Source of the DNA: Aquipluma nitroreducens
GTDB lineage: Bacteria > Bacteroidota > Bacteroidia > Bacteroidales > Prolixibacteraceae
Assembly: GCF_009689585.1 (NCBI RefSeq)
Contig: NZ_AP018694.1
Coordinates: 1,937,001-2,001,000, forward strand
DNA: 64,000 nt
Direction: 5' to 3'
A program made the translations under genes and the position numbers. The notes under the pieces are model-generated. The model ran no database searches and was not told the DNA's origin. It saw only the letters and a list, made by a program, of their open reading frames with translations. This document shows, piece by piece, positions 1 through 64,000 of the stretch (position 1 is its first letter; each line of letters starts with the position of its first letter).

Positions 1-36
1 ACATTTCCGTTTAGAAACCCTTTAATCACAATATTT

Positions 37-159
37 TCACCAATTTCCTAAAATGAGGATGTAATCCTGATCAACGACAAATCTTAGCTCTGTTCCTTCG
101 ATAAAAGCAGCCCAAGTAATCTGATTATCCGTGCGGTCAGTTGCACCAATTTCTCTACA
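37..159 (-). pseudogene. Possible C-terminal gene remnant
   Basis: A 41-codon open stretch on the minus strand ends in TGA and has no start codon. It begins right after an in-frame TAA at 160-162. The translation (IGATDRTDNQITWAAFIEG, then ELRFVVDQDY) has protein-like composition, so it may be the tail of a decayed gene. I do not recognise the family. It could equally be chance. Confidence 0.2.
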
Positions 160-183
160 TTAGCATCTTACCAGCACTAAATC

Positions 184-729
184 ATGGAGCAATACCACCA
201 AAACTTAATCGAAATTTTAAAAAGGTATTTGTCGGACAACGACATCACCATTGTTTCTGAAAACGAAGGTTATTTTGAACTTTTCCACTTCAGTAAGCCG
301 GATGTAGTTATTACTGCCCAATATCTATTGTCTTTACCTGTACACAAATATTTTCATGGGTCAAGCAATAATACCGAAATCGATACAATTGCCAGATTTG
401 AAGTACCTGACGTTGAAGAGAAGTCACCACCAAACTTTTACATATTTCCCATCCACAACCCTAAACGTGGCAAGTTAAACTTTGCGGTGGTTCCAAGTCA
501 AATCGTTATCGAAAGAACTCGCACAAGACATCAAAATGATCTCATTAAAAGACCTTTGGAGGTCACATTTTGGTTGATGCCTGATGATTGTCTATATGAT
601 TGCACGAACATTTCAGCGGAAGGGGAATGGTTCTTTTTGTCGAAAGGTGCCAATGGTAGGATGGCCGATGACATCGATTGGAATTACACTCCTTTTCTAA
701 ATAACTGGCAATTGTTGGTTAATATTTGA
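184..729 (+). CDS. Hypothetical protein (181 aa), mobile-element cargo
   Basis: This is an intact ORF with an ATG start and normal composition. I do not recognise a family. It has no signal peptide and no transmembrane segment, so it is probably cytosolic. It is rich in aromatic and acidic residues, with a Trp/Asp-rich tail (DDIDWNYTPF). It is the only plus-strand gene left of 6.8 kb and converges on the radical SAM gene, with an inferred terminator between them. Lying inside the integrated element, it is best treated as accessory cargo of unknown function. Confidence 0.55.
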   Translation: MEQYHQNLIEILKRYLSDNDITIVSENEGYFELFHFSKPDVVITAQYLLSLPVHKYFHGSSNNTEIDTIARFEVPDVEEKSPPNFYIFPIHNPKRGKLNFAVVPSQIVIERTRTRHQNDLIKRPLEVTFWLMPDDCLYDCTNISAEGEWFFLSKGANGRMADDIDWNYTPFLNNWQLLVNI

Positions 730-884
730 AAAAGGTCAATCTGGGACGATCTGGTGAGTCTGGTGTTTTAGAAAGGTATTTGGTCTTTAGCTACCCTAAA
801 AACTCGTCTAAAAAGTTCCCATTAGTACTGGTTGCAATATCTGCATCTTTAGTTGGGTAAACATCTTTTCAGGTTACAGGAAGT

Positions 885-927
885 AAAAAGGAAACCCTGA
901 CAACTGTTTTACCAAATTGCCAGGGTT
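885..927 (-). terminator. Rho-independent terminator of the minus-strand block
   Basis: Arms at 893-903 and 917-927 (AACCCTG core) form a hairpin with one mismatch. Read on the minus strand it is followed by a T-rich run (TTTCCTTTTT). It sits just 3' of the radical SAM stop codon at 933. Confidence 0.5.
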
Positions 928-932
928 AGTTT

Positions 933-1814
933 CTAAGCATCAAGTCCCTTTCGTGTTGATCTTTCAATATTTACAATTTTCTTTATACTGTCTTTCCATT
1001 TGACGCGAGGATTTCTTTTCAATTTACCATACAGGTCTTTTACCCATTCCAAAGACTGACCAGCAATTAGTTCTTCTGCTCGAACTGATGTAGCGAAATC
1101 AGTTGCACCATTTACCTTTAAAATACCTTTTAAACGATTCGGTAACCCTATCCAAATAGCGTCTGTTACGTAAGGCAAAAGGATATTAACTAATTTAAGG
1201 GTATTTATATCCAAGGCAGGTTCACATGATACACTTGTATGAAAACCCAATAAATGTGCATGTTTTAACGAAGCTAAGCGTTCTTCAAAAGATGGAGCAT
1301 ACGGCTCCCAAAAATTCAATGTTTCAGAATCACTGGAACCAATGGTAAATCGGAACAGAATCTTGTCTTTATAACAATCAAAACTTTCACAAATTGACTC
1401 AATCACAGACAAATGAGGTTTGGTAACAACCAAAATATGATGACCATTTTCGAGTAACCGTTTCATAAATTCAAGTGAATAACTAAGATTCTCCGGCGAA
1501 ATATCATGGCTAGATGGAAACATCGTATATCCGTCTTTCTTTTTTAGCTTCGTCTGAAGTCTTGCTGAATTTACCTCTTCAATTTTCCAGCTATCGACTG
1601 TTTTCCGTTTGAATCGAACGGCCATGGATTTGGCGTAACAGTATTTACAATCATGAGCACATCCATTAATGAAATTGGCGTTCTGTGATGCCCATTCTCC
1701 CGTTCCTGCAACAAGTTTTTCTTTCTTTACGCCATTTGTAGAAGTTTCAACCAATGTTTTCTTTGTTGAATGCTCATTTTTATTTTCTCTTTTCACTGTA
1801 TTGTTATTTTTCAT
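933..1814 (-). CDS. Radical SAM protein (spore photoproduct lyase-like group)
   Basis: Residues 52-59 carry the radical SAM 4Fe-4S motif C-x3-C-x2-C (GCAHDCKYCY). The rest fits a radical SAM half-barrel, for example FPSSHDISPEN and VSCEPALDI. The arrangement resembles small SPL-like radical SAM proteins found on phages and mobile elements. The substrate cannot be inferred. A Lys/Asn-rich N-terminus of about 35 residues precedes the domain, so a shorter start is possible. It is the last gene of a minus-strand block (ParB-methyltransferase, AAA+, HTH, radical SAM), 63 bp after the HTH gene. Family call is firm; a nucleic-acid-repair or modification role is speculation. Confidence 0.75.
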   Translation of the reverse strand: MKNNNTVKRENKNEHSTKKTLVETSTNGVKKEKLVAGTGEWASQNANFINGCAHDCKYCYAKSMAVRFKRKTVDSWKIEEVNSARLQTKLKKKDGYTMFPSSHDISPENLSYSLEFMKRLLENGHHILVVTKPHLSVIESICESFDCYKDKILFRFTIGSSDSETLNFWEPYAPSFEERLASLKHAHLLGFHTSVSCEPALDINTLKLVNILLPYVTDAIWIGLPNRLKGILKVNGATDFATSVRAEELIAGQSLEWVKDLYGKLKRNPRVKWKDSIKKIVNIERSTRKGLDA

Positions 1815-1877
1815 TTTGTAACGATTTTTAATTTATTAATGAAGTCCATTACTTATAATTTTAGAGATCAAATGACC

Positions 1878-2207
1878 TCATATACTATCACTTATCTTCC
1901 ATGATTCACCACGTAAAATCCTTAGTATAACCGAAGACGAAACCCCGTATTCCTGTGCTAAACGAACTTTCCCGTAAACATGAGGAACATACTTACTCCG
2001 GATGTCCAGAACCTGTTCGGGAGTCAGCTTACATTTACGGTTTACAGGTTGGTTGAACTTAACCAATGAACGAGGTTGATTTCCCCTGCATTCACTCTTA
2101 TAGAGGTCGGACAATTCCTGATAGGAAATAAGTTGTCGGTCGGTCTTATGGGCAAAGTCTGTATTCCAGACCTTGCCCACTTCATTTTGTATCGCCATTA
2201 TGTCCAT
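1878..2207 (-). CDS. Small HTH DNA-binding protein (109 aa)
   Basis: The C-terminal half (about residues 62-105) has a helix-turn-helix pattern: LTPEQVLDIRSKY, then YGKVRLAQEYGVSSSVILRI, then LRGESWK. This resembles the DNA-binding repeats of homing-endonuclease and NUMOD-type proteins. The N-terminal half is unrecognised. The start lies 5 bp after the AAA+ ATPase stop, which implies co-transcription and possibly translational coupling. It may guide the ATPase or methyltransferase to DNA or regulate the block; both are inference. Confidence 0.6.
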   Translation of the reverse strand: MDIMAIQNEVGKVWNTDFAHKTDRQLISYQELSDLYKSECRGNQPRSLVKFNQPVNRKCKLTPEQVLDIRSKYVPHVYGKVRLAQEYGVSSSVILRILRGESWKISDSI

Positions 2208-2212
2208 ATCTG

Positions 2213-3097
2213 TTAGTTTTTCAGGTAGTCAATTTCCCACAATAGCTTGAAGTTTTCAGGGTATTCTTTCATCGTATTGGCCATCTTTTCCACCAAACGG
2301 ATAGACCTTTCGGTTAGGAACTCCCAGTTATACCAAAGAAAATCAAGTATAATCTGTGTTTCCATAGATGTTAGTTGATATGGTGCAAGGCACGATGTAT
2401 TGAGCACCACATCAGCAATCCAGCCCCATTGTTCAGCCCAGCCTATATCAAAGTCAGCAACCCGACACCGGGAACGAATGGCATTGCGATGACTTAGCAA
2501 AACTGACTTGGCCAATCCTTTTTCCCTTGCCAACTGAACTTCATCATCCACAGGTAATTTAAAGTTTGAAGTAAATACAAAGATTAGGTTGTCCGTTGGA
2601 ACTGAAAATCCCATTTTACCTTCTTCCTGAAAGTGTGTGATGGCCGCCTGTTGAATGGCGGAAAGGTTATTAAACTGGCTGGTTAAAGACTTTTCATAGG
2701 TAAAGACCTTACTACCGTCCAGCACGTTTTTCATGGTGTTGCAGTTAGGTTCATTCTTCAGGATTTCATCGCAGTCATCAACGAAAATCACGATGTTTTC
2801 ACGTTCAGGATTCAGGTAGTTGATTACCGCCAGTTGGATTCCAAAAGCGAACATGGAAACATTACCTGACACCTGAATATACCTGATTTTTGAATCTTTC
2901 AGGTAGTTCAGCACAGTGTAGGTCTTCCCCAGTCCAGGTGGCGAAAAGAAATAAAGGTGCGGATACCTATCTCCCTCTTTGACAAGGGAGATATTTTTGA
3001 CCAGCTGTTTTAACCTTAAACGGTTTACCTTGCCTCTTTCAATGGCTTCCATCTGGCTCATCCCGAACCGATTGGTTAATTTAATTGACTGTCTCAT
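2213..3097 (-). CDS. AAA+ ATPase (294 aa)
   Basis: Walker A is at residues 52-59 (SPPGLGKT) and Walker B at about 102-109 (IVIFVDDCDE). A sensor-1-like Asn follows (LIFVFTSNF), and an Arg-rich segment (LLSHRNAIRSRC) may hold the arginine finger. The single-domain size and lack of a transmembrane segment suit a soluble AAA+ ATPase that remodels protein or DNA. It lies 36 bp after the ParB-methyltransferase stop and 5 bp before the HTH gene, so it is probably in one operon with them. It is related in style to phage and plasmid ATPases of the DnaC/IstB or RuvB kind, but I cannot place it in a named family. Confidence 0.75.
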   Translation of the reverse strand: MRQSIKLTNRFGMSQMEAIERGKVNRLRLKQLVKNISLVKEGDRYPHLYFFSPPGLGKTYTVLNYLKDSKIRYIQVSGNVSMFAFGIQLAVINYLNPERENIVIFVDDCDEILKNEPNCNTMKNVLDGSKVFTYEKSLTSQFNNLSAIQQAAITHFQEEGKMGFSVPTDNLIFVFTSNFKLPVDDEVQLAREKGLAKSVLLSHRNAIRSRCRVADFDIGWAEQWGWIADVVLNTSCLAPYQLTSMETQIILDFLWYNWEFLTERSIRLVEKMANTMKEYPENFKLLWEIDYLKN

Positions 3098-3133
3098 TGT
3101 ATGATACGCTTTAATGAATGTTTAAAAAATAAT

Positions 3134-4801
3134 CTAAGCAGCAGTAACAAGTTGATAATATGGGTAATCACATACTTGACCTACAAGAACCAAGTGGTCG
3201 GTTTGGCTATCACCAAACTGACTACCATATAACATTTGATTGATTTGATCAAGTTCTTCCCTGTTGTAGTTTTGGTTGCCCAACTCAAGCATTTCACAAC
3301 CAATATGGTAGTATTCTTTGGATAGTTCAGCTCCCAGATAGCCACGGTTCAACAGTAATGCACATTTACCAACCACATTAGAACCACCAAACGGATCACA
3401 TACAAGATCACCTTCATCGCTGAGCATCAGGGTTAGGGTAATTGGCAGCATCGGACTCATTGCTGCCGGATGACCTTCCGAACTGATTTTGAAAATATCA
3501 TGATTTTTACCCACGCTGGTAATGATGATATTCTCGACTTCCTGTTCGTATAGATGGGATTTAATCTTCCCATAATCTTTAGAAATGGACTTGGTTTTCT
3601 TAGATACCTTACCGTTGCTCGCAACATCTTTGCATCCGCCTGTCACTTCAGCTTTCTTTCCGTCAATTGGAAAGGTCAGCATATTGTATTTTGACTTGGT
3701 AGGATCAACCACAAACCAAAGCAGATATTCAATGGAGTTGACCGGACGTTTTACTTTTTCTCCCTGTGGACGTGGATTCTTCTTTGACCAGATCAGAGTG
3801 TCCTTATAAATTAACGGGGTATTTTTACTGATATAATCCCTGACCAGAAAGGGTATTCCCTGAGCTACACCATCCCTATACGTTTCGCCAATGTTGATAA
3901 TGACATTCCCGGATTCTTTCAGGATAGGAAAGAGTTTGTTGAAAATGGTAGCAATATTGGCAGCGTACTCTTCTTTGGTTTCTTCTTGTCCCAGCTGTCT
4001 TACCTGACCATTTTCGTAGTTTCTCAAATCCCAATAGGGTATCGAAGTTGTAACCAGATCGACCTTGCTAGTATAGGTTGCCATTTCGGCCAACCTTACA
4101 CAATCCATGTTAAAGAAATTGGCCTTACCCGGAATTGCAAAGGTGTAATCATGTTTAGTATCCAAAGACAGCCGTTGGTCTATGAACTTGTTGACTTCTG
4201 TGACTGAATAGGTTCCATCTATCAGCTTGTGAGTAAACCCATATTCCTTTTCGTCATCCACAATTTTCTTTTCTTTCAGGAAATCGTAGCAGGTGTCAAC
4301 TTTCCATCCTTTTTCAAAAATACCTTTGGAAAGTACATCGTTTTCAAGGTCATTGTTCAGGACGTACTCAAGCTTGTTCTGAATGACATCATTTTTACAC
4401 CTTCCATTCAACGCCGCTGAAATTTTCTTCGCCCGTTCATAGGGTTTTCCGTCTTCACTTTTCTTTCCCTGTCGGTTGGGGAACATTTTAAAGACTTCAC
4501 GGGCTTCCCGGATTTCGTCTTCAGTGGTTTTCTTTCGGTACAAGTTCAGCATGATACGCTGGTGAAGGGTTGGCACGCCATCCATTATTCGGGCAATCAC
4601 TGTTTCGCCACCAGCCATCCTAATGGCATCTACCATTCGGTAACCGTTGATGATTTCGAGGTCTTCACTTATCTGTATTGGAACCAGTTGTCCATAGGTT
4701 TCATAACTTTCAACCAAGTCTTCATTGGACTGTGGTGAAAAAAACAACTTGAATTCAGGTACCTCCTTGAGGTCTGAAATTTTTACTTCGATATTTTTCA
4801 T
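3134..4801 (-). CDS. ParB-domain / DNA methyltransferase fusion (555 aa)
   Basis: The N-terminal 75 residues look like a ParB/Srx domain (IINGYRMVDAIRMAGG at about 51-66). The C-terminal half is an N6-adenine or N4-cytosine DNA methyltransferase. Catalytic motif IV is TSIPYWD at 252-258, with Ile where the family usually has Pro. The AdoMet-binding motif is DPFGGSN at 469-475. Motif IV precedes motif I, as in the beta class. There is no cognate endonuclease among the neighbours, so it is either an orphan methylase or part of a noncanonical system with the AAA+ ATPase. A palindrome sits 24 bp upstream of the start codon. Confidence 0.8.
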   Translation of the reverse strand: MKNIEVKISDLKEVPEFKLFFSPQSNEDLVESYETYGQLVPIQISEDLEIINGYRMVDAIRMAGGETVIARIMDGVPTLHQRIMLNLYRKKTTEDEIREAREVFKMFPNRQGKKSEDGKPYERAKKISAALNGRCKNDVIQNKLEYVLNNDLENDVLSKGIFEKGWKVDTCYDFLKEKKIVDDEKEYGFTHKLIDGTYSVTEVNKFIDQRLSLDTKHDYTFAIPGKANFFNMDCVRLAEMATYTSKVDLVTTSIPYWDLRNYENGQVRQLGQEETKEEYAANIATIFNKLFPILKESGNVIINIGETYRDGVAQGIPFLVRDYISKNTPLIYKDTLIWSKKNPRPQGEKVKRPVNSIEYLLWFVVDPTKSKYNMLTFPIDGKKAEVTGGCKDVASNGKVSKKTKSISKDYGKIKSHLYEQEVENIIITSVGKNHDIFKISSEGHPAAMSPMLPITLTLMLSDEGDLVCDPFGGSNVVGKCALLLNRGYLGAELSKEYYHIGCEMLELGNQNYNREELDQINQMLYGSQFGDSQTDHLVLVGQVCDYPYYQLVTAA

Positions 4802-4824
4802 TTTTGTTTGTTTTTAAATGATTA

Positions 4825-4847
4825 GTGGGTCTAATGTATTGACCCAC
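4825..4847. promoter_or_regulatory. Inverted-repeat operator candidate, copy 1
   Basis: GTGGGTC, nine bases, GACCCAC is a perfect 7-bp inverted repeat ending 24 bp before the methyltransferase start. On the minus strand it overlaps a plausible promoter (TTTT, 20 nt, TACATTAG). A near-identical element occurs at 5143-5165. A regulator of this operon, possibly the ParB domain itself, may bind here. Confidence 0.55.
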
Positions 4848-4899
4848 GTAATAAAGAAAAAAATATAGGGTACTCACCATCATCTGAAATGAAGGTGAT

Positions 4900-5039
4900 A
4901 ATGAACTGAAGAAATGGAAGTCAATAACAAGGTTATTTCTTCACTACCTTCAGTTCATTGAGGTTGTATTCCTTATCAATACTATCCCATCATGTCAAAG
5001 AACTTCCCCTACTTGGTAAAAGGATCGGTACCAATCCTT
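4900..5039. other. Structured noncoding segment between two identical palindromes
   Basis: There is no convincing gene in 4850-5140. Arms AATGAACTGAAG (4900-4911) and CTTCAGTTCATT (4948-4959) pair perfectly. An inner hairpin is AATAAC/GTTATT at 4923-4937. An alternative pairing is GAAGAAAT (4908-4915) with ATTTCTTC (4935-4942). A 20-bp near-palindrome centred on GGTACC lies at 5020-5039. This could be a small RNA, a centromere-like site for the ParB domain, or an untranslated leader. Confidence 0.4.
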
Positions 5040-5142
5040 AGAATTTTCAGAGCATAGATTGTCCATTCAAGGGATTTTTGTCCCCTGTCAGTTCATAAGA
5101 TCAACACGTTTTATTTGAATTTGACTGTTATTTTATCTATTA

Positions 5143-5165
5143 GTGGGTCTGTGTATATGACCCAC
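5143..5165. promoter_or_regulatory. Inverted-repeat operator candidate, copy 2
   Basis: GTGGGTC, nine bases, GACCCAC again, with matching flanks (ATTAG before, then an A-rich stretch ending AAAAATAT). Similarity to copy 1 runs for about 45-50 bp. It lies just 3' of the 5184-5810 gene on the minus strand. The direct duplication brackets the structured segment. Confidence 0.5.
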
Positions 5166-5183
5166 ATAAAAGACAAAAAAATA

Positions 5184-5810
5184 TCAGTCCGGATAAATCT
5201 CTTTATAATAGTCGTACAACACGGGTTGGATTAGTTTTAATCCATCTTCTGCTGCCTTCTTATCATCAATCCCATCTTTATAATGGTCTTCCCGACCAAT
5301 GGACTTAGTAAACTTTCTTACCTTTTTACCTTCATCGTCAATCCAATAGGCTTTAATAGCCAGATAGGTGATTCCTGTTTGTGGATGTTTGTTTCTTGAC
5401 AATTTGTAGTCAGGATCGATGACAATACGTAATCTCATCAGTTGAAGCATGTATTCACTAATCCGAAGATAAACGTCCCTAACATCTGTAAATTCACCTT
5501 TCCCTTTTTGTATTTCTTCCAAACTGGTAAAGTAGAACTTAACGATTGATTCTTTAAGGTTCTTTAATGCAAATAGATAACCCCAATTTTGACCTCTTTG
5601 ATGAGTCCCAGGTTTAAAATTGTCATCAACGACAAAAGCGATTAATTCATCGACCTTGTTATCAGCAGGTGTACTTTTCATTTTCATGAAATCTTCATAG
5701 TATCGTTTAATTTCTTCTTTCATAATTTTTTCATCATAACCAAGTCCCAAAAGAAGAAGTAACCCCTTTACTACGCCAGTACCACCTATGATTAAATCGA
5801 CAAGTTCCAT
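5184..5810 (-). CDS. Hypothetical protein (208 aa), element-borne
   Basis: This ORF is intact and has a good upstream promoter (5832-5863). I recognise no family. Residues 5-25 are hydrophobic (VDLIIGGTGVVKGLLLLLGL) and could be a weak membrane segment. The remainder is charged and helical, with a basic stretch near residues 120-170. It is the first gene of the minus-strand block but is separated from the methyltransferase by 382 bp that contain the duplicated palindromes. No function is assigned. Confidence 0.55.
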   Translation of the reverse strand: MELVDLIIGGTGVVKGLLLLLGLGYDEKIMKEEIKRYYEDFMKMKSTPADNKVDELIAFVVDDNFKPGTHQRGQNWGYLFALKNLKESIVKFYFTSLEEIQKGKGEFTDVRDVYLRISEYMLQLMRLRIVIDPDYKLSRNKHPQTGITYLAIKAYWIDDEGKKVRKFTKSIGREDHYKDGIDDKKAAEDGLKLIQPVLYDYYKEIYPD

Positions 5811-5831
5811 CTTTTTAAATGCTTAATGGTA

Positions 5832-5863
5832 CAAAGCTAGTAATAATTTTTGAGTTGTGCAAT
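5832..5863 (-). promoter_or_regulatory. Promoter of the 5184-5810 gene
   Basis: Read on the minus strand, TAGCTTTG (5832-5839) matches the Bacteroidota -7 box TAnnTTTG. ATTG (5860-5863) lies exactly 20 nt upstream as a three-of-four match to the -33 TTTG. Confidence 0.5.
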
Positions 5864-6059
5864 ATATATGAACAACTATAAAGCAAAAGTATATAAAGCT
5901 GGCAATTGTGCACTATCACTTTTCGTCTATATTCTGCGTCAATAAAGATTTTTTAAAGATTTAAATCCTAACTTTCGAATATCATTATTTATCTTCATTC
6001 TAAATAATTAATAAATAAAATGATAATCTGTTGGTCAAAACAAGTGATATTTTAATGAA

Positions 6060-6376
6060 ATCTTCTCAAGAAAACATGGAAAGTACTTCTTTTTAAGTGG
6101 TACCTGAGGGAGTAATTATCTGATTTCGCACCTAAACACACAATCGCTGGTACCTGAACATACTTGAATAACTTCTCTCGAAAACATGGAAGGTTGGGTT
6201 GACATATTAGTTCACTTTTCAAGAAAACATGAAAAGTACTTCTATTTGGGCGGTACCTGAGGGAGTAATCAAATGTTTTCACACTAAAACACTTCATCGC
6301 TGGTACCTGAACAAACTTCTCATGAAAACATGGGAAGTTATGAAAATACAGGTTCACTTCTCATGAAAACAAGGAA
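6060..6376. repeat. Iteron-like array with a 153-bp direct repeat
   Basis: Two diverged copies of a 153-bp unit are offset exactly. GGTACCTGAGGGAGTAAT occurs at 6099 and 6252, and ATCGCTGGTACCTGAACA at 6143 and 6296. Inside and after them are five copies of a motif near GAAAACATGGAAAGT (about 6070, 6180, 6223, 6325 and 6365). The 101-codon minus-strand reading frame over it is a by-product of the repeats. The rest of 5811-6416 is AT-rich and holds no gene. Such arrays are typical of origin, partition or copy-control sites. Confidence 0.65.
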
Positions 6377-6416
6377 AGTGAAATGTGATTGGCCAAAAGG
6401 AAATCCAATTTGAATA

Positions 6417-6596
6417 TTACTTCTTTTTCTTTCGTGTCATTACCGTATCAGTTGACATCGAATTGGCCTCGTTGTAACTATGCAGAATGTTCCTGACCAG
6501 CGTTGATAGTGTCACCTTTTCCTTGAGCATGGTTGACATCAATCGTTTTAGCTGATCTTCGCTAATCCTTATATTGATATGACTTTTGTATTCCAT
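6417..6596 (-). CDS. Ribbon-helix-helix (Arc/CopG-like) protein
   Basis: With the ATG at 6596 the protein is 59 aa: MEYKSHINIRISEDQLKRL, followed by helical LSTLVRNILHSYNE and a Lys-rich tail. A beta-strand (HINIRIS) followed by two helices is the RHH fold, which binds DNA as a dimer. A longer frame from 6620 (MCWIFIDT...) exists but lacks RHH character. RHH proteins on plasmids are often auxiliary relaxosome, copy-control or partition proteins. Its position between the repeat array and the initiator-like gene supports one of those roles. The target is probably the adjacent array (inference). Confidence 0.6.
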   Translation of the reverse strand: MEYKSHINIRISEDQLKRLMSTMLKEKVTLSTLVRNILHSYNEANSMSTDTVMTRKKKK

Positions 6597-6800
6597 AGTA
6601 TCTATAAATATCCAACACACTTCAAAAACGTAATGCAGGCCGAAGATTTATTTAATAATTCGCTAAAAAAGAGCAGTATTTGTTAATCCACTCTTTGTTT
6701 ATCAAAATATTTTATGTATATTTTAAATATTGGATCTCGACAGTTACAACCATTAGATATATGAACCCCTGCGTTGATGTGAGTCGAGACACTGATACGT

Positions 6801-7718
6801 ATGGGGTTTCCTTTTTATAACCTTAAAAAAATGATGAATGAAAAAAGAAAAGGAATTTGGATTCCGATTGAATTGATGAGTGACAAAAAACTGGATTGGG
6901 CGAACAAAGCATTGTTGTTTGAAATCGCTTCTTTGCATGAATTACCAGGTGGATGTATCGCTTCAAATGAACACTTTGCTGAACTACTTGGAATAAAGAG
7001 TCCTGCTGCTTCGAAACGAGTAACTAAACTTAAAGAACTTGGTTATATTTCTACTGAAGATGTGTATAAAAAGAGATCATGTGTTGGAAGGATAATAACC
7101 CCGCTTATTAAAATTACAGTAAGGCGTTCTTCCATGGAGGAAAATGCACCCACTGATCAGACAGAATCATCTTCAGAAGAACAGAAAAGAGAAGTTGAAC
7201 AAGAAAAAATAGCAATTCCTGAGATTAAAAATAATGAGCCGACTCGAAATGACGTTCAACACAGGGGTACTTCCGATAGGAACAATACCCCACCTGAGGA
7301 ACCAGAAGGTACTTCCCATACGATCATTGGGGTACTTCCTAAAGAATTAGGGGGTACTTCCCTTGGGAATACAATTAATACATCTATTAATTCAGATATA
7401 AAAGATCATTTATTATACCAGTATACTGGGAAAACTGGTTCTTTTAACTCTTTTGATGATTTATTTATTTCAGAAGAGGAGGTTCCAACTGACTTAACTA
7501 CCAGTGATAGTTCTTCCAGTACTGGAAACAATCCAGCTTTACCTAAAATCTCAACAAAAGAATTTAGAGTTATTATGAATGATTTCTTTGAAGGCTACTC
7601 AAGCTGGGAAGCTGATATGTATGCTCTGGGACTGGAAAAATTTATTGGTAAAACGGAGTATTTCCATTCCAACGATCCAAAGTATATTGGCTTGATCAGG
7701 GAATTCTATGAATTATAG
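6801..7718 (+). CDS. Replication-initiator-like protein with N-terminal winged HTH
   Basis: Residues about 16-95 read GIWIPIELMSDKKLDW, then CIASNEHFAELLGI, then SKRVTKLKELGYIST. This is the helix-turn-helix of phage O/DnaD-like and Bacteroidota plasmid initiators. The middle (about 110-230) is charged and low in complexity with recurring GTS tripeptides. A C-terminal helical domain of about 60 residues follows (KEFRVIMNDFFEGYSSWEADM). The true start may be 6831 (MMNEKRKG). The central DNA carries phased repeats (separate entry), the same plan as lambda O with its origin inside the gene. It probably replicates the excised element. Confidence 0.65.
   Translation: MGFPFYNLKKMMNEKRKGIWIPIELMSDKKLDWANKALLFEIASLHELPGGCIASNEHFAELLGIKSPAASKRVTKLKELGYISTEDVYKKRSCVGRIITPLIKITVRRSSMEENAPTDQTESSSEEQKREVEQEKIAIPEIKNNEPTRNDVQHRGTSDRNNTPPEEPEGTSHTIIGVLPKELGGTSLGNTINTSINSDIKDHLLYQYTGKTGSFNSFDDLFISEEEVPTDLTTSDSSSSTGNNPALPKISTKEFRVIMNDFFEGYSSWEADMYALGLEKFIGKTEYFHSNDPKYIGLIREFYEL
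7264..7425 (+). other. Candidate replication origin inside the initiator gene
   Basis: GGTACTTCC is repeated in the same orientation, with full GGGGTACTTCC copies at 7264-7274, 7329-7339 and 7351-7361 and AAGGTACTTCC at 7306-7316. Spacing is 42, 23 and 22 bp, about two or four helical turns. An inverted degenerate copy (GGAACAATACCCC) is at 7279-7291. An AT-rich tract follows at about 7367-7425. Phased iterons next to an AT-rich unwinding region within the initiator gene match known phage and plasmid origins. Confidence 0.55.
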
Positions 7719-8559
7719 CTCAACCTGTCGAACGAAGTGAGATTGCTGGACCTATATATTGTAGGAATTCCGTTTTTAATTTAAATAACTCCCAACCGAA
7801 CGACAGTGAGTATTCTTAGCCCAGCCATTTGAAAAAAGGAATTCCAACATATTTGTCGCAGACGAATTACTGGCACGATAGAACACCGAAACCCACCCCA
7901 ATTCCGCTCGACCCCTCCCTTTTTTAGATATGGTTAGATTATGTATTAAAATGGTAACCAGACCTAATCCAGTGAGTTCTGGTGTAGTTTCGTTTAGAAA
8001 TAAACAAAGACATTGGTTTGAAGGAGAAAACTCACCAGAATTGAAATAAATGGGACTCTTGGTATTTCTGAAAATTGGCCAGAATTTTTTCAGTCCTTTT
8101 TTCCAAAAGTAATGTTCAATAAACTTTTGCCGGAAAAAATTTTCAGTCGGATCATTGATGACCAATCTATGAGGTAAAAAACGCTTTATGCAATAGGGGA
8201 TACGGCCAGCAGCCAGCCCGGTAGCCCCATACAGAAAAAGGGTCCACGGAGAAAGATCGATCTACTATTTGTTTAGCTTCCTAAGATTTTATAGAAGATG
8301 GTTCCGTTAAGAATCTATCCTGTTCCATTATACAATCGAAACAACATTTGATGTGATAAATTGAACAATTATTTTTTAAGTATGCGGCCAGAACCTACGA
8401 GTACTCTACATTAGCGCGTAAGAATATTACAACACTATTTTGTTAAGTCGATAAAATTGCTTATATTTTAATAAACTCCATCATTCAGGAACTAAGCCAT
8501 TTGATAGGGTAAATAAGCCTTGGGGTCTAAAAAAGTAAGGCAGCCCCATTGACTCAACA
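7719..8559. other. Gene-poor stretch of the mobile element
   Basis: I see no supportable gene. The longest frame (129 codons, minus, 7776-8165) has no family resemblance. GGAATTCC occurs twice in opposite T/A-run contexts (about 7767 and 7841). A GC-rich patch with GCCAGCAGCCAGCCC lies at about 8204-8222 in otherwise AT-rich DNA. It could hold a transfer origin or the recombination directionality region, but no nick-site motif is recognisable. Confidence 0.35.
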
Positions 8560-8916
8560 ATGTATGGAATAAAATATCTCGATATGAAAGAGGTTGCGGA
8601 AAAACTTAAAATGAAATCAGCAGATACGGCGGCACGTTGGTGCATTGACAGAAACATTGAAATAATGTCGTTAGGAAACAAGAGAGTGGTATCTGAATTC
8701 GATTTCAAGTTATCATTTGAAAAGCCCTTAATAGACGTACTAAAACGGAAATATGGTGAAAGTTGGCCAATGTACTATGAAGTGTATAAAAGTGAAGATG
8801 TAACAAAATATTACGAATTAGAAAAAGACTCTAATGTCATGGATTATAAGTCAAGTACTTTCAATCCTGACACATTTTTAAATGAAATCGGTTATGGAAA
8901 ATCTAAAAATACCTGA
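8560..8916 (+). CDS. Excisionase-like HTH protein (118 aa)
   Basis: The N-terminal 40 residues (YLDMKEVAEKLKMKSADTAA, then RWCIDRNIEI) follow the MerR/excisionase HTH_17 pattern, and the rest is unrecognised. The ATG at 8584 (MKEVAEKL) is an alternative start. The 3' end overlaps the integrase start by 23-35 bp, which indicates translational coupling. An Xis-like regulator directly before an integrase fits a recombination directionality factor that controls excision. Function is inferred from fold and context. Confidence 0.6.
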   Translation: MYGIKYLDMKEVAEKLKMKSADTAARWCIDRNIEIMSLGNKRVVSEFDFKLSFEKPLIDVLKRKYGESWPMYYEVYKSEDVTKYYELEKDSNVMDYKSSTFNPDTFLNEIGYGKSKNT

Positions 8917-10204
8917 TAAATACAGAAGAACAGGATTATACATCTATTGTTATAAATGCAAACGTTATTCAAACATCAAAACTGGCTGTTTACGAAAAAC
9001 ATTGGATTGCAATCACCCACCAGAAAGGCAAGTGTATAAACTGAAAGTACATTTCCCCGGCACAAAGAACATGACTCGGACTCACGTATTAAGTACGCGA
9101 GATATAAAAGAGGTTGATAATGAAAGGTTAAAATTCATGGAGCTCTTGAAAACAAACAATTATAACAATGTTGTTATTTCAAGACCTGAAACAACAGGTG
9201 AGGACAGGTATCTGCTCACCTACCAAATGAAAAGGTATTTTGATTTCATTACAAATGGGGGGTTTTACGAACATGAGGATGCTCGCAGACTAACTAATGG
9301 TTCAATAAACGACTACAAGCGGAATTTCAAGTACTTTTTTGAAAGTATTGCTGGCTCAATTAATATAAAAACAATACGAATAGACCAGCTACGAATGGAA
9401 CATGTTGAACTGTTTCACAAGTTCATACGAAAGAAAACCGACTCAAACAAGACATACAACAACATAATGAGCTCGCTTAAAGCATTCTACAACCATTTAA
9501 TTGAATACGAGAAGTTCAAAATCGAAAATTTGTTTGATACAGTTCCTGTACACTCTGTTTTTTATGACCCACAATCGTTTTCTGCCGCTGAATTTCTTAA
9601 AGTTCTGTCGGTTACAAACCGTGAACAAGGTTACGATGTAAAAGAAAAACGTAATAGATTTAAGGAATGGCTACCAACAGCATTTAAATTAGGTGCATTT
9701 ACTGGCCTTAGGCTTGAAGAACTTGTTAATTTGAAGTACAAAGATATTACTGAAATACAAGGGATATTGGTTTTGCAATCAATTAATCAAAAGGCGAACA
9801 AGCTTATCCGAAGTAAAGATAATAGCCGTATCAAAAGAATACCTGTAATTCCTGAATTGCAACAAGTGTTATTTGATGAATGCCATTATATAAACAATAA
9901 AGACATGGATGAATACATCCTTGCCCCTGAATTAGACAGAAATACTGTTAAGGGAATTATCACCAAAGGGTTCACTCATTTTAAAAGAATCGCTGGTATT
10001 GATGAAAACAAATGTTTTAAGGAATTAAGAACAACATATATTAGCAGACATCGGGCTGAACTTGGTGATAGAGGACTTACCGCAATCATTAGTGACCATA
10101 GTAACGCCAATGTGGTTGATAAACATTATACAGCTCAAATAGAAGCTATAAAAAAGAGTATTAATTTCAGGGTATTTTCAAGTGATGAAGTGTGCGTCAA
10201 CTAA
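8882..10204 (+). CDS. Tyrosine recombinase / integrase (440 aa)
   Basis: This is a site-specific recombinase. The catalytic residues visible are R277 (AFTGLRLEELVNL), a beta-hairpin Lys region (RIKRIPVIP), R383 (FKELRTTYISRH), H406 (SDHSN) and nucleophile Y416 (DKHY). The usual box II His-x-x-Arg is Lys380-x-x-Arg383. A SAM-like N-domain precedes it at about 110-215. The extreme N-terminus has a Cys cluster (C23, C26, C36, C43, H45) that suggests a zinc ribbon for arm-site binding. A second possible start is 8894 (MENLKIP). The gene ends about 90 bp from the 3' end of tRNA-fMet, the usual position for an integrase at a tRNA attachment site. Confidence 0.88.
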   Translation: MKSVMENLKIPDKYRRTGLYIYCYKCKRYSNIKTGCLRKTLDCNHPPERQVYKLKVHFPGTKNMTRTHVLSTRDIKEVDNERLKFMELLKTNNYNNVVISRPETTGEDRYLLTYQMKRYFDFITNGGFYEHEDARRLTNGSINDYKRNFKYFFESIAGSINIKTIRIDQLRMEHVELFHKFIRKKTDSNKTYNNIMSSLKAFYNHLIEYEKFKIENLFDTVPVHSVFYDPQSFSAAEFLKVLSVTNREQGYDVKEKRNRFKEWLPTAFKLGAFTGLRLEELVNLKYKDITEIQGILVLQSINQKANKLIRSKDNSRIKRIPVIPELQQVLFDECHYINNKDMDEYILAPELDRNTVKGIITKGFTHFKRIAGIDENKCFKELRTTYISRHRAELGDRGLTAIISDHSNANVVDKHYTAQIEAIKKSINFRVFSSDEVCVN

Positions 10205-10218
10205 GAGTTTCAGAGATT

Positions 10219-10243
10219 TTCCTTACCTCGATTCCTTACCTCA
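10219..10243. repeat. Short direct repeat next to the integrase
   Basis: TTCCTTACCTC occurs at 10219-10229 and 10233-10243, a 14-bp period, just after the integrase stop. These may be recombinase arm or core sites at the element end; the exact attachment core is not resolved here. Confidence 0.35.
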
Positions 10244-10258
10244 CAAATTTAAGGGCAT

Positions 10259-10287
10259 AAAAAAAGTCAGTGTAAAACACTGACTTT
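10259..10287 (-). terminator. Terminator of tRNA-fMet
   Basis: AAAGTCAGTGT (10263-10273), loop AAA, ACACTGACTTT (10277-10287) is a perfect 11-bp stem. On the minus strand it runs into a seven-base T tract, directly 3' of the tRNA gene. Confidence 0.75.
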
Positions 10288-10292
10288 CAATG

Positions 10293-10365
10293 TAGCGGGA
10301 GCCGGACTCGAACCGACGGCCTTTGGGTTATGAGCCCAACGAGCTACCAACTGCTCCATCCCGCA
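10293..10365 (-). tRNA. Initiator tRNA-fMet (CAT anticodon)
   Basis: The cloverleaf of 73 nt lacks an encoded CCA. The anticodon is CAT in the loop CTCATAA. Initiator features are present: positions 1 and 72 do not pair (U and U), and the anticodon stem ends in three G-C pairs (GGG/CCC). The T-arm contains GGTTCGAGTCC. It provides the translation-start tRNA. A Bacteroidota promoter lies upstream and a strong terminator downstream, and the mobile element abuts its 3' side. The gene remains intact. Confidence 0.95.
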
Positions 10366-10436
10366 ATGTATCTTTAGATAATGTATCGTCGTTTTTAAGA
10401 ACTTCGCTTGCTGATTTTATTTCTGCTAAGCGGGTG

Positions 10437-10468
10437 CAAATATAGAAGAACCTTTTAGATTTTCCTAA
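10437..10468 (-). promoter_or_regulatory. Promoter of tRNA-fMet
   Basis: Minus strand TATATTTG (10437-10444) is an exact TAnnTTTG -7 box. TTAG lies 20 nt upstream (10465-10468) as a three-of-four -33 match. The predicted leader is about 65 nt. Confidence 0.55.
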
Positions 10469-10561
10469 TCAGAAATGAAAAAATTATTTATTATTCGTCT
10501 AATCTCATCGTTAAAAAGTATTAATAAACTGTACAGCCGGCTGGTTTTCTCTAAATTCTTC

Positions 10562-10569
10562 TAATTTTG
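10562..10569 (+). promoter_or_regulatory. Promoter (-7 box) of the M23 peptidase-dxr-rseP operon
   Basis: TAATTTTG matches TAnnTTTG and lies 19 bp before the start codon at 10589. No clear TTTG stands 20 nt upstream; TTTT is at 10545-10548. Confidence 0.4.
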
Positions 10570-10588
10570 TTGTGCGAAAAATCGTACA

Positions 10589-11452
10589 ATGAACAGAAAG
10601 GAGTTTCGGAAGAAAATATTTCAGATGCTGAAAGACCATTATCGGTTGATCATTTACAATGACTCGTCGATTCAAACGGTTTGGAGCATTAAACTTACCC
10701 CCTTAAAGGTATTGACCCTTGGAAGCATAGGAGCCATACTGCTTATTCTTTTCACAACAGTTATTATTGCTTATACTCCTTTACGCGAAAATATTCCCGG
10801 GTATCCAAGCGCCAAAGTGCGTCAGCAGATTATTTACAATTACATTTTGGTCGACTCTTTGGAAAATGAAATAAAGAATAGAGACAGCTACTTCGAGAAG
10901 ATAAAAACCTTGTTTCAGGGAGATGTTCCTTTGGATGAATCTTCAACACCGTCATCTGGCTTAAAAACCTATGACGTGAAATTTAAAAATTCAAATGCCG
11001 ATTCAATATTTCAGGATAAGTTATTGGAGGAAAAGCTCAACTTATCGGTTTCAAACAATTCCAAAAAGCTGCCAAGCATTTCAAATATTCATTTCTTTAC
11101 ACCGTTACGCGGATTAATTACCAATAAATTCGACACCAAAACAGAGCACTTTGCGGTTGATATTGTTGGAAGTCCAAACTCCCGGATATCGAGCGTTTTG
11201 GACGGAACAGTTGTTTTTGCCGGATGGACCATGAATACAGGCTATTCTATTTATATTCAACACGAGAACAATCTCATTTCGGCCTATAAACACAATGCTG
11301 AATTGCTTAAAGAGGTTGGCGATAAAGTAAAAGCCGGAGATGCGATTGCCATTATGGGGAATAGCGGCGAACTGACTACCGGCCCGCATCTTCATTTTGA
11401 ACTTTGGCACAATGGAACTGCCCTTGATCCAGAAACCTATATTGATTTTTAA
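10589..11452 (+). CDS. M23 family metallopeptidase, membrane-anchored
   Basis: This peptidoglycan endopeptidase of the lysostaphin/LytM type has one transmembrane helix (about 41-62) followed by a periplasmic region. The M23 domain (about 170-287) has zinc ligands H187 and D191 in HFAVDI and H269 in PHLHF, with H267 also in place. It therefore looks catalytically competent, unlike divisome LytM activators that lose these residues. It starts an operon, with dxr 8 bp downstream and rseP after that. It probably cleaves cross-links during wall growth. Confidence 0.88.
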   Translation: MNRKEFRKKIFQMLKDHYRLIIYNDSSIQTVWSIKLTPLKVLTLGSIGAILLILFTTVIIAYTPLRENIPGYPSAKVRQQIIYNYILVDSLENEIKNRDSYFEKIKTLFQGDVPLDESSTPSSGLKTYDVKFKNSNADSIFQDKLLEEKLNLSVSNNSKKLPSISNIHFFTPLRGLITNKFDTKTEHFAVDIVGSPNSRISSVLDGTVVFAGWTMNTGYSIYIQHENNLISAYKHNAELLKEVGDKVKAGDAIAIMGNSGELTTGPHLHFELWHNGTALDPETYIDF

Positions 11453-11460
11453 ACCTTTTT

Positions 11461-12633
11461 ATGAAGAAACGTATTGCCATTTTGGGGTCGACCGGATCAA
11501 TCGGGACACAAACATTGGAAGTGATATCACAAAACCCCGATCATTTTGAGGTTGAGGTTCTGACTGCCAACAACAACATCAGTTTATTGATCGATCAGGC
11601 CAGAAAATTCCAGCCGAATGTGGTCGTGATTTCGAATTCGTGCCACTACGACCAATTAGCAGAAGCTCTAAAAAACGAACCCATTAAAGTTTACGCCGGC
11701 CGAGAAGCTTTGCAGCAAGTAGTTGAGATGGACACCATTGATTTGGTGGTTACTGCAATGGTCGGCTATTCCGGACTGATACCAACTTGCAACGCCATCA
11801 AAGCTGGCAAGCACATTGCACTGGCTAATAAGGAAACAATGGTTGTGGCAGGCGAAATCATCAATCAGCTTGCCATTGAACACAAAGTGAATATTTATCC
11901 GGTCGATTCGGAACACTCTGCGATTTTTCAATGCCTGGTCGGAGAATTCAACAACGAAGTTGAAAAAATATACCTTACTGCTTCCGGAGGCCCTTTCAGA
12001 GGATTTTCGCTAGAACAATTGGCAAATGTGACCAAGGCAGATGCACTGAAACACCCCAATTGGGACATGGGCGCCAAAATTACTATCGACTCCGCTTCGA
12101 TGATGAATAAAGGATTCGAGGTGATCGAAGCAAAATGGCTTTTCGGATTAAAGCCGGAACAAATAGATGTTGTGGTGCATCCGCAGAGCATCATTCATTC
12201 CTTGGTTCAGTTTCGCGATGGATCAATGAAAGCGCAAATGGGACTGCCCGATATGAAATTGCCGATTCAGTACGCACTTAATTTCCCTGATCGGTTACCT
12301 TCAACATTCAAACGATTCAGCTTTTTAGATTACCCCAAACTAACATTTGAACAGCCAAATACAAAAAATTTTCGTAACCTTGCACTCGCTTTTGAAGCGC
12401 TGAATCTTGGTGGAAATATGCCTTGTATTCTAAACGCAGCAAACGAGGTGGTGGTACAGGCTTTTCTGAACGATAAAATCAGTTTTCTTCAGATGCCCGA
12501 AATTATTGAACAGGCCATGGAACAGGCCACTTATCTAAAAAATCCGAATCTGGAAGACTATGTCCAATCAGATAAAGAAGTCAGGATAAAGACATCAGCC
12601 TTAGTGAAAAGCAGGACAAAACAAAAGATTTAA
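11461..12633 (+). CDS. dxr: 1-deoxy-D-xylulose 5-phosphate reductoisomerase
   Basis: This enzyme rearranges and reduces DXP to MEP with NADPH and a divalent metal, the committed step of the MEP isoprenoid pathway. The NADPH-binding loop is at the N-terminus (GSTGSIGTQTLEVI). Further signatures are LANKETMVVAGE, the metal-binding VDSEHSAIFQCL, and the flexible-loop/substrate segment SASMMNKGFEVIEA. At 390 aa it has the usual family length. It sits between the M23 peptidase and rseP; dxr-rseP linkage is common in bacteria and reflects envelope and isoprenoid lipid demand. Confidence 0.97.
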   Translation: MKKRIAILGSTGSIGTQTLEVISQNPDHFEVEVLTANNNISLLIDQARKFQPNVVVISNSCHYDQLAEALKNEPIKVYAGREALQQVVEMDTIDLVVTAMVGYSGLIPTCNAIKAGKHIALANKETMVVAGEIINQLAIEHKVNIYPVDSEHSAIFQCLVGEFNNEVEKIYLTASGGPFRGFSLEQLANVTKADALKHPNWDMGAKITIDSASMMNKGFEVIEAKWLFGLKPEQIDVVVHPQSIIHSLVQFRDGSMKAQMGLPDMKLPIQYALNFPDRLPSTFKRFSFLDYPKLTFEQPNTKNFRNLALAFEALNLGGNMPCILNAANEVVVQAFLNDKISFLQMPEIIEQAMEQATYLKNPNLEDYVQSDKEVRIKTSALVKSRTKQKI

Positions 12634-12651
12634 AAACAGAAAAAACAGTCG

Positions 12652-13980
12652 ATGGAAATAGTACTAATAAAAGCTGCTCAACTTATTCTAAGTTTATCCC
12701 TTCTAGTTATCATACATGAATTTGGGCATTTTATGTTTGCCCGGTTATTTAAAACAAGAGTTGAGAAATTCTATCTTTTCTTTGATCCATGGTTCTCTCT
12801 TTTCAAGGTTAAAAAGGGAGACACCGAATACGGCGTCGGCTGGCTACCCTTGGGTGGTTATGTCAAAATTTCCGGAATGATCGACGAATCGATGGACAAG
12901 GAAGCCATGAAATTGCCTGCCCAACCTTACGAATTTCGTGCAAAAAAAACCTGGCAGCGCCTGTTGATCATGGTTGGTGGAGTGGTCATGAATTTCATCC
13001 TGGCTTTCGTTATATACATAGGCATATTATATGCCTGGGGCGAATCGTACTTGCCAACTGCTAATGTAAAATATGGAATTGAAGTTGATTCCATTGGAAT
13101 GAAAGTTGGTTTTCAGAATGGCGATAAAATTCTTTCAGTAGCAAATAGGCCTGTTGAGGATTTTCGTAAAGTAGTTCCAACGATCATTCTTGACAAAGCC
13201 TCTGCGGTTCAGGTTGAACGTAATGGGGAAAAAGTAGATGTTGAAATCTCGGACGAGGACCTTGCTCTTATGATTAAAAACAGACTGGATATGTCGTTTC
13301 GTATTCCGTTCAATTATAAAATTGCAAAAATCGCCAAGGATTCGCCAGCCAAAGAAGCAGGTCTTAACGTCGGTGACCAGATTTTGGGGATGGACAGTCT
13401 GAAGTATGAATACAATGATCAGTTTAAAGCAGCACTTCGGGAGCATATTGGAAAGAAAATCACCTTGAATGTAATGAGAAACAATCAGGCAATGGCTTTC
13501 CCCATAGTTATTCCTCCATCAGGTGCACTTGGGATTGCACTTGATCTGAATCTTGAGAAAATATTCGAATTAAAAACCATTGAATATAGCCTGGTTGAAT
13601 CGATACCTGCTGGAATAAACAGAGGGCTTAGTACAATTAGTGATTATTTGAAACAATTTAAACTGATATTCTCTCCAAAAACCAAGGCTTACGAGAGTCT
13701 CGGCGGTTTTATTGCCATTGGTAATATTTTCCCTGGAGCCTGGAGTTGGTTCTCATTCTGGAGTATGACTGCATTCCTCTCAATTATTCTTGGAGTAATG
13801 AATCTTTTACCTATTCCTGCACTTGATGGAGGTCATGTCATGTTCCTTCTTTTCGAAATGATTACAGGACGTAAACCGGGTGATAAATTTTTGGAATATG
13901 CGCAAATTGCAGGCATGGTCGTACTACTTTCGTTGGTACTCTTTGCCAATTTAAATGATATTTATAAACTCTTTAAATAA
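12652..13980 (+). CDS. rseP: Site-2 intramembrane metalloprotease RseP
   Basis: The zinc motif HEFGH (H22, E23, H26) lies in the first transmembrane helix. The second ligand motif LLPIPALDGGHV is near the C-terminus. Two PDZ segments lie between them, around GIEVDSIGMKVGFQNGDKIL and SPAKEAGLNVGDQIL. The 442-aa length is normal for the two-PDZ type. It cleaves transmembrane anti-sigma factors or signal-peptide remnants in the inner membrane after a site-1 cut. It is the last gene of the dxr operon. Its substrates here are unknown. Confidence 0.95.
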   Translation: MEIVLIKAAQLILSLSLLVIIHEFGHFMFARLFKTRVEKFYLFFDPWFSLFKVKKGDTEYGVGWLPLGGYVKISGMIDESMDKEAMKLPAQPYEFRAKKTWQRLLIMVGGVVMNFILAFVIYIGILYAWGESYLPTANVKYGIEVDSIGMKVGFQNGDKILSVANRPVEDFRKVVPTIILDKASAVQVERNGEKVDVEISDEDLALMIKNRLDMSFRIPFNYKIAKIAKDSPAKEAGLNVGDQILGMDSLKYEYNDQFKAALREHIGKKITLNVMRNNQAMAFPIVIPPSGALGIALDLNLEKIFELKTIEYSLVESIPAGINRGLSTISDYLKQFKLIFSPKTKAYESLGGFIAIGNIFPGAWSWFSFWSMTAFLSIILGVMNLLPIPALDGGHVMFLLFEMITGRKPGDKFLEYAQIAGMVVLLSLVLFANLNDIYKLFK

Positions 13981-14003
13981 ATATCTGAATTTGTATTTTT
14001 TGT

Positions 14004-14011
14004 TACTTTTG
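14004..14011 (+). promoter_or_regulatory. Promoter (-7 box) of tatA
   Basis: TACTTTTG is an exact TAnnTTTG match, 40 bp upstream of the tatA start. The -33 box is not clear at the expected distance. Confidence 0.4.
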
Positions 14012-14051
14012 TGGAAACCTTTTAATTGTAAAACCATTTAAACTTTATATT

Positions 14052-14249
14052 ATGAACTTATTAATTATCGCCGGTGTAATTGGACCTCAGGAGCTTATTG
14101 TTGTGTTGGTTGTGGTTGTATTGATGTTTGGCGGAACCAAAATCCCTGAATTGATGAAAGGCCTGGGAAAAGGCATAAAAGAATTCAAGAATGCTTCTAA
14201 AACTGACGACGACGAGCCAAAGAAAGACTCTGAAAAGCTTGAAAAATAA
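14052..14249 (+). CDS. tatA: Twin-arginine translocase subunit TatA/TatE
   Basis: The 65-aa protein has a short N-terminal transmembrane helix (ELIVVLVVVVLMFGG). The FGGTKIPEL hinge and amphipathic helix (LMKGLGKGIKEFK) of TatA follow, with an acidic/lysine tail. TatA oligomers form the pore through which folded proteins with SRRxFL signals cross the inner membrane. Likely clients in this window are the two Tat-signal oxidoreductases at 35.2-38.3 kb. It is monocistronic, with its own promoter box and terminator. Confidence 0.95.
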   Translation: MNLLIIAGVIGPQELIVVLVVVVLMFGGTKIPELMKGLGKGIKEFKNASKTDDDEPKKDSEKLEK

Positions 14250-14282
14250 TACAAAAAAATAGTGGGCAGTGCCTAAAATTCG

Positions 14283-14317
14283 AAGTGCCTGAAGTTTATT
14301 AACTTCAGGCACTTTTT
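14283..14317 (+). terminator. Terminator after tatA
   Basis: AAGTGCCTGAAGTT (14283-14296), loop TATT, AACTTCAGGCACTT (14301-14314) is a perfect 14-bp stem followed by TTT. Confidence 0.75.
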
Positions 14318-14396
14318 ATATAATTTCGTCTATTCTCTTCTAAAGTTTGCATATTATGGGGACATGAAATAGTTCCTACTAATGCCAGAACAGAGC

Positions 14397-14681
14397 ATGA
14401 AACAAACAACATTTCTCATCTTGGCAACTGCATTCCTCCAAATCAATATTGGATTTGCTCAGAAAACAGCAGAAACGGAGGTTGACAATAGACCAAAGAA
14501 TATATTGGGGATTTACGAATATAAGTATGAGAACAATACCAAAGACCTAATCGAGAACCATTACATCAAACTAGAAGAAATCAACAATAAAATTTCTGGT
14601 ATTTATTACGGGACAAGCGACGACTTTGACGAAGCCCGAGAAGGCTATTTTCCAGGATTCTTTAAAGCGGTAATGTACTGA
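14397..14681 (+). pseudogene. Exported protein gene, 5' part (split by IS)
   Basis: The ATG at 14397 begins a signal peptide ([20 protein letters not shown], then AQ). The coding sequence continues normally to Phe-Lys-Ala at 14670 and then runs into the insertion sequence, stopping at 14681. Removing the IS with one copy of the 11-bp target duplication joins this frame exactly to 15947-16176. The restored product is about 167 aa (GFFKADMLN across the junction). I do not recognise the family; a small secreted protein of unknown role is all that can be said. An earlier ATG at 14382 is in frame but weakens the signal peptide. Confidence 0.75.
14660..14670. repeat. Target-site duplication, left copy
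   Basis: CTTTAAAGCGG, identical to 15936-15946, brackets the insertion sequence. Collapsing the two copies restores an uninterrupted reading frame. Confidence 0.7.
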
Positions 14682-14693
14682 AAAATGGTTGGT
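14676..14693 (+). repeat. IS terminal inverted repeat, left
   Basis: TACTGAAAAATGGTTGGT, perfectly complementary to 15912-15929. Confidence 0.85.
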
Positions 14694-14802
14694 GATTTTC
14701 AGGGGAATAATTTGTAAACTTCCACTGTTAATCTGAAGGGGAAACAGGCTCTGGTGGAGATCAACCTGTCGGCAATAAGATTAATGCGTTTACAGTAATA
14801 TG

Positions 14803-14827
14803 AGGCAGTCGGTTTGGCTGCCTTTTT
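14803..14827 (+). terminator. Terminator-like hairpin inside the IS
   Basis: AGGCAG (14803-14808) pairs with CTGCCT (14818-14823) and is followed by TTTT on the plus strand. It would stop transcription entering from the interrupted gene toward the transposase. Confidence 0.45.
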
Positions 14828-14863
14828 CATCATATTACTGGGATGCTGGATGGCTAAAAAAAC

Positions 14864-15833
14864 TCACTTTTCGTTGGTAAAATAGATGTACCATTTGATG
14901 AAGTTAATGCGGTGTTTTACCGTTAATCCACGGTGGATATCCAGATGATTCTTCAGGTGGCTGAAGTAGCCTTCTATCCCGTTTGTAGTTTTTGGTATAT
15001 CCGGATTTGACAGGTAATGAAACATGTTTGGTAAAGCCCGTTTGATGGTTATATATGAACGTCGAAGCAATTTATGGGTATACCAATATCTTCCGGTTTC
15101 TGTGTTGTATGTTTTTTCATTCAAATAATCCTTGTGAGATTCATACCACTTATAGAACTCTCTGATCCAGAAAATCCGATCATTCTCTGTTTTAATCTTA
15201 AGGATCAGCAGCGCCAGCTTGCGCAGTTCCTTCCCGGACTGATGCTTGGGGTATTGGGTCAGCCACAGCAGGCACATGCGCTGGATATGAACCAGGCAGC
15301 GTTGGACAATGGCATCAGGAACTGACTTCTTAATTGCCTTCAGGATACTTTTATGTCCGTCGCTGGTGATACTCTCGATCTGGATCCCAAGCTTTAGTAA
15401 GTTCGAAAGATCCTCCCTGATTTCCTCATAGTGCTCTCCATCGGTAAAACGTAATAGTTGGGTATATCCATCGAAATCATCCTGGTAACAAACCAAGCAG
15501 AACTTGGCAAAATAGGTGGCATCTATTCGCAAGTGAACTTGGTCCCGCTTGATTATCCTGATCCGGGGAGCTTTCTCCAATAACTCGTAGAATGTCCGTT
15601 GGAGTGTATCACGACATAGCCCACTATCCCTGCTCAAGGTTTGGTAAGTCTGACGCTCCAGAACCCATTTACGGAACCAAACAAACCTGTTTTGAACACG
15701 CAGTTCCGGACGATTATTAGTCTGAAGAATACCACATCTTTTACATTTATATCGCTGTTTCCCCTCTCGTTTTCCCCAGCAAATAACATCGGTATAACCA
15801 CATGCCCAACAACGTTTTTTTTGATTTTTTCAT
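14864..15833 (-). CDS. Transposase with its frame broken at an A8 run
   Basis: The main frame encodes a DDE transposase of the MULE/IS256 superfamily. It has D in RIDATYF, D in ITSDGHKS, the C-x-x-H signature QRCLVHIQR, and E in NGIEGYFSHLKNHL. Its N-terminus is a zinc ribbon (CWACGY, then YKCKRCG) encoded at about 15720-15815. No ATG opens that frame. ATG codons at 15839 and 15833 are in another frame and meet an eight-A run (15815-15822) after four codons. Dropping one A joins MKKSKK to the zinc ribbon and gives about 322 aa. The cause is either a disabling indel or slippage-controlled expression. Confidence 0.8.
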
Positions 15834-15841
15834 AAACATAA

Positions 15842-15873
15842 AAAGTTTGATGAAACTAAGTTCATCAAACTTT
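15842..15873 (-). promoter_or_regulatory. Hairpin upstream of the transposase
   Basis: AAAGTTTGATGAA (15842-15854), six-base loop, TTCATCAAACTTT (15861-15873) is a perfect 13-bp stem just upstream of the transposase start. On the minus strand it ends in a T-rich stretch. Such hairpins protect IS elements from read-through transcription and translation. Confidence 0.55.
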
Positions 15874-15911
15874 CTGTAATGCCAATACTGGCTATGCTTT
15901 CAGAGCTTTTT

Positions 15912-15929
15912 ACCAACCATTTTTCAGTA
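15912..15929 (-). repeat. IS terminal inverted repeat, right
   Basis: ACCAACCATTTTTCAGTA, the exact complement of the left terminal repeat. Confidence 0.85.
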
Positions 15930-15935
15930 ATATGC

Positions 15936-15946
15936 CTTTAAAGCGG
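15936..15946. repeat. Target-site duplication, right copy
   Basis: CTTTAAAGCGG, identical to 14660-14670. Confidence 0.7.
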
Positions 15947-16176
15947 ATATGCTCAACATATCTATGTCGGACTCAACAATAAATTTTCGAGTTAACGTAA
16001 AAGCTTCAGATATATATGAAAAAGCAATTACACCCTTTGATAACCCAAAGAATAACAAACAATGGACAATTGGGTTAAGATATTATGAGCGGAATTATTG
16101 GGGCAGTATATCTAACAACAGAATCGTAGTCAAAACAAAGGACTTTGACAAAAGAACATATAATAAAATAAAATAG
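15947..16176 (+). pseudogene. Exported protein gene, 3' part (split by IS)
   Basis: In the frame restored by excision this reads DMLNISMSDSTINFRVNV, then KASDIYEKAI, then the C-terminus DKRTYNKIK and stop. It is the downstream half of the gene at 14397-14681. An internal ATG at 15949 could start a truncated peptide, but it would lack the signal peptide. The sequence is otherwise undecayed, with no stop or frameshift, so the insertion appears recent. No function is recognised. Confidence 0.7.
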
Positions 16177-16357
16177 CTTACTTACAGACAAGAAAGCACT
16201 GATTGCAACTGCAAATGCGGTAGAAAATAACGCTCAGTGTACCTCATTCTACTTAACAAAGCTTACCGGATTGACAGGGAATAGCATAGTAGCTTCCAGC
16301 GATTTAGAGAAAATTAACTCTAACACTCCAAACTTCGAACTCTCAACACTTCCTTTC

Positions 16358-18703
16358 CTAAAAGAATTCCTCCGAATTATCCTTTTCCTGTTCAATACTC
16401 TCCGGATCATCGCAATTGATATTCACCGAGAAATTGGCTGGCCTTTCGAAATCAGCCTGATCGTGATATGGCAAACTGCGATCGGCATATACCTTTCGCA
16501 TAAAATATCCCCAAACCGGAAGAGCCATACGAGCTCCCTGCCCCGATTGCAAATCGTCAAAATGGATACTTCGAAGTTCAGCGCCGGTCCATGACCCATT
16601 TACCAATTGTGGCGTAACTCCAATAAACCAGCCATCAGAATGATTCTGCGTAGTTCCGGTCTTACCTGCAATCGGACCTTTGAACCCACCATAGTCGGGG
16701 CTCCATCGCAGCCGGCCACCAGAACCAGCATCAACCACGCCGCGCATTAATTCAATCATCAGATAAGCCGTCTGCTCATCAATTGCATCATGCCTATCCG
16801 ATCGAAATGTGGATATAATGTTTCCATGTCGATCCTCAATTTGGGTTACAAAAATGGGTTTGGTAAAAACACCCTTATTGGCAAATGTACCATAGGCTCC
16901 CACCATTTCATACAAAGTAACATCTGATGTACCCAAAAACATAGAAGGTACCGGATCTATTGGGCTATAAATACCCATTTTCTTCATCACATCAACGACT
17001 GATTGCGGGTTATACTGTTTCATTACCCAGGCAGAAACCTGGTTCACCGAGTGAGCCAAACCCCATTTCAGCGTAACCATCTTATCATCAAACTTCGTTT
17101 TCCCCGAATTTTTAGCTTCCCAGATAGAACCATCGTACATAATGAATTGCTGAGGCACATTTGGCACTTTGCTGCAAGGCGACATACCATTCTGCATGGC
17201 CAATGTATATAAAAATGGTTTTACTGTCGATCCCACCTGACGCTTTCCGCCCTTTACCATGTCGTACATAAAATGACGATAATCGGGTCCTCCAACATAA
17301 GCTTTTACATGACCGGTTTTAATTTCCATCGACATGAACGAGGATCGAAGAATACTGTAATAATATTTCATCGAATCTAGAGGGGTCATCAATGTGTCGC
17401 GATCGCCTTTGTACGAAAAGACCGACATCTCCACCGGACGGTTGAATTCTTGTTTGATTTCGTCCCATGACTTGCCACTATTTTTGGCCAACCAATAGCG
17501 TTTCGATTGCTTTATGCCTTGATTCATAATCCCGTCAACTACCTCTGCCGATAAATCGTTTGAAAATGGACGATTCTTCAAAACACGCATGTGCTTATTG
17601 AACGATGGCTGCAAGTTTTCCTTCAGGTGTTTATTCACAGCTTCTTCGGCATAAGTCTGCATTCTCGAATCGATGGTTGTGATAATCTTGAGTCCGTCCC
17701 GATACAAATTATAGGTCGACCCATCGGCTTTTTTGTTTTTTTTGCACCATCCGTATAATGGATTAACAACCCACTCCACCGAATCTTCTTTGTATTTCTG
17801 AATTTGCCATCCGGCATAATCCGATCGTTTGGGCTGATCAGCATTCAATGCCTGGCGAAGATATTCCCTAAAATAGGGCGCCAATCCAGTTTTGAAATCG
17901 ACTTTATGGTAATCAAGATTTAAGGGTTGCGATTGGGCATCATTTTGTTCAGCTTTCGAAATGTAACCATATTTCTCCATTTGAGCCAATACCACATTCC
18001 GGCGTTGTTGTGTAAGTTCGGGCCGACGTACCGGATTATACAACGAGGAATTTTTTGCCATTCCAACCAACATGGCAGACTGAGAGAGGGTCAACTTATC
18101 AGGAGTGGTATTAAAATAGACTGTTGCAGCCGACTTTATTCCAACAGCAAGGTTCAGGAAGTCGTATTTATTCAGGTACATGGTTAGTATTTCCTCTTTG
18201 GTGTAGCTTTTCTCAAGTTTTACCGCAATTACCCATTCTTTAAATTTCCTGAAAATAAGCTGAAGTTTATTATCGAGATTATCGCGTGGGAAAAGCATTT
18301 TGGCAAGCTGTTGGCTAATTGTACTTCCCCCTCCCGAATTGGTGTTACCTGTCACAATTCCTTTTACAACTCGTATCAATCCACGAATATCGATTCCTGA
18401 ATGATCGTAATACCTCACATCTTCGGTTGCCACCAACGCTTTAAGCAATACCGGGCTAAGTTCGTTGTAGTTAACAAAACTGCGGTTTTCCTTAAAATAC
18501 GTACCCATCACAACACCATCGGCTGAAACAACTTCCGATGCAAGCAAACTTTCCGGATTCTCAAGATCTTCAAACGAAGGCATAAAACCAAGCCATCCTT
18601 GTGCAATCATAAAAAACATCAGAAAAACGGCAACAACACCGGCCGTGTATAAATACCAAAATAGGCGTATGTATTTTTTATATACTGAAATATCTTTCGT
18701 CAT
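16358..18703 (-). CDS. Class A penicillin-binding protein (PBP1A type)
   Basis: This is a bifunctional peptidoglycan synthase. One transmembrane helix (about 14-35) anchors it in the inner membrane. The glycosyltransferase-51 domain has catalytic E94 in ATEDVRYYDHSG and GGGSTISQQLAK at 124-135. The transpeptidase domain has the nucleophile motif GSTVKPFLY (near residue 490), SVNQ and KTGTTQNHSDGW. The 781-aa length is typical. The tail is acidic (ESIEQEKDNSEEFF). It is transcribed alone on the minus strand. Several Bacteroidota keep more than one class A PBP, so the exact paralogue is not assigned. Confidence 0.95.
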   Translation of the reverse strand: MTKDISVYKKYIRLFWYLYTAGVVAVFLMFFMIAQGWLGFMPSFEDLENPESLLASEVVSADGVVMGTYFKENRSFVNYNELSPVLLKALVATEDVRYYDHSGIDIRGLIRVVKGIVTGNTNSGGGSTISQQLAKMLFPRDNLDNKLQLIFRKFKEWVIAVKLEKSYTKEEILTMYLNKYDFLNLAVGIKSAATVYFNTTPDKLTLSQSAMLVGMAKNSSLYNPVRRPELTQQRRNVVLAQMEKYGYISKAEQNDAQSQPLNLDYHKVDFKTGLAPYFREYLRQALNADQPKRSDYAGWQIQKYKEDSVEWVVNPLYGWCKKNKKADGSTYNLYRDGLKIITTIDSRMQTYAEEAVNKHLKENLQPSFNKHMRVLKNRPFSNDLSAEVVDGIMNQGIKQSKRYWLAKNSGKSWDEIKQEFNRPVEMSVFSYKGDRDTLMTPLDSMKYYYSILRSSFMSMEIKTGHVKAYVGGPDYRHFMYDMVKGGKRQVGSTVKPFLYTLAMQNGMSPCSKVPNVPQQFIMYDGSIWEAKNSGKTKFDDKMVTLKWGLAHSVNQVSAWVMKQYNPQSVVDVMKKMGIYSPIDPVPSMFLGTSDVTLYEMVGAYGTFANKGVFTKPIFVTQIEDRHGNIISTFRSDRHDAIDEQTAYLMIELMRGVVDAGSGGRLRWSPDYGGFKGPIAGKTGTTQNHSDGWFIGVTPQLVNGSWTGAELRSIHFDDLQSGQGARMALPVWGYFMRKVYADRSLPYHDQADFERPANFSVNINCDDPESIEQEKDNSEEFF

Positions 18704-18779
18704 TCGACACTAATTACGGTTTGAGCCGACAAAGATAATGAAACACAAATGAATTCCTTAGAATAATAGTGATCTGAAA

Positions 18780-18929
18780 ATGGCCTATCTCTTACCCCGG
18801 TGGTTCAAATTAATGCTAAACCATAACAATTGGAAGGAACAAGATCAATACGCTATTAATGAGCACATTAAGCAGTTACAAACTAAACTCAACAGAAGTC
18901 TCAAAACGAGGTCATTTCTCGACGACTAA
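18780..18929 (+). CDS. Possible small protein (49 aa)
   Basis: An ATG-to-TAA frame of 49 codons (MAYLLPRWFKLMLNHNNWKE, then a Lys/Gln-rich helix ending KTRSFLDD) fills most of the gap between the divergent penicillin-binding protein and topA genes. Its composition is protein-like and amphipathic. There is no recognised family and no strong ribosome-binding site. It is either a real small ORF or chance. Confidence 0.3.
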   Translation: MAYLLPRWFKLMLNHNNWKEQDQYAINEHIKQLQTKLNRSLKTRSFLDD

Positions 18930-18996
18930 AACCTTCATATTTGAATAAATAAATCATTTTCAAATAAATATGCTTTAAAAATTTATTGGATTTAAT

Positions 18997-19028
18997 TTTG
19001 AACTTAGCGTTTCCTTTTCTTTAATTTG
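18997..19028 (+). promoter_or_regulatory. Promoter of topA
   Basis: TTTG (18997-19000), 20 nt, TTAATTTG (19021-19028) is the Bacteroidota -33/-7 arrangement with one mismatch in the -7 box. The leader before the ATG at 19068 is about 33 nt. Confidence 0.55.
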
Positions 19029-19067
19029 CACAAAATTTTAAATACTGAACGAAAAACAATCCGATAC

Positions 19068-21392
19068 ATGTACGAAAATCTTGTTATAGTTGAGTCACCT
19101 GCCAAAGCAAAAACGATTGAAAAATTCTTAGGGAAAGACTTTTTTGTTACCTCAAGCATGGGGCACATCAGGGATCTCGAAAAAAAAGATTTTGGAATTG
19201 ACATTCAAAATAACTTTACTCCCAAATACGAAATCACATCCGACAAAAAGAAATTAGTAACCGAATTAAAGAAACTGGCGAAAGACTCTAAGGTCATTTG
19301 GTTGGCATCGGACGAGGACCGCGAGGGAGAAGCCATTTCGTGGCACCTTCAGGAAACACTCGGATTAGATCCTAAAACGACAAAGCGGATTGTGTTTCAC
19401 GAAATTACTAAAGAAGCAATCCTGAATGCCGTTCAGAATCCCCGTCCGCTCGATTTGAATCTGGTTAACGCCCAACAAGCACGCCGGGTACTTGACCGAA
19501 TTGTGGGTTTCGAAGTTTCACCGGTTTTGTGGAAAAAAGTAAAACCATCGTTGTCTGCAGGAAGGGTTCAGTCGGTTGCAGTCAGGCTTATTGTTGAAAG
19601 AGAGCGTGAAATAATAGGTTTCACAACGACTTCAGCATTCCGTGTATCTGCAAGTTTTCTTGTTCCGGAAAAAGATGGAAAAATAACTGAACTAAAGGCA
19701 GAATTGAATCGCCGTTTTGATACAAAAGAGGAAGCAAACGCTTTTCTTGAAAAATGTAAAAATGCCGAATTTCAAATTAGTGAAGTTGTCAAAAAACCAG
19801 CAAGACGCTCTCCAGCCCCACCGTTCATCACTTCAACCTTGCAACAGGAAGCAAGCCGGAAATTAGGATTCTCGGTTTCTCAGACCATGAGCATCGCCCA
19901 AAAGCTATACGAATCAGGAAAGGTCACATACATGCGTACCGACTCGGTGAACCTGTCTGGATTAGCCATTGATGCTGCCAAACAAATGATCATCAAAACG
20001 ATGGGTGAAAAATACCACCAGGTTCGTCAGTTTAAAACAAAGTCGAAAGGAGCGCAGGAAGCTCACGAAGCCATTCGCCCGGCCTACATGGATCAGGAAG
20101 AAATTTCGGGAACGAATCAGGAAAAAAAATTATACGATCTGATCTGGAAACGCACCATAGCTTCTCAGATGGCCGAAGCCGAACTGGAGAAAACTACGGT
20201 AACCATTGACATCTCGACTGTTCCGGAAAAATTCGTTGCAACCGGCGAAGTTTTGATTTTCGACGGGTTCTTGCGGGTTTATATTGAATCAAGCGATGAC
20301 GAAGATCAGAATGGCGGACAAAAAGGATTACTTCCGGCTTTAAGTGCCAAACAAATTTTGCGTTGGGATAAAATTCATGCAACCGAACGTTTTACCCAAA
20401 AACCACCACGTTATACGGAAGCCAGTCTGGTGAAAAAGCTCGAAGAACAAGGCATTGGCCGGCCATCAACGTATGCACCGATTATCACAACTGTTCAGAA
20501 CAGAGGTTATGTAGTCAAAGAAGATCGCCCAGGAACTGAACGCGAATTCACCGAATTAATCCTTTCAGGTCAAAAGATTTCATCAAAAGTAAAGACGGAA
20601 CAGACCGGCGCTGAAAAATCGAAATTGTTTCCTACTGATATTGGGATGGTCGTTAACGACTTTCTGGTTAAGTATTTTGATCTGATCATGGATTATAACT
20701 TCACGGCCAAAGTTGAAAAGGAATTTGACGAAATAGCTGAAGGTGAATTGGTTTGGAACGATATGATTCAAAGTTTTTATACTCCATTTCATTCTAAAGT
20801 TGAAAACGCATTAAACGAGGCCGAACGCACAAATGGAGTTCGGGTTCTCGGAACTGATCCGACTTCGGGACTTGAAATTTCAGTAAAAATCGGACGGTTT
20901 GGCCCACTGGCTCAACTGGGCGAGGTTACCGAAGGAGGAGAAAAACCTCAATTTGCCAGTTTGCGCTCAGGGCAACACATCGAGACGATTACGCTTGAAG
21001 ATGCACTCGAACTATTTAAATTACCGCGAAATTTGGGAGAGTACGAAGGCAAAACAGTTACCGTAGCCATCGGTAGATTTGGCCCGTATGTCCGACACGA
21101 CAGTAAATTTATTTCGCTCGAAAAAAATGTCGATGATCCTTATTCCATCGAATTAACAAGGGCGATTGAACTGATTGAAGGCAAAAGAGAGAAAGATGCA
21201 AATGCATTAATTAAAGCATTTGAAGAAAATCCTGAACTCAAAATCCTGAATGGAAGATGGGGTCCATACATCGTTTACAAAAAGAACAATTACAAAATCC
21301 CGAAAACTACGGATGCGGCACAACTTTCACTCGATGATTGTATGACGCTGATTGATAAACAGCCAGCGCCCAAAAAGTCAAGGAAAAAATAA
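19068..21392 (+). CDS. topA: DNA topoisomerase I (type IA)
   Basis: This enzyme relaxes negative supercoils by single-strand passage. The TOPRIM domain opens the protein (VIVESPAKAKTIEKFLG, with acidic ASDEDREGEAI). The active-site tyrosine is in SGKVTYMRTDS. The C-terminus has three topo-C repeats (GRFGPLAQLG, GRFGPYVRH, GRWGPYIVYK) and a basic tail (KKSRKK) with no Cys4 zinc fingers, as in many Bacteroidota. I chose the ATG at 19068; an earlier in-frame ATG at 19026 lies on the promoter box. A terminator follows at 21398. Confidence 0.96.
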   Translation: MYENLVIVESPAKAKTIEKFLGKDFFVTSSMGHIRDLEKKDFGIDIQNNFTPKYEITSDKKKLVTELKKLAKDSKVIWLASDEDREGEAISWHLQETLGLDPKTTKRIVFHEITKEAILNAVQNPRPLDLNLVNAQQARRVLDRIVGFEVSPVLWKKVKPSLSAGRVQSVAVRLIVEREREIIGFTTTSAFRVSASFLVPEKDGKITELKAELNRRFDTKEEANAFLEKCKNAEFQISEVVKKPARRSPAPPFITSTLQQEASRKLGFSVSQTMSIAQKLYESGKVTYMRTDSVNLSGLAIDAAKQMIIKTMGEKYHQVRQFKTKSKGAQEAHEAIRPAYMDQEEISGTNQEKKLYDLIWKRTIASQMAEAELEKTTVTIDISTVPEKFVATGEVLIFDGFLRVYIESSDDEDQNGGQKGLLPALSAKQILRWDKIHATERFTQKPPRYTEASLVKKLEEQGIGRPSTYAPIITTVQNRGYVVKEDRPGTEREFTELILSGQKISSKVKTEQTGAEKSKLFPTDIGMVVNDFLVKYFDLIMDYNFTAKVEKEFDEIAEGELVWNDMIQSFYTPFHSKVENALNEAERTNGVRVLGTDPTSGLEISVKIGRFGPLAQLGEVTEGGEKPQFASLRSGQHIETITLEDALELFKLPRNLGEYEGKTVTVAIGRFGPYVRHDSKFISLEKNVDDPYSIELTRAIELIEGKREKDANALIKAFEENPELKILNGRWGPYIVYKKNNYKIPKTTDAAQLSLDDCMTLIDKQPAPKKSRKK

Positions 21393-21397
21393 TTTTT

Positions 21398-21429
21398 AAA
21401 GGGTAAACATCTTTTTGTTTGCCCTTTTT
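21398..21429 (+). terminator. Terminator after topA
   Basis: Arms 21398-21409 and 21416-21427 (AAAGGG ... CCCTTT) form a 12-bp stem with one G-T pair and are followed by a T run. This also argues against a gene start at 21419. Confidence 0.7.
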
Positions 21430-21469
21430 ATTTAAAAACGTATTTTCAACTCCTGATAAAAAACCACTG

Positions 21470-22633
21470 ATGGACTTGCTACATTATTTTGATCCTATTG
21501 ATTTTGAAAAGGTTAAATGTCCCGAATGGGCTAACAAGAAACATACATTAGGGTATTTGTTGCAGAAAAATCAAGAAAAACTCAAGCCCGAAAAAGCAGA
21601 CCTGCTTATTATTGGTGTTCCTGAAGATCGGAATTCGGTTGTTGGGGGTTCTGCTAAGGCTCCTGATGAAATCAGGAAACACTTATATAGTTTGAACCGG
21701 ATTGGTTCGCGATTTAAAATCTACGATCTGGGGAATCTGAAACTGGGCGTTACAGCCAACGATTCGTATTTTGCGTTACGTGATATTTGCGAGCAAATTC
21801 TTAACCACCATCAAACCCTGGTTGTTCTTGGTGGAAGCCAGGATCTCACATTTGGAATGTCCAAAGCTTTTGAAGGCCGCCTTTTCAACATGGTAACTGT
21901 TGATCCAAAACTTGATTTCAGGAAAGGAGTAAAGACACTTAATTCAGAAAACTACCTGAACCTGATTTTTGAAAAGCAAAAGAACCTTTATTCGTATACC
22001 GCACTGGCTTATCAAAACTATTTTGTAGATCCATCAGACATTGACCTTTTTAACAATTATCACTGGGAAGTAAAAAGATTAGGTCAGGTTAGATACGATC
22101 TCACCTCAGTCGAACCAATTCTGCGCGATGCAAATGTATTTAGTTTCGACATGAATGCCGTTCGCTGTATTGATGCACCCGGACAATCCATGGCCTCACC
22201 CAACGGATTATATTCGGAAGAAGCTTGTCAGGTCGCAAGATATGCCGGAATAAGTGATGTTTTGAATATCGCAGGCTTTTTCAATCTACTACCCGACAAA
22301 GACCTCAGTTCGAATTCGTCAAACCTGATGGCTCAAATTGTTTGGCATTTCATCGAAGGATTTTTTAATCGCAAACCAGAAGATCCGCTGGACGATTCGG
22401 AAGACTTTAATCAATTCATGGTCGATATGTCTGACATCAACATGACGCTGGTCTTTTTTCAAAGCCGGGTTTCAGGAAGATGGTGGATGGAAATTTCGGA
22501 TTTTGAAAACAGAAAAGGAGGAATGTATATTGTGCCTTGTGATGAGGACGATTACAAGAAAGCATCGCTCGGAGATATACCAGACAGATGGTGGAAAAAC
22601 ATAAGAAAGATGAGCAAAAGACAAAATAAATGA
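21470..22633 (+). CDS. Arginase/formimidoylglutamase-fold protein, likely inactive
   Basis: The 387-aa protein has the arginase (ureohydrolase) fold, with GVPEDRNSVVGGSAKAPDEI near the N-terminus and three degenerate metal motifs. The usual GGDHS is GGSQD (121-125), D-x-H-x-D is DPKLD (145-149), and S-x-D-x-D is SFDMN (225-229). Two His ligands and one Asp are thus replaced by Gln, Lys and Asn. A binuclear Mn hydrolase seems unlikely, so hydrolysis of formimidoylglutamate or arginine is not expected. It lies just before porP/sprF-gldKLMN, which suggests a structural or regulatory link to T9SS (inference). Confidence 0.75.
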   Translation: MDLLHYFDPIDFEKVKCPEWANKKHTLGYLLQKNQEKLKPEKADLLIIGVPEDRNSVVGGSAKAPDEIRKHLYSLNRIGSRFKIYDLGNLKLGVTANDSYFALRDICEQILNHHQTLVVLGGSQDLTFGMSKAFEGRLFNMVTVDPKLDFRKGVKTLNSENYLNLIFEKQKNLYSYTALAYQNYFVDPSDIDLFNNYHWEVKRLGQVRYDLTSVEPILRDANVFSFDMNAVRCIDAPGQSMASPNGLYSEEACQVARYAGISDVLNIAGFFNLLPDKDLSSNSSNLMAQIVWHFIEGFFNRKPEDPLDDSEDFNQFMVDMSDINMTLVFFQSRVSGRWWMEISDFENRKGGMYIVPCDEDDYKKASLGDIPDRWWKNIRKMSKRQNK

Positions 22634-22744
22634 TCTAAACCTGCGTTCATTGACTTTAGATATTCTCAGTGTTTGGTACAGTAAACATTTTTTCATTATT
22701 TTACTGCACATAAATTGGGCAAACAGAGTCACAACAATGCTTTT

Positions 22745-23689
22745 ATGAAAAAAATATTTTGTTTTTTATTTTTATATATAATAGCTATCTTAGCCGCAAT
22801 TGCCCAACAGGATCCGCAGTTCAGCTTTAACAAAGCGACTCAGCTTACTGTTAACCCGGGATACGCAGGAATTGATGGAGCAATGAGTGGTGTGATACTC
22901 AACAGATATCAGTGGGTTGGTATTTCAGGAGCCCCTAAAACACTGGTATTTAGCGTTGGTTCAGCCGGCAAAGTATTTGGCTTAAATAGTGGTTTTGGGT
23001 TCAATATAATTAGCGACGAAATCGGATTTTCAAAGAATATTTTGGTTAGCTTTGATTATGCATACCAGAAAAAAACAGGGATTGGCGATTTAGGTTTTGG
23101 TGTTAGTATGGGTTTTTACAACATGGCAATCAATGGTGCCGATCGTTGGCATTTCCCAACAGGTGAATTTTGGAATTCATCAGACACCAAATTTCCCCAG
23201 TCTGAAGCGAGTCAATTGGCATTTGATGCTGGATTGGGAGTACATTTAAGATCGAAGGATTACTTTTTTGGAGCCTCAGTAACACATTTAAATCAGGCTT
23301 CAATTATACTCGGAGACGAGGCACGTTCATTTTTGGCACGACATTATTATTTATCAGCAGGTTACAATATCAGGTTAACTGATCCGTTATTTGAATTGCA
23401 ACCAGCGGTCTATTTCAAATCGGATGGAGTTAGTTTCCAGACCGATTTCTTAGTTGATCTGGTTTATAAAAAGCGGTTTTCTGCTGGCTTAAATTACAGA
23501 ATTAACGACGCAATTTGCGTTCTTTTAGGGTTTGAATTAAATAATGGATTAAAGATAGGTTATGCCTACGATATAATAACATCTGCATTATCAGGGTACA
23601 CAGGTGGCTCACACGAGATTTATCTGAGTTACAGCCTTGATCTTGGCAAAAACAGGAATAAAAAATACAAGAGTGTAAGATACTTGTAA
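22745..23689 (+). CDS. PorP/SprF family T9SS outer-membrane protein
   Basis: A signal peptide (MKKIFCFLFLYIIAILAAIA) is followed by QQDPQFSF and the PorP/SprF opening (NPGYAGIDGAMSGVILNRYQ). A beta-barrel of about 300 residues with alternating aromatic strands follows. PorP proteins sit in the outer membrane, and SprF-type members assist surface display of adhesins. The gene is 32 bp upstream of gldK and is almost certainly co-transcribed with gldKLMN. That matches porP-porK order, so it is probably the core PorP. The upstream ATG at 22715 would add a non-signal extension. Confidence 0.9.
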   Translation: MKKIFCFLFLYIIAILAAIAQQDPQFSFNKATQLTVNPGYAGIDGAMSGVILNRYQWVGISGAPKTLVFSVGSAGKVFGLNSGFGFNIISDEIGFSKNILVSFDYAYQKKTGIGDLGFGVSMGFYNMAINGADRWHFPTGEFWNSSDTKFPQSEASQLAFDAGLGVHLRSKDYFFGASVTHLNQASIILGDEARSFLARHYYLSAGYNIRLTDPLFELQPAVYFKSDGVSFQTDFLVDLVYKKRFSAGLNYRINDAICVLLGFELNNGLKIGYAYDIITSALSGYTGGSHEIYLSYSLDLGKNRNKKYKSVRYL

Positions 23690-23721
23690 AGAATATTTTA
23701 GAAGCAACATACAGCTATACT

Positions 23722-25062
23722 ATGAAAAAACTTTTTTCTATTGGGTTAGTTATTTTGATGATTTTTTCGCTATCAAGTTGTAACAAATCAGGCAATGGAG
23801 AACTAACGGGAGTAAAGGGAAGAGGAAAATGGTTTGAACCAACTCCTTATGGAATGACCTTTATTCACAGAGGATCTTTCAATCTCGGACCAAATGATCA
23901 GGATGTAACATCATCCTCAACACCAGCAAAAACAGTTTCAGTTGATGCATTTTGGATGGATGATACCGAAATCACCAACAATGAATACCGACAGTTTATT
24001 CAATGGGTTAGAGACTCAATTGCACGAACAACCTTATCGGAGCAGTTTCCGGAATTTATGAATAGTGAGGATCGAAAAGGTAATCCGATTGATCCACCTC
24101 GAATTAACTGGAAAGAAAAATTGGATTGGAGTAATCCGGATTATAGCGAAGCTCTGGCTCCAATGTTTATTCCCGAAAACGAACGGTTTTTCAAGAAAAA
24201 AGAAATCGACTCACGAAAATTGTTTTACAATTACCAGTGGATTGATTTAAAACAGGCTGCCCGACGTGTAAACATGTACAATTATGAAACCCAAAGCTAC
24301 AGTGGTGGAAGTGTAACCGACACAAAAGGAGAAGAAAAAGCAGTAGAAAACCGTTCATCGTTTATTTTTAGCAACCAGGTAAATATCTATCCTGATACCT
24401 TAACCTGGATCAGAGATTTTACATTTTCATACAATGAGCCGTGGGCGACCCGTTATTTTTGGCATCCCGGATTTGATGATTATCCTGTTGTAGGAGTTAC
24501 CTGGGAACAAGCCAAGGCATTCTGCAATTGGAGAACCAAACTTCACAACGATTTCCTTTCAAGCCAAAGAGAAGCAACTTTGCAGGATTACCGATTACCA
24601 ACTGAAGTTGAGTGGGAGTATGCAGCTCGTGGAGATCACCAGTCATCAATGTACCCATGGGGTGGATATTATACCCGCCAGCAAGATGGTGTCTTCCTTG
24701 CCAACTTTAAGCCGTTAAGAGGAAACTATGTTGAAGATGGAGGAATGGCAACCATGAAAGTTGGAAGTTACGAAGCAAATGATTTCGGGCTTTACGATAT
24801 GTCAGGTAATGTTGCTGAATGGACAAGTTCGGCCTATGATGAGTCCGCTTACATGTACATCAATGATTTCAATCCAAACTTTGAATATAATGCAAGACCA
24901 GGAGATGCTCCTGCGATGAAGCGTAAAGTTATACGTGGAGGCTCCTGGAAAGATATTTCCGCATTTCTCCAGGTCTCAACAAGAAGCTTTGAATATCAGG
25001 ATACGACCAAATCCTATATTGGCTTCCGTTGCGTTCGTTCTTCCTTTGGAAACGAATTTTAA
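23722..25062 (+). CDS. gldK: T9SS ring lipoprotein GldK/PorK
   Basis: A lipoprotein signal peptide (lipobox LSSC at about residues 17-20) is followed by a formylglycine-generating-enzyme (SUMF1) fold. Visible landmarks are FWMDDTEITNNEYRQF, YPVVGVTWEQAKAFCNW, RLPTEVEWEYAARG, GLYDMSGNVAEWTSS, VIRGGSWKD and GFRCVRS. GldK forms the periplasmic ring with GldN under the outer membrane and is essential for secretion. The gene lies in porP-gldK-gldL-gldM-gldN order. A close paralogue is at 28700-30043. The fold is not expected to retain oxidase activity. Confidence 0.95.
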   Translation: MKKLFSIGLVILMIFSLSSCNKSGNGELTGVKGRGKWFEPTPYGMTFIHRGSFNLGPNDQDVTSSSTPAKTVSVDAFWMDDTEITNNEYRQFIQWVRDSIARTTLSEQFPEFMNSEDRKGNPIDPPRINWKEKLDWSNPDYSEALAPMFIPENERFFKKKEIDSRKLFYNYQWIDLKQAARRVNMYNYETQSYSGGSVTDTKGEEKAVENRSSFIFSNQVNIYPDTLTWIRDFTFSYNEPWATRYFWHPGFDDYPVVGVTWEQAKAFCNWRTKLHNDFLSSQREATLQDYRLPTEVEWEYAARGDHQSSMYPWGGYYTRQQDGVFLANFKPLRGNYVEDGGMATMKVGSYEANDFGLYDMSGNVAEWTSSAYDESAYMYINDFNPNFEYNARPGDAPAMKRKVIRGGSWKDISAFLQVSTRSFEYQDTTKSYIGFRCVRSSFGNEF

Positions 25063-25085
25063 TTAACGATCTAAATTCTGAACAA

Positions 25086-26066
25086 ATGAATATTGGTGAA
25101 ATACTTAAGACAAAAAGGTGGAAAGTATTAATGGGGTATGTCTATGGTTGGGGTGCTTCCCTGGTACTCATCGGTGCTCTATTTAAACTTCAGCACTGGA
25201 ATCATTCCGGAATCATGCTTACCATTGGTTTGTTGACAGAAGCATTTATTTTCTTCCTTTCTGCTTTTGAACCACCATTGGAACAACCTGACTGGGCCAA
25301 AGTTTATCCTGAATTACAGGAAGATTATGAACTTTTAGAACCGATTGAAGAAGCTCAGAATAATGGCAAGGTTGGAAATTTAGACGCATTATTAAACAGC
25401 ACCAATATTACTCCTGAGCTGTTGGCAAAAATTGGCAAAAGCTTAGTTGATTTGTCTAATACCGCATCAGGAATAAGCGACATTTCAACAGCAACTCTGG
25501 CGACCGACATCTATGTCAGGAACCTGAATTCAGCTTCAGAATCGATGATGGCGTTTTCAGAAATGAATACTCAGGCCAACCATACAATTAATAATTCGAT
25601 TGGTGAATTGGTAAATTCATATAGTAACACAGCACACAAGATTTCGGAAACAGGTGAAAATATGCTGTCGAGACTAAATGAATCAAGTGTAAAATTCACC
25701 AAACAAATGGATGAATCAGGCAGTAAACTTACCGAATCTTACCAAAGGTTTTCTGGCACCATGGAAAAGGGATTAAAAGATTTCGAAGTAAATTCTTCGA
25801 GCTATGGTGAAAGCTTACATAAACTGAACAAGAATATTGAATCATTGAATGTAGGCTACGAAAAACAATTAAAAGGGACAAGCGATCAAATACATGCCTC
25901 AGCAAAATTCTTCGAAGAGCTTAACCAGATGAACCAGATTATCGCTTCATCGGCACAAGAAATGAAGAAATACAAGGAAAATGCCGAAAAATTAAATTCA
26001 CACCTAGATGCTCTGAATTCGGTTTATGGAAATATGCTGGGAGCCATGAATTATAAAAAGAAGTAA
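25086..26066 (+). CDS. gldL: T9SS/gliding motor protein GldL/PorL
   Basis: Two transmembrane helices at the N-terminus (VYGWGASLVLIGALFKLQHW and GLLTEAFIFFLSAFEPP) carry the charged motor residues. A long cytoplasmic coiled-coil region of about 250 residues follows. GldL is the inner-membrane ring that uses proton flow to rotate GldM. The ATG at 25086 was chosen because an upstream frame start at 25029 lies inside gldK and encodes no family sequence. gldM follows 17 bp later. Confidence 0.95.
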   Translation: MNIGEILKTKRWKVLMGYVYGWGASLVLIGALFKLQHWNHSGIMLTIGLLTEAFIFFLSAFEPPLEQPDWAKVYPELQEDYELLEPIEEAQNNGKVGNLDALLNSTNITPELLAKIGKSLVDLSNTASGISDISTATLATDIYVRNLNSASESMMAFSEMNTQANHTINNSIGELVNSYSNTAHKISETGENMLSRLNESSVKFTKQMDESGSKLTESYQRFSGTMEKGLKDFEVNSSSYGESLHKLNKNIESLNVGYEKQLKGTSDQIHASAKFFEELNQMNQIIASSAQEMKKYKENAEKLNSHLDALNSVYGNMLGAMNYKKK

Positions 26067-26083
26067 TTTAATTCGCGAACACT

Positions 26084-27700
26084 ATGTCAAGTAAAAATTG
26101 CCCGGAATCAACGAGGCAAAAAATGATTAATATGATGTATCTGGTGTTAACAGCAATGTTAGCATTAAATGTGGCATCCGAAGTACTTGAATCGTTCCGG
26201 ATTGTTGACGCTAGTTTAACCCAGACTCTTAATAATATAAAACGGAAAAATGATCAAATATATGGGGCATTTGATGCTGCATATATTTCGAATCCGGCTA
26301 AAGTTAAAGAATGGAAAGATAAAGCCGATCAGGTAAACAAAAGAACTACTGATTTAATTACACAAATTAAGGACCTGAAAGAACAACTGGCATTAGCTTC
26401 GGGTGGAATACCACTAAAGCAGGCCCAGGCTGAAGGTGCATCTCTTGTATCTGGGGAACCATTCCTTGTTAATAGCAAGGGCGATACCATCCTGATCAAA
26501 AAAGAGGATGATTTAAATACTCCTTCGGAGATCATGATCAAGCAGAAGAAAGCAAATGATTTGAAGAACAGCATAAACGGATACCGCGACTTCCTAGCGT
26601 CCTTTATGGAAAACGGTTCTCCTCTAAGTGAAAATATTATTAAACAGTTGGACACATCCGACCCCAAAATTAATCTGAAAGAGGGTGGGGAAAAGAAGTC
26701 TTGGGAAAGCTTGCATTTTGAAAACAAACCATTGATTGCGGTCATAACTTTGCTTTCGAAAATGCAAATCGACATTGAAAATGCCGAAACAAATGTTATT
26801 TCCAGTCTTTTTAGCCAGATAGATGCTGCATCGTTCAAATTCAACAGACTGGGAGCAAGAATACTTGCAACATCAACTTACGTGCTTCAAGGTGACCAGT
26901 TTGAGGCCGAAATCTTCTTAGCAGCCGAGGATACAACGCAACAACCCGAAATATTTGTAGGCAATACTAAACTGACCATGCGTGATGGAAAAGGAATATA
27001 TAAAGTTCCTGCTTCGCAAGTTGGTACATTTAAATGGGGTGGTTTAATAAAATATAAAAATCCGGAAGGGAACATTAACAGTTATCCTTTTCAGGGCGAA
27101 TATCAGGTAGGAAAGCCAAGCGCCACTGTTTCACCTACGAAAATGAATGTGATGTATATCGGAATTGCAAATCCTATAAAAATCTCGGTTCCAGGCGCTG
27201 CATCTGAGAATTTGGTAGTCACTTTAAACAATGGTCGTATTGAGAAAGCCGGAGATGATTACCTTGCCTATCCATCAAAACTTGATGCTACAGGCAAAAG
27301 TACCACAATATCGGTTTCAATTAGATCTGGCAGCGAATTAAGACCAATGGGTTCGATGGATTTCAGGGTAAAAGAAGTACCACCACCACTTGCAACAATT
27401 GGAGGAAAAAATGGAGGGAACCTAAAAAAAGAAGAATTATTAGCTGAAGATGGACTCTTTGCTGATTTAAAGGATTTTGACTTTGATTTGAAGTTCAAGG
27501 TAACGCAATTTGATGTAAACATTTCTGGAACATACGTAAAAACATACAGTTCGAAAGACAATAAGTTTACTTCCGAACAAAAAGACCAGTTTGGGAAGTT
27601 AACACAAGGAAGTATAATATTTATAGATAACATTATGGCGAAAGGGGACGATGGCCAACCAGCGCGTCCATTATCTCCTATCAGTTTTAAAATAAGATAG
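26084..27700 (+). CDS. gldM: T9SS/gliding motor shaft protein GldM/PorM
   Basis: The short N-terminal segment SSKNCPESTRQKMINM is followed by one transmembrane helix (MYLVLTAMLALNVASEVLES). Four periplasmic domains then fill the remaining 480 residues. Dimers cross the periplasm and transmit GldL rotation to the GldK/N ring. The family N-terminus (RQKMINMMYLVLTAMLALN) is unmistakable. The 538-aa length is normal. The gldN start is 2 bp after the stop. Confidence 0.96.
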   Translation: MSSKNCPESTRQKMINMMYLVLTAMLALNVASEVLESFRIVDASLTQTLNNIKRKNDQIYGAFDAAYISNPAKVKEWKDKADQVNKRTTDLITQIKDLKEQLALASGGIPLKQAQAEGASLVSGEPFLVNSKGDTILIKKEDDLNTPSEIMIKQKKANDLKNSINGYRDFLASFMENGSPLSENIIKQLDTSDPKINLKEGGEKKSWESLHFENKPLIAVITLLSKMQIDIENAETNVISSLFSQIDAASFKFNRLGARILATSTYVLQGDQFEAEIFLAAEDTTQQPEIFVGNTKLTMRDGKGIYKVPASQVGTFKWGGLIKYKNPEGNINSYPFQGEYQVGKPSATVSPTKMNVMYIGIANPIKISVPGAASENLVVTLNNGRIEKAGDDYLAYPSKLDATGKSTTISVSIRSGSELRPMGSMDFRVKEVPPPLATIGGKNGGNLKKEELLAEDGLFADLKDFDFDLKFKVTQFDVNISGTYVKTYSSKDNKFTSEQKDQFGKLTQGSIIFIDNIMAKGDDGQPARPLSPISFKIR

Positions 27701-27702
27701 TC

Positions 27703-28557
27703 ATGAAAAAGATTTTAGTATTCATTGGTGTATTGGCTTTACTGTTTGGAGCCACCCAGCAAGAAACCAAGGCTCAGATTATTGATGGAGCATATAAACG
27801 CACCGACGTTTATAATCGCAAACCAACGCCATTACCCTACGTCAGAGAAGCCGATGTGATGTGGCGTAAGAAAGTCTGGCGTATCATTGACCTTCGGGAA
27901 AAGATTAACCAACCTTTGTATTTTCCAACGAAAGAAGTTGATGGAAGATTCAATTTGGTAAACCTGATGATTCAAGGTGTAAAAGACGGCAAATTAACCG
28001 CCTATGATGCTAAGAACGATGACGAATTTAAAGTTCCTATGACTTTTGAGCAAGTGAAGGAAGCTTTTGGTGCAACAACAAGAACCCGAAAAGTTCGAAA
28101 CGTTGATACAGGTGAACTTCAGGACAAAGTTGTAGCAGGTGAAATCCGCTCTGAAGAAGTCAAACAATTCATGGTGAAAGAAGAATGGTATTTCGACAAA
28201 CAGACTTCAACAATGAATGTGAGAGTAATTGGAATTTGTCCAATTCAGGAATTCTACCGCGACGAAGATACCAATCAGGAACAGGTGCAACGCCGTCAGG
28301 TATTTTGGATTTATTTCCCTGAAGCTCGGGAAATCATGGCTGCCAATGAAGTTTTCAATCCCCAAAACACAGCACGTAACTTATCGTTTGACGACATCTT
28401 TCTGAAAAGAAAATTTAATTCGTACATCGTAAAGGAAGAAAATATTTACAACAACCGAGAAATTAGCCAGTATCTTGGAAGTAAGGATGCTATGCTTGAA
28501 AGTAAACGAATTGAAAATTCGATATTCGATTACGAACAAAATCTTTGGGAATATTAA
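27703..28557 (+). CDS. gldN: T9SS ring protein GldN/PorN
   Basis: A signal peptide (MKKILVFIGVLALLFGATQ, then QETKA) precedes the GldN domain. Landmarks are VREADVMWRKKVWRIIDLRE, NQPLYFPTKE and VRVIGICPIQEFYRDE. It complexes with GldK in the periplasmic ring and is required for secretion and gliding. It is the last gene of the operon, closed by a strong terminator at 28576-28613. Length is as expected (284 aa). Confidence 0.96.
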   Translation: MKKILVFIGVLALLFGATQQETKAQIIDGAYKRTDVYNRKPTPLPYVREADVMWRKKVWRIIDLREKINQPLYFPTKEVDGRFNLVNLMIQGVKDGKLTAYDAKNDDEFKVPMTFEQVKEAFGATTRTRKVRNVDTGELQDKVVAGEIRSEEVKQFMVKEEWYFDKQTSTMNVRVIGICPIQEFYRDEDTNQEQVQRRQVFWIYFPEAREIMAANEVFNPQNTARNLSFDDIFLKRKFNSYIVKEENIYNNREISQYLGSKDAMLESKRIENSIFDYEQNLWEY

Positions 28558-28575
28558 TAACTAACAGCATAAGCT

Positions 28576-28613
28576 AAAGCCTTATGGGAAATTCCTGATA
28601 AGGCTTTTTTTTT
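28576..28613 (+). terminator. Terminator of porP-gldKLMN
   Basis: AAAGCCTTAT (28576-28585) pairs with ATAAGGCTTT (28598-28607) and is followed by a long T run. It separates the operon from the second gldK copy. Confidence 0.8.
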
Positions 28614-28699
28614 GAAGAATTAAATTCTGAACAATAAAAATCTTCTTCCAGAGTTTTTCTGAAATTGATGGTTTTTATTTGTGATCCGGTATCTAAAGT

Positions 28700-30043
28700 A
28701 TGTATAGAATTCTGCTCATAAGTTTGATGGCCTCATTCCTCTTCAGCTCATGTCATCGAGACTGGACGAGCCAGCTAACTAGTGCCCAGAATAGAAAACC
28801 ATATTTTGAGCCTATTCCCTACGGAATGAATTTCATTAAACAAGGCAGCATTAACGTAGGCCCGTCCGAAGAAGAAGTTGATCGCTCAAGTACTCCGGTG
28901 AAAACCGTCTCCGTTCCGTCATTCTGGATGGACGATACTGAAATCACAAATAATGAATATCGCCAGTTTGTTTATTGGGTCAGAGATTCAATCGCACGCC
29001 AACTTCTATCCGAAACAATCCCTGAATTTCTGATTTCTGAAGGAAGAAAAGGAGTCATTCTTGAAAATCCCCGACTCAACTGGCTTGAACCTATTGAATG
29101 GAAAAATCCGGAATATCAGGCCGCACTTTCTGAAATTTATATTCCAGAAGCAGAACGATTCTTCAACAGAAGAGAAATTGATTCACGAAAACTCAAATTT
29201 GAATATTATTGGGTTGACTACCGGCAAGCTGCCAAACGAGCAAATAGTTATAATTTTGAGACACAGAGCTACGGAGGAAATGTTATAGATGCAAACGGAA
29301 AAGAAAGTCCTACGCAGAACCGATCATCGTTTATCATGCATGAAACAACACCGGTATATCCGGATACTTTAGTTTGGATACGCGATTACACCTTTTCCTA
29401 CAACGAACCTTTAACCGAAAAGTACTTCTCCCATGTTGCCTACGATAATTATCCGGTTGTTGGTGTCACATGGGCACAAGCCAAAGCTTTTTGTCAATGG
29501 AGAACGAAGCAAATGAATAACTTTCAGGATATGATTAAGAATCCGGGAGTAATGGATTACAGATTGCCTACAGAAGTTGAATGGGAATACGCTGCCCGTG
29601 GCGGTCATCAGATGACTCTTTATCCGTGGGGAAGTTATTACTCAAGAAACGAAGAGGGAAGTTTCGTTGCCAATTTTAAACCGATGCGGGGAAATTATGT
29701 ATCGGACAGTGAATCAAGCATAACAACTATGAAAGTTGCCAACTATCTGCCAAACTCATATGGTTTGTACGACATGGCTGGAAACGTAGCTGAATGGACT
29801 TCGAATGCCTACGCTGAATCAGGTTATGAGATCATGAGTGATTTCAGTCCCGACTTCCAATACAATGCAAAACCCGATGATCCTCCTGCATTGAAACGAA
29901 AAGTCATTCGTGGCGGATCGTGGAAAGACATTGCCTATTACGTTCAGGTTTCGACCCGAAGCTTTGAATATCAGGATTCGGCAAAGTCGTATGTTGGATT
30001 CAGATGCGTTAGAAGCACGTTTAAGCCAAAGTATTACGAATAG
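28700..30043 (+). CDS. Second GldK-like lipoprotein (paralogue)
   Basis: A signal peptide with lipobox FSSC precedes the same SUMF1 fold as gldK, and well over half the residues match. Identical blocks include FWMDDTEITNNEYRQF, YPVVGVTWAQAKAFC, RLPTEVEWEYAARG and VIRGGSWKDI. It is 447 aa, collinear with GldK over its whole length. It is transcribed separately, after the gldN terminator. GldJ is also a GldK homologue, but this copy is far closer to GldK itself than I would expect for GldJ. It may be an alternative ring subunit or a recent duplicate. Confidence 0.85.
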   Translation: MYRILLISLMASFLFSSCHRDWTSQLTSAQNRKPYFEPIPYGMNFIKQGSINVGPSEEEVDRSSTPVKTVSVPSFWMDDTEITNNEYRQFVYWVRDSIARQLLSETIPEFLISEGRKGVILENPRLNWLEPIEWKNPEYQAALSEIYIPEAERFFNRREIDSRKLKFEYYWVDYRQAAKRANSYNFETQSYGGNVIDANGKESPTQNRSSFIMHETTPVYPDTLVWIRDYTFSYNEPLTEKYFSHVAYDNYPVVGVTWAQAKAFCQWRTKQMNNFQDMIKNPGVMDYRLPTEVEWEYAARGGHQMTLYPWGSYYSRNEEGSFVANFKPMRGNYVSDSESSITTMKVANYLPNSYGLYDMAGNVAEWTSNAYAESGYEIMSDFSPDFQYNAKPDDPPALKRKVIRGGSWKDIAYYVQVSTRSFEYQDSAKSYVGFRCVRSTFKPKYYE

Positions 30044-30048
30044 AAAAA

Positions 30049-30104
30049 AGTCATTAGTCATTGTGAAATTGTTTAAAAACCCCCTTTTCGAATGACTAAT
30101 GACT
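30049..30104. repeat. GTCATTAG inverted repeat, copy A
   Basis: AGTCATTAGTCATT (30049-30062) and AATGACTAATGACT (30091-30104) are perfect 14-bp arms between two convergent genes. It may act as a bidirectional terminator. Related arms occur at 42815, 55468 and 60627. Confidence 0.65.
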
Positions 30105-30132
30105 CTTTTCCATCGTCCTTATTCCTATCGTC

Positions 30133-31221
30133 TTAAATGTATTGTTCGCCTTTATTCATCCGAACATCGTTAACGAATTGCCTGATTTGCTGTTCGTCTT
30201 CCTTCCGGCAAACCAATAATGTTTCCTCCGATTCGACAACAATATATCCTTCAAGACCATGAAGAACAACCAGTTTTTCATTTGGCATGTTCACAATACA
30301 GTCTTTAGCGCCGTACAACATCACGTTTTTACCTGTAACAACATTTCCCTGATTATCCTTAATTGAATTTTCATACAACGATCCCCAGGTTCCAAGATCG
30401 CTCCATCCAAAATCGGAACACAAAACATAAACATTGGTGGCCTTCTCCATGATTCCATAATCAATGGAGATATTCTGACATTCAGAATAAGTCTTATTCA
30501 GGAATGGGATCTCGTCGGAAGTCCCGTACAATCGACTTCCCCTTTCAAACAATTCGGAAATCGAACTCAAATGAGTGTTGAAAGCCTTCAAGATGGAAGG
30601 AAGCGACCAGATAAAAATTCCAGAATTCCAGAAAAACTCACCACTTTCAATGAATATTTTTGCTAATTCGATATCAGGCTTTTCTGTAAATGTTTTTACT
30701 TTATGCAAATTTGCAACAGATTCAATAGCTCTATTACTCTCAATTTGAATATAGCCATAACCAGTCTCCGGCCGATTAGGCTGAATACCCAGAGTTAGCA
30801 AGGCGTCATTTTTACTAACAAATTCAATTCCCTTTCTGATCTCTTCCAGAAATGCATCTTCCTGCTGTATAAAATGATCAGAAGAAGATACTATGATATT
30901 AGCTTTGGGATTTATCTTCTGAATTTTATAGCTGGCATAAGCAATACAAGGAGCTGTACTTCTGCGCAAAGGCTCAAGAAGTATCTGACTTTCCTTAAGC
31001 TCAGGGAGCTGCTCCATCACAAGCTCTTTGTAGTCGACACTTGTTACGATAAAAAAATTATCATTGGGGCAGATTTTCGTAAACCGATCGTAGGTCTGTT
31101 GAATAAAAGTACGGCCAGTTCCAAGAATATCGAGGAATTGCTTCGGCATATTACTCTTGCTTAAAGGCCAGAAACGACTACCAATTCCTCCCGCCATTAT
31201 CACACAATATGTATTATTCAT
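30133..31221 (-). CDS. manC: Mannose-1-phosphate guanylyltransferase
   Basis: This enzyme makes GDP-mannose from mannose-1-phosphate and GTP for surface polysaccharides and glycoproteins. The N-terminal nucleotidyltransferase signature is VIMAGGIGSRFWPLSKSNMP, with KQFLDILG and the sugar-binding EKATNVYVL/GWSDLGTW region. At 362 aa it lacks the extra C-terminal phosphomannose isomerase domain of bifunctional ManC/AlgA, so it is monofunctional. It converges with the second gldK. Its product feeds the dolichol-phosphate mannose-type enzyme at 45.9 kb (inferred). Confidence 0.93.
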   Translation of the reverse strand: MNNTYCVIMAGGIGSRFWPLSKSNMPKQFLDILGTGRTFIQQTYDRFTKICPNDNFFIVTSVDYKELVMEQLPELKESQILLEPLRRSTAPCIAYASYKIQKINPKANIIVSSSDHFIQQEDAFLEEIRKGIEFVSKNDALLTLGIQPNRPETGYGYIQIESNRAIESVANLHKVKTFTEKPDIELAKIFIESGEFFWNSGIFIWSLPSILKAFNTHLSSISELFERGSRLYGTSDEIPFLNKTYSECQNISIDYGIMEKATNVYVLCSDFGWSDLGTWGSLYENSIKDNQGNVVTGKNVMLYGAKDCIVNMPNEKLVVLHGLEGYIVVESEETLLVCRKEDEQQIRQFVNDVRMNKGEQYI

Positions 31222-31500
31222 TGGTCAAGATATTTATGATTAGCTAGTTGCACCCTGGTTGCATTATAAAATAAACCCGATCAGGTCGTCCAACTTTGGG
31301 TCAAAATCTTTTATCAAGATACTGAGTTTAAAATTAAAACCCTCGAAAAAATGACTGTTTTTGGAATATTTGTACCTTTAACCATTACAAATAAATGAAT
31401 TGACAGTTGTCTCAGAATCATAAATACATTGATTTGTAGCTTTTTACTTAGATTTTGATCAGAATAAAACGTCACTGAAAGATATAAATACAGGTTTTGA

Positions 31501-32238
31501 ATGAATATTTTTAATCAAACAGGTCAATATTTTGCACTCCTACTGAAAGTCTTCAGCAAACCTGAACGACATAGTTTGTATATCCGACAGACCTTTAATG
31601 AAATTGAGAACCTCGGGATTAAATCGGTTGGTATTGTAGCTGTTATCTCCATTTTCATGGGTGGAATCATGACCTTACAGGTTGCCTATAACATGGTCAA
31701 TCCATTATTGCCAAGAACAATCATTGGCTTAGGAAACCGGGATTCGCTGATTCTTGAGTTTTCATCGACCATAATGGGACTGATCATGGCTGGGAAAATC
31801 GGGTCGAACATAACCTCCGAAATCGGAAGTATGAAAGTGACTGAGCAAATTGATTCACTTGAAATTATGGGAGTTAACTCAGCCAGTTACTTGATATTGC
31901 CTAAAATTATAGCCGTAGTTCTGATGTTTCCATTACTCTACATTCTTAGTGTATTCTTCGGAATAATTGGCGGACTTATTGTTGGTCCGGCAGTTGGGGC
32001 GGTGACTATTACCGATTATATTAATGGAATTCAATCTTCGTTTAATCCCTATTATGTCACCTTTTCACTGATGAAATGTCTGGTTTTTGGCTTCCTTATT
32101 TCATCTATTTCAGCCTTTTTTGGTTATACCGTTGAAGGTGGAGCATTCGATGTTGGTACGGCAAGCACCCGGGCGGTGGTCAACACAAACATCCAGATTC
32201 TGGTTTGGGATTTGATTTTAACTCAACTGCTTTTGTAA
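31501..32238 (+). CDS. MlaE-type lipid ABC transporter permease
   Basis: The 245-aa integral membrane protein has five or six hydrophobic helices. It shows the MlaE/YrbE signature (FMGGIMTLQVAYNMV, then the conserved EIGSMKVTEQIDSLEIMG). It works with the ATPase encoded 1 bp downstream (32240-33001). Such pairs move phospholipids between inner and outer membrane and often recruit an MCE-domain substrate-binding protein. No MCE gene is adjacent here, so that partner must lie elsewhere. Confidence 0.9.
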   Translation: MNIFNQTGQYFALLLKVFSKPERHSLYIRQTFNEIENLGIKSVGIVAVISIFMGGIMTLQVAYNMVNPLLPRTIIGLGNRDSLILEFSSTIMGLIMAGKIGSNITSEIGSMKVTEQIDSLEIMGVNSASYLILPKIIAVVLMFPLLYILSVFFGIIGGLIVGPAVGAVTITDYINGIQSSFNPYYVTFSLMKCLVFGFLISSISAFFGYTVEGGAFDVGTASTRAVVNTNIQILVWDLILTQLLL

Positions 32239-32239
32239 G

Positions 32240-33001
32240 ATGATCGAAATTAAAAACATATACAAATCATTTGAAAACAAGGATGTTCTGAAGAACATCT
32301 CGAAAGTATTCAACCAAGGGGAAACCAACCTGATTATCGGACGAAGCGGATCGGGAAAGACGGTTCTGCTGAAGTCAATTGTAGGATTGCACGAAGTTGA
32401 TAAAGGTCAGATCTTGTACGACAATCGCGATTTTACTTCGATGGGACAGAAACTCCGCAAAAAACTCCGGCAGGAAATGGGTATGGTTTTTCAGGGTGGT
32501 GCCCTCTTCGATTCCTTGACGGTAGAAGAAAATGTCCGCTTCCCACTCGATATGTTTTCAGAACTTACCTCTCTAGAAAAACAAAAACAGGTCGATTTTT
32601 GTCTCGATCGTGTTAATATTACTGATGCAAACAAACTCTATCCTTCAGAAATTTCAGGAGGTATGCAGAAAAGGGTTGCCATTGCACGCTCCATTGTACT
32701 AAATCCCAAATACTTGTTTTGCGACGAACCCAATTCGGGACTTGATCCTGAAACCTCAATGGTTATTGACGAACTGATTCATTCAATTACCGTTGACCTG
32801 AAAATAACAACCATCATTAATACTCACGACATGAATTCGGTGATGGAAATTGGGGACAATATCCTGTTTATTTCTGACGGTGAAATGTGTTGGGAAGGAA
32901 ACCGTAAAGAAATTTTGTATTCCGAGAACCAGAAACTTCAGGAGTTTGTTTTTGCCAACAAACAATACCAAAGAATCCGCGATGATAAAATCAATCAGTA
33001 A
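32240..33001 (+). CDS. MlaF-type ABC transporter ATPase
   Basis: Walker A is IIGRSGSGKTVLLKS, the Q-loop region VFQGGALFDSLTV, the ABC signature EISGGMQKRVAIAR, and Walker B YLFCDEPNSGLDP. The H-loop is INTHDMNS. The FQGGALFDSLTVEENV pattern is characteristic of the Mla/TtgA2 retrograde phospholipid subfamily. It is translationally linked to the permease gene and acts in the inner membrane as an ATPase dimer. Confidence 0.93.
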   Translation: MIEIKNIYKSFENKDVLKNISKVFNQGETNLIIGRSGSGKTVLLKSIVGLHEVDKGQILYDNRDFTSMGQKLRKKLRQEMGMVFQGGALFDSLTVEENVRFPLDMFSELTSLEKQKQVDFCLDRVNITDANKLYPSEISGGMQKRVAIARSIVLNPKYLFCDEPNSGLDPETSMVIDELIHSITVDLKITTIINTHDMNSVMEIGDNILFISDGEMCWEGNRKEILYSENQKLQEFVFANKQYQRIRDDKINQ

Positions 33002-33042
33002 CGGAACCTGAAAAATGAATTCTAAATAATTTTAAGAAACTG

Positions 33043-34986
33043 ATGCTGAAACGACAGTTAAGCCTGAAGAAATACGAAACTAACGAGTATCTGGTTTTGC
33101 TTTACCGGTTTTCGCTCCTTTTGGGGTTCTATTCGATCTGCCGGATTTTATTTTTTCTATTCAACACCGCCTCATTTCCCAAAGTCACGTTTTTTTCGTT
33201 CCTGACAATGATGAAAGGCGGACTTATGTTTGATGTCAGCGCATTATTATATTTGAACGCGGCTTACATACTGCTCTTTCTCCTACCCTTTGAGTTCAAA
33301 TTCAGCAATTGGTACCAGAAAACATTAAAATGGCTTTTCATGATTAGCAATGGCTTTGGGATTGCTTTTAACCTGATTGACATTATTTATTACCGATACA
33401 TCCTGAAACGGACAACTGCCAGCATGTTCGATGTTGCAGCCTTCGATGCCGGAAATGGTAGGTTGATCCTACGTTTCTTTTACGATTTCTGGTACATCCC
33501 AGTCATTCTCATCGTTTTACTGGTTTTACTTTCAGCATTGTACGCCCTGATTAAGCCCAAAGCTATCAGATTCCGTCACCCGTTTATCTATTTTCTTTCA
33601 GGAATACCTGTAATTTTTATTGTAGTTGTACTATCGATTATTGGAATGCGTGGAGGTTGGCGGCACAGTACCCGACCGATTAACATGAACAATGCCGGAG
33701 CATTTGTAAATGCGCCTGAAGAAATGGCTATCGTACAAAATACCCCGTTTTGTATTTTCCGCACCTGGGGGAAAAAGGCCTTTGTTCATAAATCGTATTT
33801 CGCCTCGGAAGACGAATTGAACCGAATTTATTCGCCTGTTCATGTTCCTGACAGCATTGGGCCCGCCCGAAAAGACAACGTGGTGATCATTATTCTGGAA
33901 AGTTTCAGCCGGGCATTTGTAGGTTCGCTAAATCCGCAACTGACTGACCCACGCGACAAAAGTTATACCCCATTTCTCGATTCACTGATCAACGAAAGTC
34001 TTGTTTTCCCAAATGCATTTGCCAACGGACGTAAATCAATCGACGCCATTCCATCAGTTACTGCAAGTATTCCAGCGCTGGTACTGCCATATGTTATTTC
34101 AGAACGATCTGGAAATTCGATCAATAGCATTGCCAGTCTGCTTTCAGTGCAGGGGTATCAAACTGCCTTTTTTCATGGAGCGCCCAATGGATCGATGGGT
34201 TTTGATGCTTTCACTAAGATTGCTGGGTTTCAGAAATATGTTGGGAAAAACGAATATGGGAAAGAAGCTGATTTCGATGGCGTTTGGGGCATTTGGGACG
34301 AACCTTTCTTCCAGTTCTTTGCCCACGAAATGAATAAGATGCAGCAGCCGTTTGCAACAACCATTTTCTCGGTTTCGTCGCATCATCCATATGAAGTTCC
34401 GGAGAAATACAAGGGTAAATTTCCTGAAGGACGACTTCCGATTAATAAATGCATTCACTATACCGATCATTCGCTTCAGAAATTTTTCGACCTAGCCCGA
34501 ACCATGCCCTGGTTTAAAAATACACTGTTTGTCATTACAGCCGATCATGCTGTTGATTCTGCCATACAAGGATATTACACTTCGGTAAATTATTTTGCGA
34601 TTCCAATCCTTTTTTACAAACCCGACGGAAGCCTGAAAGGTGTAGATACGGGTTTGGCTGAACAAATTGATATTCTTCCTACCATACTCAGTTACCTGAA
34701 TTACCCTTATCCATATGTGGCTTTTGGAACCAATTTATTAGACAAAAACAGCAAACGATTTGTGATTAATTACATACAGGATTCGTACCAGTTTTTAAGT
34801 GGCGATTATGCTTTTTACCTCACCGACGACAAACTTACCGCCATTTACAACCGGAAAGAAGATCCTGAATTAAAGAAAAATTTGCTTGGAACTGTTGATT
34901 TTGTGGAAGAACTGCAGCTACAAAAAGCCATCGTCCAACAGTTCAACAACCGAATGGCCGATAATCGAATGGTGATTGGGAAATGA
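33043..34986 (+). CDS. LTA-synthase-like sulfatase-domain membrane protein
   Basis: Four or five N-terminal helices (about 20-210) precede a periplasmic alkaline-phosphatase/sulfatase domain (VVIIILESFSRAFVG, FAHEMNKMQQPF, ITADHAVDS). The family moves glycerol-phosphate or phosphoethanolamine to envelope polymers. Metal-ligand landmarks are the Glu in ILESFSR and Asp-His in TADHA. At the nucleophile position, where LtaS has Thr, this protein has NGRKSIDAIPS, so Ser would serve (inference). Bacteroidota have no teichoic acids, so phosphoethanolamine or phosphoglycerol transfer to lipid A or glycans is likelier. It follows the MlaE/MlaF pair by 41 bp. Confidence 0.85.
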   Translation: MLKRQLSLKKYETNEYLVLLYRFSLLLGFYSICRILFFLFNTASFPKVTFFSFLTMMKGGLMFDVSALLYLNAAYILLFLLPFEFKFSNWYQKTLKWLFMISNGFGIAFNLIDIIYYRYILKRTTASMFDVAAFDAGNGRLILRFFYDFWYIPVILIVLLVLLSALYALIKPKAIRFRHPFIYFLSGIPVIFIVVVLSIIGMRGGWRHSTRPINMNNAGAFVNAPEEMAIVQNTPFCIFRTWGKKAFVHKSYFASEDELNRIYSPVHVPDSIGPARKDNVVIIILESFSRAFVGSLNPQLTDPRDKSYTPFLDSLINESLVFPNAFANGRKSIDAIPSVTASIPALVLPYVISERSGNSINSIASLLSVQGYQTAFFHGAPNGSMGFDAFTKIAGFQKYVGKNEYGKEADFDGVWGIWDEPFFQFFAHEMNKMQQPFATTIFSVSSHHPYEVPEKYKGKFPEGRLPINKCIHYTDHSLQKFFDLARTMPWFKNTLFVITADHAVDSAIQGYYTSVNYFAIPILFYKPDGSLKGVDTGLAEQIDILPTILSYLNYPYPYVAFGTNLLDKNSKRFVINYIQDSYQFLSGDYAFYLTDDKLTAIYNRKEDPELKKNLLGTVDFVEELQLQKAIVQQFNNRMADNRMVIGK

Positions 34987-34996
34987 TATTCTTGAA

Positions 34997-35136
34997 ACCA
35001 CGTAGGTCACATAGAAAAGTATTTTCACAGCAAATTTCGCACTAGCCTGACAAGAATTTGGAGAATCATAAAAACAAATAGGACATAAATGATAAAATCT
35101 ATGTGTCCTATTGTGCCTATGTGGTTAATTTTGAAA
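34997..35136. repeat. Imperfect inverted repeat, CACATAG type
   Basis: Left arm ACCACGTAGGTCACATAG (about 34998-35015) and the complement of the right arm, AACCACATAGGCACAATAGG (about 35100-35128), flank about 90 bp between two convergent genes. It resembles a miniature intergenic element. Confidence 0.5.
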
Positions 35137-35139
35137 GCA

Positions 35140-35161
35140 GGTGGCTGAGCCTGTCGAAGCC
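35140..35161. repeat. GGCTTCGACAGGCTCAGCC-type short repeat
   Basis: GGTGGCTGAGCCTGTCGAAG is a sequence I recall recurring in intergenic DNA of many Bacteroidota. Here it abuts the stop of the oxidoreductase gene. It is partly palindromic and could act as a terminator or REP-like element. Confidence 0.45.
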
Positions 35162-36648
35162 TAAATTTGCTCCCATCCGTCCCTGTAATTGTGCCTGATC
35201 CACTCTTCTGCCGATGCCAATGCAGGAATAGTATCGTATTTGGTATCGAATTTTGGGTCGCCGTTCACCACTTCAAATTTGTTGGAAGTTACCACCCTGA
35301 TATTTTCGGATTGCCCGATGTTGGTGAATTGCATGTTTTTACCGTCCCAAATCAGTCGTTTTCTCAAATCCTGAAGACGGACAGCCAGAACACCCATCAC
35401 TACCATTTCATTGAGCGGACCTGAATAACCGAAATATGAACTAGCCTCTACCCTATTGTCTTTATTCTCTTTTGCTGCACGAATCCAGTCTTGTTCATGT
35501 CCATTGGTATCAGCATTCTGGATACGCCTGATAATTTTTTCGGGTTCGTTAAAATGAGTCATTTCAGATGTGGGCAACAATGTTGGATTAGCGCCGTAGC
35601 AGCCACACATGATTTTACCTTTAGTTCCGTAAAAAATTACCCCACCATTCCAGTCACCCATTTGTTCACCGTCTTTCAGTTCCGCCGGGCGTTCCGGTAG
35701 CATTCCACCATCATACCAGGTTATTTTAACCTCAGGCATACCAACTTTCGAAAGATTATCTCTTCTGGGAAACCAATAGGTTACCTTTTCAGCATTGGGA
35801 GCCGATTCATTATTTACTGTGGTTGAACTAGCTTCAACAGCTGTTGGATATTGCAACATCAAGGCTTTGAAAACCGGATCGAGAATATGGCAAGCCATAT
35901 CGCCTAATGCACCAGTGCCAAAATCCCACCAACCGCGCCAGTTCCAAGGTGTATAAACCTCATGATAGGGACGAAATTTGGCTGGTCCAATGAAAAGGTC
36001 CCAATTCAGTGTATTCGGAATCCGCATTTTATCAGTAGGCCGTTCCAAACCTTGCGGCCATATCGGGCGATTGGTCCAGGCATCCACCGAAGTCACTTCG
36101 CCAATAGTTCCAGCCCAAATCCATTCGCAAACCTTACGGATTCCTTCTCCTGAGTTACCCTGGTTTCCCATTTGGGTAGCAACTCCATATCGTTTGGCCG
36201 TTTCGGTCATTATCCTTGATTCGAATACCGAATGAGTCAGCGGCTTCTGAAGATAAACATGATAACCCGATTTCATAGCCATTAAAGCGGGCAAGGCATG
36301 AGAGTGATCGGGCGTTGCAATCATCACGGCATCAATGTCTTTCTGCTTGGCAAACATTTCGCGGTAATCCTGATATTTTTGAGCAAGCGGCCATTTCCGG
36401 AATGCATTTCGTCCGGCGTACTTTGAATCAACATCGCACAAGGCAACAATATTTTCGGTATCCATGTTCGAAAGGTTATTAAAACCCATACCGCCAACAC
36501 CAATTCCGGCAATATTAAGTTTGTCGCTCGGGGCTTTGTGCCCAAGACCAGCAATTACTTTTGATGGCAAAATGGTTACAGCTGTTGCAGCCAGCGCAGT
36601 TGTCCCAAGAAAATGTCGGCGACTGATGTTCGAATGATGATTTCCCAT
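35161..36648 (-). CDS. Gfo/Idh/MocA family oxidoreductase, Tat-exported (copy 1)
   Basis: A Tat signal (ISRRHFLGTTALAATAVTIL) is followed by an N-terminal Rossmann fold with GIGVGGMG, catalytic-like EKP region (YLQKPLTHS) and the C-terminal GFO_IDH_MocA domain (WRGWWDFGTGALGDMACHI). The protein folds with its NAD(P) cofactor before export to the periplasm and acts on sugars or inositols; the substrate is unknown. It is a close paralogue of 36804-38303, 155 bp upstream on the same strand. A carbohydrate role fits the SusC/D genes elsewhere in the window (inference). Confidence 0.9.
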   Translation of the reverse strand: MGNHHSNISRRHFLGTTALAATAVTILPSKVIAGLGHKAPSDKLNIAGIGVGGMGFNNLSNMDTENIVALCDVDSKYAGRNAFRKWPLAQKYQDYREMFAKQKDIDAVMIATPDHSHALPALMAMKSGYHVYLQKPLTHSVFESRIMTETAKRYGVATQMGNQGNSGEGIRKVCEWIWAGTIGEVTSVDAWTNRPIWPQGLERPTDKMRIPNTLNWDLFIGPAKFRPYHEVYTPWNWRGWWDFGTGALGDMACHILDPVFKALMLQYPTAVEASSTTVNNESAPNAEKVTYWFPRRDNLSKVGMPEVKITWYDGGMLPERPAELKDGEQMGDWNGGVIFYGTKGKIMCGCYGANPTLLPTSEMTHFNEPEKIIRRIQNADTNGHEQDWIRAAKENKDNRVEASSYFGYSGPLNEMVVMGVLAVRLQDLRKRLIWDGKNMQFTNIGQSENIRVVTSNKFEVVNGDPKFDTKYDTIPALASAEEWIRHNYRDGWEQI

Positions 36649-36748
36649 GGTATTATTACTCCGTAAGAATATATTTTCTAATTCGGTGAAAATAGGTATT
36701 CCGATTTAATTTCAGAAATGAAACGGACACTCTAATCGTTAAAGAACT

Positions 36749-36780
36749 AAAAAAAGGCGGACATTTTCATGTCCACCTTT
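36749..36780 (-). terminator. Terminator after the second oxidoreductase
   Basis: AAAGGCGGACAT pairs with ATGTCCACCTTT (one mismatch) across TTTC. On the minus strand the hairpin leads into a T7 run. It closes the upstream gene at 36804. Confidence 0.65.
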
Positions 36781-36803
36781 CAGTTATATTTCCATTTAAA
36801 CAA

Positions 36804-38303
36804 TTATGCCGGCATTTCTGGAAGGCTCCAAGGTTTGCGGTATGTATGTTTGATCAGTTCTGCTGCAAATTCGGTAGCAGGAACCGGGTCAGTATAGGAT
36901 CTGTCAAACGTAGGATGTCCATCATGAATTTTGAATTTATCTTCAACGATGATTTTGATTTTTTCGTCGTCAGTGATGTTGGTAAATTTCATGCTTGGTC
37001 CGTCCCACAATAATTCTTTGTTTAGGGTTTGTAAGCGAACTGCCAATACTCCCATAACCACCATTTCATTAAATGGTCCGGCTTCACTGAAATTAGAAGC
37101 AGTTTGGATACGGCTTTCTGGTGATTCTTTAGCTGCACGTACCCAATCCATTTCGTGTGAAGTTTCAACGCGGCGACGGAATTTTGGAGCTTCTGGTTTA
37201 GCAACAGTACCATCCGGACGTAAAATCCAAGGATTAACACCGTAGCAACCACAAACTAAAATACCTTTTGTTCCATGGAAGAAAACGCAACCACCCTGAT
37301 CGTTAGGATCTTTACCTGCAGGCCATCCGGCTGGAAGCATTGGTTTGATTCCACCATCGAACCATGAAACTTCAACTTGCGGAAGTACAGCTTTTTTCGA
37401 ACCTTTCCACTGCCGTTTTACCGAACGGGTAGGGAAAGTCAATTTTACTGACTGTGCAGTTGGAGCACAATCCTGCAACAATAAAGTTGAATTACCCTGA
37501 GCTTTAGTTGGGTAGCCTAATTCAAGACCTACGAATACAGGATGTAAAATGTGGCAAGCCATATCGCCTAAAGCACCTGTACCATAAGCCCACCAGCCAC
37601 GCCAGTTCCATGGGTGATAAATTTCGTTATATGGACGCATTTTGGCTGGGCCTGTAAATAAATCCCAATCCAATGTTTCAGGAACCCATTGTCCTTGACT
37701 TGGAGTGTTCAAGCCTTGTGGCCAGATCGGACGATCGGTAAAAGCCTCAACTTTAGTCACTTCGCCTATTTCGCCATTTGCAAGCCATTCGCAGGTGAGG
37801 TTAACACCTTCGCCAGAAGATCCCTGATTACCCATCTGAGTGGCTACATTGTATTTAGCAGCCAACTTGGTTAATAGGCGTGATTCGTAAACAGTGTGAG
37901 TTAATGGTTTCTGTACATATACACTTTTACCCATTTCGATAGCATGAGCGGCAACAATACAGTGTGTATGGTCAGCAGTTGCAACCAAAACACCATCAAT
38001 CGATTTGCCAAGCTCATCGTACATTACTCTCCAGTCCTTGTACTTTTTAGCTCCCGAAAATTCTTTGAAACAGCCGTCGGCATATTTCCAGTCCACATCG
38101 CATAAACCAACGATGTTCTCCGATTTAAGATTTTTTAAATTTGCATGGCCCATACCGCCGACACCAACAGCAGCAATGTTTAATTTGTCACTGGGGGCTT
38201 TGTGGCCCATTCCGGCAATTACATTGCTCGGAAGAATGGTTACCGCAGCAGCAGCGGTTGCTGAGGTAGCAAGGAATGATCTTCTGCTAAATTTGTTTTC
38301 CAT
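36804..38303 (-). CDS. Gfo/Idh/MocA family oxidoreductase, Tat-exported (copy 2)
   Basis: A Tat signal (FSRRSFLATSATAAAAVTIL) precedes the same two-domain architecture: AVGVGGMGHAN, VQKPLTHTVYES, WRGWWAYGTGALGDMACHI. At 499 aa it is collinear with copy 1 and clearly arose with it by duplication. A promoter lies at 38359-38390 and a terminator at 36749, so the two copies are transcribed as separate units. Divergence in the substrate loops suggests distinct substrates. The periplasmic location follows from the twin-arginine motif and matches tatA at 14.0 kb. Confidence 0.9.
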   Translation of the reverse strand: MENKFSRRSFLATSATAAAAVTILPSNVIAGMGHKAPSDKLNIAAVGVGGMGHANLKNLKSENIVGLCDVDWKYADGCFKEFSGAKKYKDWRVMYDELGKSIDGVLVATADHTHCIVAAHAIEMGKSVYVQKPLTHTVYESRLLTKLAAKYNVATQMGNQGSSGEGVNLTCEWLANGEIGEVTKVEAFTDRPIWPQGLNTPSQGQWVPETLDWDLFTGPAKMRPYNEIYHPWNWRGWWAYGTGALGDMACHILHPVFVGLELGYPTKAQGNSTLLLQDCAPTAQSVKLTFPTRSVKRQWKGSKKAVLPQVEVSWFDGGIKPMLPAGWPAGKDPNDQGGCVFFHGTKGILVCGCYGVNPWILRPDGTVAKPEAPKFRRRVETSHEMDWVRAAKESPESRIQTASNFSEAGPFNEMVVMGVLAVRLQTLNKELLWDGPSMKFTNITDDEKIKIIVEDKFKIHDGHPTFDRSYTDPVPATEFAAELIKHTYRKPWSLPEMPA

Positions 38304-38358
38304 TGGTAAATAATTTGATTTAGGTATAAAAAAAATTGTTTGTGTTCAAAAAATCCCC

Positions 38359-38390
38359 TAAAGGTAAAATTATCTTCCCTATTCACCAAG
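38359..38390 (-). promoter_or_regulatory. Promoter of the second oxidoreductase
   Basis: Minus strand CTTG (38387-38390), 20 nt, TACCTTTA (38359-38366): one mismatch to each Bacteroidota box. Confidence 0.4.
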
Positions 38391-38664
38391 CATAATTGAA
38401 CGATCTTTTAGAATACAAATTTTCCTTTTACATCAAGGGTTTTAAAGTGTTTTTCAGACACTTTAGTATAAAATCAAGTAAATGAAACGAATATCCCGCT
38501 GAACCGATTTTGGTAGCAGAAAAAGAGATTGAAATTTAATTTGAAGTACTTGCCTTCTGGTACATGAGTTCTATAAGAACGCACGAAATTTAACTTATTC
38601 AGAATGAATTCTTCAAATGAATTTTTTAGAATAGTTTTTGTCTATTCAGGATTGAAAAATTCGA

Positions 38665-38696
38665 TTTGACTGGCGAACAATAGGAACTTATATTTG
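38665..38696 (+). promoter_or_regulatory. Promoter of the peroxiredoxin gene
   Basis: TTTG (38665-38668), exactly 20 nt, TATATTTG (38689-38696). Both boxes match the Bacteroidota consensus perfectly; the start codon is 42 bp downstream. Confidence 0.75.
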
Positions 38697-38738
38697 TCTA
38701 ATATTTTTAAAGAATTATAAATTATAAATACAAATATC

Positions 38739-39269
38739 ATGAAAACTATTGGAGAAAAATTTCCTTCGTTTACAAAAGAAGCCGTGGTTTCATTAGAAGC
38801 CGGCAAAGAGTTTAAAACATTAACCAATGTAGATATAACCGGCAAATGGACTGTATTTTTTTGGTGGCCTATGGATTTCACTTTTGTTTGTCCTACCGAA
38901 ATTGTGTCGTTTAACGAACATTTTGAAGAGTTTGCCAAACGTGATGCCAATGTGGTTGGTGCTTCTATCGATTCGCAGTTCGTACATTTGGCCTGGAGAA
39001 ACAATCATCCTGGGTTGAAAGGGCTGAAATTCCCGATGTTGGCCGATACCAGCAAATCACTTTCAGAAGAATTAGGCATTCTGGAGCCGGTAAACAAAAT
39101 CGCATACCGTGCTACTTTTATCATCGATCCGGAAGGAACTATTCAGCACGTTTCAGTAAACGGATTGAATGTTGGTAGAAATGTAAAAGAAATCATCCGT
39201 ATTCTGGATGCCCTGCAAACCGGAGAATTAACTCCATGCGATTGGGTACCGGGTGAAGCAACTTTGTAA
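38739..39269 (+). CDS. Peroxiredoxin (AhpC/Prx1-like)
   Basis: This thiol peroxidase reduces H2O2 and organic peroxides in the cytoplasm. The peroxidatic cysteine is C51 in FTFVCPTEI, with the Pro/Thr of the PxxT/SxxC site. A second cysteine lies near the C-terminus (TPCDWVPGEATL) and may resolve the sulfenate, so it is a 2-Cys enzyme. At 176 aa it is slightly shorter than AhpC. It is a single-gene unit with a near-perfect promoter and terminator, as expected for a highly expressed protein. No ahpF is adjacent. Confidence 0.93.
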   Translation: MKTIGEKFPSFTKEAVVSLEAGKEFKTLTNVDITGKWTVFFWWPMDFTFVCPTEIVSFNEHFEEFAKRDANVVGASIDSQFVHLAWRNNHPGLKGLKFPMLADTSKSLSEELGILEPVNKIAYRATFIIDPEGTIQHVSVNGLNVGRNVKEIIRILDALQTGELTPCDWVPGEATL

Positions 39270-39299
39270 TTGTTTAGTTGATCAGAGAATAGGTAAAAT

Positions 39300-39326
39300 G
39301 GGCTGTCCGAAAGGGCAGCCTTTTTT
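39300..39326 (+). terminator. Terminator after the peroxiredoxin
   Basis: GGCTGTCC (39301-39308), loop GAAA, GGGCAGCC (39313-39320), then T6. The stem has one G-T pair and a stable tetraloop. Confidence 0.8.
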
Positions 39327-39351
39327 GTACTATACTAATATTACACCCCAC

Positions 39352-39385
39352 AAAAAAAGCGAAACCCAGTCTTCTGGGCTTCGCT
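39352..39385 (-). terminator. Terminator of the TonB-dependent receptor gene
   Basis: AGCGAAACCCAG (39358-39369) and CTGGGCTTCGCT (39374-39385) form a 12-bp stem with one mismatch. It is followed by T7 on the minus strand. Confidence 0.75.
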
Positions 39386-39412
39386 TCTAAAACGATATTT
39401 TAAACGGATCGA

Positions 39413-41914
39413 TTAGAATCCACTATTATCCATGGCCGGAACATTTTCCTCGGCTGGTGCCGACTTGTCCATCTTGTAGTTGTTAATTTTGTAGCTCAGT
39501 GTGAGCATCAGTACACGTGGTTCGCGTGTCATTTTAAAGGTCGATTTGAAATTATCGCCATACGAGGTTCCCTGCATCCTCATGGTTCCCAACAAGTCAC
39601 GTACACTTAAAGTGGCCGAAAGTTTCTTTTTCATGAGATCCTGACGGTACGACAGGTTGGTAAATACCATTCCTTTTTGATCGCCTTGAGCCGATACTGA
39701 TGGGCCACGGTAAAAACCAGTCAACTGTAGACGGCTTTCAGGTGCAAATTTTATAGTGGCATTCATCCGTCCAGAGTAGTTTGTACTTTCTTTATCGACT
39801 GAAACGCCCAATACTTCACCCTTCATTTTATAATTGTATAAGGTAAAACTGGTGTTTATCAGCAACCATTTGGTTATATTAAGGTTTCCCATAATCTCGC
39901 CACCCATTGAATAATCGCGGTTAAGGTTATCAACTGTCATGTAGCTGATTCCATCAACAACATTGGTTAAACGTGTCATCAGGTTATTGGTGGTGCGGTA
40001 GAATGTTTCGAGCGAAACAAATGAATTACCGAATTTCTTCATGTAACTAGCTTCGTACGAATCGGTATATTCTGGCTTTAGTCCCGGATTTCCTGTTCTG
40101 ATGGTATACTGGTTCATATAACTTGGGAACGGATCCAGATCGCGACCATCAGGACGATTAATCCGACGCGAATAACTGGTCATCAACTGGCTTTTATCAA
40201 CCAATTCATACGACAAGTGCAAAGATGGGAAAAAGTCGAAACGATCCAGATTATACTTATTAGGGACATTTTCTTTATAGTGAGTGATACTTCGCTTGTT
40301 ATATTCCTCGCGCACACCAACAACAAACTGTATTGCTTTCAGGTTTCCGGTATAAGTTGAATAAACGGAATGTATATTTTCTTTGAAATCCATTGAGCTT
40401 GTAAAATTCGGATTGTTTTCAAACTGCTGGGTTGTTGTATTAAAATCCTTAAAGTCTAAAGCTTCGCTTTCGTCTTCGATTCTACTTTGCAGGCCAGCTT
40501 CGAATTTAGAACCTCCTTTTAACGGCAAAGTGTAATCCAGTTTGGCTCTGTAGTCGTTTGAATTGCTGTTTTCATTAGTAATGACACGCGAAAGGTATTC
40601 GCCAACCTGACTATAGTTAGCATCCGTCTGATACTCATCAATGGTTTCATCAGACCCTCCATTCCGGTTACGGTAATTGAACGAACCTTCCAATTTGTGA
40701 GTACCGTTCTCATCGAATTTGGTCAAAAAATTGGCATTCGCACTTACATAGTTTCCGGTTCTGGTCGAGTTGTTTTTTTGTATCGAATAGATATCGAACG
40801 AACTTGGGAGATCGTAATTATGCAGGTTTCCACTGCCATAGCTACTAAAATCGTAGCTGCCCAATTGCGTGGAAACGGTAACTGAAGTTTTATCAGTCAG
40901 ATAATAATCAAAACCACCTTTAATTTGCTTGCCTCCATGACTTTGGTTTCTTGTTCCTTCAGTATTCAGATAAGTTGTTGTATCATTTGCGTAAGTTTCG
41001 CGAGTCGATTTCTGAGTTCCCTTGTCAGTGTTGTCGTTCCAGTTCGCACCAAAGAATAAATTGTATTTCTTTGTTTTGTAGTTCAGCATCATGTCGGTAC
41101 CGTATTTATCCCCGGTTCCAAGGTTTACATTTACGATTCCGTTAACGCCTGAAAGCACATTTCTTTTCATCACCACATTAATAATTCCTGCCATTCCATC
41201 CGGATCATATTTAACCGATGGATTGGTAATAATTTCAATGTTCTGGATAGCCGATGACGGAATTTGTTTCAGTGCATCACTTCCACTAAGTACACTGGGA
41301 CGTCCATCGATCAGCACAGTAAAACTCGATGAACCGCGGAGGCTCACGTTTCCGTCGATGTCAACTTCTACGGAAGGCGTATTTTCGAGTACGGTAACAG
41401 CGCTACCACCAGCCGCATTAATATCGTTTGACACATTAATTACTTTTTTATCAATTTTGTATTCAACCCGGTTACGTTCAGCAACCACATCAACAGTACC
41501 AATTTGTTCGCGCGATGCCGAAAGACCAATAGTTCCCATATCTACAGTGGCTGCATTTGGAGCTATCTTAACATCTTTTATCGTTGTTTTTTCAAATCCA
41601 ATAAAACTAGCTTCCACATAATACTCTCCCAATGGCAGATCGGTGATCACAAATGCTCCCGAGGCGTTTGAAATACTTCCAGTAATCAATTTAGAATCCT
41701 GCTTACGGAATATTGAAACATTAGCATATTCCATAGGTGTATTCGTTTCTGTATCAATAATTTTTCCTGAAATCTTCCCATTTTTTGGTACTCCATTCAT
41801 CCCTGCGCCTGGTCCTCCAGGACGTGCACCTGCCGGAGGTACCTGTGAAAATATTGTGCTTGCAGTAATAAGAAATAAAAATAGCACAGTCAATAGCTTC
41901 TTCATCTGATTCAT
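39413..41914 (-). CDS. TonB-dependent outer-membrane receptor (OMP_b-brl_3 type)
   Basis: A signal peptide (LLTVLFLFLITASTIF) is followed by a Pro/Gly-rich linker and a carboxypeptidase-regulatory-like domain (KISGKIIDTETNTPMEYANV). The plug domain (VTVLENTPSVEVDIDGNVSL, RGSSSFTVLIDGRPSVLSG) and a beta-barrel come next. This is the small TonB-receptor class that has no SusD partner; the neighbours confirm its absence. The substrate could be a siderophore, peptide or metal. It is monocistronic on the minus strand with a terminator at 39352. Confidence 0.88.
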   Translation of the reverse strand: MNQMKKLLTVLFLFLITASTIFSQVPPAGARPGGPGAGMNGVPKNGKISGKIIDTETNTPMEYANVSIFRKQDSKLITGSISNASGAFVITDLPLGEYYVEASFIGFEKTTIKDVKIAPNAATVDMGTIGLSASREQIGTVDVVAERNRVEYKIDKKVINVSNDINAAGGSAVTVLENTPSVEVDIDGNVSLRGSSSFTVLIDGRPSVLSGSDALKQIPSSAIQNIEIITNPSVKYDPDGMAGIINVVMKRNVLSGVNGIVNVNLGTGDKYGTDMMLNYKTKKYNLFFGANWNDNTDKGTQKSTRETYANDTTTYLNTEGTRNQSHGGKQIKGGFDYYLTDKTSVTVSTQLGSYDFSSYGSGNLHNYDLPSSFDIYSIQKNNSTRTGNYVSANANFLTKFDENGTHKLEGSFNYRNRNGGSDETIDEYQTDANYSQVGEYLSRVITNENSNSNDYRAKLDYTLPLKGGSKFEAGLQSRIEDESEALDFKDFNTTTQQFENNPNFTSSMDFKENIHSVYSTYTGNLKAIQFVVGVREEYNKRSITHYKENVPNKYNLDRFDFFPSLHLSYELVDKSQLMTSYSRRINRPDGRDLDPFPSYMNQYTIRTGNPGLKPEYTDSYEASYMKKFGNSFVSLETFYRTTNNLMTRLTNVVDGISYMTVDNLNRDYSMGGEIMGNLNITKWLLINTSFTLYNYKMKGEVLGVSVDKESTNYSGRMNATIKFAPESRLQLTGFYRGPSVSAQGDQKGMVFTNLSYRQDLMKKKLSATLSVRDLLGTMRMQGTSYGDNFKSTFKMTREPRVLMLTLSYKINNYKMDKSAPAEENVPAMDNSGF

Positions 41915-42102
41915 TTTTTGTTTATTATTTTCAAAATTTGGTTATATTTTCAATCAATGCCATTAAGACCTTACTTAGCAGACAAAGTTTAATTGCGATT
42001 TAAAAAGAGTTGTTAACGATTGTAAATGGTCTTTTTCATTCTTTAAGTTTGTTGGAATGATATTTGAGGAACAATACCTATATTTATAATAAATAGGTTG
42101 CC

Positions 42103-42762
42103 ATGAAACAATCCCTTTTTCTCTGGATGGTATTTTTTCTGACTTCTTGTGTATCCACAAGTCATCTGGTTGAAATCAACGATCCATATAAGGAAACAAA
42201 AGGCATTAAGCTGATGCAGAATTTGATAGGAATATCGTCTGAGAAAAACGCAAGTATAAATGGGAACAAATATCTTTCTGTTTCATTTGCTTATAATCTC
42301 GAAATAAAGAAAAGTGAACCAGCGTCACTTACACTTGAAATTCAAACGCAGACTCCAATTCGGGTCGACGAACTCGATTCGGTGATCTTTATCAACCTCG
42401 ACAACGAAAAAATTAAATTAGTTTCTGCTGATTCTAGTCTAAAAATAAAAGGGAGGAGGCCAAACACAACATCTGCTGTCAGTATTGCCAACGGCGATAA
42501 AAAGGAAGAAAAAATCGTTACCACAACAACTGAAAATGGAAGTTATCAGTTGTTGTTTCATCAATACATTATCCCTGAAAACCTTTGGTTTCCAATTGCA
42601 AACACTCAAGATATTCAATACCGTCTTTATATCGGAAAGGAAGGAATCGATGTAAAACTGAATCTTGCGCAAACCGAAAAACTAAAAATATTTTTAACCA
42701 AGTCGATGCAATTGCGCGATGCCAACTTACCTCCAACTCCCGAAGGATTGAAGAAATTGTAA
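42103..42762 (+). CDS. Putative lipoprotein (219 aa), unknown
   Basis: The signal peptide MKQSLFLWMVFFLTSC ends in the lipobox FLTSC, so the mature protein is lipid-anchored in the envelope. About 200 residues of mostly beta-strand follow (SVSFAYNLEIKKSEPASLTL, then VDELDSVIFINLDNEKIKLV). The family is not recognised. It is a lone gene convergent with the YncE/phosphatase fusion, with copy B of the GTCATTAG repeat between them. Confidence 0.65.
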   Translation: MKQSLFLWMVFFLTSCVSTSHLVEINDPYKETKGIKLMQNLIGISSEKNASINGNKYLSVSFAYNLEIKKSEPASLTLEIQTQTPIRVDELDSVIFINLDNEKIKLVSADSSLKIKGRRPNTTSAVSIANGDKKEEKIVTTTTENGSYQLLFHQYIIPENLWFPIANTQDIQYRLYIGKEGIDVKLNLAQTEKLKIFLTKSMQLRDANLPPTPEGLKKL

Positions 42763-42814
42763 CCAGCAAAAGCCAAATCAAACAAATCGGTTATGAGTTA
42801 TTAATTGCCATTAA

Positions 42815-42878
42815 TAGTCATTAGTTTCACGTCATTTATGGTTTGACTGGTTAAAAATGATTTTACAACTAATGACTA
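42815..42878. repeat. GTCATTAG inverted repeat, copy B
   Basis: TAGTCATTAGTT (42815-42826) and AACTAATGACTA (42867-42878) are perfect 12-bp arms between convergent genes, similar to copy A. Confidence 0.6.
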
Positions 42879-42909
42879 ATACTGATCATGAATGACAAAA
42901 ACATTGGCG

Positions 42910-45705
42910 TTATTTTCGTTTCTGGTTTTCCAGTCTGTATTCAGGTTTTTCCTTCTGATCGTCCTGCATATCATCCACATCGTCAATCATGGGCGATTCT
43001 TTTACGGCCTTCCAATCGAATTTCTCATCTAAAGGAGTCAAAGCCTTCTTCGGATCGAAGATGCGGAGATCAACATCAACAGCATTGTACGGAGTGAAAT
43101 TGGGTTTTGCAGTAAAAAAATCGGCAAAATCGTTGGCCGCAGCATCGTATTGATTCAAATAGGGTAACCCAATCACATTCCAGAAAGTTTTGAAAATACT
43201 TCCAAAACTATAGTGAACAGACGATACATGGTTTCGCTTTACATATGGCGAAATAACCATTAGCACACTTCGATGCGCATCCACGTGATCAATCCCGTTT
43301 TGAGCATCATCTTCAGTAATGACAATGGCCATATTTTTCCAGAAAGGCGTGTGCGACAAATACTCCACAATCCGTCCAACAGCTAAGTCATTATCGGCCA
43401 TGTAACTCTCACGGAATGGGTAACCAGCTTCAGGCCGTTCACCAGCTCCATGATCGTTCGGAATGATCACTGTAATGATCGACGGCATTTCGGCTCCTGG
43501 TTTTATCCATTTCTCATCAAATTCATTGATAAACTGTGAAATCCTGAACTGATCGGGAATAGCAGTATTGTATGTTGGATAAGTTTTCGAAGTCCGGCTG
43601 AACATGGGCAGTGGTACCGGAAAATTCACGTAATGCTTAATTCCTGAATATTTAAATGAGTCGTCGTAAAACGCAGGTTCAAACATAGTCCCAAAACCAA
43701 AATTATAAAACTCCACCTTATTGCGCTCCAAATGTTCCCACATCGAACCAGCTTCGTTGTAATCCTCCGGATAAATAGCGCCGGCTGAGCCGTTCATCCC
43801 CAGACTACCCGGAGCTTTCGACTTTTCGTCGTACGATCTGTTGCCTCCATAACTTGCCGGAACGGTCGATTCAACCCATTCGTTTGGATAAGTGTTTACC
43901 AGCCAGCGGTGCCCATCGGCCGAAACATCTGAATCAACGTAAAAATTATCAGACATGGCAAATTCCGAAACCAGTTTCAGGTGATTTGGCATAACCGTCG
44001 AATTATCAACGAGTACAGATTTATTCTTATTCGTAAATGTGGCATGATGTCCATATCGAGCGATAGTTGGATCGCCCCTCCCCTTTTTCACCTGACCGAA
44101 AATCTCATCATATGTCCGGTTCTCCTTCGAGATAAAAACCAGGTATTTTATCGGCGATTCTTTTTCTCCTCCATAAACTGGAATGGGATTATTTGCCCTG
44201 TGCTTTTGAATCTTGTGATAGTTCTCAATCAGGTAATTGTTGCTAATTACTTCCTGAGTAAGTTTGTGAAGTTGTTTTTCGTCCGGAATATCCATTACCG
44301 AAACCGATCCTTTCATTAGATTCCCGATGTAACTGCCCTCTTTTCCTTCCTGAAATGTTTTGCCTCCATTGGGACCACTACCAAACCCCTTGGCATTACT
44401 TACTACCAGCGTTTTTCCATCAGGAGTAACTTCGAGTTTGGCCGGAAACCAACCGGATGGAATGTGCCCAACAACTTTCAGCGAAGGAATATCGACCACG
44501 CCAATGGCATTCACCCCCGATTCGGCTACAAAAAGTCGTTTCTGATCGGGTGAAACAGCCAGACCAAAAGGAATTACACCGCGAAATTGCTTGACCGACT
44601 CATGCAATTTAAGCGGAATTTCAGCAGCAATGGTGTCGTGCTCCATGTCGATGACCGAAATATTATCGTTGGTTCCGTTACTTGCAAACACGTAACGATC
44701 GGTCACCGCCAGCGAATTGGGACTCGAACCTCCTACCGCCGGAATGCCTTCGATCATTTCGCCAACCAAAGCGCCGGTCTTTATTTTAGCCTGAATTTCA
44801 GGGTTCAGCGGATCCTTAACCGCAAACGACCAAACGGAAAACGATTCAGGAACATTGGGATCGCCCAAACCCGGAATATCCAGCGAATTGATACGGGTTC
44901 CATTTTTCATTTCTTCAGAACCAAATCCAAACGCCGGGAAATCGAGCGCATTCTTATAATCTTTTTCAGCTTCAATGTTTCCTATTTTACTGTATTCGAA
45001 CATGCCGACATTGGCCACATACACTTTTTGTTGGTCGGGAGAAAGTATGATGCCAAACGGATACCGCCCTGATTTAGCGCTGGCGACAATCTTTTTCGAC
45101 TTCGTATCCACCACAATCATCCGGAAAAGCATCTGGTCAACTGCATATAAATAGCGGCCATCTTTACTTAGTTTCATATCGCCAATGTATCCATCCGGTG
45201 TTTTTTCCCCGTTTACTGCAACAGAGCAATCAACAGAATCGAGCTTTGCTCCGGTATCAACTGAAAATAGGTATATCTTATTTTCCTGTCCGCCAGCCAC
45301 ATAAACCGTTTTATTGTCCGGAGAAATAGCCAGACCCATAAAAACAGAAGCCAACACACCTTTGTCTGTTGACGGTCCGGGCGGAACCTGTAAAACGATT
45401 GGATTTTCCGATTTCAGATTTTTGATGATTGAAATAGAGATGGGTGAAGTGCCCGAATTTGCTGTAACAGCAACAGTTCCATCAGCGCTAAGTGCCAATC
45501 CGTATGGATGCGGCGCTACCTCAACCGATTTTCCGTAAGGAGTTAAATATCGTCCATTCGGAATTACTGTTCTTCCTGATTTATTGATCTTCGTGTACTG
45601 ACTTCCGGAAGGAGAGGAAACGACTTTCAGATTATTTGTCGGCTGAGCCTGTGTGAAATTCAGCACTAAACTAAAAAAGAGAACAAAATAGTATTTGACA
45701 GACAT
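42910..45705 (-). CDS. Bifunctional YncE-like propeller / phosphoesterase (931 aa)
   Basis: After a signal peptide (YYFVLFFSLVLNFTQA), residues about 40-470 are beta-propeller repeats of the YncE/lactonase kind (GLALSADGTVAVTANSG, PDNKTVYVAGGQENKIYLF, VSPDQKRLFVAESG). The C-terminal part is a phospholipase C/acid-phosphatase-type phosphoesterase (YLVFISKENRTYDEIFG, IITVIIPNDHGAGE, VITEDDAQNG). The protein is exported. It is a recognised architecture in Bacteroidota, but the physiological substrate is unknown. A stretch rich in Asp and Lys ends the protein (DDVDDMQDDQKEKPEYR). Confidence 0.85.
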   Translation of the reverse strand: MSVKYYFVLFFSLVLNFTQAQPTNNLKVVSSPSGSQYTKINKSGRTVIPNGRYLTPYGKSVEVAPHPYGLALSADGTVAVTANSGTSPISISIIKNLKSENPIVLQVPPGPSTDKGVLASVFMGLAISPDNKTVYVAGGQENKIYLFSVDTGAKLDSVDCSVAVNGEKTPDGYIGDMKLSKDGRYLYAVDQMLFRMIVVDTKSKKIVASAKSGRYPFGIILSPDQQKVYVANVGMFEYSKIGNIEAEKDYKNALDFPAFGFGSEEMKNGTRINSLDIPGLGDPNVPESFSVWSFAVKDPLNPEIQAKIKTGALVGEMIEGIPAVGGSSPNSLAVTDRYVFASNGTNDNISVIDMEHDTIAAEIPLKLHESVKQFRGVIPFGLAVSPDQKRLFVAESGVNAIGVVDIPSLKVVGHIPSGWFPAKLEVTPDGKTLVVSNAKGFGSGPNGGKTFQEGKEGSYIGNLMKGSVSVMDIPDEKQLHKLTQEVISNNYLIENYHKIQKHRANNPIPVYGGEKESPIKYLVFISKENRTYDEIFGQVKKGRGDPTIARYGHHATFTNKNKSVLVDNSTVMPNHLKLVSEFAMSDNFYVDSDVSADGHRWLVNTYPNEWVESTVPASYGGNRSYDEKSKAPGSLGMNGSAGAIYPEDYNEAGSMWEHLERNKVEFYNFGFGTMFEPAFYDDSFKYSGIKHYVNFPVPLPMFSRTSKTYPTYNTAIPDQFRISQFINEFDEKWIKPGAEMPSIITVIIPNDHGAGERPEAGYPFRESYMADNDLAVGRIVEYLSHTPFWKNMAIVITEDDAQNGIDHVDAHRSVLMVISPYVKRNHVSSVHYSFGSIFKTFWNVIGLPYLNQYDAAANDFADFFTAKPNFTPYNAVDVDLRIFDPKKALTPLDEKFDWKAVKESPMIDDVDDMQDDQKEKPEYRLENQKRK

Positions 45706-45896
45706 GGTTTCTGATTTTAAATGTGATGAAGATAATCGTTTATTATTATCAAAAAAAGGACAAACTACATCCGAAGATTAAGTCTTTATGAAACGAACCG
45801 AAGCAAAATACACTAAAAAATGTTAATGATTTGTTTAATACAGATTAAGCTTCGTAAAAAGCAGTATTTTCGTAGCAAAATCATAAAACAGCAAGC

Positions 45897-46634
45897 GTGC
45901 ATCACAATCTGGTTTTAATTCCAACTTATAACGAAAAGGAGAATGTCGAACGAATGATTCGAAAGGTTTTTTCCTTGAAAACTCTTTTTGAAATTTTAAT
46001 TATCGACGATAATTCGCCAGACGGAACTGCTGCCATTGTTGAGCGATTAATGCCTGAATTCCCGGACAAGCTTCACATTCTGAAAAGAGCTGGTAAAGAG
46101 GGACTGGGTAAAGCCTACCTTGCTGGATTTCACTGGGCATTGGAACGGCCATACGATTATATTTTTGAAATGGATTGCGATTTCTCGCACAATCCGAAGG
46201 ATCTTGAAAGATTATATGCCGAATGTGTCGGGCACCAGGCAAGTCTGGCTATCGGATCGCGATACATAACAGGTATCAATGTTGTAAACTGGCCATTGGG
46301 AAGGGTACTGATGTCGTATATGGCTTCGGTTTACGTCCGTTCCATTACCCGAATGAAAATTATGGACACTACTGCCGGATTCAAATGCTACCACCGCAAA
46401 GTACTGGAAACCATTGATTTTGATAACATTCGGCTAAAAGGCTATGGATTTCAGATTGAAATGAAATTTAAAACCTGGAAGCATGGATTTAAAATTGTTG
46501 AAGTCCCCATCATCTTTAAAGACCGGACACAAGGAGCGTCAAAAATGAGTGGTGGCATTTTCAACGAAGCACTTTGGGGCGTATTAAAAATGAAAATCAG
46601 AAGCTGGTTTACCCACTATGAAAAAATGGATTAA
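45897..46634 (+). CDS. Polyprenol monophosphomannose synthase-like glycosyltransferase
   Basis: This GT2-family enzyme (DPM1 type) has VLIPTYNEKENV, LIIDDNSPDGTA, and the DxD-like EMDCDFSHNP, followed by DTTAGFKCYHR and a basic RSWF tail. It probably uses GDP-mannose, supplied by the ManC-like enzyme at 30.1 kb, to make polyprenyl-phosphate mannose for O-mannosylation or glycan assembly. The start codon is GTG at 45897. It has no transmembrane segment, so it attaches peripherally to the inner membrane. A terminator follows. Confidence 0.87.
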   Translation: MHHNLVLIPTYNEKENVERMIRKVFSLKTLFEILIIDDNSPDGTAAIVERLMPEFPDKLHILKRAGKEGLGKAYLAGFHWALERPYDYIFEMDCDFSHNPKDLERLYAECVGHQASLAIGSRYITGINVVNWPLGRVLMSYMASVYVRSITRMKIMDTTAGFKCYHRKVLETIDFDNIRLKGYGFQIEMKFKTWKHGFKIVEVPIIFKDRTQGASKMSGGIFNEALWGVLKMKIRSWFTHYEKMD

Positions 46635-46661
46635 CCCAGACAAGAAAAATAAGCTAATTTT

Positions 46662-46685
46662 AAGACCGCAACCGCGGTCTTTTTG
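46662..46685 (+). terminator. Terminator after the polyprenol-phosphate mannosyltransferase gene
   Basis: AAGACCGC, loop AACC, GCGGTCTT is a perfect 8-bp stem followed by TTTTG. Confidence 0.7.
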
Positions 46686-46698
46686 TTTATATATTCAG

Positions 46699-46706
46699 TA
46701 AATTTG
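46699..46706 (+). promoter_or_regulatory. Promoter (-7 box) of the dihydroorotase gene
   Basis: TAAATTTG matches TAnnTTTG exactly, 32 bp before the start codon. The -33 box is unclear. Confidence 0.4.
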
Positions 46707-46738
46707 ATTGTATTGCACCGAATAAGAAAAACCCAAAT

Positions 46739-48082
46739 ATGAAGACACTCATTAAAAATGCCAGAATCATCAACGAAGGACAGATTTTCGACGGAGCTGT
46801 TCTGATTGATGGAGAGCTTATTTCCAGGATCTTTCACAATAACGACATAGCGGAACAACTGATAAAAGGCGCTGCTGTTATTGATGTAGCAGGTCAATAC
46901 CTGATTCCGGGAGCAATTGATGATCAGGTTCACTTTCGCGAACCCGGACTGACTCATAAAGGCGAAATTGCTACCGAATCAAGAGCTGCCGTTGCCGGAG
47001 GTGTAACGTCTTTCATGGAAATGCCCAACACCAATCCACAGGCAGTAACCCAGGAAATACTTGAAGAAAAATATAAGCGTGCAGCTGAAGTTTCAGCAGC
47101 AAACTATTCATTTTACATGGGTGCTACCAACGATAATCTGGACGAAGTGCTAAAAACCGATGGTTCCAAAGTTTGCGGAATCAAAATTTTCATGGGCTCT
47201 TCAACAGGAAATATGCTTGTTGACAATGAAGAGGTTCTTTCTGAAATATTCAGGAATACCAAATTGCTGGTTGCTACCCATTGCGAAGACGAACCAACAA
47301 TTATCCGGAATACAGCACTCTATCGCGAAAAATACGGAGAATTTGTTCCGATTTCAGCGCATCCTAAAATACGAAGTGCCGAGGCTTGTTTTAAATCGTC
47401 GGCAAAAGCAGTTGAACTCGCGACCAAATTCGGAACACGCCTTCATGTTTTGCACCTTTCAACTGCTGAGGAAATGAAACTTTTTAGCTCAGGAAAGGTC
47501 GCCGACAAACACATTACAGCCGAAGTTTGCGTGCATCATTTGTGGTTCGACGAACACGACTACATTTCAAAAGGAAACCTGATTAAGTGGAATCCGGCAA
47601 TCAAGTCGGCTGCTGATAAAGCTGCCCTTTGGGAAGCGCTGCTTACCGACAAAATTGATGTTATAGCTACCGATCATGCGCCGCACACCCTTCAGGAAAA
47701 AGAACATTCATACTTTAAGGCGCCATCGGGCGGGCCACTTGTTCAGCACTCATTGACTGCAATGCTCGAAATGAGCCGAAAAGGGTTCATTCCCCTAGAA
47801 CGAGTGATTGAAAAAATGTGTCATGCTCCTGCCGATTTGTTCCGGATTGATCGTCGGGGATATATTCGCGAAGGATATTATGCCGATCTGGTTCTGGTTG
47901 ATCCTAACCAATCGTGGATCGTTTCGCCAGAAAATATCCTCTATAAATGCGGTTGGTCACCATTCGAAGGTCAAGAATTTTCTCATCAGGTTACAGCAAC
48001 ATTTGTCAATGGCAACCTGATTTACGCCAATGGCGACATTATTTCGGGAATACAAGGGAAAAGGCTAATGTTCAGCCGATAA
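46739..48082 (+). CDS. pyrC: Dihydroorotase (class I-like)
   Basis: This amidohydrolase cyclises carbamoyl aspartate in pyrimidine synthesis. Visible motifs are DDQVHFREPG, GVTSFMEMPNTNP, GIKIFMGSSTG (carboxylated Lys region), ATHCEDE, LHLSTAEE and ATDHAPH. In the first metal motif the usual H-x-H is Q-x-H (DQVHFR), a substitution I recall from other Bacteroidota enzymes. The length (447 aa) fits the family. The substrate-binding NTNP/EMPN segment is intact. It is a single-gene unit. Confidence 0.88.
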   Translation: MKTLIKNARIINEGQIFDGAVLIDGELISRIFHNNDIAEQLIKGAAVIDVAGQYLIPGAIDDQVHFREPGLTHKGEIATESRAAVAGGVTSFMEMPNTNPQAVTQEILEEKYKRAAEVSAANYSFYMGATNDNLDEVLKTDGSKVCGIKIFMGSSTGNMLVDNEEVLSEIFRNTKLLVATHCEDEPTIIRNTALYREKYGEFVPISAHPKIRSAEACFKSSAKAVELATKFGTRLHVLHLSTAEEMKLFSSGKVADKHITAEVCVHHLWFDEHDYISKGNLIKWNPAIKSAADKAALWEALLTDKIDVIATDHAPHTLQEKEHSYFKAPSGGPLVQHSLTAMLEMSRKGFIPLERVIEKMCHAPADLFRIDRRGYIREGYYADLVLVDPNQSWIVSPENILYKCGWSPFEGQEFSHQVTATFVNGNLIYANGDIISGIQGKRLMFSR

Positions 48083-48095
48083 TAAACTTTATACA

Positions 48096-48131
48096 AAAAA
48101 ATTGAGGCTGCCTAAACAAGGCAGCCTCAAT
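48096..48131 (-). terminator. Terminator of the SusC/SusD operon
   Basis: ATTGAGGCTGCCT (48101-48113), loop AAACA, AGGCAGCCTCAAT (48119-48131) is a perfect 13-bp stem. The minus strand continues into T6, just 3' of the SusD stop. It may also stop dihydroorotase transcripts from the other side. Confidence 0.8.
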
Positions 48132-48155
48132 TGTATTCTCATAGTATTGTTTCAA

Positions 48156-49634
48156 TTATTTAACACCAGTGCGGGTATCCCACCACAACTGTTTTCCCCA
48201 GCAATAATCTACTATCCCCTGAGATGCTACCGCTAAATCAAGCTGAGCTTTATTATAAAGGTACTGGTTTTGCGGATAAGGTAAACGGAATGGTTGATCA
48301 GTATGAGTAGTTCCGTATATCGAACGAAGTGATACATAATTGGTTGTAGGAACCCCTGTTCTGCGATACAAACACCATGCTTCGTGGTTTTCTTTAAACA
48401 AGGCAACCCACTGTTCCCACCATATTCTGGCTTTTGTGTTATCCCATTTCCCTTTTCCGGCCAAATAAGCATCGGTTAGGTCATTTGAGATGTTATTGCT
48501 AGCCATTGACAAGCGAACTGCCTTGTCATAAGCATCTGCAGCAGTAATGCCCACATTGTAACCCAACATCGCAGCTTCAGCTTTGATAAAGAATGTTTCA
48601 CATGATTTATAGTATGGTGTGAATCCAGAAGGATTATCGCGATATATCGCACCAATTCGCGAAATGGTATTGAGCTGAGGTTGTGCAGCGGCTCCATTTT
48701 GAAATCCGCGATAAGTATCATCTTTGGTTGCTGGTTTGGCAATAGCCGAAATACGTGGATCGTTCGTATCTAGAAGATGATTGATGAAAATGTCAGACAA
48801 TCCATGATCATCCCGGGTACGTTTGTTGTCGTACCAAGGTTCGAAATAGGGAGAAGAACCTTGCCAAAAGAAATAAGCATTATCATCGTTGGTCTCAATT
48901 AACGGGTATTTGGTAGGGTTGCCACAGATCTCTTCGATGGTTTGTTTGGCCAAAGCAGGGGCAACAGCTGAGATGCGCATTGCAGCACGCAGCCTGATTG
49001 AGTTACAAAATTTCTGCCATTTAGCAACACTGCCACTAAAGAGAAAGTCTCCGGCTCCGATTTTATCAGTACCACCACCGACAGCCATTTCATCGGCAAT
49101 TGTCTTCATATTGGCCAAAACATCCGTATAGATATCTTTCTGATTGTCGTATTTCGAGAGTAAAATTCCTCCTTTGCTGGTTTCCCCCCTCAAAGCTTCA
49201 GAATAAGGAATATCGCCCCATGAATCTAACGCGTAAAACCATAAGTAATTTTTCCAGATCCTGGCTGCCCAACGAATGTTTTTATTTCCATCGGCCGCAG
49301 CTTCAGTGTTTTCAAGCAGCGTATTCAATTGTGTATTTCCCCAATAACAGTTATTCCAGCGATTCCCGTATGTATTATTGCTAGGAATAAGGCCACTCAA
49401 ATCGTCGAGATATTGAATTTTTACAATGTACCCTGCAAAGGTACCGTAACCATCCATGTCGCCACCCTGCTGAGTGGTGGTCGTACGCAATACATCTCCA
49501 AGTATATTCGTTGCTGGCACCGTAGAAAGCGCATCCGGATCAGTATTGATCTCATCAAAGGTTTTTGTACACCCTGTTATTAATGTAGCAGTTAGAAGCG
49601 AAAGGCTCAGCCACTTAATTATATTTATTTTCAT
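48156..49634 (-). CDS. SusD/RagB-like outer-membrane lipoprotein
   Basis: The signal peptide ends in lipobox LITGC (about residues 18-22). The mature part has the SusD fold with TPR-like helices: WGDIPYSEAL, KADIYTDVL-type helix (YDNQKDIYTDVLANM), and the terminal WWDTRTGVK. It is the surface lid that captures substrate for the SusC transporter encoded 19 bp upstream on the same strand. It resembles the SusD_RagB_2 group, which often handles peptides or non-starch glycans; the substrate is unknown. The 492-aa length is normal. Confidence 0.9.
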   Translation of the reverse strand: MKINIIKWLSLSLLTATLITGCTKTFDEINTDPDALSTVPATNILGDVLRTTTTQQGGDMDGYGTFAGYIVKIQYLDDLSGLIPSNNTYGNRWNNCYWGNTQLNTLLENTEAAADGNKNIRWAARIWKNYLWFYALDSWGDIPYSEALRGETSKGGILLSKYDNQKDIYTDVLANMKTIADEMAVGGGTDKIGAGDFLFSGSVAKWQKFCNSIRLRAAMRISAVAPALAKQTIEEICGNPTKYPLIETNDDNAYFFWQGSSPYFEPWYDNKRTRDDHGLSDIFINHLLDTNDPRISAIAKPATKDDTYRGFQNGAAAQPQLNTISRIGAIYRDNPSGFTPYYKSCETFFIKAEAAMLGYNVGITAADAYDKAVRLSMASNNISNDLTDAYLAGKGKWDNTKARIWWEQWVALFKENHEAWCLYRRTGVPTTNYVSLRSIYGTTHTDQPFRLPYPQNQYLYNKAQLDLAVASQGIVDYCWGKQLWWDTRTGVK

Positions 49635-49653
49635 ATTTATATCTCCTCGTTTA

Positions 49654-52600
49654 TTAGAAAGTAAGATTTAATTTAAGACCAAAACTGCGGGAAGCCGGAA
49701 CCGATGCCTGCTCGAAACCAACTCCACGAGTATCACTGGAAACACCACCAGCTTCAGGATCAAGACGCAAGGTGTTTGATTTGTCTACCCATAACAACGC
49801 TAAGTTTGAACCAATCACAGAAACGGTAGCGTTACTAACGTATTTAATTTTTGAAAGCAGTGATTTAGGAACATTGTAAGAAACATTTATTTCACGCAGT
49901 TTCAGGAAAGAACCATCAAATATATACATTTCGGCTACGCCGCCACTTTCAAACCAAGTTTGTGCGTCGGTTTCGATAGTATTGGTTACCCAGTTTCCGC
50001 TGGCGTCTTTCATCACAAATCGTTCGTTTGTCATCACATCTTTTCCTGCAACAATAGCGTGTTCACGAACACCATTTTTTACTGTTTCGGCTGCAGTTCC
50101 TGCTGCATAACTGTGGCTCATCGACTGTGACCAGATATCACCGCCAATTCGAAGATCAAGAAAAACCCCTAAAGAAAAATTCTTGAAAGTAAAGTCGTTT
50201 CTCCAACCAGCTAAGTAATCAGGGGCAGCATAACCTATTTTTTTGCTCGACTCAGTTGAAATCAATCCGCTGCTGTTGACTTTTATTGCGCCATCTTCAG
50301 TACGTGCATATCCGGTACCTACAAGCACACCCCAAGGTTCACCAGCAATAGCCTGATTCGCAATACCCCAGGTCCAACCCAATTGGTACGATTTTAAGGC
50401 AGGGAAAGCGGGAGCCAATTCCAATACTTTACTCCTGTCTCTGGAATAATTCAGAGTACTCGTCCAGTTCAGACCTTCTTTTCTACGAATGACGTCGGCA
50501 CGTAACTGTACTTCGATCCCCTTAGACACAATTTTACCGGCATTTAACGTCATTGCTGAAAATCCTACCACATTGGAGGTAGAAACATTCATAATCTGAT
50601 CTTCGGTTTTCTTGTTGTAATAAGCCACATCAGCGTGTAAGCGATCATCAAAGAATCCTGCTTCGACTCCAACTTCCCAGGTTTTAACGCTTTCGGGGCG
50701 TAATCCTTCGTTGGGGTAAGTATAACTCTTATACATCTGAGCAACTCCTTTGAAAGAACTGCTTTCGGAATAATAGTATGCGCGATTACGATAAGCAGTG
50801 GTTGCCGAGCCAATTTGAGCCCATCCTCCACGTAGCTTCAGGAACGATAAAACATCGTTCTTTAATCCCTTAAATGATTCGGTTGGTAACCAACTTAAAC
50901 TGGCAGAAGGATAGAAGAAAGAATCGTTAATTGTTGAGCTCCAGTCGTTACGGGCGCTCATGTCAAGGTAAAGCTGGTGTTTCCAACCAAAAGAACCGGT
51001 TGAATATACAGAGTTTGACCGTGTATGACTGTGATCCATCTCCCCGATTGGTGTCCCAGACATGTTCGACAAAGTATAAACACCAGGAACAGTCAAGGCA
51101 TTGGCTCCTGACCTGTCGTATTCATAAACAACGTTACGATAGTTTGCACCAGCAACCAAAGAAACGTTGAAATCGCCATATACTTGATTAAAAGAGGCAA
51201 TAAAATCCATATTCAATTCCGAATTCTTATAAGTACGTTGGTCAAATCCTCCTTCAGGATAATCGCCATGATCAAAATAATGACGTTCAAAAGACTTCAT
51301 ACTATAAGTATCAAAACCTAAACGACCTTCGAATTTCAGGCTTTTGATCGGTTGAAAGAATAGCGATGATTTAGCAAAAAGGCGATCTCGCAAGAGGCTA
51401 TTGGTATTTTTATATACATTAAAATATGGATTCATATGATAATTCGTGTTCCAGTTATAGTAAGTATACTCACCAGCAGCATCTTTTTCATCCCAGTTGG
51501 CTTTCAGAGTATTCATGTTAATCTGGCGTCCCGACCATACCAATAAACCGTTAATAGGGTTATTACTTCCATATCCCTGACCGAGCAAGTTATCACTTTC
51601 TGTACGTGTATAATTTGCACTCATGTCAATAGTAAAATAATCGTTCAATTTCATGTCGGTATTAAATTGTCCACTATACCGTCTCTGGTCAGTATTTGGT
51701 ACTGTTCCTGTTTGATTCCGGTACGATAGCGAAGCACGTGTATTGCTCTTAGCTGACTGTGACTGAACAGATATGGTATGATTTTGCGAATAACCTGTTT
51801 GAAAAAAGTCTTTCACATTGTTTGGTCTCGATACCCAATCAGTTGCCTGACGCACGCCATTAACTACAGGGCTATCATACTGAGGAAGCTTAAGTCCCAC
51901 ATCCAGGCGAGGTCCCCATGATTCATCGTAAAAATCATTTACTCCGTTCGATCCATCAACCCACGAAAAAGCATTTTCCTGAGCAAAATCCTGATAAGAT
52001 AACGTACCTCCGTCGGCTTTCCAATGCGATTCATCACCACCATAGCCTTGACCATATGAATTTTGCAATTTAGGCAAAGTCGATACACGATCAACAGTAA
52101 TATCACCGTCATAAGAAACCGTTACACCCTCTTTTCCTTTACCTGATTTGGTTGTAATCAAAATTACACCTTTACCTGCTAACATCCCATAGATTGCAGC
52201 GGATCCACCTTTCAGAACAGTTACCGATTCAATATCCTGAGGGTTAATGTCGTTTAGTCCCGAACCATAGTCAACACCGTTATAAGTATTATCTCCGGAG
52301 CGGTTTGAACTGTTAGAAATAGGGACACCGTCAACAACAATCAAAGGCTGTTGATCAGCGCTAAATGACGAATTACCACGGATTGAAATGCGGGAAGAAG
52401 CGCCAACGGCACCCCCAAACTGGTTAACCTGCACCCCAGCCACTTTCCCTGTCAGAGAACTTGTCAGGTTCATTTGACCGCCTTTAGTGATAGCTTCCGA
52501 TTTTACATTGGTAACACTATATCCAAGCGATTTTTGCTCGCGAGAAATACCTAACCCGGTAACGACAACTTCATCAACCGAAATGCTTTCAGAAGCCATC

Positions 52601-52881
52601 TTAACATTAATTTTTGTTTGGTTGCCAATAGCGACCTCCTGAGATTTCATACCAACAAAACTAAAAACAAGAGCTTTGGCATCTTGAGGAACTTTAAGTC
52701 CGAACACACCATTCATATCGGTGATGGTTCCTAATGTTGTTCCTTTTACTGAAACCGATACTCCAGGAATAGCACCTCCATCATCGGCAGAGGTTACCGA
52801 GCCTGAGAGCTCCTTGGTTTGAGCCATGAGGACCTGCAAACCAATTGCAAAGAATGCAAACAATAACACGATTTTTTTCAT
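49654..52881 (-). CDS. SusC/RagA-like TonB-linked outer-membrane transporter
   Basis: The 1,075-aa protein has a signal peptide (IVLLFAFFAIGLQVLMAQT). A carboxypeptidase-like domain (ELSGSVTSADDGGAIPGVSV), the SusC-specific TonB-plug (DEVVVTGLGISREQKSLGYS, LTSSLTGKVAGVQVNQFGG) and a 22-strand barrel follow. It forms the TonB-driven channel under the SusD lid. It is the first gene of a two-gene operon. No glycoside hydrolase, sigma or anti-sigma gene is adjacent, so substrate class cannot be assigned. Confidence 0.95.
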   Translation of the reverse strand: MKKIVLLFAFFAIGLQVLMAQTKELSGSVTSADDGGAIPGVSVSVKGTTLGTITDMNGVFGLKVPQDAKALVFSFVGMKSQEVAIGNQTKINVKMASESISVDEVVVTGLGISREQKSLGYSVTNVKSEAITKGGQMNLTSSLTGKVAGVQVNQFGGAVGASSRISIRGNSSFSADQQPLIVVDGVPISNSSNRSGDNTYNGVDYGSGLNDINPQDIESVTVLKGGSAAIYGMLAGKGVILITTKSGKGKEGVTVSYDGDITVDRVSTLPKLQNSYGQGYGGDESHWKADGGTLSYQDFAQENAFSWVDGSNGVNDFYDESWGPRLDVGLKLPQYDSPVVNGVRQATDWVSRPNNVKDFFQTGYSQNHTISVQSQSAKSNTRASLSYRNQTGTVPNTDQRRYSGQFNTDMKLNDYFTIDMSANYTRTESDNLLGQGYGSNNPINGLLVWSGRQINMNTLKANWDEKDAAGEYTYYNWNTNYHMNPYFNVYKNTNSLLRDRLFAKSSLFFQPIKSLKFEGRLGFDTYSMKSFERHYFDHGDYPEGGFDQRTYKNSELNMDFIASFNQVYGDFNVSLVAGANYRNVVYEYDRSGANALTVPGVYTLSNMSGTPIGEMDHSHTRSNSVYSTGSFGWKHQLYLDMSARNDWSSTINDSFFYPSASLSWLPTESFKGLKNDVLSFLKLRGGWAQIGSATTAYRNRAYYYSESSSFKGVAQMYKSYTYPNEGLRPESVKTWEVGVEAGFFDDRLHADVAYYNKKTEDQIMNVSTSNVVGFSAMTLNAGKIVSKGIEVQLRADVIRRKEGLNWTSTLNYSRDRSKVLELAPAFPALKSYQLGWTWGIANQAIAGEPWGVLVGTGYARTEDGAIKVNSSGLISTESSKKIGYAAPDYLAGWRNDFTFKNFSLGVFLDLRIGGDIWSQSMSHSYAAGTAAETVKNGVREHAIVAGKDVMTNERFVMKDASGNWVTNTIETDAQTWFESGGVAEMYIFDGSFLKLREINVSYNVPKSLLSKIKYVSNATVSVIGSNLALLWVDKSNTLRLDPEAGGVSSDTRGVGFEQASVPASRSFGLKLNLTF

Positions 52882-53415
52882 AGAAAATTATTTTAAATTA
52901 AACAGTTTCGATTAAAAATACTTTGCTACTAAGCCATTATTTGAAAGATTCATTAATTAACCGATAATATAAGCGAGCCTTATGGCCACTAAACTAAAAA
53001 AATAGTAAAAATTTGATCTTACTATCATTTAAACTCAATTTATGTTGTTAAGCAAATAAATCAATTGATCGCAAATCATCCAAAGAAAAAGCACCAAAAT
53101 AATGAGGATTCATTTAAACGTAACTCATTCACATTTTCAAAGAAAGCTATATTAATTTTTTGAAAAGATGAACTTTGTCATAATGCAAACACTTTTGTGA
53201 TCAATTTACCAGAATAAGCAGTAAAAAGTATCAAAGTGCTACTTTGATGAGATATTTGAATAAACTTGCAGCGCTAAAAATTATTCAACACTAGATTTAT
53301 GGAGGTGGTTCAAATGCTATTTAATTAAACTAACTAATTTAATATCAAACTTATAAATTCAATTACAAACTACATTTTCTGTTGCCCGCCTCCTGCTTAT
53401 TCAAACAATTCTACG
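52882..53415. other. Large AT-rich intergenic region upstream of susC
   Basis: 534 bp hold no gene. An 8-bp perfect inverted repeat ATCAAAGT-GCT-ACTTTGAT lies at 53230-53248, a possible operator. The region probably includes the SusC promoter, which I could not place confidently. Confidence 0.4.
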
Positions 53416-53471
53416 CTTATATAAAATACAAAAGAGGCTCCAAATGGAGCCTCTTTTGTATTTTATATAAG
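53416..53471 (-). terminator. Exceptionally long perfect hairpin terminator
   Basis: A 26-bp perfect stem (53416-53441 with 53446-53471) around an AAAT loop. The core is AGAGGCTCC/GGAGCCTCT, flanked by CTTATATAAAATACAAA. It lies just 3' of the lipoprotein gene at 53480. Confidence 0.75.
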
Positions 53472-53479
53472 GATTATTC

Positions 53480-54352
53480 TTACTCAACAACGATCAGCAT
53501 GTATTTCGAAGCTTTCCAGAATTCTTCTGGTTTGTCGATAACAATGCTTTCAACTGTTTTTTTATCAGTCATAACCATGTGATATGAACCGTCAGGATGA
53601 TAGGTAACTAATTTAGCTTTCTTGGTGTTCAAAGGTAATGAGTTAAACTGGCGAATGTCAATTTTCATGAAAAAATCGCGATTGAAATCCTTTTTCAGCT
53701 TCAATGTTTTGCCCATACCCAAAACGCCACCTTCTTTTTCAATTACATTCTTAGCTTCCAATTCTTTTTTTGTTCCAAAAGCATAATAGGCTGTGTTTAA
53801 TTCGGTTGTCTTTGTATCAATAACATCATCCCTCTCTTTGATCGTTTGTTCACTCTCTCTGGTAATGGTTTCAACCTTCTGGTTCAATCCGGCAACATCA
53901 AAATTCAGTTTTTCAAGTTGCTGTTTCAGTCCGGCGATTTCTACATCTTTATCACCCATTTGTTTGTTGAGTAATTCAATCATTTTTTCAAGTTCCACAA
54001 TCTTCATGTTCGAATTACGAAGTTTTCCCTGAAGTGATTTCACCAACTCTTTGTTTTTCTGAAGCAGGCTGTTTATTTGAGCAATGTCTTCAATAATACG
54101 CTTTTTAGCTTCAGCTTTTACCTCTGCACCAGAAGCGGTTTGCACAGAAACAATTTTTTCAATTGTTTTAATCGAATCAAGGTTCGATTGGATTTCATTC
54201 ATCGCACCGATATACTCCAAAATAGAATTATCTTTTTGAACACCCAATTGAGCGATACTGTCTTGTTTCGCCTGCATCCGGGCAATCTCTTTTTTGTGCT
54301 GGCCACACGATACTAAGACCACAACTGATAAAACAAATAATAACTTTTTCAT
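53480..54352 (-). CDS. Coiled-coil lipoprotein (290 aa), unknown
   Basis: With the ATG at 54352 the signal peptide is MKKLLFVLSVVVLVSC with lipobox VVLVSC. An upstream in-frame ATG at 54415 would bury this signal. About 120 residues of heptad coiled coil follow (IEDIAQINSLLQKNKELVKS, LEKMIELLNKQMGDKDVEIAG). A globular C-terminal domain comes next (FNSLPLNTKKAKLVTYHPDG, SYHMVMTDKK). It is likely a periplasmic lipoprotein that spans or scaffolds the envelope. The family is not recognised. Confidence 0.7.
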   Translation of the reverse strand: MKKLLFVLSVVVLVSCGQHKKEIARMQAKQDSIAQLGVQKDNSILEYIGAMNEIQSNLDSIKTIEKIVSVQTASGAEVKAEAKKRIIEDIAQINSLLQKNKELVKSLQGKLRNSNMKIVELEKMIELLNKQMGDKDVEIAGLKQQLEKLNFDVAGLNQKVETITRESEQTIKERDDVIDTKTTELNTAYYAFGTKKELEAKNVIEKEGGVLGMGKTLKLKKDFNRDFFMKIDIRQFNSLPLNTKKAKLVTYHPDGSYHMVMTDKKTVESIVIDKPEEFWKASKYMLIVVE

Positions 54353-54412
54353 TGGATAAAATTTAGATTGATAAAAAATTTCAATAAAAACATTTGGTCT
54401 AGGCGTTAGTAA

Positions 54413-54420
54413 CAAAGATA
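54413..54420 (-). promoter_or_regulatory. Promoter (-7 box) of the coiled-coil lipoprotein gene
   Basis: Minus-strand TATCTTTG is an exact TAnnTTTG box about 60 bp before the chosen start. GTTG stands about 21 nt further upstream. It supports the shorter start at 54352. Confidence 0.45.
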
Positions 54421-54472
54421 ATCAGCTTTTTAATTTATATTCAACAATCTGATCTAAAAGTAGAAACGAGAA

Positions 54473-55300
54473 CTAATTATCTTTTATTATCCTGTATGCC
54501 CTTTCCTGAATTATGCCATTCAAATCAACCAGATCTGCTAATTCCAGAATCCGTTGTTCGGTCTCATCAAAGCCAATTTTAAAAATTTCATCAGCTTTTC
54601 CAAAATCAAATGTATTAAACAGCCGGGTTTGCGGAGGATCAATCACAAAGTCGCATATCGCAAGGCTTTCGTGCACATTCTTTGCAAAAATAAGCCTGAA
54701 TGTACGCTCGGCAATAGATTTAAATCCGGTAATATTTTCCTCCTGGCCATTGCGGTTGACGTGTACGCCAATCAGAAACCGACATTGATTGCGGATACAA
54801 TCTGCCGGAAGATTATTGAAAAGACCGCCATCAACATAGGTTGTCCCGTCAATCATCTGAGGTTCAAAAATTACCGGAATGGATGCCGACGCCAATACCC
54901 ATTGAAAGAGTTTCCCCGAACTTTTTGTTTCAGTAAGTCCGGAATTTAAATTCGAAACGGTGCAGTAGAATGGCTTTTTAAGGCTTGAGAAATCATCTTC
55001 CGGAATGTTTTTTTCAAGTATAGAACGAGCCTTTTTAAGGTCGAGTAATCCGCTGGTCGGCAATTTCCAGTTAATCATCTTATGTAGTTTACTCGATTTT
55101 ACCAGGTCAAGAATTTGTAAAGGCTCCATTCCTGAAGCATAAAAAACACCAACCAAAGCACCCATACTTGTTCCTGAAATGATTTCAGGATGAATGCCAT
55201 ATTTCCGAAGTGCCTCTAATACACCAATGTGGAGAATGCCACGAGCACCACCACCGCTAAGTGCAATTCCAAATTTATACGGATTTTGATTCTGGTTCAT
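54473..55300 (-). CDS. Patatin-like phospholipase
   Basis: The family motifs are intact: oxyanion loop GGGARG (16-21), nucleophile elbow GTSMG with S45, and catalytic Asp in VDGGLFNN. The protein hydrolyses acyl ester bonds of phospholipids. There is no signal peptide and the 275-aa form is single-domain, so it is probably cytosolic, acting at the inner membrane surface. It is a monocistronic gene; the role in lipid turnover is inferred from the family. Confidence 0.9.
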   Translation of the reverse strand: MNQNQNPYKFGIALSGGGARGILHIGVLEALRKYGIHPEIISGTSMGALVGVFYASGMEPLQILDLVKSSKLHKMINWKLPTSGLLDLKKARSILEKNIPEDDFSSLKKPFYCTVSNLNSGLTETKSSGKLFQWVLASASIPVIFEPQMIDGTTYVDGGLFNNLPADCIRNQCRFLIGVHVNRNGQEENITGFKSIAERTFRLIFAKNVHESLAICDFVIDPPQTRLFNTFDFGKADEIFKIGFDETEQRILELADLVDLNGIIQERAYRIIKDN

Positions 55301-55467
55301 CTATAGGATAAAAGTGATTTATTTTGATTCAATACAATTCTGATTTCTCAAGATACGAAACTGCATGATAGATAGTTCCTGATAAGTCAAAGTAAAAGCA
55401 AAATTCAGTGCAATAGTATATGTTATATGAATATTCTTATCCTTACAGAATTGCTCTGGAAAATACC

Positions 55468-55543
55468 GTCATTCAATTGTCATTCATTGTCATTGGCAGC
55501 CATTTGAGCTACAATTAATGACGACTAATGACCATTTAATGAC
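55468..55543. repeat. GTCATTAG inverted repeat, copy C
   Basis: The 27-nt arms (55468-55494 and 55517-55543) each contain three GTCATT units and are related as imperfect complements. The gap of 55301-55657 has no gene. Confidence 0.55.
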
Positions 55544-55657
55544 TCCATTTTGAATTTAGGCATGATATCAGATACTCATTATATCTTTTTCTGAAAAAGT
55601 TACAGTATTCACACTTTTATGAAACTGGAGATTCGTATGACATTTCAAATCAGGAAA

Positions 55658-56632
55658 TCATGGGATTCTAATTTCTTCAATCTTCCCGGCAACTTCCAAT
55701 CCGCCATTTCGGCCTACATCATTGAAGATTGCATGGCCTGTTTTCCGATCAATCAGGCAAACTTCAATTTGGGCGTTCATACTTTCTTCAATGCGGCCAT
55801 CCATCAATCCCAGAATTGGCGATGCCAAAGCGGTTGCTTTTTCGCGTCGAACATGAATTTCAAGCCGATAGTTTTTGTTTTGCAAAACCAATTCAACTTT
55901 TTCAGAATTGATTACCGATTTTAGGATTGAACTTTGATTATAAGTGGTGAATTGGATCAATCGGTCGCCAAGCCAAACTCCGGCAATAAACCCCACAAAT
56001 GAATAACCCAGATATGGAATTTTAGCAACCGATACCTTAATTGATATTCCTTGCTGACTAAAGTGGTTCGATTGCATCCAGATGTAGGCACTTGGAAACG
56101 ATTGTCCCCAGTCTTTTTCAATGTATCCGCGGCCATTTGTAAAATCAAGGTTCTCGCCTTCCACCATAAGATGGCCGGTTATGGTATGATCCATACTTAC
56201 AATTCCGTGGTAACACTCCATTAGAGGTAAAAAAGTATATGGCCCCATAATTCCGGGCGAATACCAATGATTAGGCCAAGGTACCGGATTCGAAAAGTAA
56301 AGCTCGCCTTTCAATTCAGGCAAATCCAAATGAATTGATTGAATTGAAAAATGGTTATGCTGAATGGCTATATTGAATTTATCAGGTGAAGGCGAAAACT
56401 CTTGAATGGCAAATTTATGATATCGGGCTGTTTGTTTTTTACCATCGAGCACCTGAATAAACGCCTGTGCCATTCCCTGATCGTCAATTGCAATGCCCGG
56501 TATAATTGCAAATGCTTTGGTTTCATCTTCGTTCAGCACTTTAAAATACCAACCTTCAAAATAGCTTTTTCGGCGATTCCATCCCTGAAATTGATCAGGA
56601 TTGAAAATTGAGCGCAACTTGTTTCTTATCAT
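55658..56632 (-). CDS. Tocopherol-cyclase-like protein
   Basis: The start is the ATG at 56632 (MIRNKLRSIFNPDQFQGWNR); an ATG 12 bases upstream is also in frame. Residues show a lipocalin-like beta-sheet with the cyclase-family landmarks SYFEGWYFKVLNEDETKAFA, MDHTITGHLMVEGE, FTNGRGYIEKDWGQSFP and YIWMQSNHF. In plants and cyanobacteria this family closes the chromanol ring of tocopherol. No tocopherol genes are near, so the substrate here is unknown. No signal peptide is seen. Confidence 0.72.
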   Translation of the reverse strand: MIRNKLRSIFNPDQFQGWNRRKSYFEGWYFKVLNEDETKAFAIIPGIAIDDQGMAQAFIQVLDGKKQTARYHKFAIQEFSPSPDKFNIAIQHNHFSIQSIHLDLPELKGELYFSNPVPWPNHWYSPGIMGPYTFLPLMECYHGIVSMDHTITGHLMVEGENLDFTNGRGYIEKDWGQSFPSAYIWMQSNHFSQQGISIKVSVAKIPYLGYSFVGFIAGVWLGDRLIQFTTYNQSSILKSVINSEKVELVLQNKNYRLEIHVRREKATALASPILGLMDGRIEESMNAQIEVCLIDRKTGHAIFNDVGRNGGLEVAGKIEEIRIP

Positions 56633-56985
56633 GCACCTATGCATTAGCTATAATTAAGTTCACCAATTTAAGTCTTTCTTTTGGGTATCTGGTCTGCAAA
56701 CAGATTATTTTTCATTAATGACCCGAGCTAAATTTTGTCGGTCACCAACAGATCTTTTTATTAAACGAAATCGTCAATGTTCACCGGGAAACTCAAATGG
56801 ACGCAGAAAGTAATAAAAAATGGTGTTTCTGGCTGAAACAACATGTTCGTTTCTTTGAAAGTTTGTAATATTGTACGCTTAAAAAAATGCCATGAATAAT
56901 ACGAATAAACCAGTATTTTCAAGGGAGTTTCGTACAATAATATTCCAATTTGGCAGTTTATCCTTAAGTCAACAAATTTCAACTA

Positions 56986-59900
56986 TTGGGCAAACACTAT
57001 TTATACAGGTCTTTTTTAGTTACAGTGCTTTTTTTTCTGGCCGGATGTACGACAGAGAAAAATACTGCTGTTTCACGCGCATATCAGAACCTGACAGCAC
57101 ATTACAATGTATATTTCAATGGCAAGGAAAGCCTGAGAACCGGAGTTGAAAAGATCAATAACTCGGTTGAAGATGACTACTCGAAAGTTCTTCCCTTGTA
57201 CAAATCGAGCAACCCAACAACTGGGAAAGCAGCCACCTCTCAAATGGAAAATGCAATTCAGAAAGGCTCGAAGCTGATACAGTCGCACTCGATTACAAAA
57301 AAACCTAAACGCCGGAAGCACAGGAGTAAAGCATACATCCAATTCGCCAGCCGCGATGAATTTAACAACTGGGTCGATGATGCGTATATCTTAATGGGTA
57401 AAGCCTATTTTTATCAACACAACTTTGCATCGGCCATCGAGAATTTCTCTTATGTAGTCCGGAAATTCCCAGATGATCCTTCACGATACACTGCATACGT
57501 CTGGCTGATCAGGAGCTACACCGAAATGGGAAGATATGTTGAAGCCTTTGAAATTATCCAGCAATTGCAATTAGACGAGAATTTTCCGAAAAAATTATCG
57601 GGCGAACTGGCGGTAGCAACCTCTGATTATTATGCCCGACAGCTTTCCTATGTTGAAGGAATTCCATTTCTATCGATAGCCGTAAAACAAACTCCGCAGA
57701 AATTGGAAAAATTGCGTTACAAATTCATTTTGGCGCAATGGTATCAGGAAACTGGCAACCCTGAAAAAGCATCTCAGACTTTCAGGGAAGTTGCCCGAAA
57801 GAATCCTCCCTATAAAATGGAGTTCAATGCACAAATTAGCGCTGCCGGAACATTCACCGGAACTGGTGATGTAGAAAAACTGAAAAAAGAATTGCGAAGA
57901 ATGCTCCGCGATAAAAAGAATCTGGAGTTTCGCGACCAGATTTATTTCGCTATGGGAAACATCTCAATGAAAGAGGGCAAAAAAGATCAGGCTAAGCAAG
58001 AATATACCAAATCGGCTTCTTTGAGTGTTGATAATCTTTATCAGCGGGCTCTTTCGTGCTTGTCTCTGGCTCAGATTTATTTTGAAGAACCTGAATATAA
58101 AAAGGCACAAGCTTATTACGACAGTGCCATGGTTGTTATTGACGAAAAATATCCGAATTACAAACAAATCTCCGACCGCCACAAAAGTTTGACCCGGTTG
58201 ACGGATAATATTTATGCTGTTGAAAGAGAAGACAGTTTGCAGCGCATCGCTCAAATGGACGAACCATCAAGGAACAAATTAATTGACAAATGGATTGCTG
58301 AAGTTGTTGAAAAAGAAGCGAAGGCTAAGCTTGCCGAAGCAAACCAAATGATGGATCGTGGTTATTTCAGGCAAAACGAAAGCAGGTTTGGGTTAAGTCA
58401 GCAACAACAAAGTGCAGGGTGGTATTTTTATAACCCGACAACTGTTGCCTACGGAAAGGTTGAATTCGAACGCCTGTGGGGCAAACGCAAACTTGAAGAT
58501 AGCTGGAGGCGTGCTGACAAACGTACTTTTGCAGATGAAATGGCCGAACAGGCACAAGATTCGATCCTGACCGATGTTGGGCAATCCAAAAAGATAAAAG
58601 ATCCGAAAAACCGGGAATATTACACTCAGGACCTGCCGGTGAACGATTCGCTGATGAAAGTTTCGCATGCTAAAATCAGAAATGCCTTATTCAACGAAGG
58701 ACGCATCTTCAAAACCGACTTTTCAGACTTTCCCCGGTCAATTGAAGCGTTTGAAGATCTGAATAAAAGATATCCTGAGAATTTATTTGCACTTTCGTCG
58801 TGGTTCGAATTATGGGATTTATACACCAAACAGGCCAATCAGGAAAAAGCTGATTATTACAAAAACCTGATTACCTCTAAATTTCCGGATTCGAAATATG
58901 CCAAATACCTGCTGAATCCGAACTACTTTATCGAGCTCGAAGCAAAGTCCGACAGCATGAACCGACTTTATCAGCAAGCTTTCCTGAAATTTAAAGAAGG
59001 CCAATATACCGAGGCTGGCAAGATTACCGATCAGATTCTGCCATTAAATCCTGACAGTTTGCTTATCCCAAAAGTCAAATTCATCAAAACTGTTGCCGAT
59101 GGAACTGCATCGACCAGGGATGTTTTTGGCAAAATGCTGGCCGAATACATAAGCTCATATCCAAAGGCCGAACCAAAGCCGCTGGCCGAGAAAATCCTAA
59201 AATTGATTCAGGATAGTACGCTGGTTGATTACCAGAAACTGGTTGCATCGGGCTACCTGAGCGACAAAATCAACAATCCTGAGCTGTTGTCGGCAAACCC
59301 TAAAGGCTCTGATGAATTTGGGGGCAAATTCTCGTACGACGAAGATTTATTGCACTATTTTGTGATTGCTTACCCCACAAATTCTAAAGTTGACCTAAAC
59401 CGTCTGAAATTTGATTTGGCCAATTACAACATCGATCATTACACCAAAATTGATTTTGATATTGAAACTCAAAATCTGAATAACAACAATACGCTCTTGC
59501 TTGTACGATCGCTAAACGATAAAGAACAAGGATTAATCTACTTCAGGTCGATCATCAAAAAAAGAGAGGTTTTCGAAGCGCTTAAAAACATCAAGTACGT
59601 TAATTTCATTGCTTCTTCAACCAATTTCAGGGAAATTACAGCCGACAAAGACTACGCTGAATACCTGAAATTCTTCATCAAAAATTACAGCCAGTTTATC
59701 ACCGGCGATTTCTCGGGTGAACTTCTTCCTGAACCAGAAGAATTACTGGCAAAAGCACGGCAAGAGGAAGAAATGCTGAAAGAAAAGGGAAGCTTTGTTT
59801 CCGTTGCCCCAACAGGCTCTGGACTTGATATTTATTCGGACGTGGAATCGGGTTCTCAGAATTTTGTAGTTGCTGTAAACAACACAAAGGCAAGTCTGAA

Positions 59901-60615
59901 ACAGGCCATTGCTGGTTTCAATACCCATAATCGCGACCAGTTCCGGCAGGCCGATCTCTCGATTCGGCAAAGCCAGGTTGCCGATTATCAGTTGATGATT
60001 GTCAGCAAGTTTAAAACAAAAAACGAAGCAATCAACTACTTTACAAACACAGTTGCCAACCGGAAACTTTTCAAAAGTCTTGACACGCTGGGCTATCGTA
60101 ATTTCATTATTACTGATGCCAACCTGAAAAAGTTGACCGAGACGAGAAAGATTGCTGAATATCTGAACTTCTTCAAGGTTAAATACATCGATTCTGGGGC
60201 CGGCTCAAATAAACAATCGGAAGCGAAACCTGCCTACAACGGACCGTTCAGCCCTAAGACTGAAGGGATACAGTCCTTTGTTCTGATCATTCCAAAGGAG
60301 GAAACTAAACCTGATGCGCTAGTTGAAGCAATCCGGCAGTTTAACCAGAAAAATTACGGATCGCAATCGCTACAGGTAACCTCATCGATGCTCGACGATT
60401 TCAGGCTGATGATAAAGGTTGAAGGTATTTCAAACGCTAAATCCGGACTGGAATATCTGCGTGCAATTGCCACTGACCAACAGGTTTATGGTCCTATTCA
60501 GGATGCCAACTACCGTAATTTCGTCATCACTCCTGAAAATGAAGCGATTTTCAGGCAGGACAAGAACATTCTCACTTACATGGAATTCTACAAACAATTC
60601 TACCTGAAGCAATAA
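56986..60615 (+). CDS. sprE: T9SS lipoprotein SprE/PorW (TPR protein)
   Basis: A TTG start gives a short signal peptide (GKHYLYRSFLVTVLFFLAGC) with lipobox LAGC. The next residues match SprE/PorW: YQNLTAHYNVYFNGKESLR. TPR helices follow (DDAYILMGKAYFYQ, YTAYVWLIRSYTEMGRYVEA), and three copies of a C-terminal module have FVVAV/FVLII-type strands and YRNFIIT/YRNFVIT. It is a large outer-membrane-anchored periplasmic protein needed for secretion and gliding, thought to couple the ring to the outer-membrane complex. PorX lies 736 bp downstream of its stop. Confidence 0.88.
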   Translation: MGKHYLYRSFLVTVLFFLAGCTTEKNTAVSRAYQNLTAHYNVYFNGKESLRTGVEKINNSVEDDYSKVLPLYKSSNPTTGKAATSQMENAIQKGSKLIQSHSITKKPKRRKHRSKAYIQFASRDEFNNWVDDAYILMGKAYFYQHNFASAIENFSYVVRKFPDDPSRYTAYVWLIRSYTEMGRYVEAFEIIQQLQLDENFPKKLSGELAVATSDYYARQLSYVEGIPFLSIAVKQTPQKLEKLRYKFILAQWYQETGNPEKASQTFREVARKNPPYKMEFNAQISAAGTFTGTGDVEKLKKELRRMLRDKKNLEFRDQIYFAMGNISMKEGKKDQAKQEYTKSASLSVDNLYQRALSCLSLAQIYFEEPEYKKAQAYYDSAMVVIDEKYPNYKQISDRHKSLTRLTDNIYAVEREDSLQRIAQMDEPSRNKLIDKWIAEVVEKEAKAKLAEANQMMDRGYFRQNESRFGLSQQQQSAGWYFYNPTTVAYGKVEFERLWGKRKLEDSWRRADKRTFADEMAEQAQDSILTDVGQSKKIKDPKNREYYTQDLPVNDSLMKVSHAKIRNALFNEGRIFKTDFSDFPRSIEAFEDLNKRYPENLFALSSWFELWDLYTKQANQEKADYYKNLITSKFPDSKYAKYLLNPNYFIELEAKSDSMNRLYQQAFLKFKEGQYTEAGKITDQILPLNPDSLLIPKVKFIKTVADGTASTRDVFGKMLAEYISSYPKAEPKPLAEKILKLIQDSTLVDYQKLVASGYLSDKINNPELLSANPKGSDEFGGKFSYDEDLLHYFVIAYPTNSKVDLNRLKFDLANYNIDHYTKIDFDIETQNLNNNNTLLLVRSLNDKEQGLIYFRSIIKKREVFEALKNIKYVNFIASSTNFREITADKDYAEYLKFFIKNYSQFITGDFSGELLPEPEELLAKARQEEEMLKEKGSFVSVAPTGSGLDIYSDVESGSQNFVVAVNNTKASLKQAIAGFNTHNRDQFRQADLSIRQSQVADYQLMIVSKFKTKNEAINYFTNTVANRKLFKSLDTLGYRNFIITDANLKKLTETRKIAEYLNFFKVKYIDSGAGSNKQSEAKPAYNGPFSPKTEGIQSFVLIIPKEETKPDALVEAIRQFNQKNYGSQSLQVTSSMLDDFRLMIKVEGISNAKSGLEYLRAIATDQQVYGPIQDANYRNFVITPENEAIFRQDKNILTYMEFYKQFYLKQ

Positions 60616-60626
60616 ATCAGGAAAAA

Positions 60627-60717
60627 GTCAATCGTCATTAGAAAAAGCGAAATAAGGAAAGTGAATGTATACAGCAGATTTCTATTTTCTGTTTCCTTTT
60701 TACTGATGACTGATGAC
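60627..60717. repeat. GTCATTAG inverted repeat, copy D
   Basis: GTCAATCGTCATTAG (60627-60641) and the complement of 60703-60717 (GTCATCAGTCATCAG) match at 12 of 15 positions, downstream of sprE. Confidence 0.45.
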
Positions 60718-60893
60718 AATTTCTTGTCTCAGGTTAAAGTTTGTTAAACTGATACTATATGCCCTTTTCGTTTGTTTATATCAAAAACAAACAATAAGTA
60801 AAGATGAAACGAGCCATGAGTAATACTTACTCACACACCAAAATGACTAGTTGGCGAGTTCCATATGGCAATTAAAAAGCAAATTACAGACAT

Positions 60894-61214
60894 ATGAAAA
60901 AACAGCATTTAATTGGTTTTCTTTTTGTTGCGATTTTACTTTCATTTAGTTCATGTAAAAAAAGCTCATTTGCTGCAACTGATACGCTTTATGTTCCTAC
61001 AGCAACAGATGCTACAGCCACCGCCACTCTTACCCAATTACAAAGTGGGTATAACCTCTATAAGAATAGCTGTGGCGCGTGCCATGGATTATATTCACCT
61101 GATAGTTATTCCGCTTCAAATTGGACAAGTATTTTAGCAAGTATGGCACCCAAAGCAGGCTTATCTTCGGCTGACAAAGCATTAGTATATAAATATGTAA
61201 CCCGGGGCAAATGA
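60894..61214 (+). CDS. Small cytochrome c-like lipoprotein (106 aa)
   Basis: The signal peptide ends in lipobox SFSSC. A Thr/Ala-rich linker (DATATATLTQ) leads to a single haem-binding motif C-x-x-C-H (NSCGACHGLY) and a helical tail (LSSADKALVYKYV) without a clear axial Met. It resembles a monohaem cytochrome c anchored in the envelope. It sits between sprE and porX; the link with T9SS is only positional. Confidence 0.7.
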   Translation: MKKQHLIGFLFVAILLSFSSCKKSSFAATDTLYVPTATDATATATLTQLQSGYNLYKNSCGACHGLYSPDSYSASNWTSILASMAPKAGLSSADKALVYKYVTRGK

Positions 61215-61350
61215 TTTTTGATTTAAATATTAATGGCCACAAATGGCTATTAATGCGTTGACATTGTTAATTTTACAAATGGATTCAGTTTAAAAAGGTT
61301 CGGGAATACAGATGCGGATTCAAAAATCCATTTTTATTCAAATTAAATTT

Positions 61351-62910
61351 ATGCAATTGAAAAAGACTAGAATACTTTGGACCGACGATGAAATAGATTC
61401 TTTACATGCGCACATCATATTTCTGGAGGAAAAGGGATTTGATGTGGTTACGGCCAACAACGGAACGGATGCCATTGAAATGGTAAAAAGTGATTTTTTC
61501 GACATCATTTTTCTGGACGAAAATATGCCAGGATTAAGCGGCCTTCAGACGCTGAATGAAATTAAAGCGCTCAATCCGAATGTTCCGGTAGTGATGATTA
61601 CCAAAAGCGAGGAAGAAGATATCATGGAAGAAGCCATCGGGTCAAAAATGGCTGATTACCTGATCAAGCCCGTCAATCCAAAGCAAATTTTGCATTCGAT
61701 CAAAAAGAATGTCGACCAGCGGCGTTTGGTTACCGAGCGCACCAACACGGCCTATCGTACCGAATTTTCGAAAATTGGCATGCAAATCAGCGACAAACTC
61801 TCGTTCGACGAGTGGGTCGACATTTATAAAAAGCTTGTTTTCTGGGAGCTCGAACTGAGTAGCTCCGAAGATTCGGCGATGGACGAAGTTCTTAAAATGC
61901 AGAAAGCTGAGGCAAACAATTCATTTGCTAAATACATCAGGAATAATTACCAATCGTGGTTTGGGAAAAACCCAGTTGGGCGTCCCTTGCTTTCACCTGA
62001 TATCTTCAAAAAGAAAGTAATTCCGCAGGTTGACAGTGGAAACAAAGTCTTTGTTTTGGTAATCGACAATCTGAGATACGACCAGTACCGCGTTTTAGCT
62101 ACTGTGCTCAACAATTATTACCGTGTTGAAGAAGAAGATCTGTACTGCAGCATTTTACCAACTGCCACCATGTATGCCCGAAATTCAATGTTTGCCGGAT
62201 TAATGCCTTCTGAAATTGAACGGCTTTTCCCGCAATTTTGGGAAGATGACGACAATGAAGGTCACAAAAATCGCTTCGAACACGAACTTCTTCAAACACA
62301 ATTAGCCAGACTTGGAAAGAATTACAAGTTGTTCTTTGAAAAGATTGGCGGCATAAGAGGAAGCCGTACGTTGACCGATTACATCGGGAACATTCTTCAA
62401 AACGATCTTTCGGTAATGGTTTTCAATTTTGTGGATATGATTTCGCATGCCCGTACCGAAATGGATATGATCAAAGAACTGGCCAGTGACGAATCGGCTT
62501 ACCGATCGCTTACGCTGAGCTGGTTTAACCACTCGTCGTTACTCGATTTACTGAAGTTGCTGGCCGAAAATAAAGTTACGGTCGTTCTGACTACCGATCA
62601 TGGAACCATTAGGGTTGACAATGCCTTGAAAGTGATTGGCGACCGCGAAACAAATACTAATCTGCGCTATAAACTGGGCAGAAACCTCAATTACAATTCG
62701 AAATCGATATACGACATTAAAACTCCGGCAACCATTTACCTGCCGTCGCGCAATGTGAGTACTTCGTACATTTTCGCTGCCAATACCGATTTTTTTGCTT
62801 ACCCAAATAACTACAACCATTTTGCCCAATATTACCGGAATACCTACCAGCACGGAGGAATTTCGTTGGAAGAAATGATCATTCCGGTGGTGACAATGAC
62901 ACCGAAATGA
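61351..62910 (+). CDS. porX: T9SS response regulator / PglZ phosphatase PorX
   Basis: From the ATG at 61351 (519 aa) the first 120 residues are a receiver domain: TDDE near the start, phospho-acceptor D56 in IIFLDENMPGL, and a Lys in LIKP. A linker helix leads to a PglZ/alkaline-phosphatase-like domain with VLVIDNLRYDQYR, nucleophile-like ILPTATMYARN and TTDHGT. PorX with histidine kinase PorY controls T9SS genes in Porphyromonas, and the PglZ domain hydrolyses nucleotides there. An upstream frame start at 61312 adds a poor 13-residue leader. Confidence 0.93.
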   Translation: MQLKKTRILWTDDEIDSLHAHIIFLEEKGFDVVTANNGTDAIEMVKSDFFDIIFLDENMPGLSGLQTLNEIKALNPNVPVVMITKSEEEDIMEEAIGSKMADYLIKPVNPKQILHSIKKNVDQRRLVTERTNTAYRTEFSKIGMQISDKLSFDEWVDIYKKLVFWELELSSSEDSAMDEVLKMQKAEANNSFAKYIRNNYQSWFGKNPVGRPLLSPDIFKKKVIPQVDSGNKVFVLVIDNLRYDQYRVLATVLNNYYRVEEEDLYCSILPTATMYARNSMFAGLMPSEIERLFPQFWEDDDNEGHKNRFEHELLQTQLARLGKNYKLFFEKIGGIRGSRTLTDYIGNILQNDLSVMVFNFVDMISHARTEMDMIKELASDESAYRSLTLSWFNHSSLLDLLKLLAENKVTVVLTTDHGTIRVDNALKVIGDRETNTNLRYKLGRNLNYNSKSIYDIKTPATIYLPSRNVSTSYIFAANTDFFAYPNNYNHFAQYYRNTYQHGGISLEEMIIPVVTMTPK

Positions 62911-62925
62911 TAAGCGCGTGAGTTT

Positions 62926-63138
62926 TTATTTCTCATTCAAGGTAAACAGCTCTTCCACCTTTATCTCAAAGAAACGAGCCAGTTTGATGGCCAGAATGGT
63001 GGATGGCACAAATTTTCCGGTCTCGATGGTGTTGATGGTCTTTCGGGTCACGCCAATGTGAGCGGCAAGTTCTTCCTGGGTGATGTTTTTCATCGCCCGT
63101 TGAACTTTAATCTGATTACTTAATTCCTGATTCTCCAT
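62926..63138 (-). CDS. XRE-family transcriptional regulator (70 aa)
   Basis: A single HTH_3 domain (ITQEELAAHIGVTRKTINTI, then ETGKFVPSTILAIKLARFFE) fills the protein. It is the second gene of a pair: the upstream membrane gene at 63141 ends 2 bp before it. Such small XRE proteins commonly regulate their own operon, and the palindrome at 63636-63649 upstream of the pair is a plausible target. It converges with porX. Confidence 0.85.
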   Translation of the reverse strand: MENQELSNQIKVQRAMKNITQEELAAHIGVTRKTINTIETGKFVPSTILAIKLARFFEIKVEELFTLNEK

Positions 63139-63140
63139 GT

Positions 63141-63575
63141 TTAGTCGCGGTTATAGAACATTTTTGAAATCAGGACAGTCAAGCCACCCAAATAGAGGAT
63201 TACTTTTGTCACCAACAGGGCAGGTATGGTATAAAACAGGGAAACCATAAGGAATACAGCCGTAACGCCCATAACCACAAAGAAACCCGTTTGAAATGAT
63301 TTGCGAAGATTGTATTGGTGCAACTCCCCTTCCAAGGCACCTCTCATTTTTTTATCCCATCTTAACTCACGTTTTAGCTTAATCGCACGAATTCCACTTA
63401 CAGCCAAAATAAGCCACCCCAATATTCTGATCCATTGGATTACTGATGGAATTTCAGGCAGGAAAAAGGGATCTGCTACAATGTAAGTTCCAAACCAGAT
63501 GGCATAACCCACAGTTGCCCATTTCAGAAAACTACTTCTAGCGGCGTCCAATTTTTCAATCATCGATGTTTCCAT
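63141..63575 (-). CDS. Membrane protein paired with the XRE regulator (144 aa)
   Basis: Four transmembrane segments are visible (ATVGYAIWFGTYIV, IRILGWLILAVSGI, TGFFVVMGVTAVFLMVSLF, LLVTKVILYLGGLTVLI), with a charged cytoplasmic loop between helices two and three (KLKRELRWDKKMRGALEGEL). I do not recognise a named family. It is transcribed before the XRE gene with a 2-bp gap. Similar membrane/XRE pairs are widespread and often of unknown function. Start is the ATG at 63575; another possible one lies 12 bases downstream (MIEKLD). Confidence 0.65.
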   Translation of the reverse strand: METSMIEKLDAARSSFLKWATVGYAIWFGTYIVADPFFLPEIPSVIQWIRILGWLILAVSGIRAIKLKRELRWDKKMRGALEGELHQYNLRKSFQTGFFVVMGVTAVFLMVSLFYTIPALLVTKVILYLGGLTVLISKMFYNRD

Positions 63576-63915
63576 AATTTGTTGCTTTTAATGTAACCTT
63601 AAACTATTATTTAATAACCCTAACGTTTCTTTATATAACCTTTAGGTTACAAAGTAAATTTATTTTTTCTATTCGGGCAAATAATTTCGATCATATTTTT
63701 TGCAGAAAAAAATGTCTGTTACCAAGGACATACTTTTTCTCTTTTTTCAGATCCGGGTACTTTGTCAAAGATCAATACAGCCATTTTATCGTCAACTACA
63801 GGCTGTTCACCGAAAAAAGCAATTTTACAACATCCTTTTTTCTAACTTAGGCTCAAATAAGCAATTAAACCTATTGACGAATAACTAGTCTATCAGTTGA
63901 CTTAACTTTTTGGAA
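63576..63915. other. Divergent regulatory gap at the right end
   Basis: 340 bp between the XRE pair and the ABC gene. It holds the TAACCT palindrome (63636-63649) and an extra GTAACCTTA half site at about 63593. No supportable gene is seen. Confidence 0.45.
63636..63649. promoter_or_regulatory. Palindromic operator candidate
   Basis: TAACCT-TT-AGGTTA is a perfect 6-bp inverted repeat about 60 bp upstream of the membrane/XRE pair. Confidence 0.4.
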
Positions 63916-64000
63916 GTGAAGATAACTATCGAAAACCTCAACAAAGTCTATCCCAATGGCAACCATGCGCTGAAGGATGTGAATCTGGAAATTAATAACG
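63916..64000 (+). CDS. ABC transporter ATP-binding protein, 5' end only
   Basis: The window ends 28 codons into the gene. The GTG start opens KITIENLNKVYPNGNHALKD, the conserved beginning of an ABC ATPase (the NxxKxYpnGxxAL pattern); Walker A is beyond the window. A TTG two codons upstream (63910) is an alternative start. Family assignment rests on this start motif alone. Confidence 0.65.
   Translation, partial: MKITIENLNKVYPNGNHALKDVNLEINN

What the first reader, a model, noticed from the sequence alone, without database searches (positions are those of the whole stretch)
7264..7425. Phased repeats inside the initiator-like gene suggest a lambda-O-type origin
Seen: GGTACTTCC repeats at 7264, 7306, 7329 and 7351 are spaced 42, 23 and 22 bp. 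An inverted degenerate copy and an AT-rich tract follow, all inside a gene with an N-terminal HTH and a separate C-terminal domain. Known: lambda O and several plasmid initiators carry their origin inside the initiator gene. Inference: the element replicates after excision from this internal origin.
Basis: partly seen in the sequence, partly recalled or inferred. Interest (0 to 1): 0.75.

Follow-up and report, generated by a model that had tools for sequence, protein, structure and literature searches.

The report
Replication origin inside its initiator gene
A mobile DNA element sitting in a bacterial chromosome appears to keep its replication start site inside the gene for the protein that recognises it, as phage lambda does; this is a new, well supported example of a known arrangement rather than a new kind of system.

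Summary
Codon shuffles that keep the protein never reach this cross-frame repetition (0 of 500). 15 of 30 homologue ORFs (window gene included) and 14 of 21 viral-contig ORFs (many near-identical) pass the same test, against 1 of 66 control ORFs. Their repeats, mostly 21-24 bp apart, use different words in different lineages; the gene's most AT-rich stretch follows in 17 of 18 clean cases. Lambda O and Tuc2009 Rep pass; TP901-1 Rep does not (21/500). The protein shares PHROG families with lambda O and TP901-1 Rep but not Pfam PF04492. Best reading: a lambda-O/TP901-1-type internal origin. The element is 23,388 bp, not 1-10,250: it starts 13.1 kb left of the window, with 45-bp att repeats in tRNA-Met and an empty site in a relative. 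Excision and replication were not tested. New member of a known kind. A second conserved non-coding array (6057-6380) is unexplained and the main rival origin.

The parts
6831..7718 (+). replication initiator gene (upstream in-frame start at 6801); N-terminal winged-helix domain about codons 1-90, linker carrying the iterons, C-terminal part
   Evidence: PHROG 'replication initiation', 'O-like' and 'DnaD-like' families E 5e-12 to 2e-9; Pfam HTH_36 below cut-off; homologues
7266..7274 (+). iteron 1 (GGTACTTCC)
7308..7316 (+). iteron 2
7331..7339 (+). iteron 3 (in a different codon frame)
7353..7361 (+). iteron 4
7368..7449 (+). AT-rich tract, probable DNA unwinding element; 7368-7417 is the most AT-rich 50-mer of the gene
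8882..10204 (+). tyrosine recombinase (integrase), 440-aa ORF
   Evidence: Pfam Phage_int_SAM_1 above cut-off, Phage_integrase just below; XerC/XerD-like
10292..10336 (-). right attachment repeat, 45 bp, in the 3' half of tRNA-Met (10292-10365); identical copy at genome 1923904-1923948, 13.1 kb left of the window
   Evidence: empty site in relative G014
6057..6380 (.). second, unrelated non-coding repeat array (ACTTCTC-type pseudo-palindromes and GGTACCTGA sites), conserved in L010; function unknown
2213..3097 (-). AAA+ ATPase of the same element; possible replication partner, not shown
   Evidence: Pfam AAA, phrog_1250 and phrog_168, phage relatives

Best explanation
The gene at 6831-7718 encodes the replication initiator of a 23.4-kb tRNA-Met-integrated element, and its origin lies inside the gene. 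The N-terminal winged helix binds the four GGTACTTCC iterons in the linker codons. The complex opens the AT-rich tract just downstream (7368-7449), and the C-terminal part recruits the helicase machinery. Shown here: the repeats, DNA-level constraint across reading frames, the same layout in many homologues, the AT tract, and the element ends. Inferred: binding, unwinding, helicase recruitment, and use after excision.
For: Cross-frame repetition exceeds protein-preserving shuffles (0 of 500). 15 of 30 homologue ORFs, window gene included, and 14 of 21 viral-contig ORFs, many near-identical, reach 5/500 or less; 1 of 66 control ORFs does. Iteron words differ between lineages, mostly 21-24 bp apart, after the HTH. 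L017 keeps five degenerate sites in 23/22/23/22 phase (score 35.0; maximum of 500 shuffles 21.8). In 18 of 18 genes picked for clean arrays the 80 bp after the array are more AT-rich than the rest of the gene (Wilcoxon 8e-6), and in 17 of 18 the most AT-rich 50-mer of the gene starts within 30 nt of the assumed array end. HTH similarity tracks iteron similarity: Mantel 1 of 2000 with 21 genes, weaker, 25 of 2000, with 18 genes and only residues encoded before the array. Lambda O and Tuc2009 Rep give 0/500 in the same test. The protein shares PHROG families with lambda O (phrog_678, 391, 345) and TP901-1 Rep (phrog_186, 428, 270). In 7 of the 16 annotated records fetched, the next gene is labelled replicative or DnaB-like helicase, DnaC or DnaC-like loader. 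TP901-1 and Tuc2009 replisome organizers bind direct repeats within their own genes, which serve as ori (PMC8965321, passage).
Against: 15 of 30 homologue ORFs and 7 of 21 have no significant array; among them is Leptospira LE1 Orf5 (322/500), the homologue with a history as a replicon. TP901-1 Rep, a positive control, reaches only 21/500, and the best word in TP901-1 and Tuc2009 is not a clean array. The window's AT tract alone is marginal against codon shuffles (P 0.06; 10 of 18 genes below 0.05), so amino-acid composition explains part of it. No helicase or DnaC/P-like loader was identified in the 19 element ORFs scanned with Pfam. Another repeat array (6057-6380) lies nearby. No binding, copy-number or circular-form data exist. 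Structure models were useless (mean pLDDT 34 and 38).
Confidence: 0.82

Rival explanations
1. The iterons are operator sites only: the HTH protein binds its own gene to repress or time its expression, or to set incompatibility, and the origin lies elsewhere, most likely in the conserved array at 6057-6380.
For: A second array of pseudo-palindromes and GGTACCTGA sites is conserved in the related element L010 although the initiators are only about 50% identical. Plasmid initiators often repress themselves (recalled).
Against: None of the 20 best iteron-matrix sites of the element (score 8.5 or more) lies in 6057-6380. Operators are usually upstream of a gene (recalled), whereas in the 18 clean cases the array starts 222-464 nt into the ORF and is followed by AT-rich DNA. 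Experimentally studied initiators with internal repeats use them as the origin (PMC8965321, passage; PMC7466680, passages).
Confidence: 0.1
2. The repeats are a by-product of a repeated peptide in a disordered linker (15-residue unit with GTS and VLP motifs) and have no DNA function.
For: Two successive spacings (22+23) make 45 bp = 15 codons, so every second copy encodes the same peptide.
Against: Copy 3 encodes VLP and the others GTS while the DNA is identical. Protein-preserving shuffles do not reproduce this (0 of 500). Some homologues use all three frames: L033, L018 and L015, L040 and L052-L057 and L059.
Confidence: 0.03
3. The array is a fossil: initiator and origin worked in an ancestor, but the element is now immobile and never replicates on its own.
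For: No conjugation, capsid or helicase gene was identified in the 19 element ORFs scanned with Pfam; other ORFs, such as L008 15189-16199, were not scanned. A DDE transposase ORF and a second, 196-aa integrase-like ORF lie in the left half.
Against: The initiator frame is open, the iterons are exact, the 45-bp att copies are identical, and the integrase is an open 440-aa ORF.
Confidence: 0.15

Closest known systems
Phage lambda ori within gene O
   Same: Four iterons 20-24 bp apart inside the initiator gene (features of NC_001416), AT-rich tract beside them (PMC7466680, passages). Gene O passes the same cross-frame test, 0/500.
   Different: The proteins are linked only through PHROG profiles; no PF04492 hit for the window protein, and the homologue profile does not find lambda O significantly (E 0.15 in a three-sequence search). 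Different iteron word. No P-like loader follows the gene.
TP901-1 Rep (ORF13) and Tuc2009 Rep2009 replisome organizers of lactococcal phages
   Same: Direct repeats inside the gene act as ori and are bound by the protein (PMC8965321, passage; record note 'contains origin of replication' for Tuc2009). TP901-1 Rep shares phrog_186, 428 and 270 and a below-cut-off HTH_36 with the window protein.
   Different: Other C-terminal domains (DnaB_2, Rep_Org_C). Tuc2009 Rep shares none of its five listed PHROG families with the window protein.
Leptospira phage LE1 Orf5 and p74 Rep
   Same: Top-ranked phage and plasmid hits of the protein search, N-terminal third to half only. The p74 partition-plus-rep region directs autonomous replication (PMC2229662, passage), and rep genes of L. 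interrogans plasmids, one of them 27% identical to Orf5, support replication of vectors (PMC4338851, passages).
   Different: No significant internal array in LE1 Orf5 (322/500), weak in p74 (25/500). They live as plasmids with partition genes beside rep.
RepA_N-type plasmid initiators with internal origins
   Same: Origin within the rep gene (recalled, not tested here).
   Different: No RepA_N family among the Pfam matches of this protein.

Membership tests
lambda-O-type internal origin (arrangement) | Tandem iterons inside the coding sequence of the initiator | tested here: met
lambda-O-type internal origin (arrangement) | AT-rich unwinding tract adjacent to the iterons | tested here: met
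   76% against 65% AT; the most AT-rich 50-mer of the gene starts 2 nt before the assumed array end. Marginal alone against codon shuffles (P 0.06)
lambda-O-type internal origin (arrangement) | Initiator binds the iterons | not testable with these tools
   Indirect only: HTH identity correlates with iteron similarity
lambda-O-type internal origin (arrangement) | Autonomous replication from this site | not testable with these tools
   needs an experiment
Pfam PF04492 Phage_rep_O (lambda O family) | Match to the PF04492 profile | tested here: not met
   lambda O matches; the window protein does not
PHROG replication initiation / O-like families | Significant match to profiles that lambda O or TP901-1 Rep also match | tested here: met
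   phrog_270 5e-12, phrog_428 7e-11, phrog_678 1e-9, phrog_186 2e-9
TP901-1/Tuc2009 replisome organizer | C-terminal DnaB_2 or Rep_Org_C domain | tested here: not met
Integrative element in a tRNA gene | Integrase, flanking att repeats and an empty site in a relative | tested here: met
   (in G014 the two flanks overlap by exactly 45 bp)

The most novel reading that the evidence does not exclude
It moves between phages, plasmids and phage-less tRNA elements across bacterial phyla, swaps C-terminal helicase-recruiting parts, and drifts through new iteron words while keeping the 22-bp phase by running the repeats through different codon frames. In this element it works beside a second conserved array (6057-6380), giving a two-site replicon.
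Probability: 0.33. Interest if true: 0.5.

Novelty: new member of a known kind. Interest (0 to 1): 0.36.

Why it matters
It gives a candidate self-contained replicon in an element without recognised phage or conjugation genes, and a simple test (cross-frame repeats against codon shuffles) that finds other internal origins. Because many lineages carry their own iteron word beside their own winged helix, the set is a natural catalogue of protein-DNA specificity pairs, useful for compatible vectors and for predicting incompatibility.

Tried and rejected
Homologue searches with the single protein in genome contigs and viral contigs found none; profile and whole-genome searches did. Folding the initiator and the AAA protein without an alignment gave mean pLDDT 34 and 38, so no fold search was made. 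Rfam at E 0.5 or less found only the tRNA in 5500-10500. PDB sequence search gave one weak MarR hit for the initiator profile (E 0.044) and none for the AAA protein. PADLOC (6 element proteins) gave methyltransferase hits for the methylase, two weak candidate hits for the radical-SAM protein and none for the other four. The idea that the second array is bound by the same protein was dropped: none of the 20 best matrix sites lies there.

Rows and choices: L001 (a copy of the window gene) was left out, and L007-L014 and L016 were not scanned for ORFs because they overlap other loci. Control ORFs are mechanical, non-overlapping ORFs of 180-400 aa, not all real genes. Of the 15 passing ORFs, L004, L006 and L035 have a best word that is A-rich or AT-rich. 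The 18 genes are the other 12 plus 6 of the 14 passing viral-contig ORFs (near-duplicates dropped), so they were picked after seeing the arrays. Three of the failing ORFs (L015 second ORF, L026, L030) are only 93-112 aa; DNA beyond them was not tested. Two viral-contig loci had no complete ORF (L051, L058). L045 and L046 show a visible 22/21/22 array but fail the cut-off (52/500 and 31/500). The 21-gene Mantel test includes L036, L038 and L045, which fail the cut-off, and its first 125 residues can include iteron-encoded ones; one search repeats it without both and is weaker.

Full report
Observation. GGTACTTCC occurs exactly at 7266, 7308, 7331 and 7353, spacings 42, 23 and 22. No other exact copy exists in the 64-kb window. 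The copies lie in gene 6831-7718 (in-frame start also at 6801). Copies 1, 2 and 4 share a frame and encode GTS; copy 3 is in another frame and encodes VLP.

Is it more than chance or protein repetition? I counted identical 8-mers at most 200 nt apart and in different frames, and compared the count with 500 shuffles that keep the protein and the codon usage. Window gene: 11 against a mean of 1.79, 0 of 500 as high. Of 30 homologue ORFs (window gene included), 15 reached 5/500 or less, against 1 of 66 mechanical control ORFs from the window and loci. Of 21 homologue ORFs of viral contigs, 14 did, many of them near-identical. Positive controls: lambda O 0/500 and Tuc2009 Rep 0/500, but TP901-1 Rep only 21/500; in the last two the best word does not form a clean array.

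Homologues. Own genome included, 6 of 140 genomes of the taxonomic family have one, 2 of 393 in an order sample and 7 of 395 in a class sample. In annotated collections, 44 phage records and 7 plasmid records match, all below 60% identity and none covering 80% of the protein. The nearest homologues, L002 and L003, carry five sites each: four GGTAGTTCC and one GGTACTTCC in L002 (spacings 22, 23, 45, 22), three GGTAGTTCC and two GGTAGTTCT in L003 (23, 22, 23, 22). L017, from another family of the class, keeps five degenerate sites at 23, 22, 23 and 22 bp; the phased matrix score is 35.0 against a maximum of 21.8 in 500 shuffles, although the plain cross-frame test does not see it (307/500). More distant genes carry other words at the same place: CCCCTTCGGA and variants (Pseudomonas phages), GGGTATTCAG (Lysinibacillus phage), GGACAAAAATGTCC (L019; similar in L044), GCAAACGGAC (L052-L057, L059). 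Fifteen of 30 ORFs and 7 of 21 show no significant array.

Does the HTH track the iteron? Over 21 genes, similarity of the first 125 residues and of the iteron consensus correlate (Spearman 0.31, Mantel 1 of 2000); the 14 pairs with at least 50% identity average a motif similarity of 9.1 against about 5. Restricted to 18 genes and to residues encoded before the array, the correlation is weaker (0.21, 25 of 2000; 17 close pairs average 8.0, 136 others 5.1). This fits a domain that reads its own gene's iterons, but shared descent contributes.

AT tract. In 18 genes chosen for clean arrays, the 80 bp after the array are more AT-rich than both the rest of the gene and the 80 bp before it in 18 of 18 (mean 70%, 59% and 60%; Wilcoxon against the rest 8e-6). 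The most AT-rich 50-mer of the gene begins within 30 nt of the assumed array end in 17 of 18; L003 is the exception. Against codon shuffles 10 of 18 are below 0.05; the window gene is at 0.06, so amino-acid composition explains part of the effect.

Protein family. PHROG profiles place the protein among replication initiation proteins (phrog_270 5e-12, phrog_428 7e-11, phrog_678 'O-like' 1e-9, phrog_186 2e-9). Lambda O matches phrog_678, 391 and 345; TP901-1 Rep matches phrog_186, 428 and 270; Tuc2009 Rep shares none. The window protein does not match PF04492, and the homologue profile does not find lambda O, TP901-1 or Tuc2009 Rep with confidence (E 0.15, 0.027 and 0.25 in a three-sequence search). 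The C-terminal part is shared with L003 but not clearly with L002 or L017, which suggests an N-domain-plus-origin module with exchangeable C-termini. In 7 of 16 annotated records fetched, the next gene is labelled helicase, DnaC or DnaC-like loader.

The element. The 45 bp 10292-10336, inside tRNA-Met 10292-10365, recur exactly at genome 1923904-1923948. In the relative G014 the left and right flanks overlap by exactly these 45 bp (387242-387286), which is the empty site. The element is therefore genome 1923904-1947291, 23,388 bp, and starts 13.1 kb left of the window. It carries the integrase ORF (8882-10204), the initiator, a ParB-like/DNA-methylase fusion, an AAA ATPase, a radical-SAM protein, and a left half with Peptidase_S41, thioredoxin-like proteins, a DDE transposase, an HTH_3 regulator and a 196-aa integrase-like ORF. 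No capsid, conjugation, DnaB or DnaC gene was identified among the 19 element ORFs scanned with Pfam (10, 9); smaller and some other ORFs were not scanned. A sister element, L010, shares the radical-SAM, 109-aa, AAA and methylase genes at 64-72% identity while the initiator is 50% identical.

Known comparisons. Lambda and Shiga phages have the origin, iterons plus AT-rich tract, in the middle of O (PMC7466680, passages). TP901-1 ORF13 and Tuc2009 Rep2009 bind direct repeats within their own genes that serve as ori (PMC8965321, passage). For mycobacterial prophages an origin upstream of or inside repA is suggested, with lambda as the analogy (PMC7157519, passage). The p74 rep region and rep genes of L. 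interrogans plasmids support autonomous replication (PMC2229662 and PMC4338851, passages), yet LE1 Orf5 has no significant internal array. The arrangement is thus known and this element is a new member. In the listings of searches (open-licence papers only; one returned none) I saw no title or abstract about such an origin in an integrative element of this kind; I did not read those papers through.

What remains open. Binding, unwinding, helicase recruitment, excision and copy number are inferred. The second array at 6057-6380 is conserved in L010 (7508-7714). Its exact 16-mer occurs in 2 of 140 family genomes (own and G085), and with one mismatch allowed in 31 of 140. It may be a partition site, an operator or a second origin.

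Noticed in passing
window 6057-6380; L010 7508-7714: A second conserved non-coding array: five pseudo-palindromes of the ACTTCTC...GAAAACATG...AAGT type alternating with GGTACCTGA sites (unit 153 bp in the window, 88 bp in L010). The exact 16-mer ATCGCTGGTACCTGAA occurs in own genome and G085 of 140 family genomes and once in each of 4 viral contigs, not examined. Candidate partition site, operator or second origin.
   Followed up: partly
genome 1923904-1947291 (window coordinates -13096 to 10291): Full element of 23,388 bp in tRNA-Met with a 45-bp att and an empty site in G014; the window shows only its right 10.3 kb.
   Followed up: yes
G012:C98 23269-47994; G011:C28 111569-114196; G010:C373 12485-15146: In three same-genus genomes the same two flanks are separated by about 24.7 kb (G012) or 2.6 kb (G011, G010), so this tRNA-Met may be a hot spot with other insertions; no initiator homologue was found in these genomes.
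   Followed up: no
L015 1030-2116 (-); L043 3965-5537 (+): In two separate sources a 112-aa HTH-only ORF matching the initiator profile lies upstream of the full initiator gene.
   Followed up: no
window 3134-4801 and 2213-3097: ParB-like N-terminus joined to a DNA methylase, beside an AAA ATPase whose 76 phage relatives include Burkholderia phages FLC6/FLC8 and many Acinetobacter phages (one labelled putative clamp loader).
   Followed up: partly
window 7729-7741 and 7797-7811; L002 about 2297-2310; L003 about 2207-2218: A short CGAACGAAGTGAG-like sequence recurs just after the initiator stop codon in three related loci (read by eye), beside an inverted repeat in the window (7760-7777/7832-7849).
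   Followed up: no
window 25029-26066 (+): The only control ORF with a cross-frame repeat excess at 5/500 or less (3/500); not examined.
   Followed up: no
L026 2504-3635; L030 2501-3650: In a Bacteroides phage and a Lactobacillus phage the HTH part is a separate gene of 93-96 aa followed by another ORF, labelled O-like in the Lactobacillus record: possibly a split initiator.
   Followed up: no
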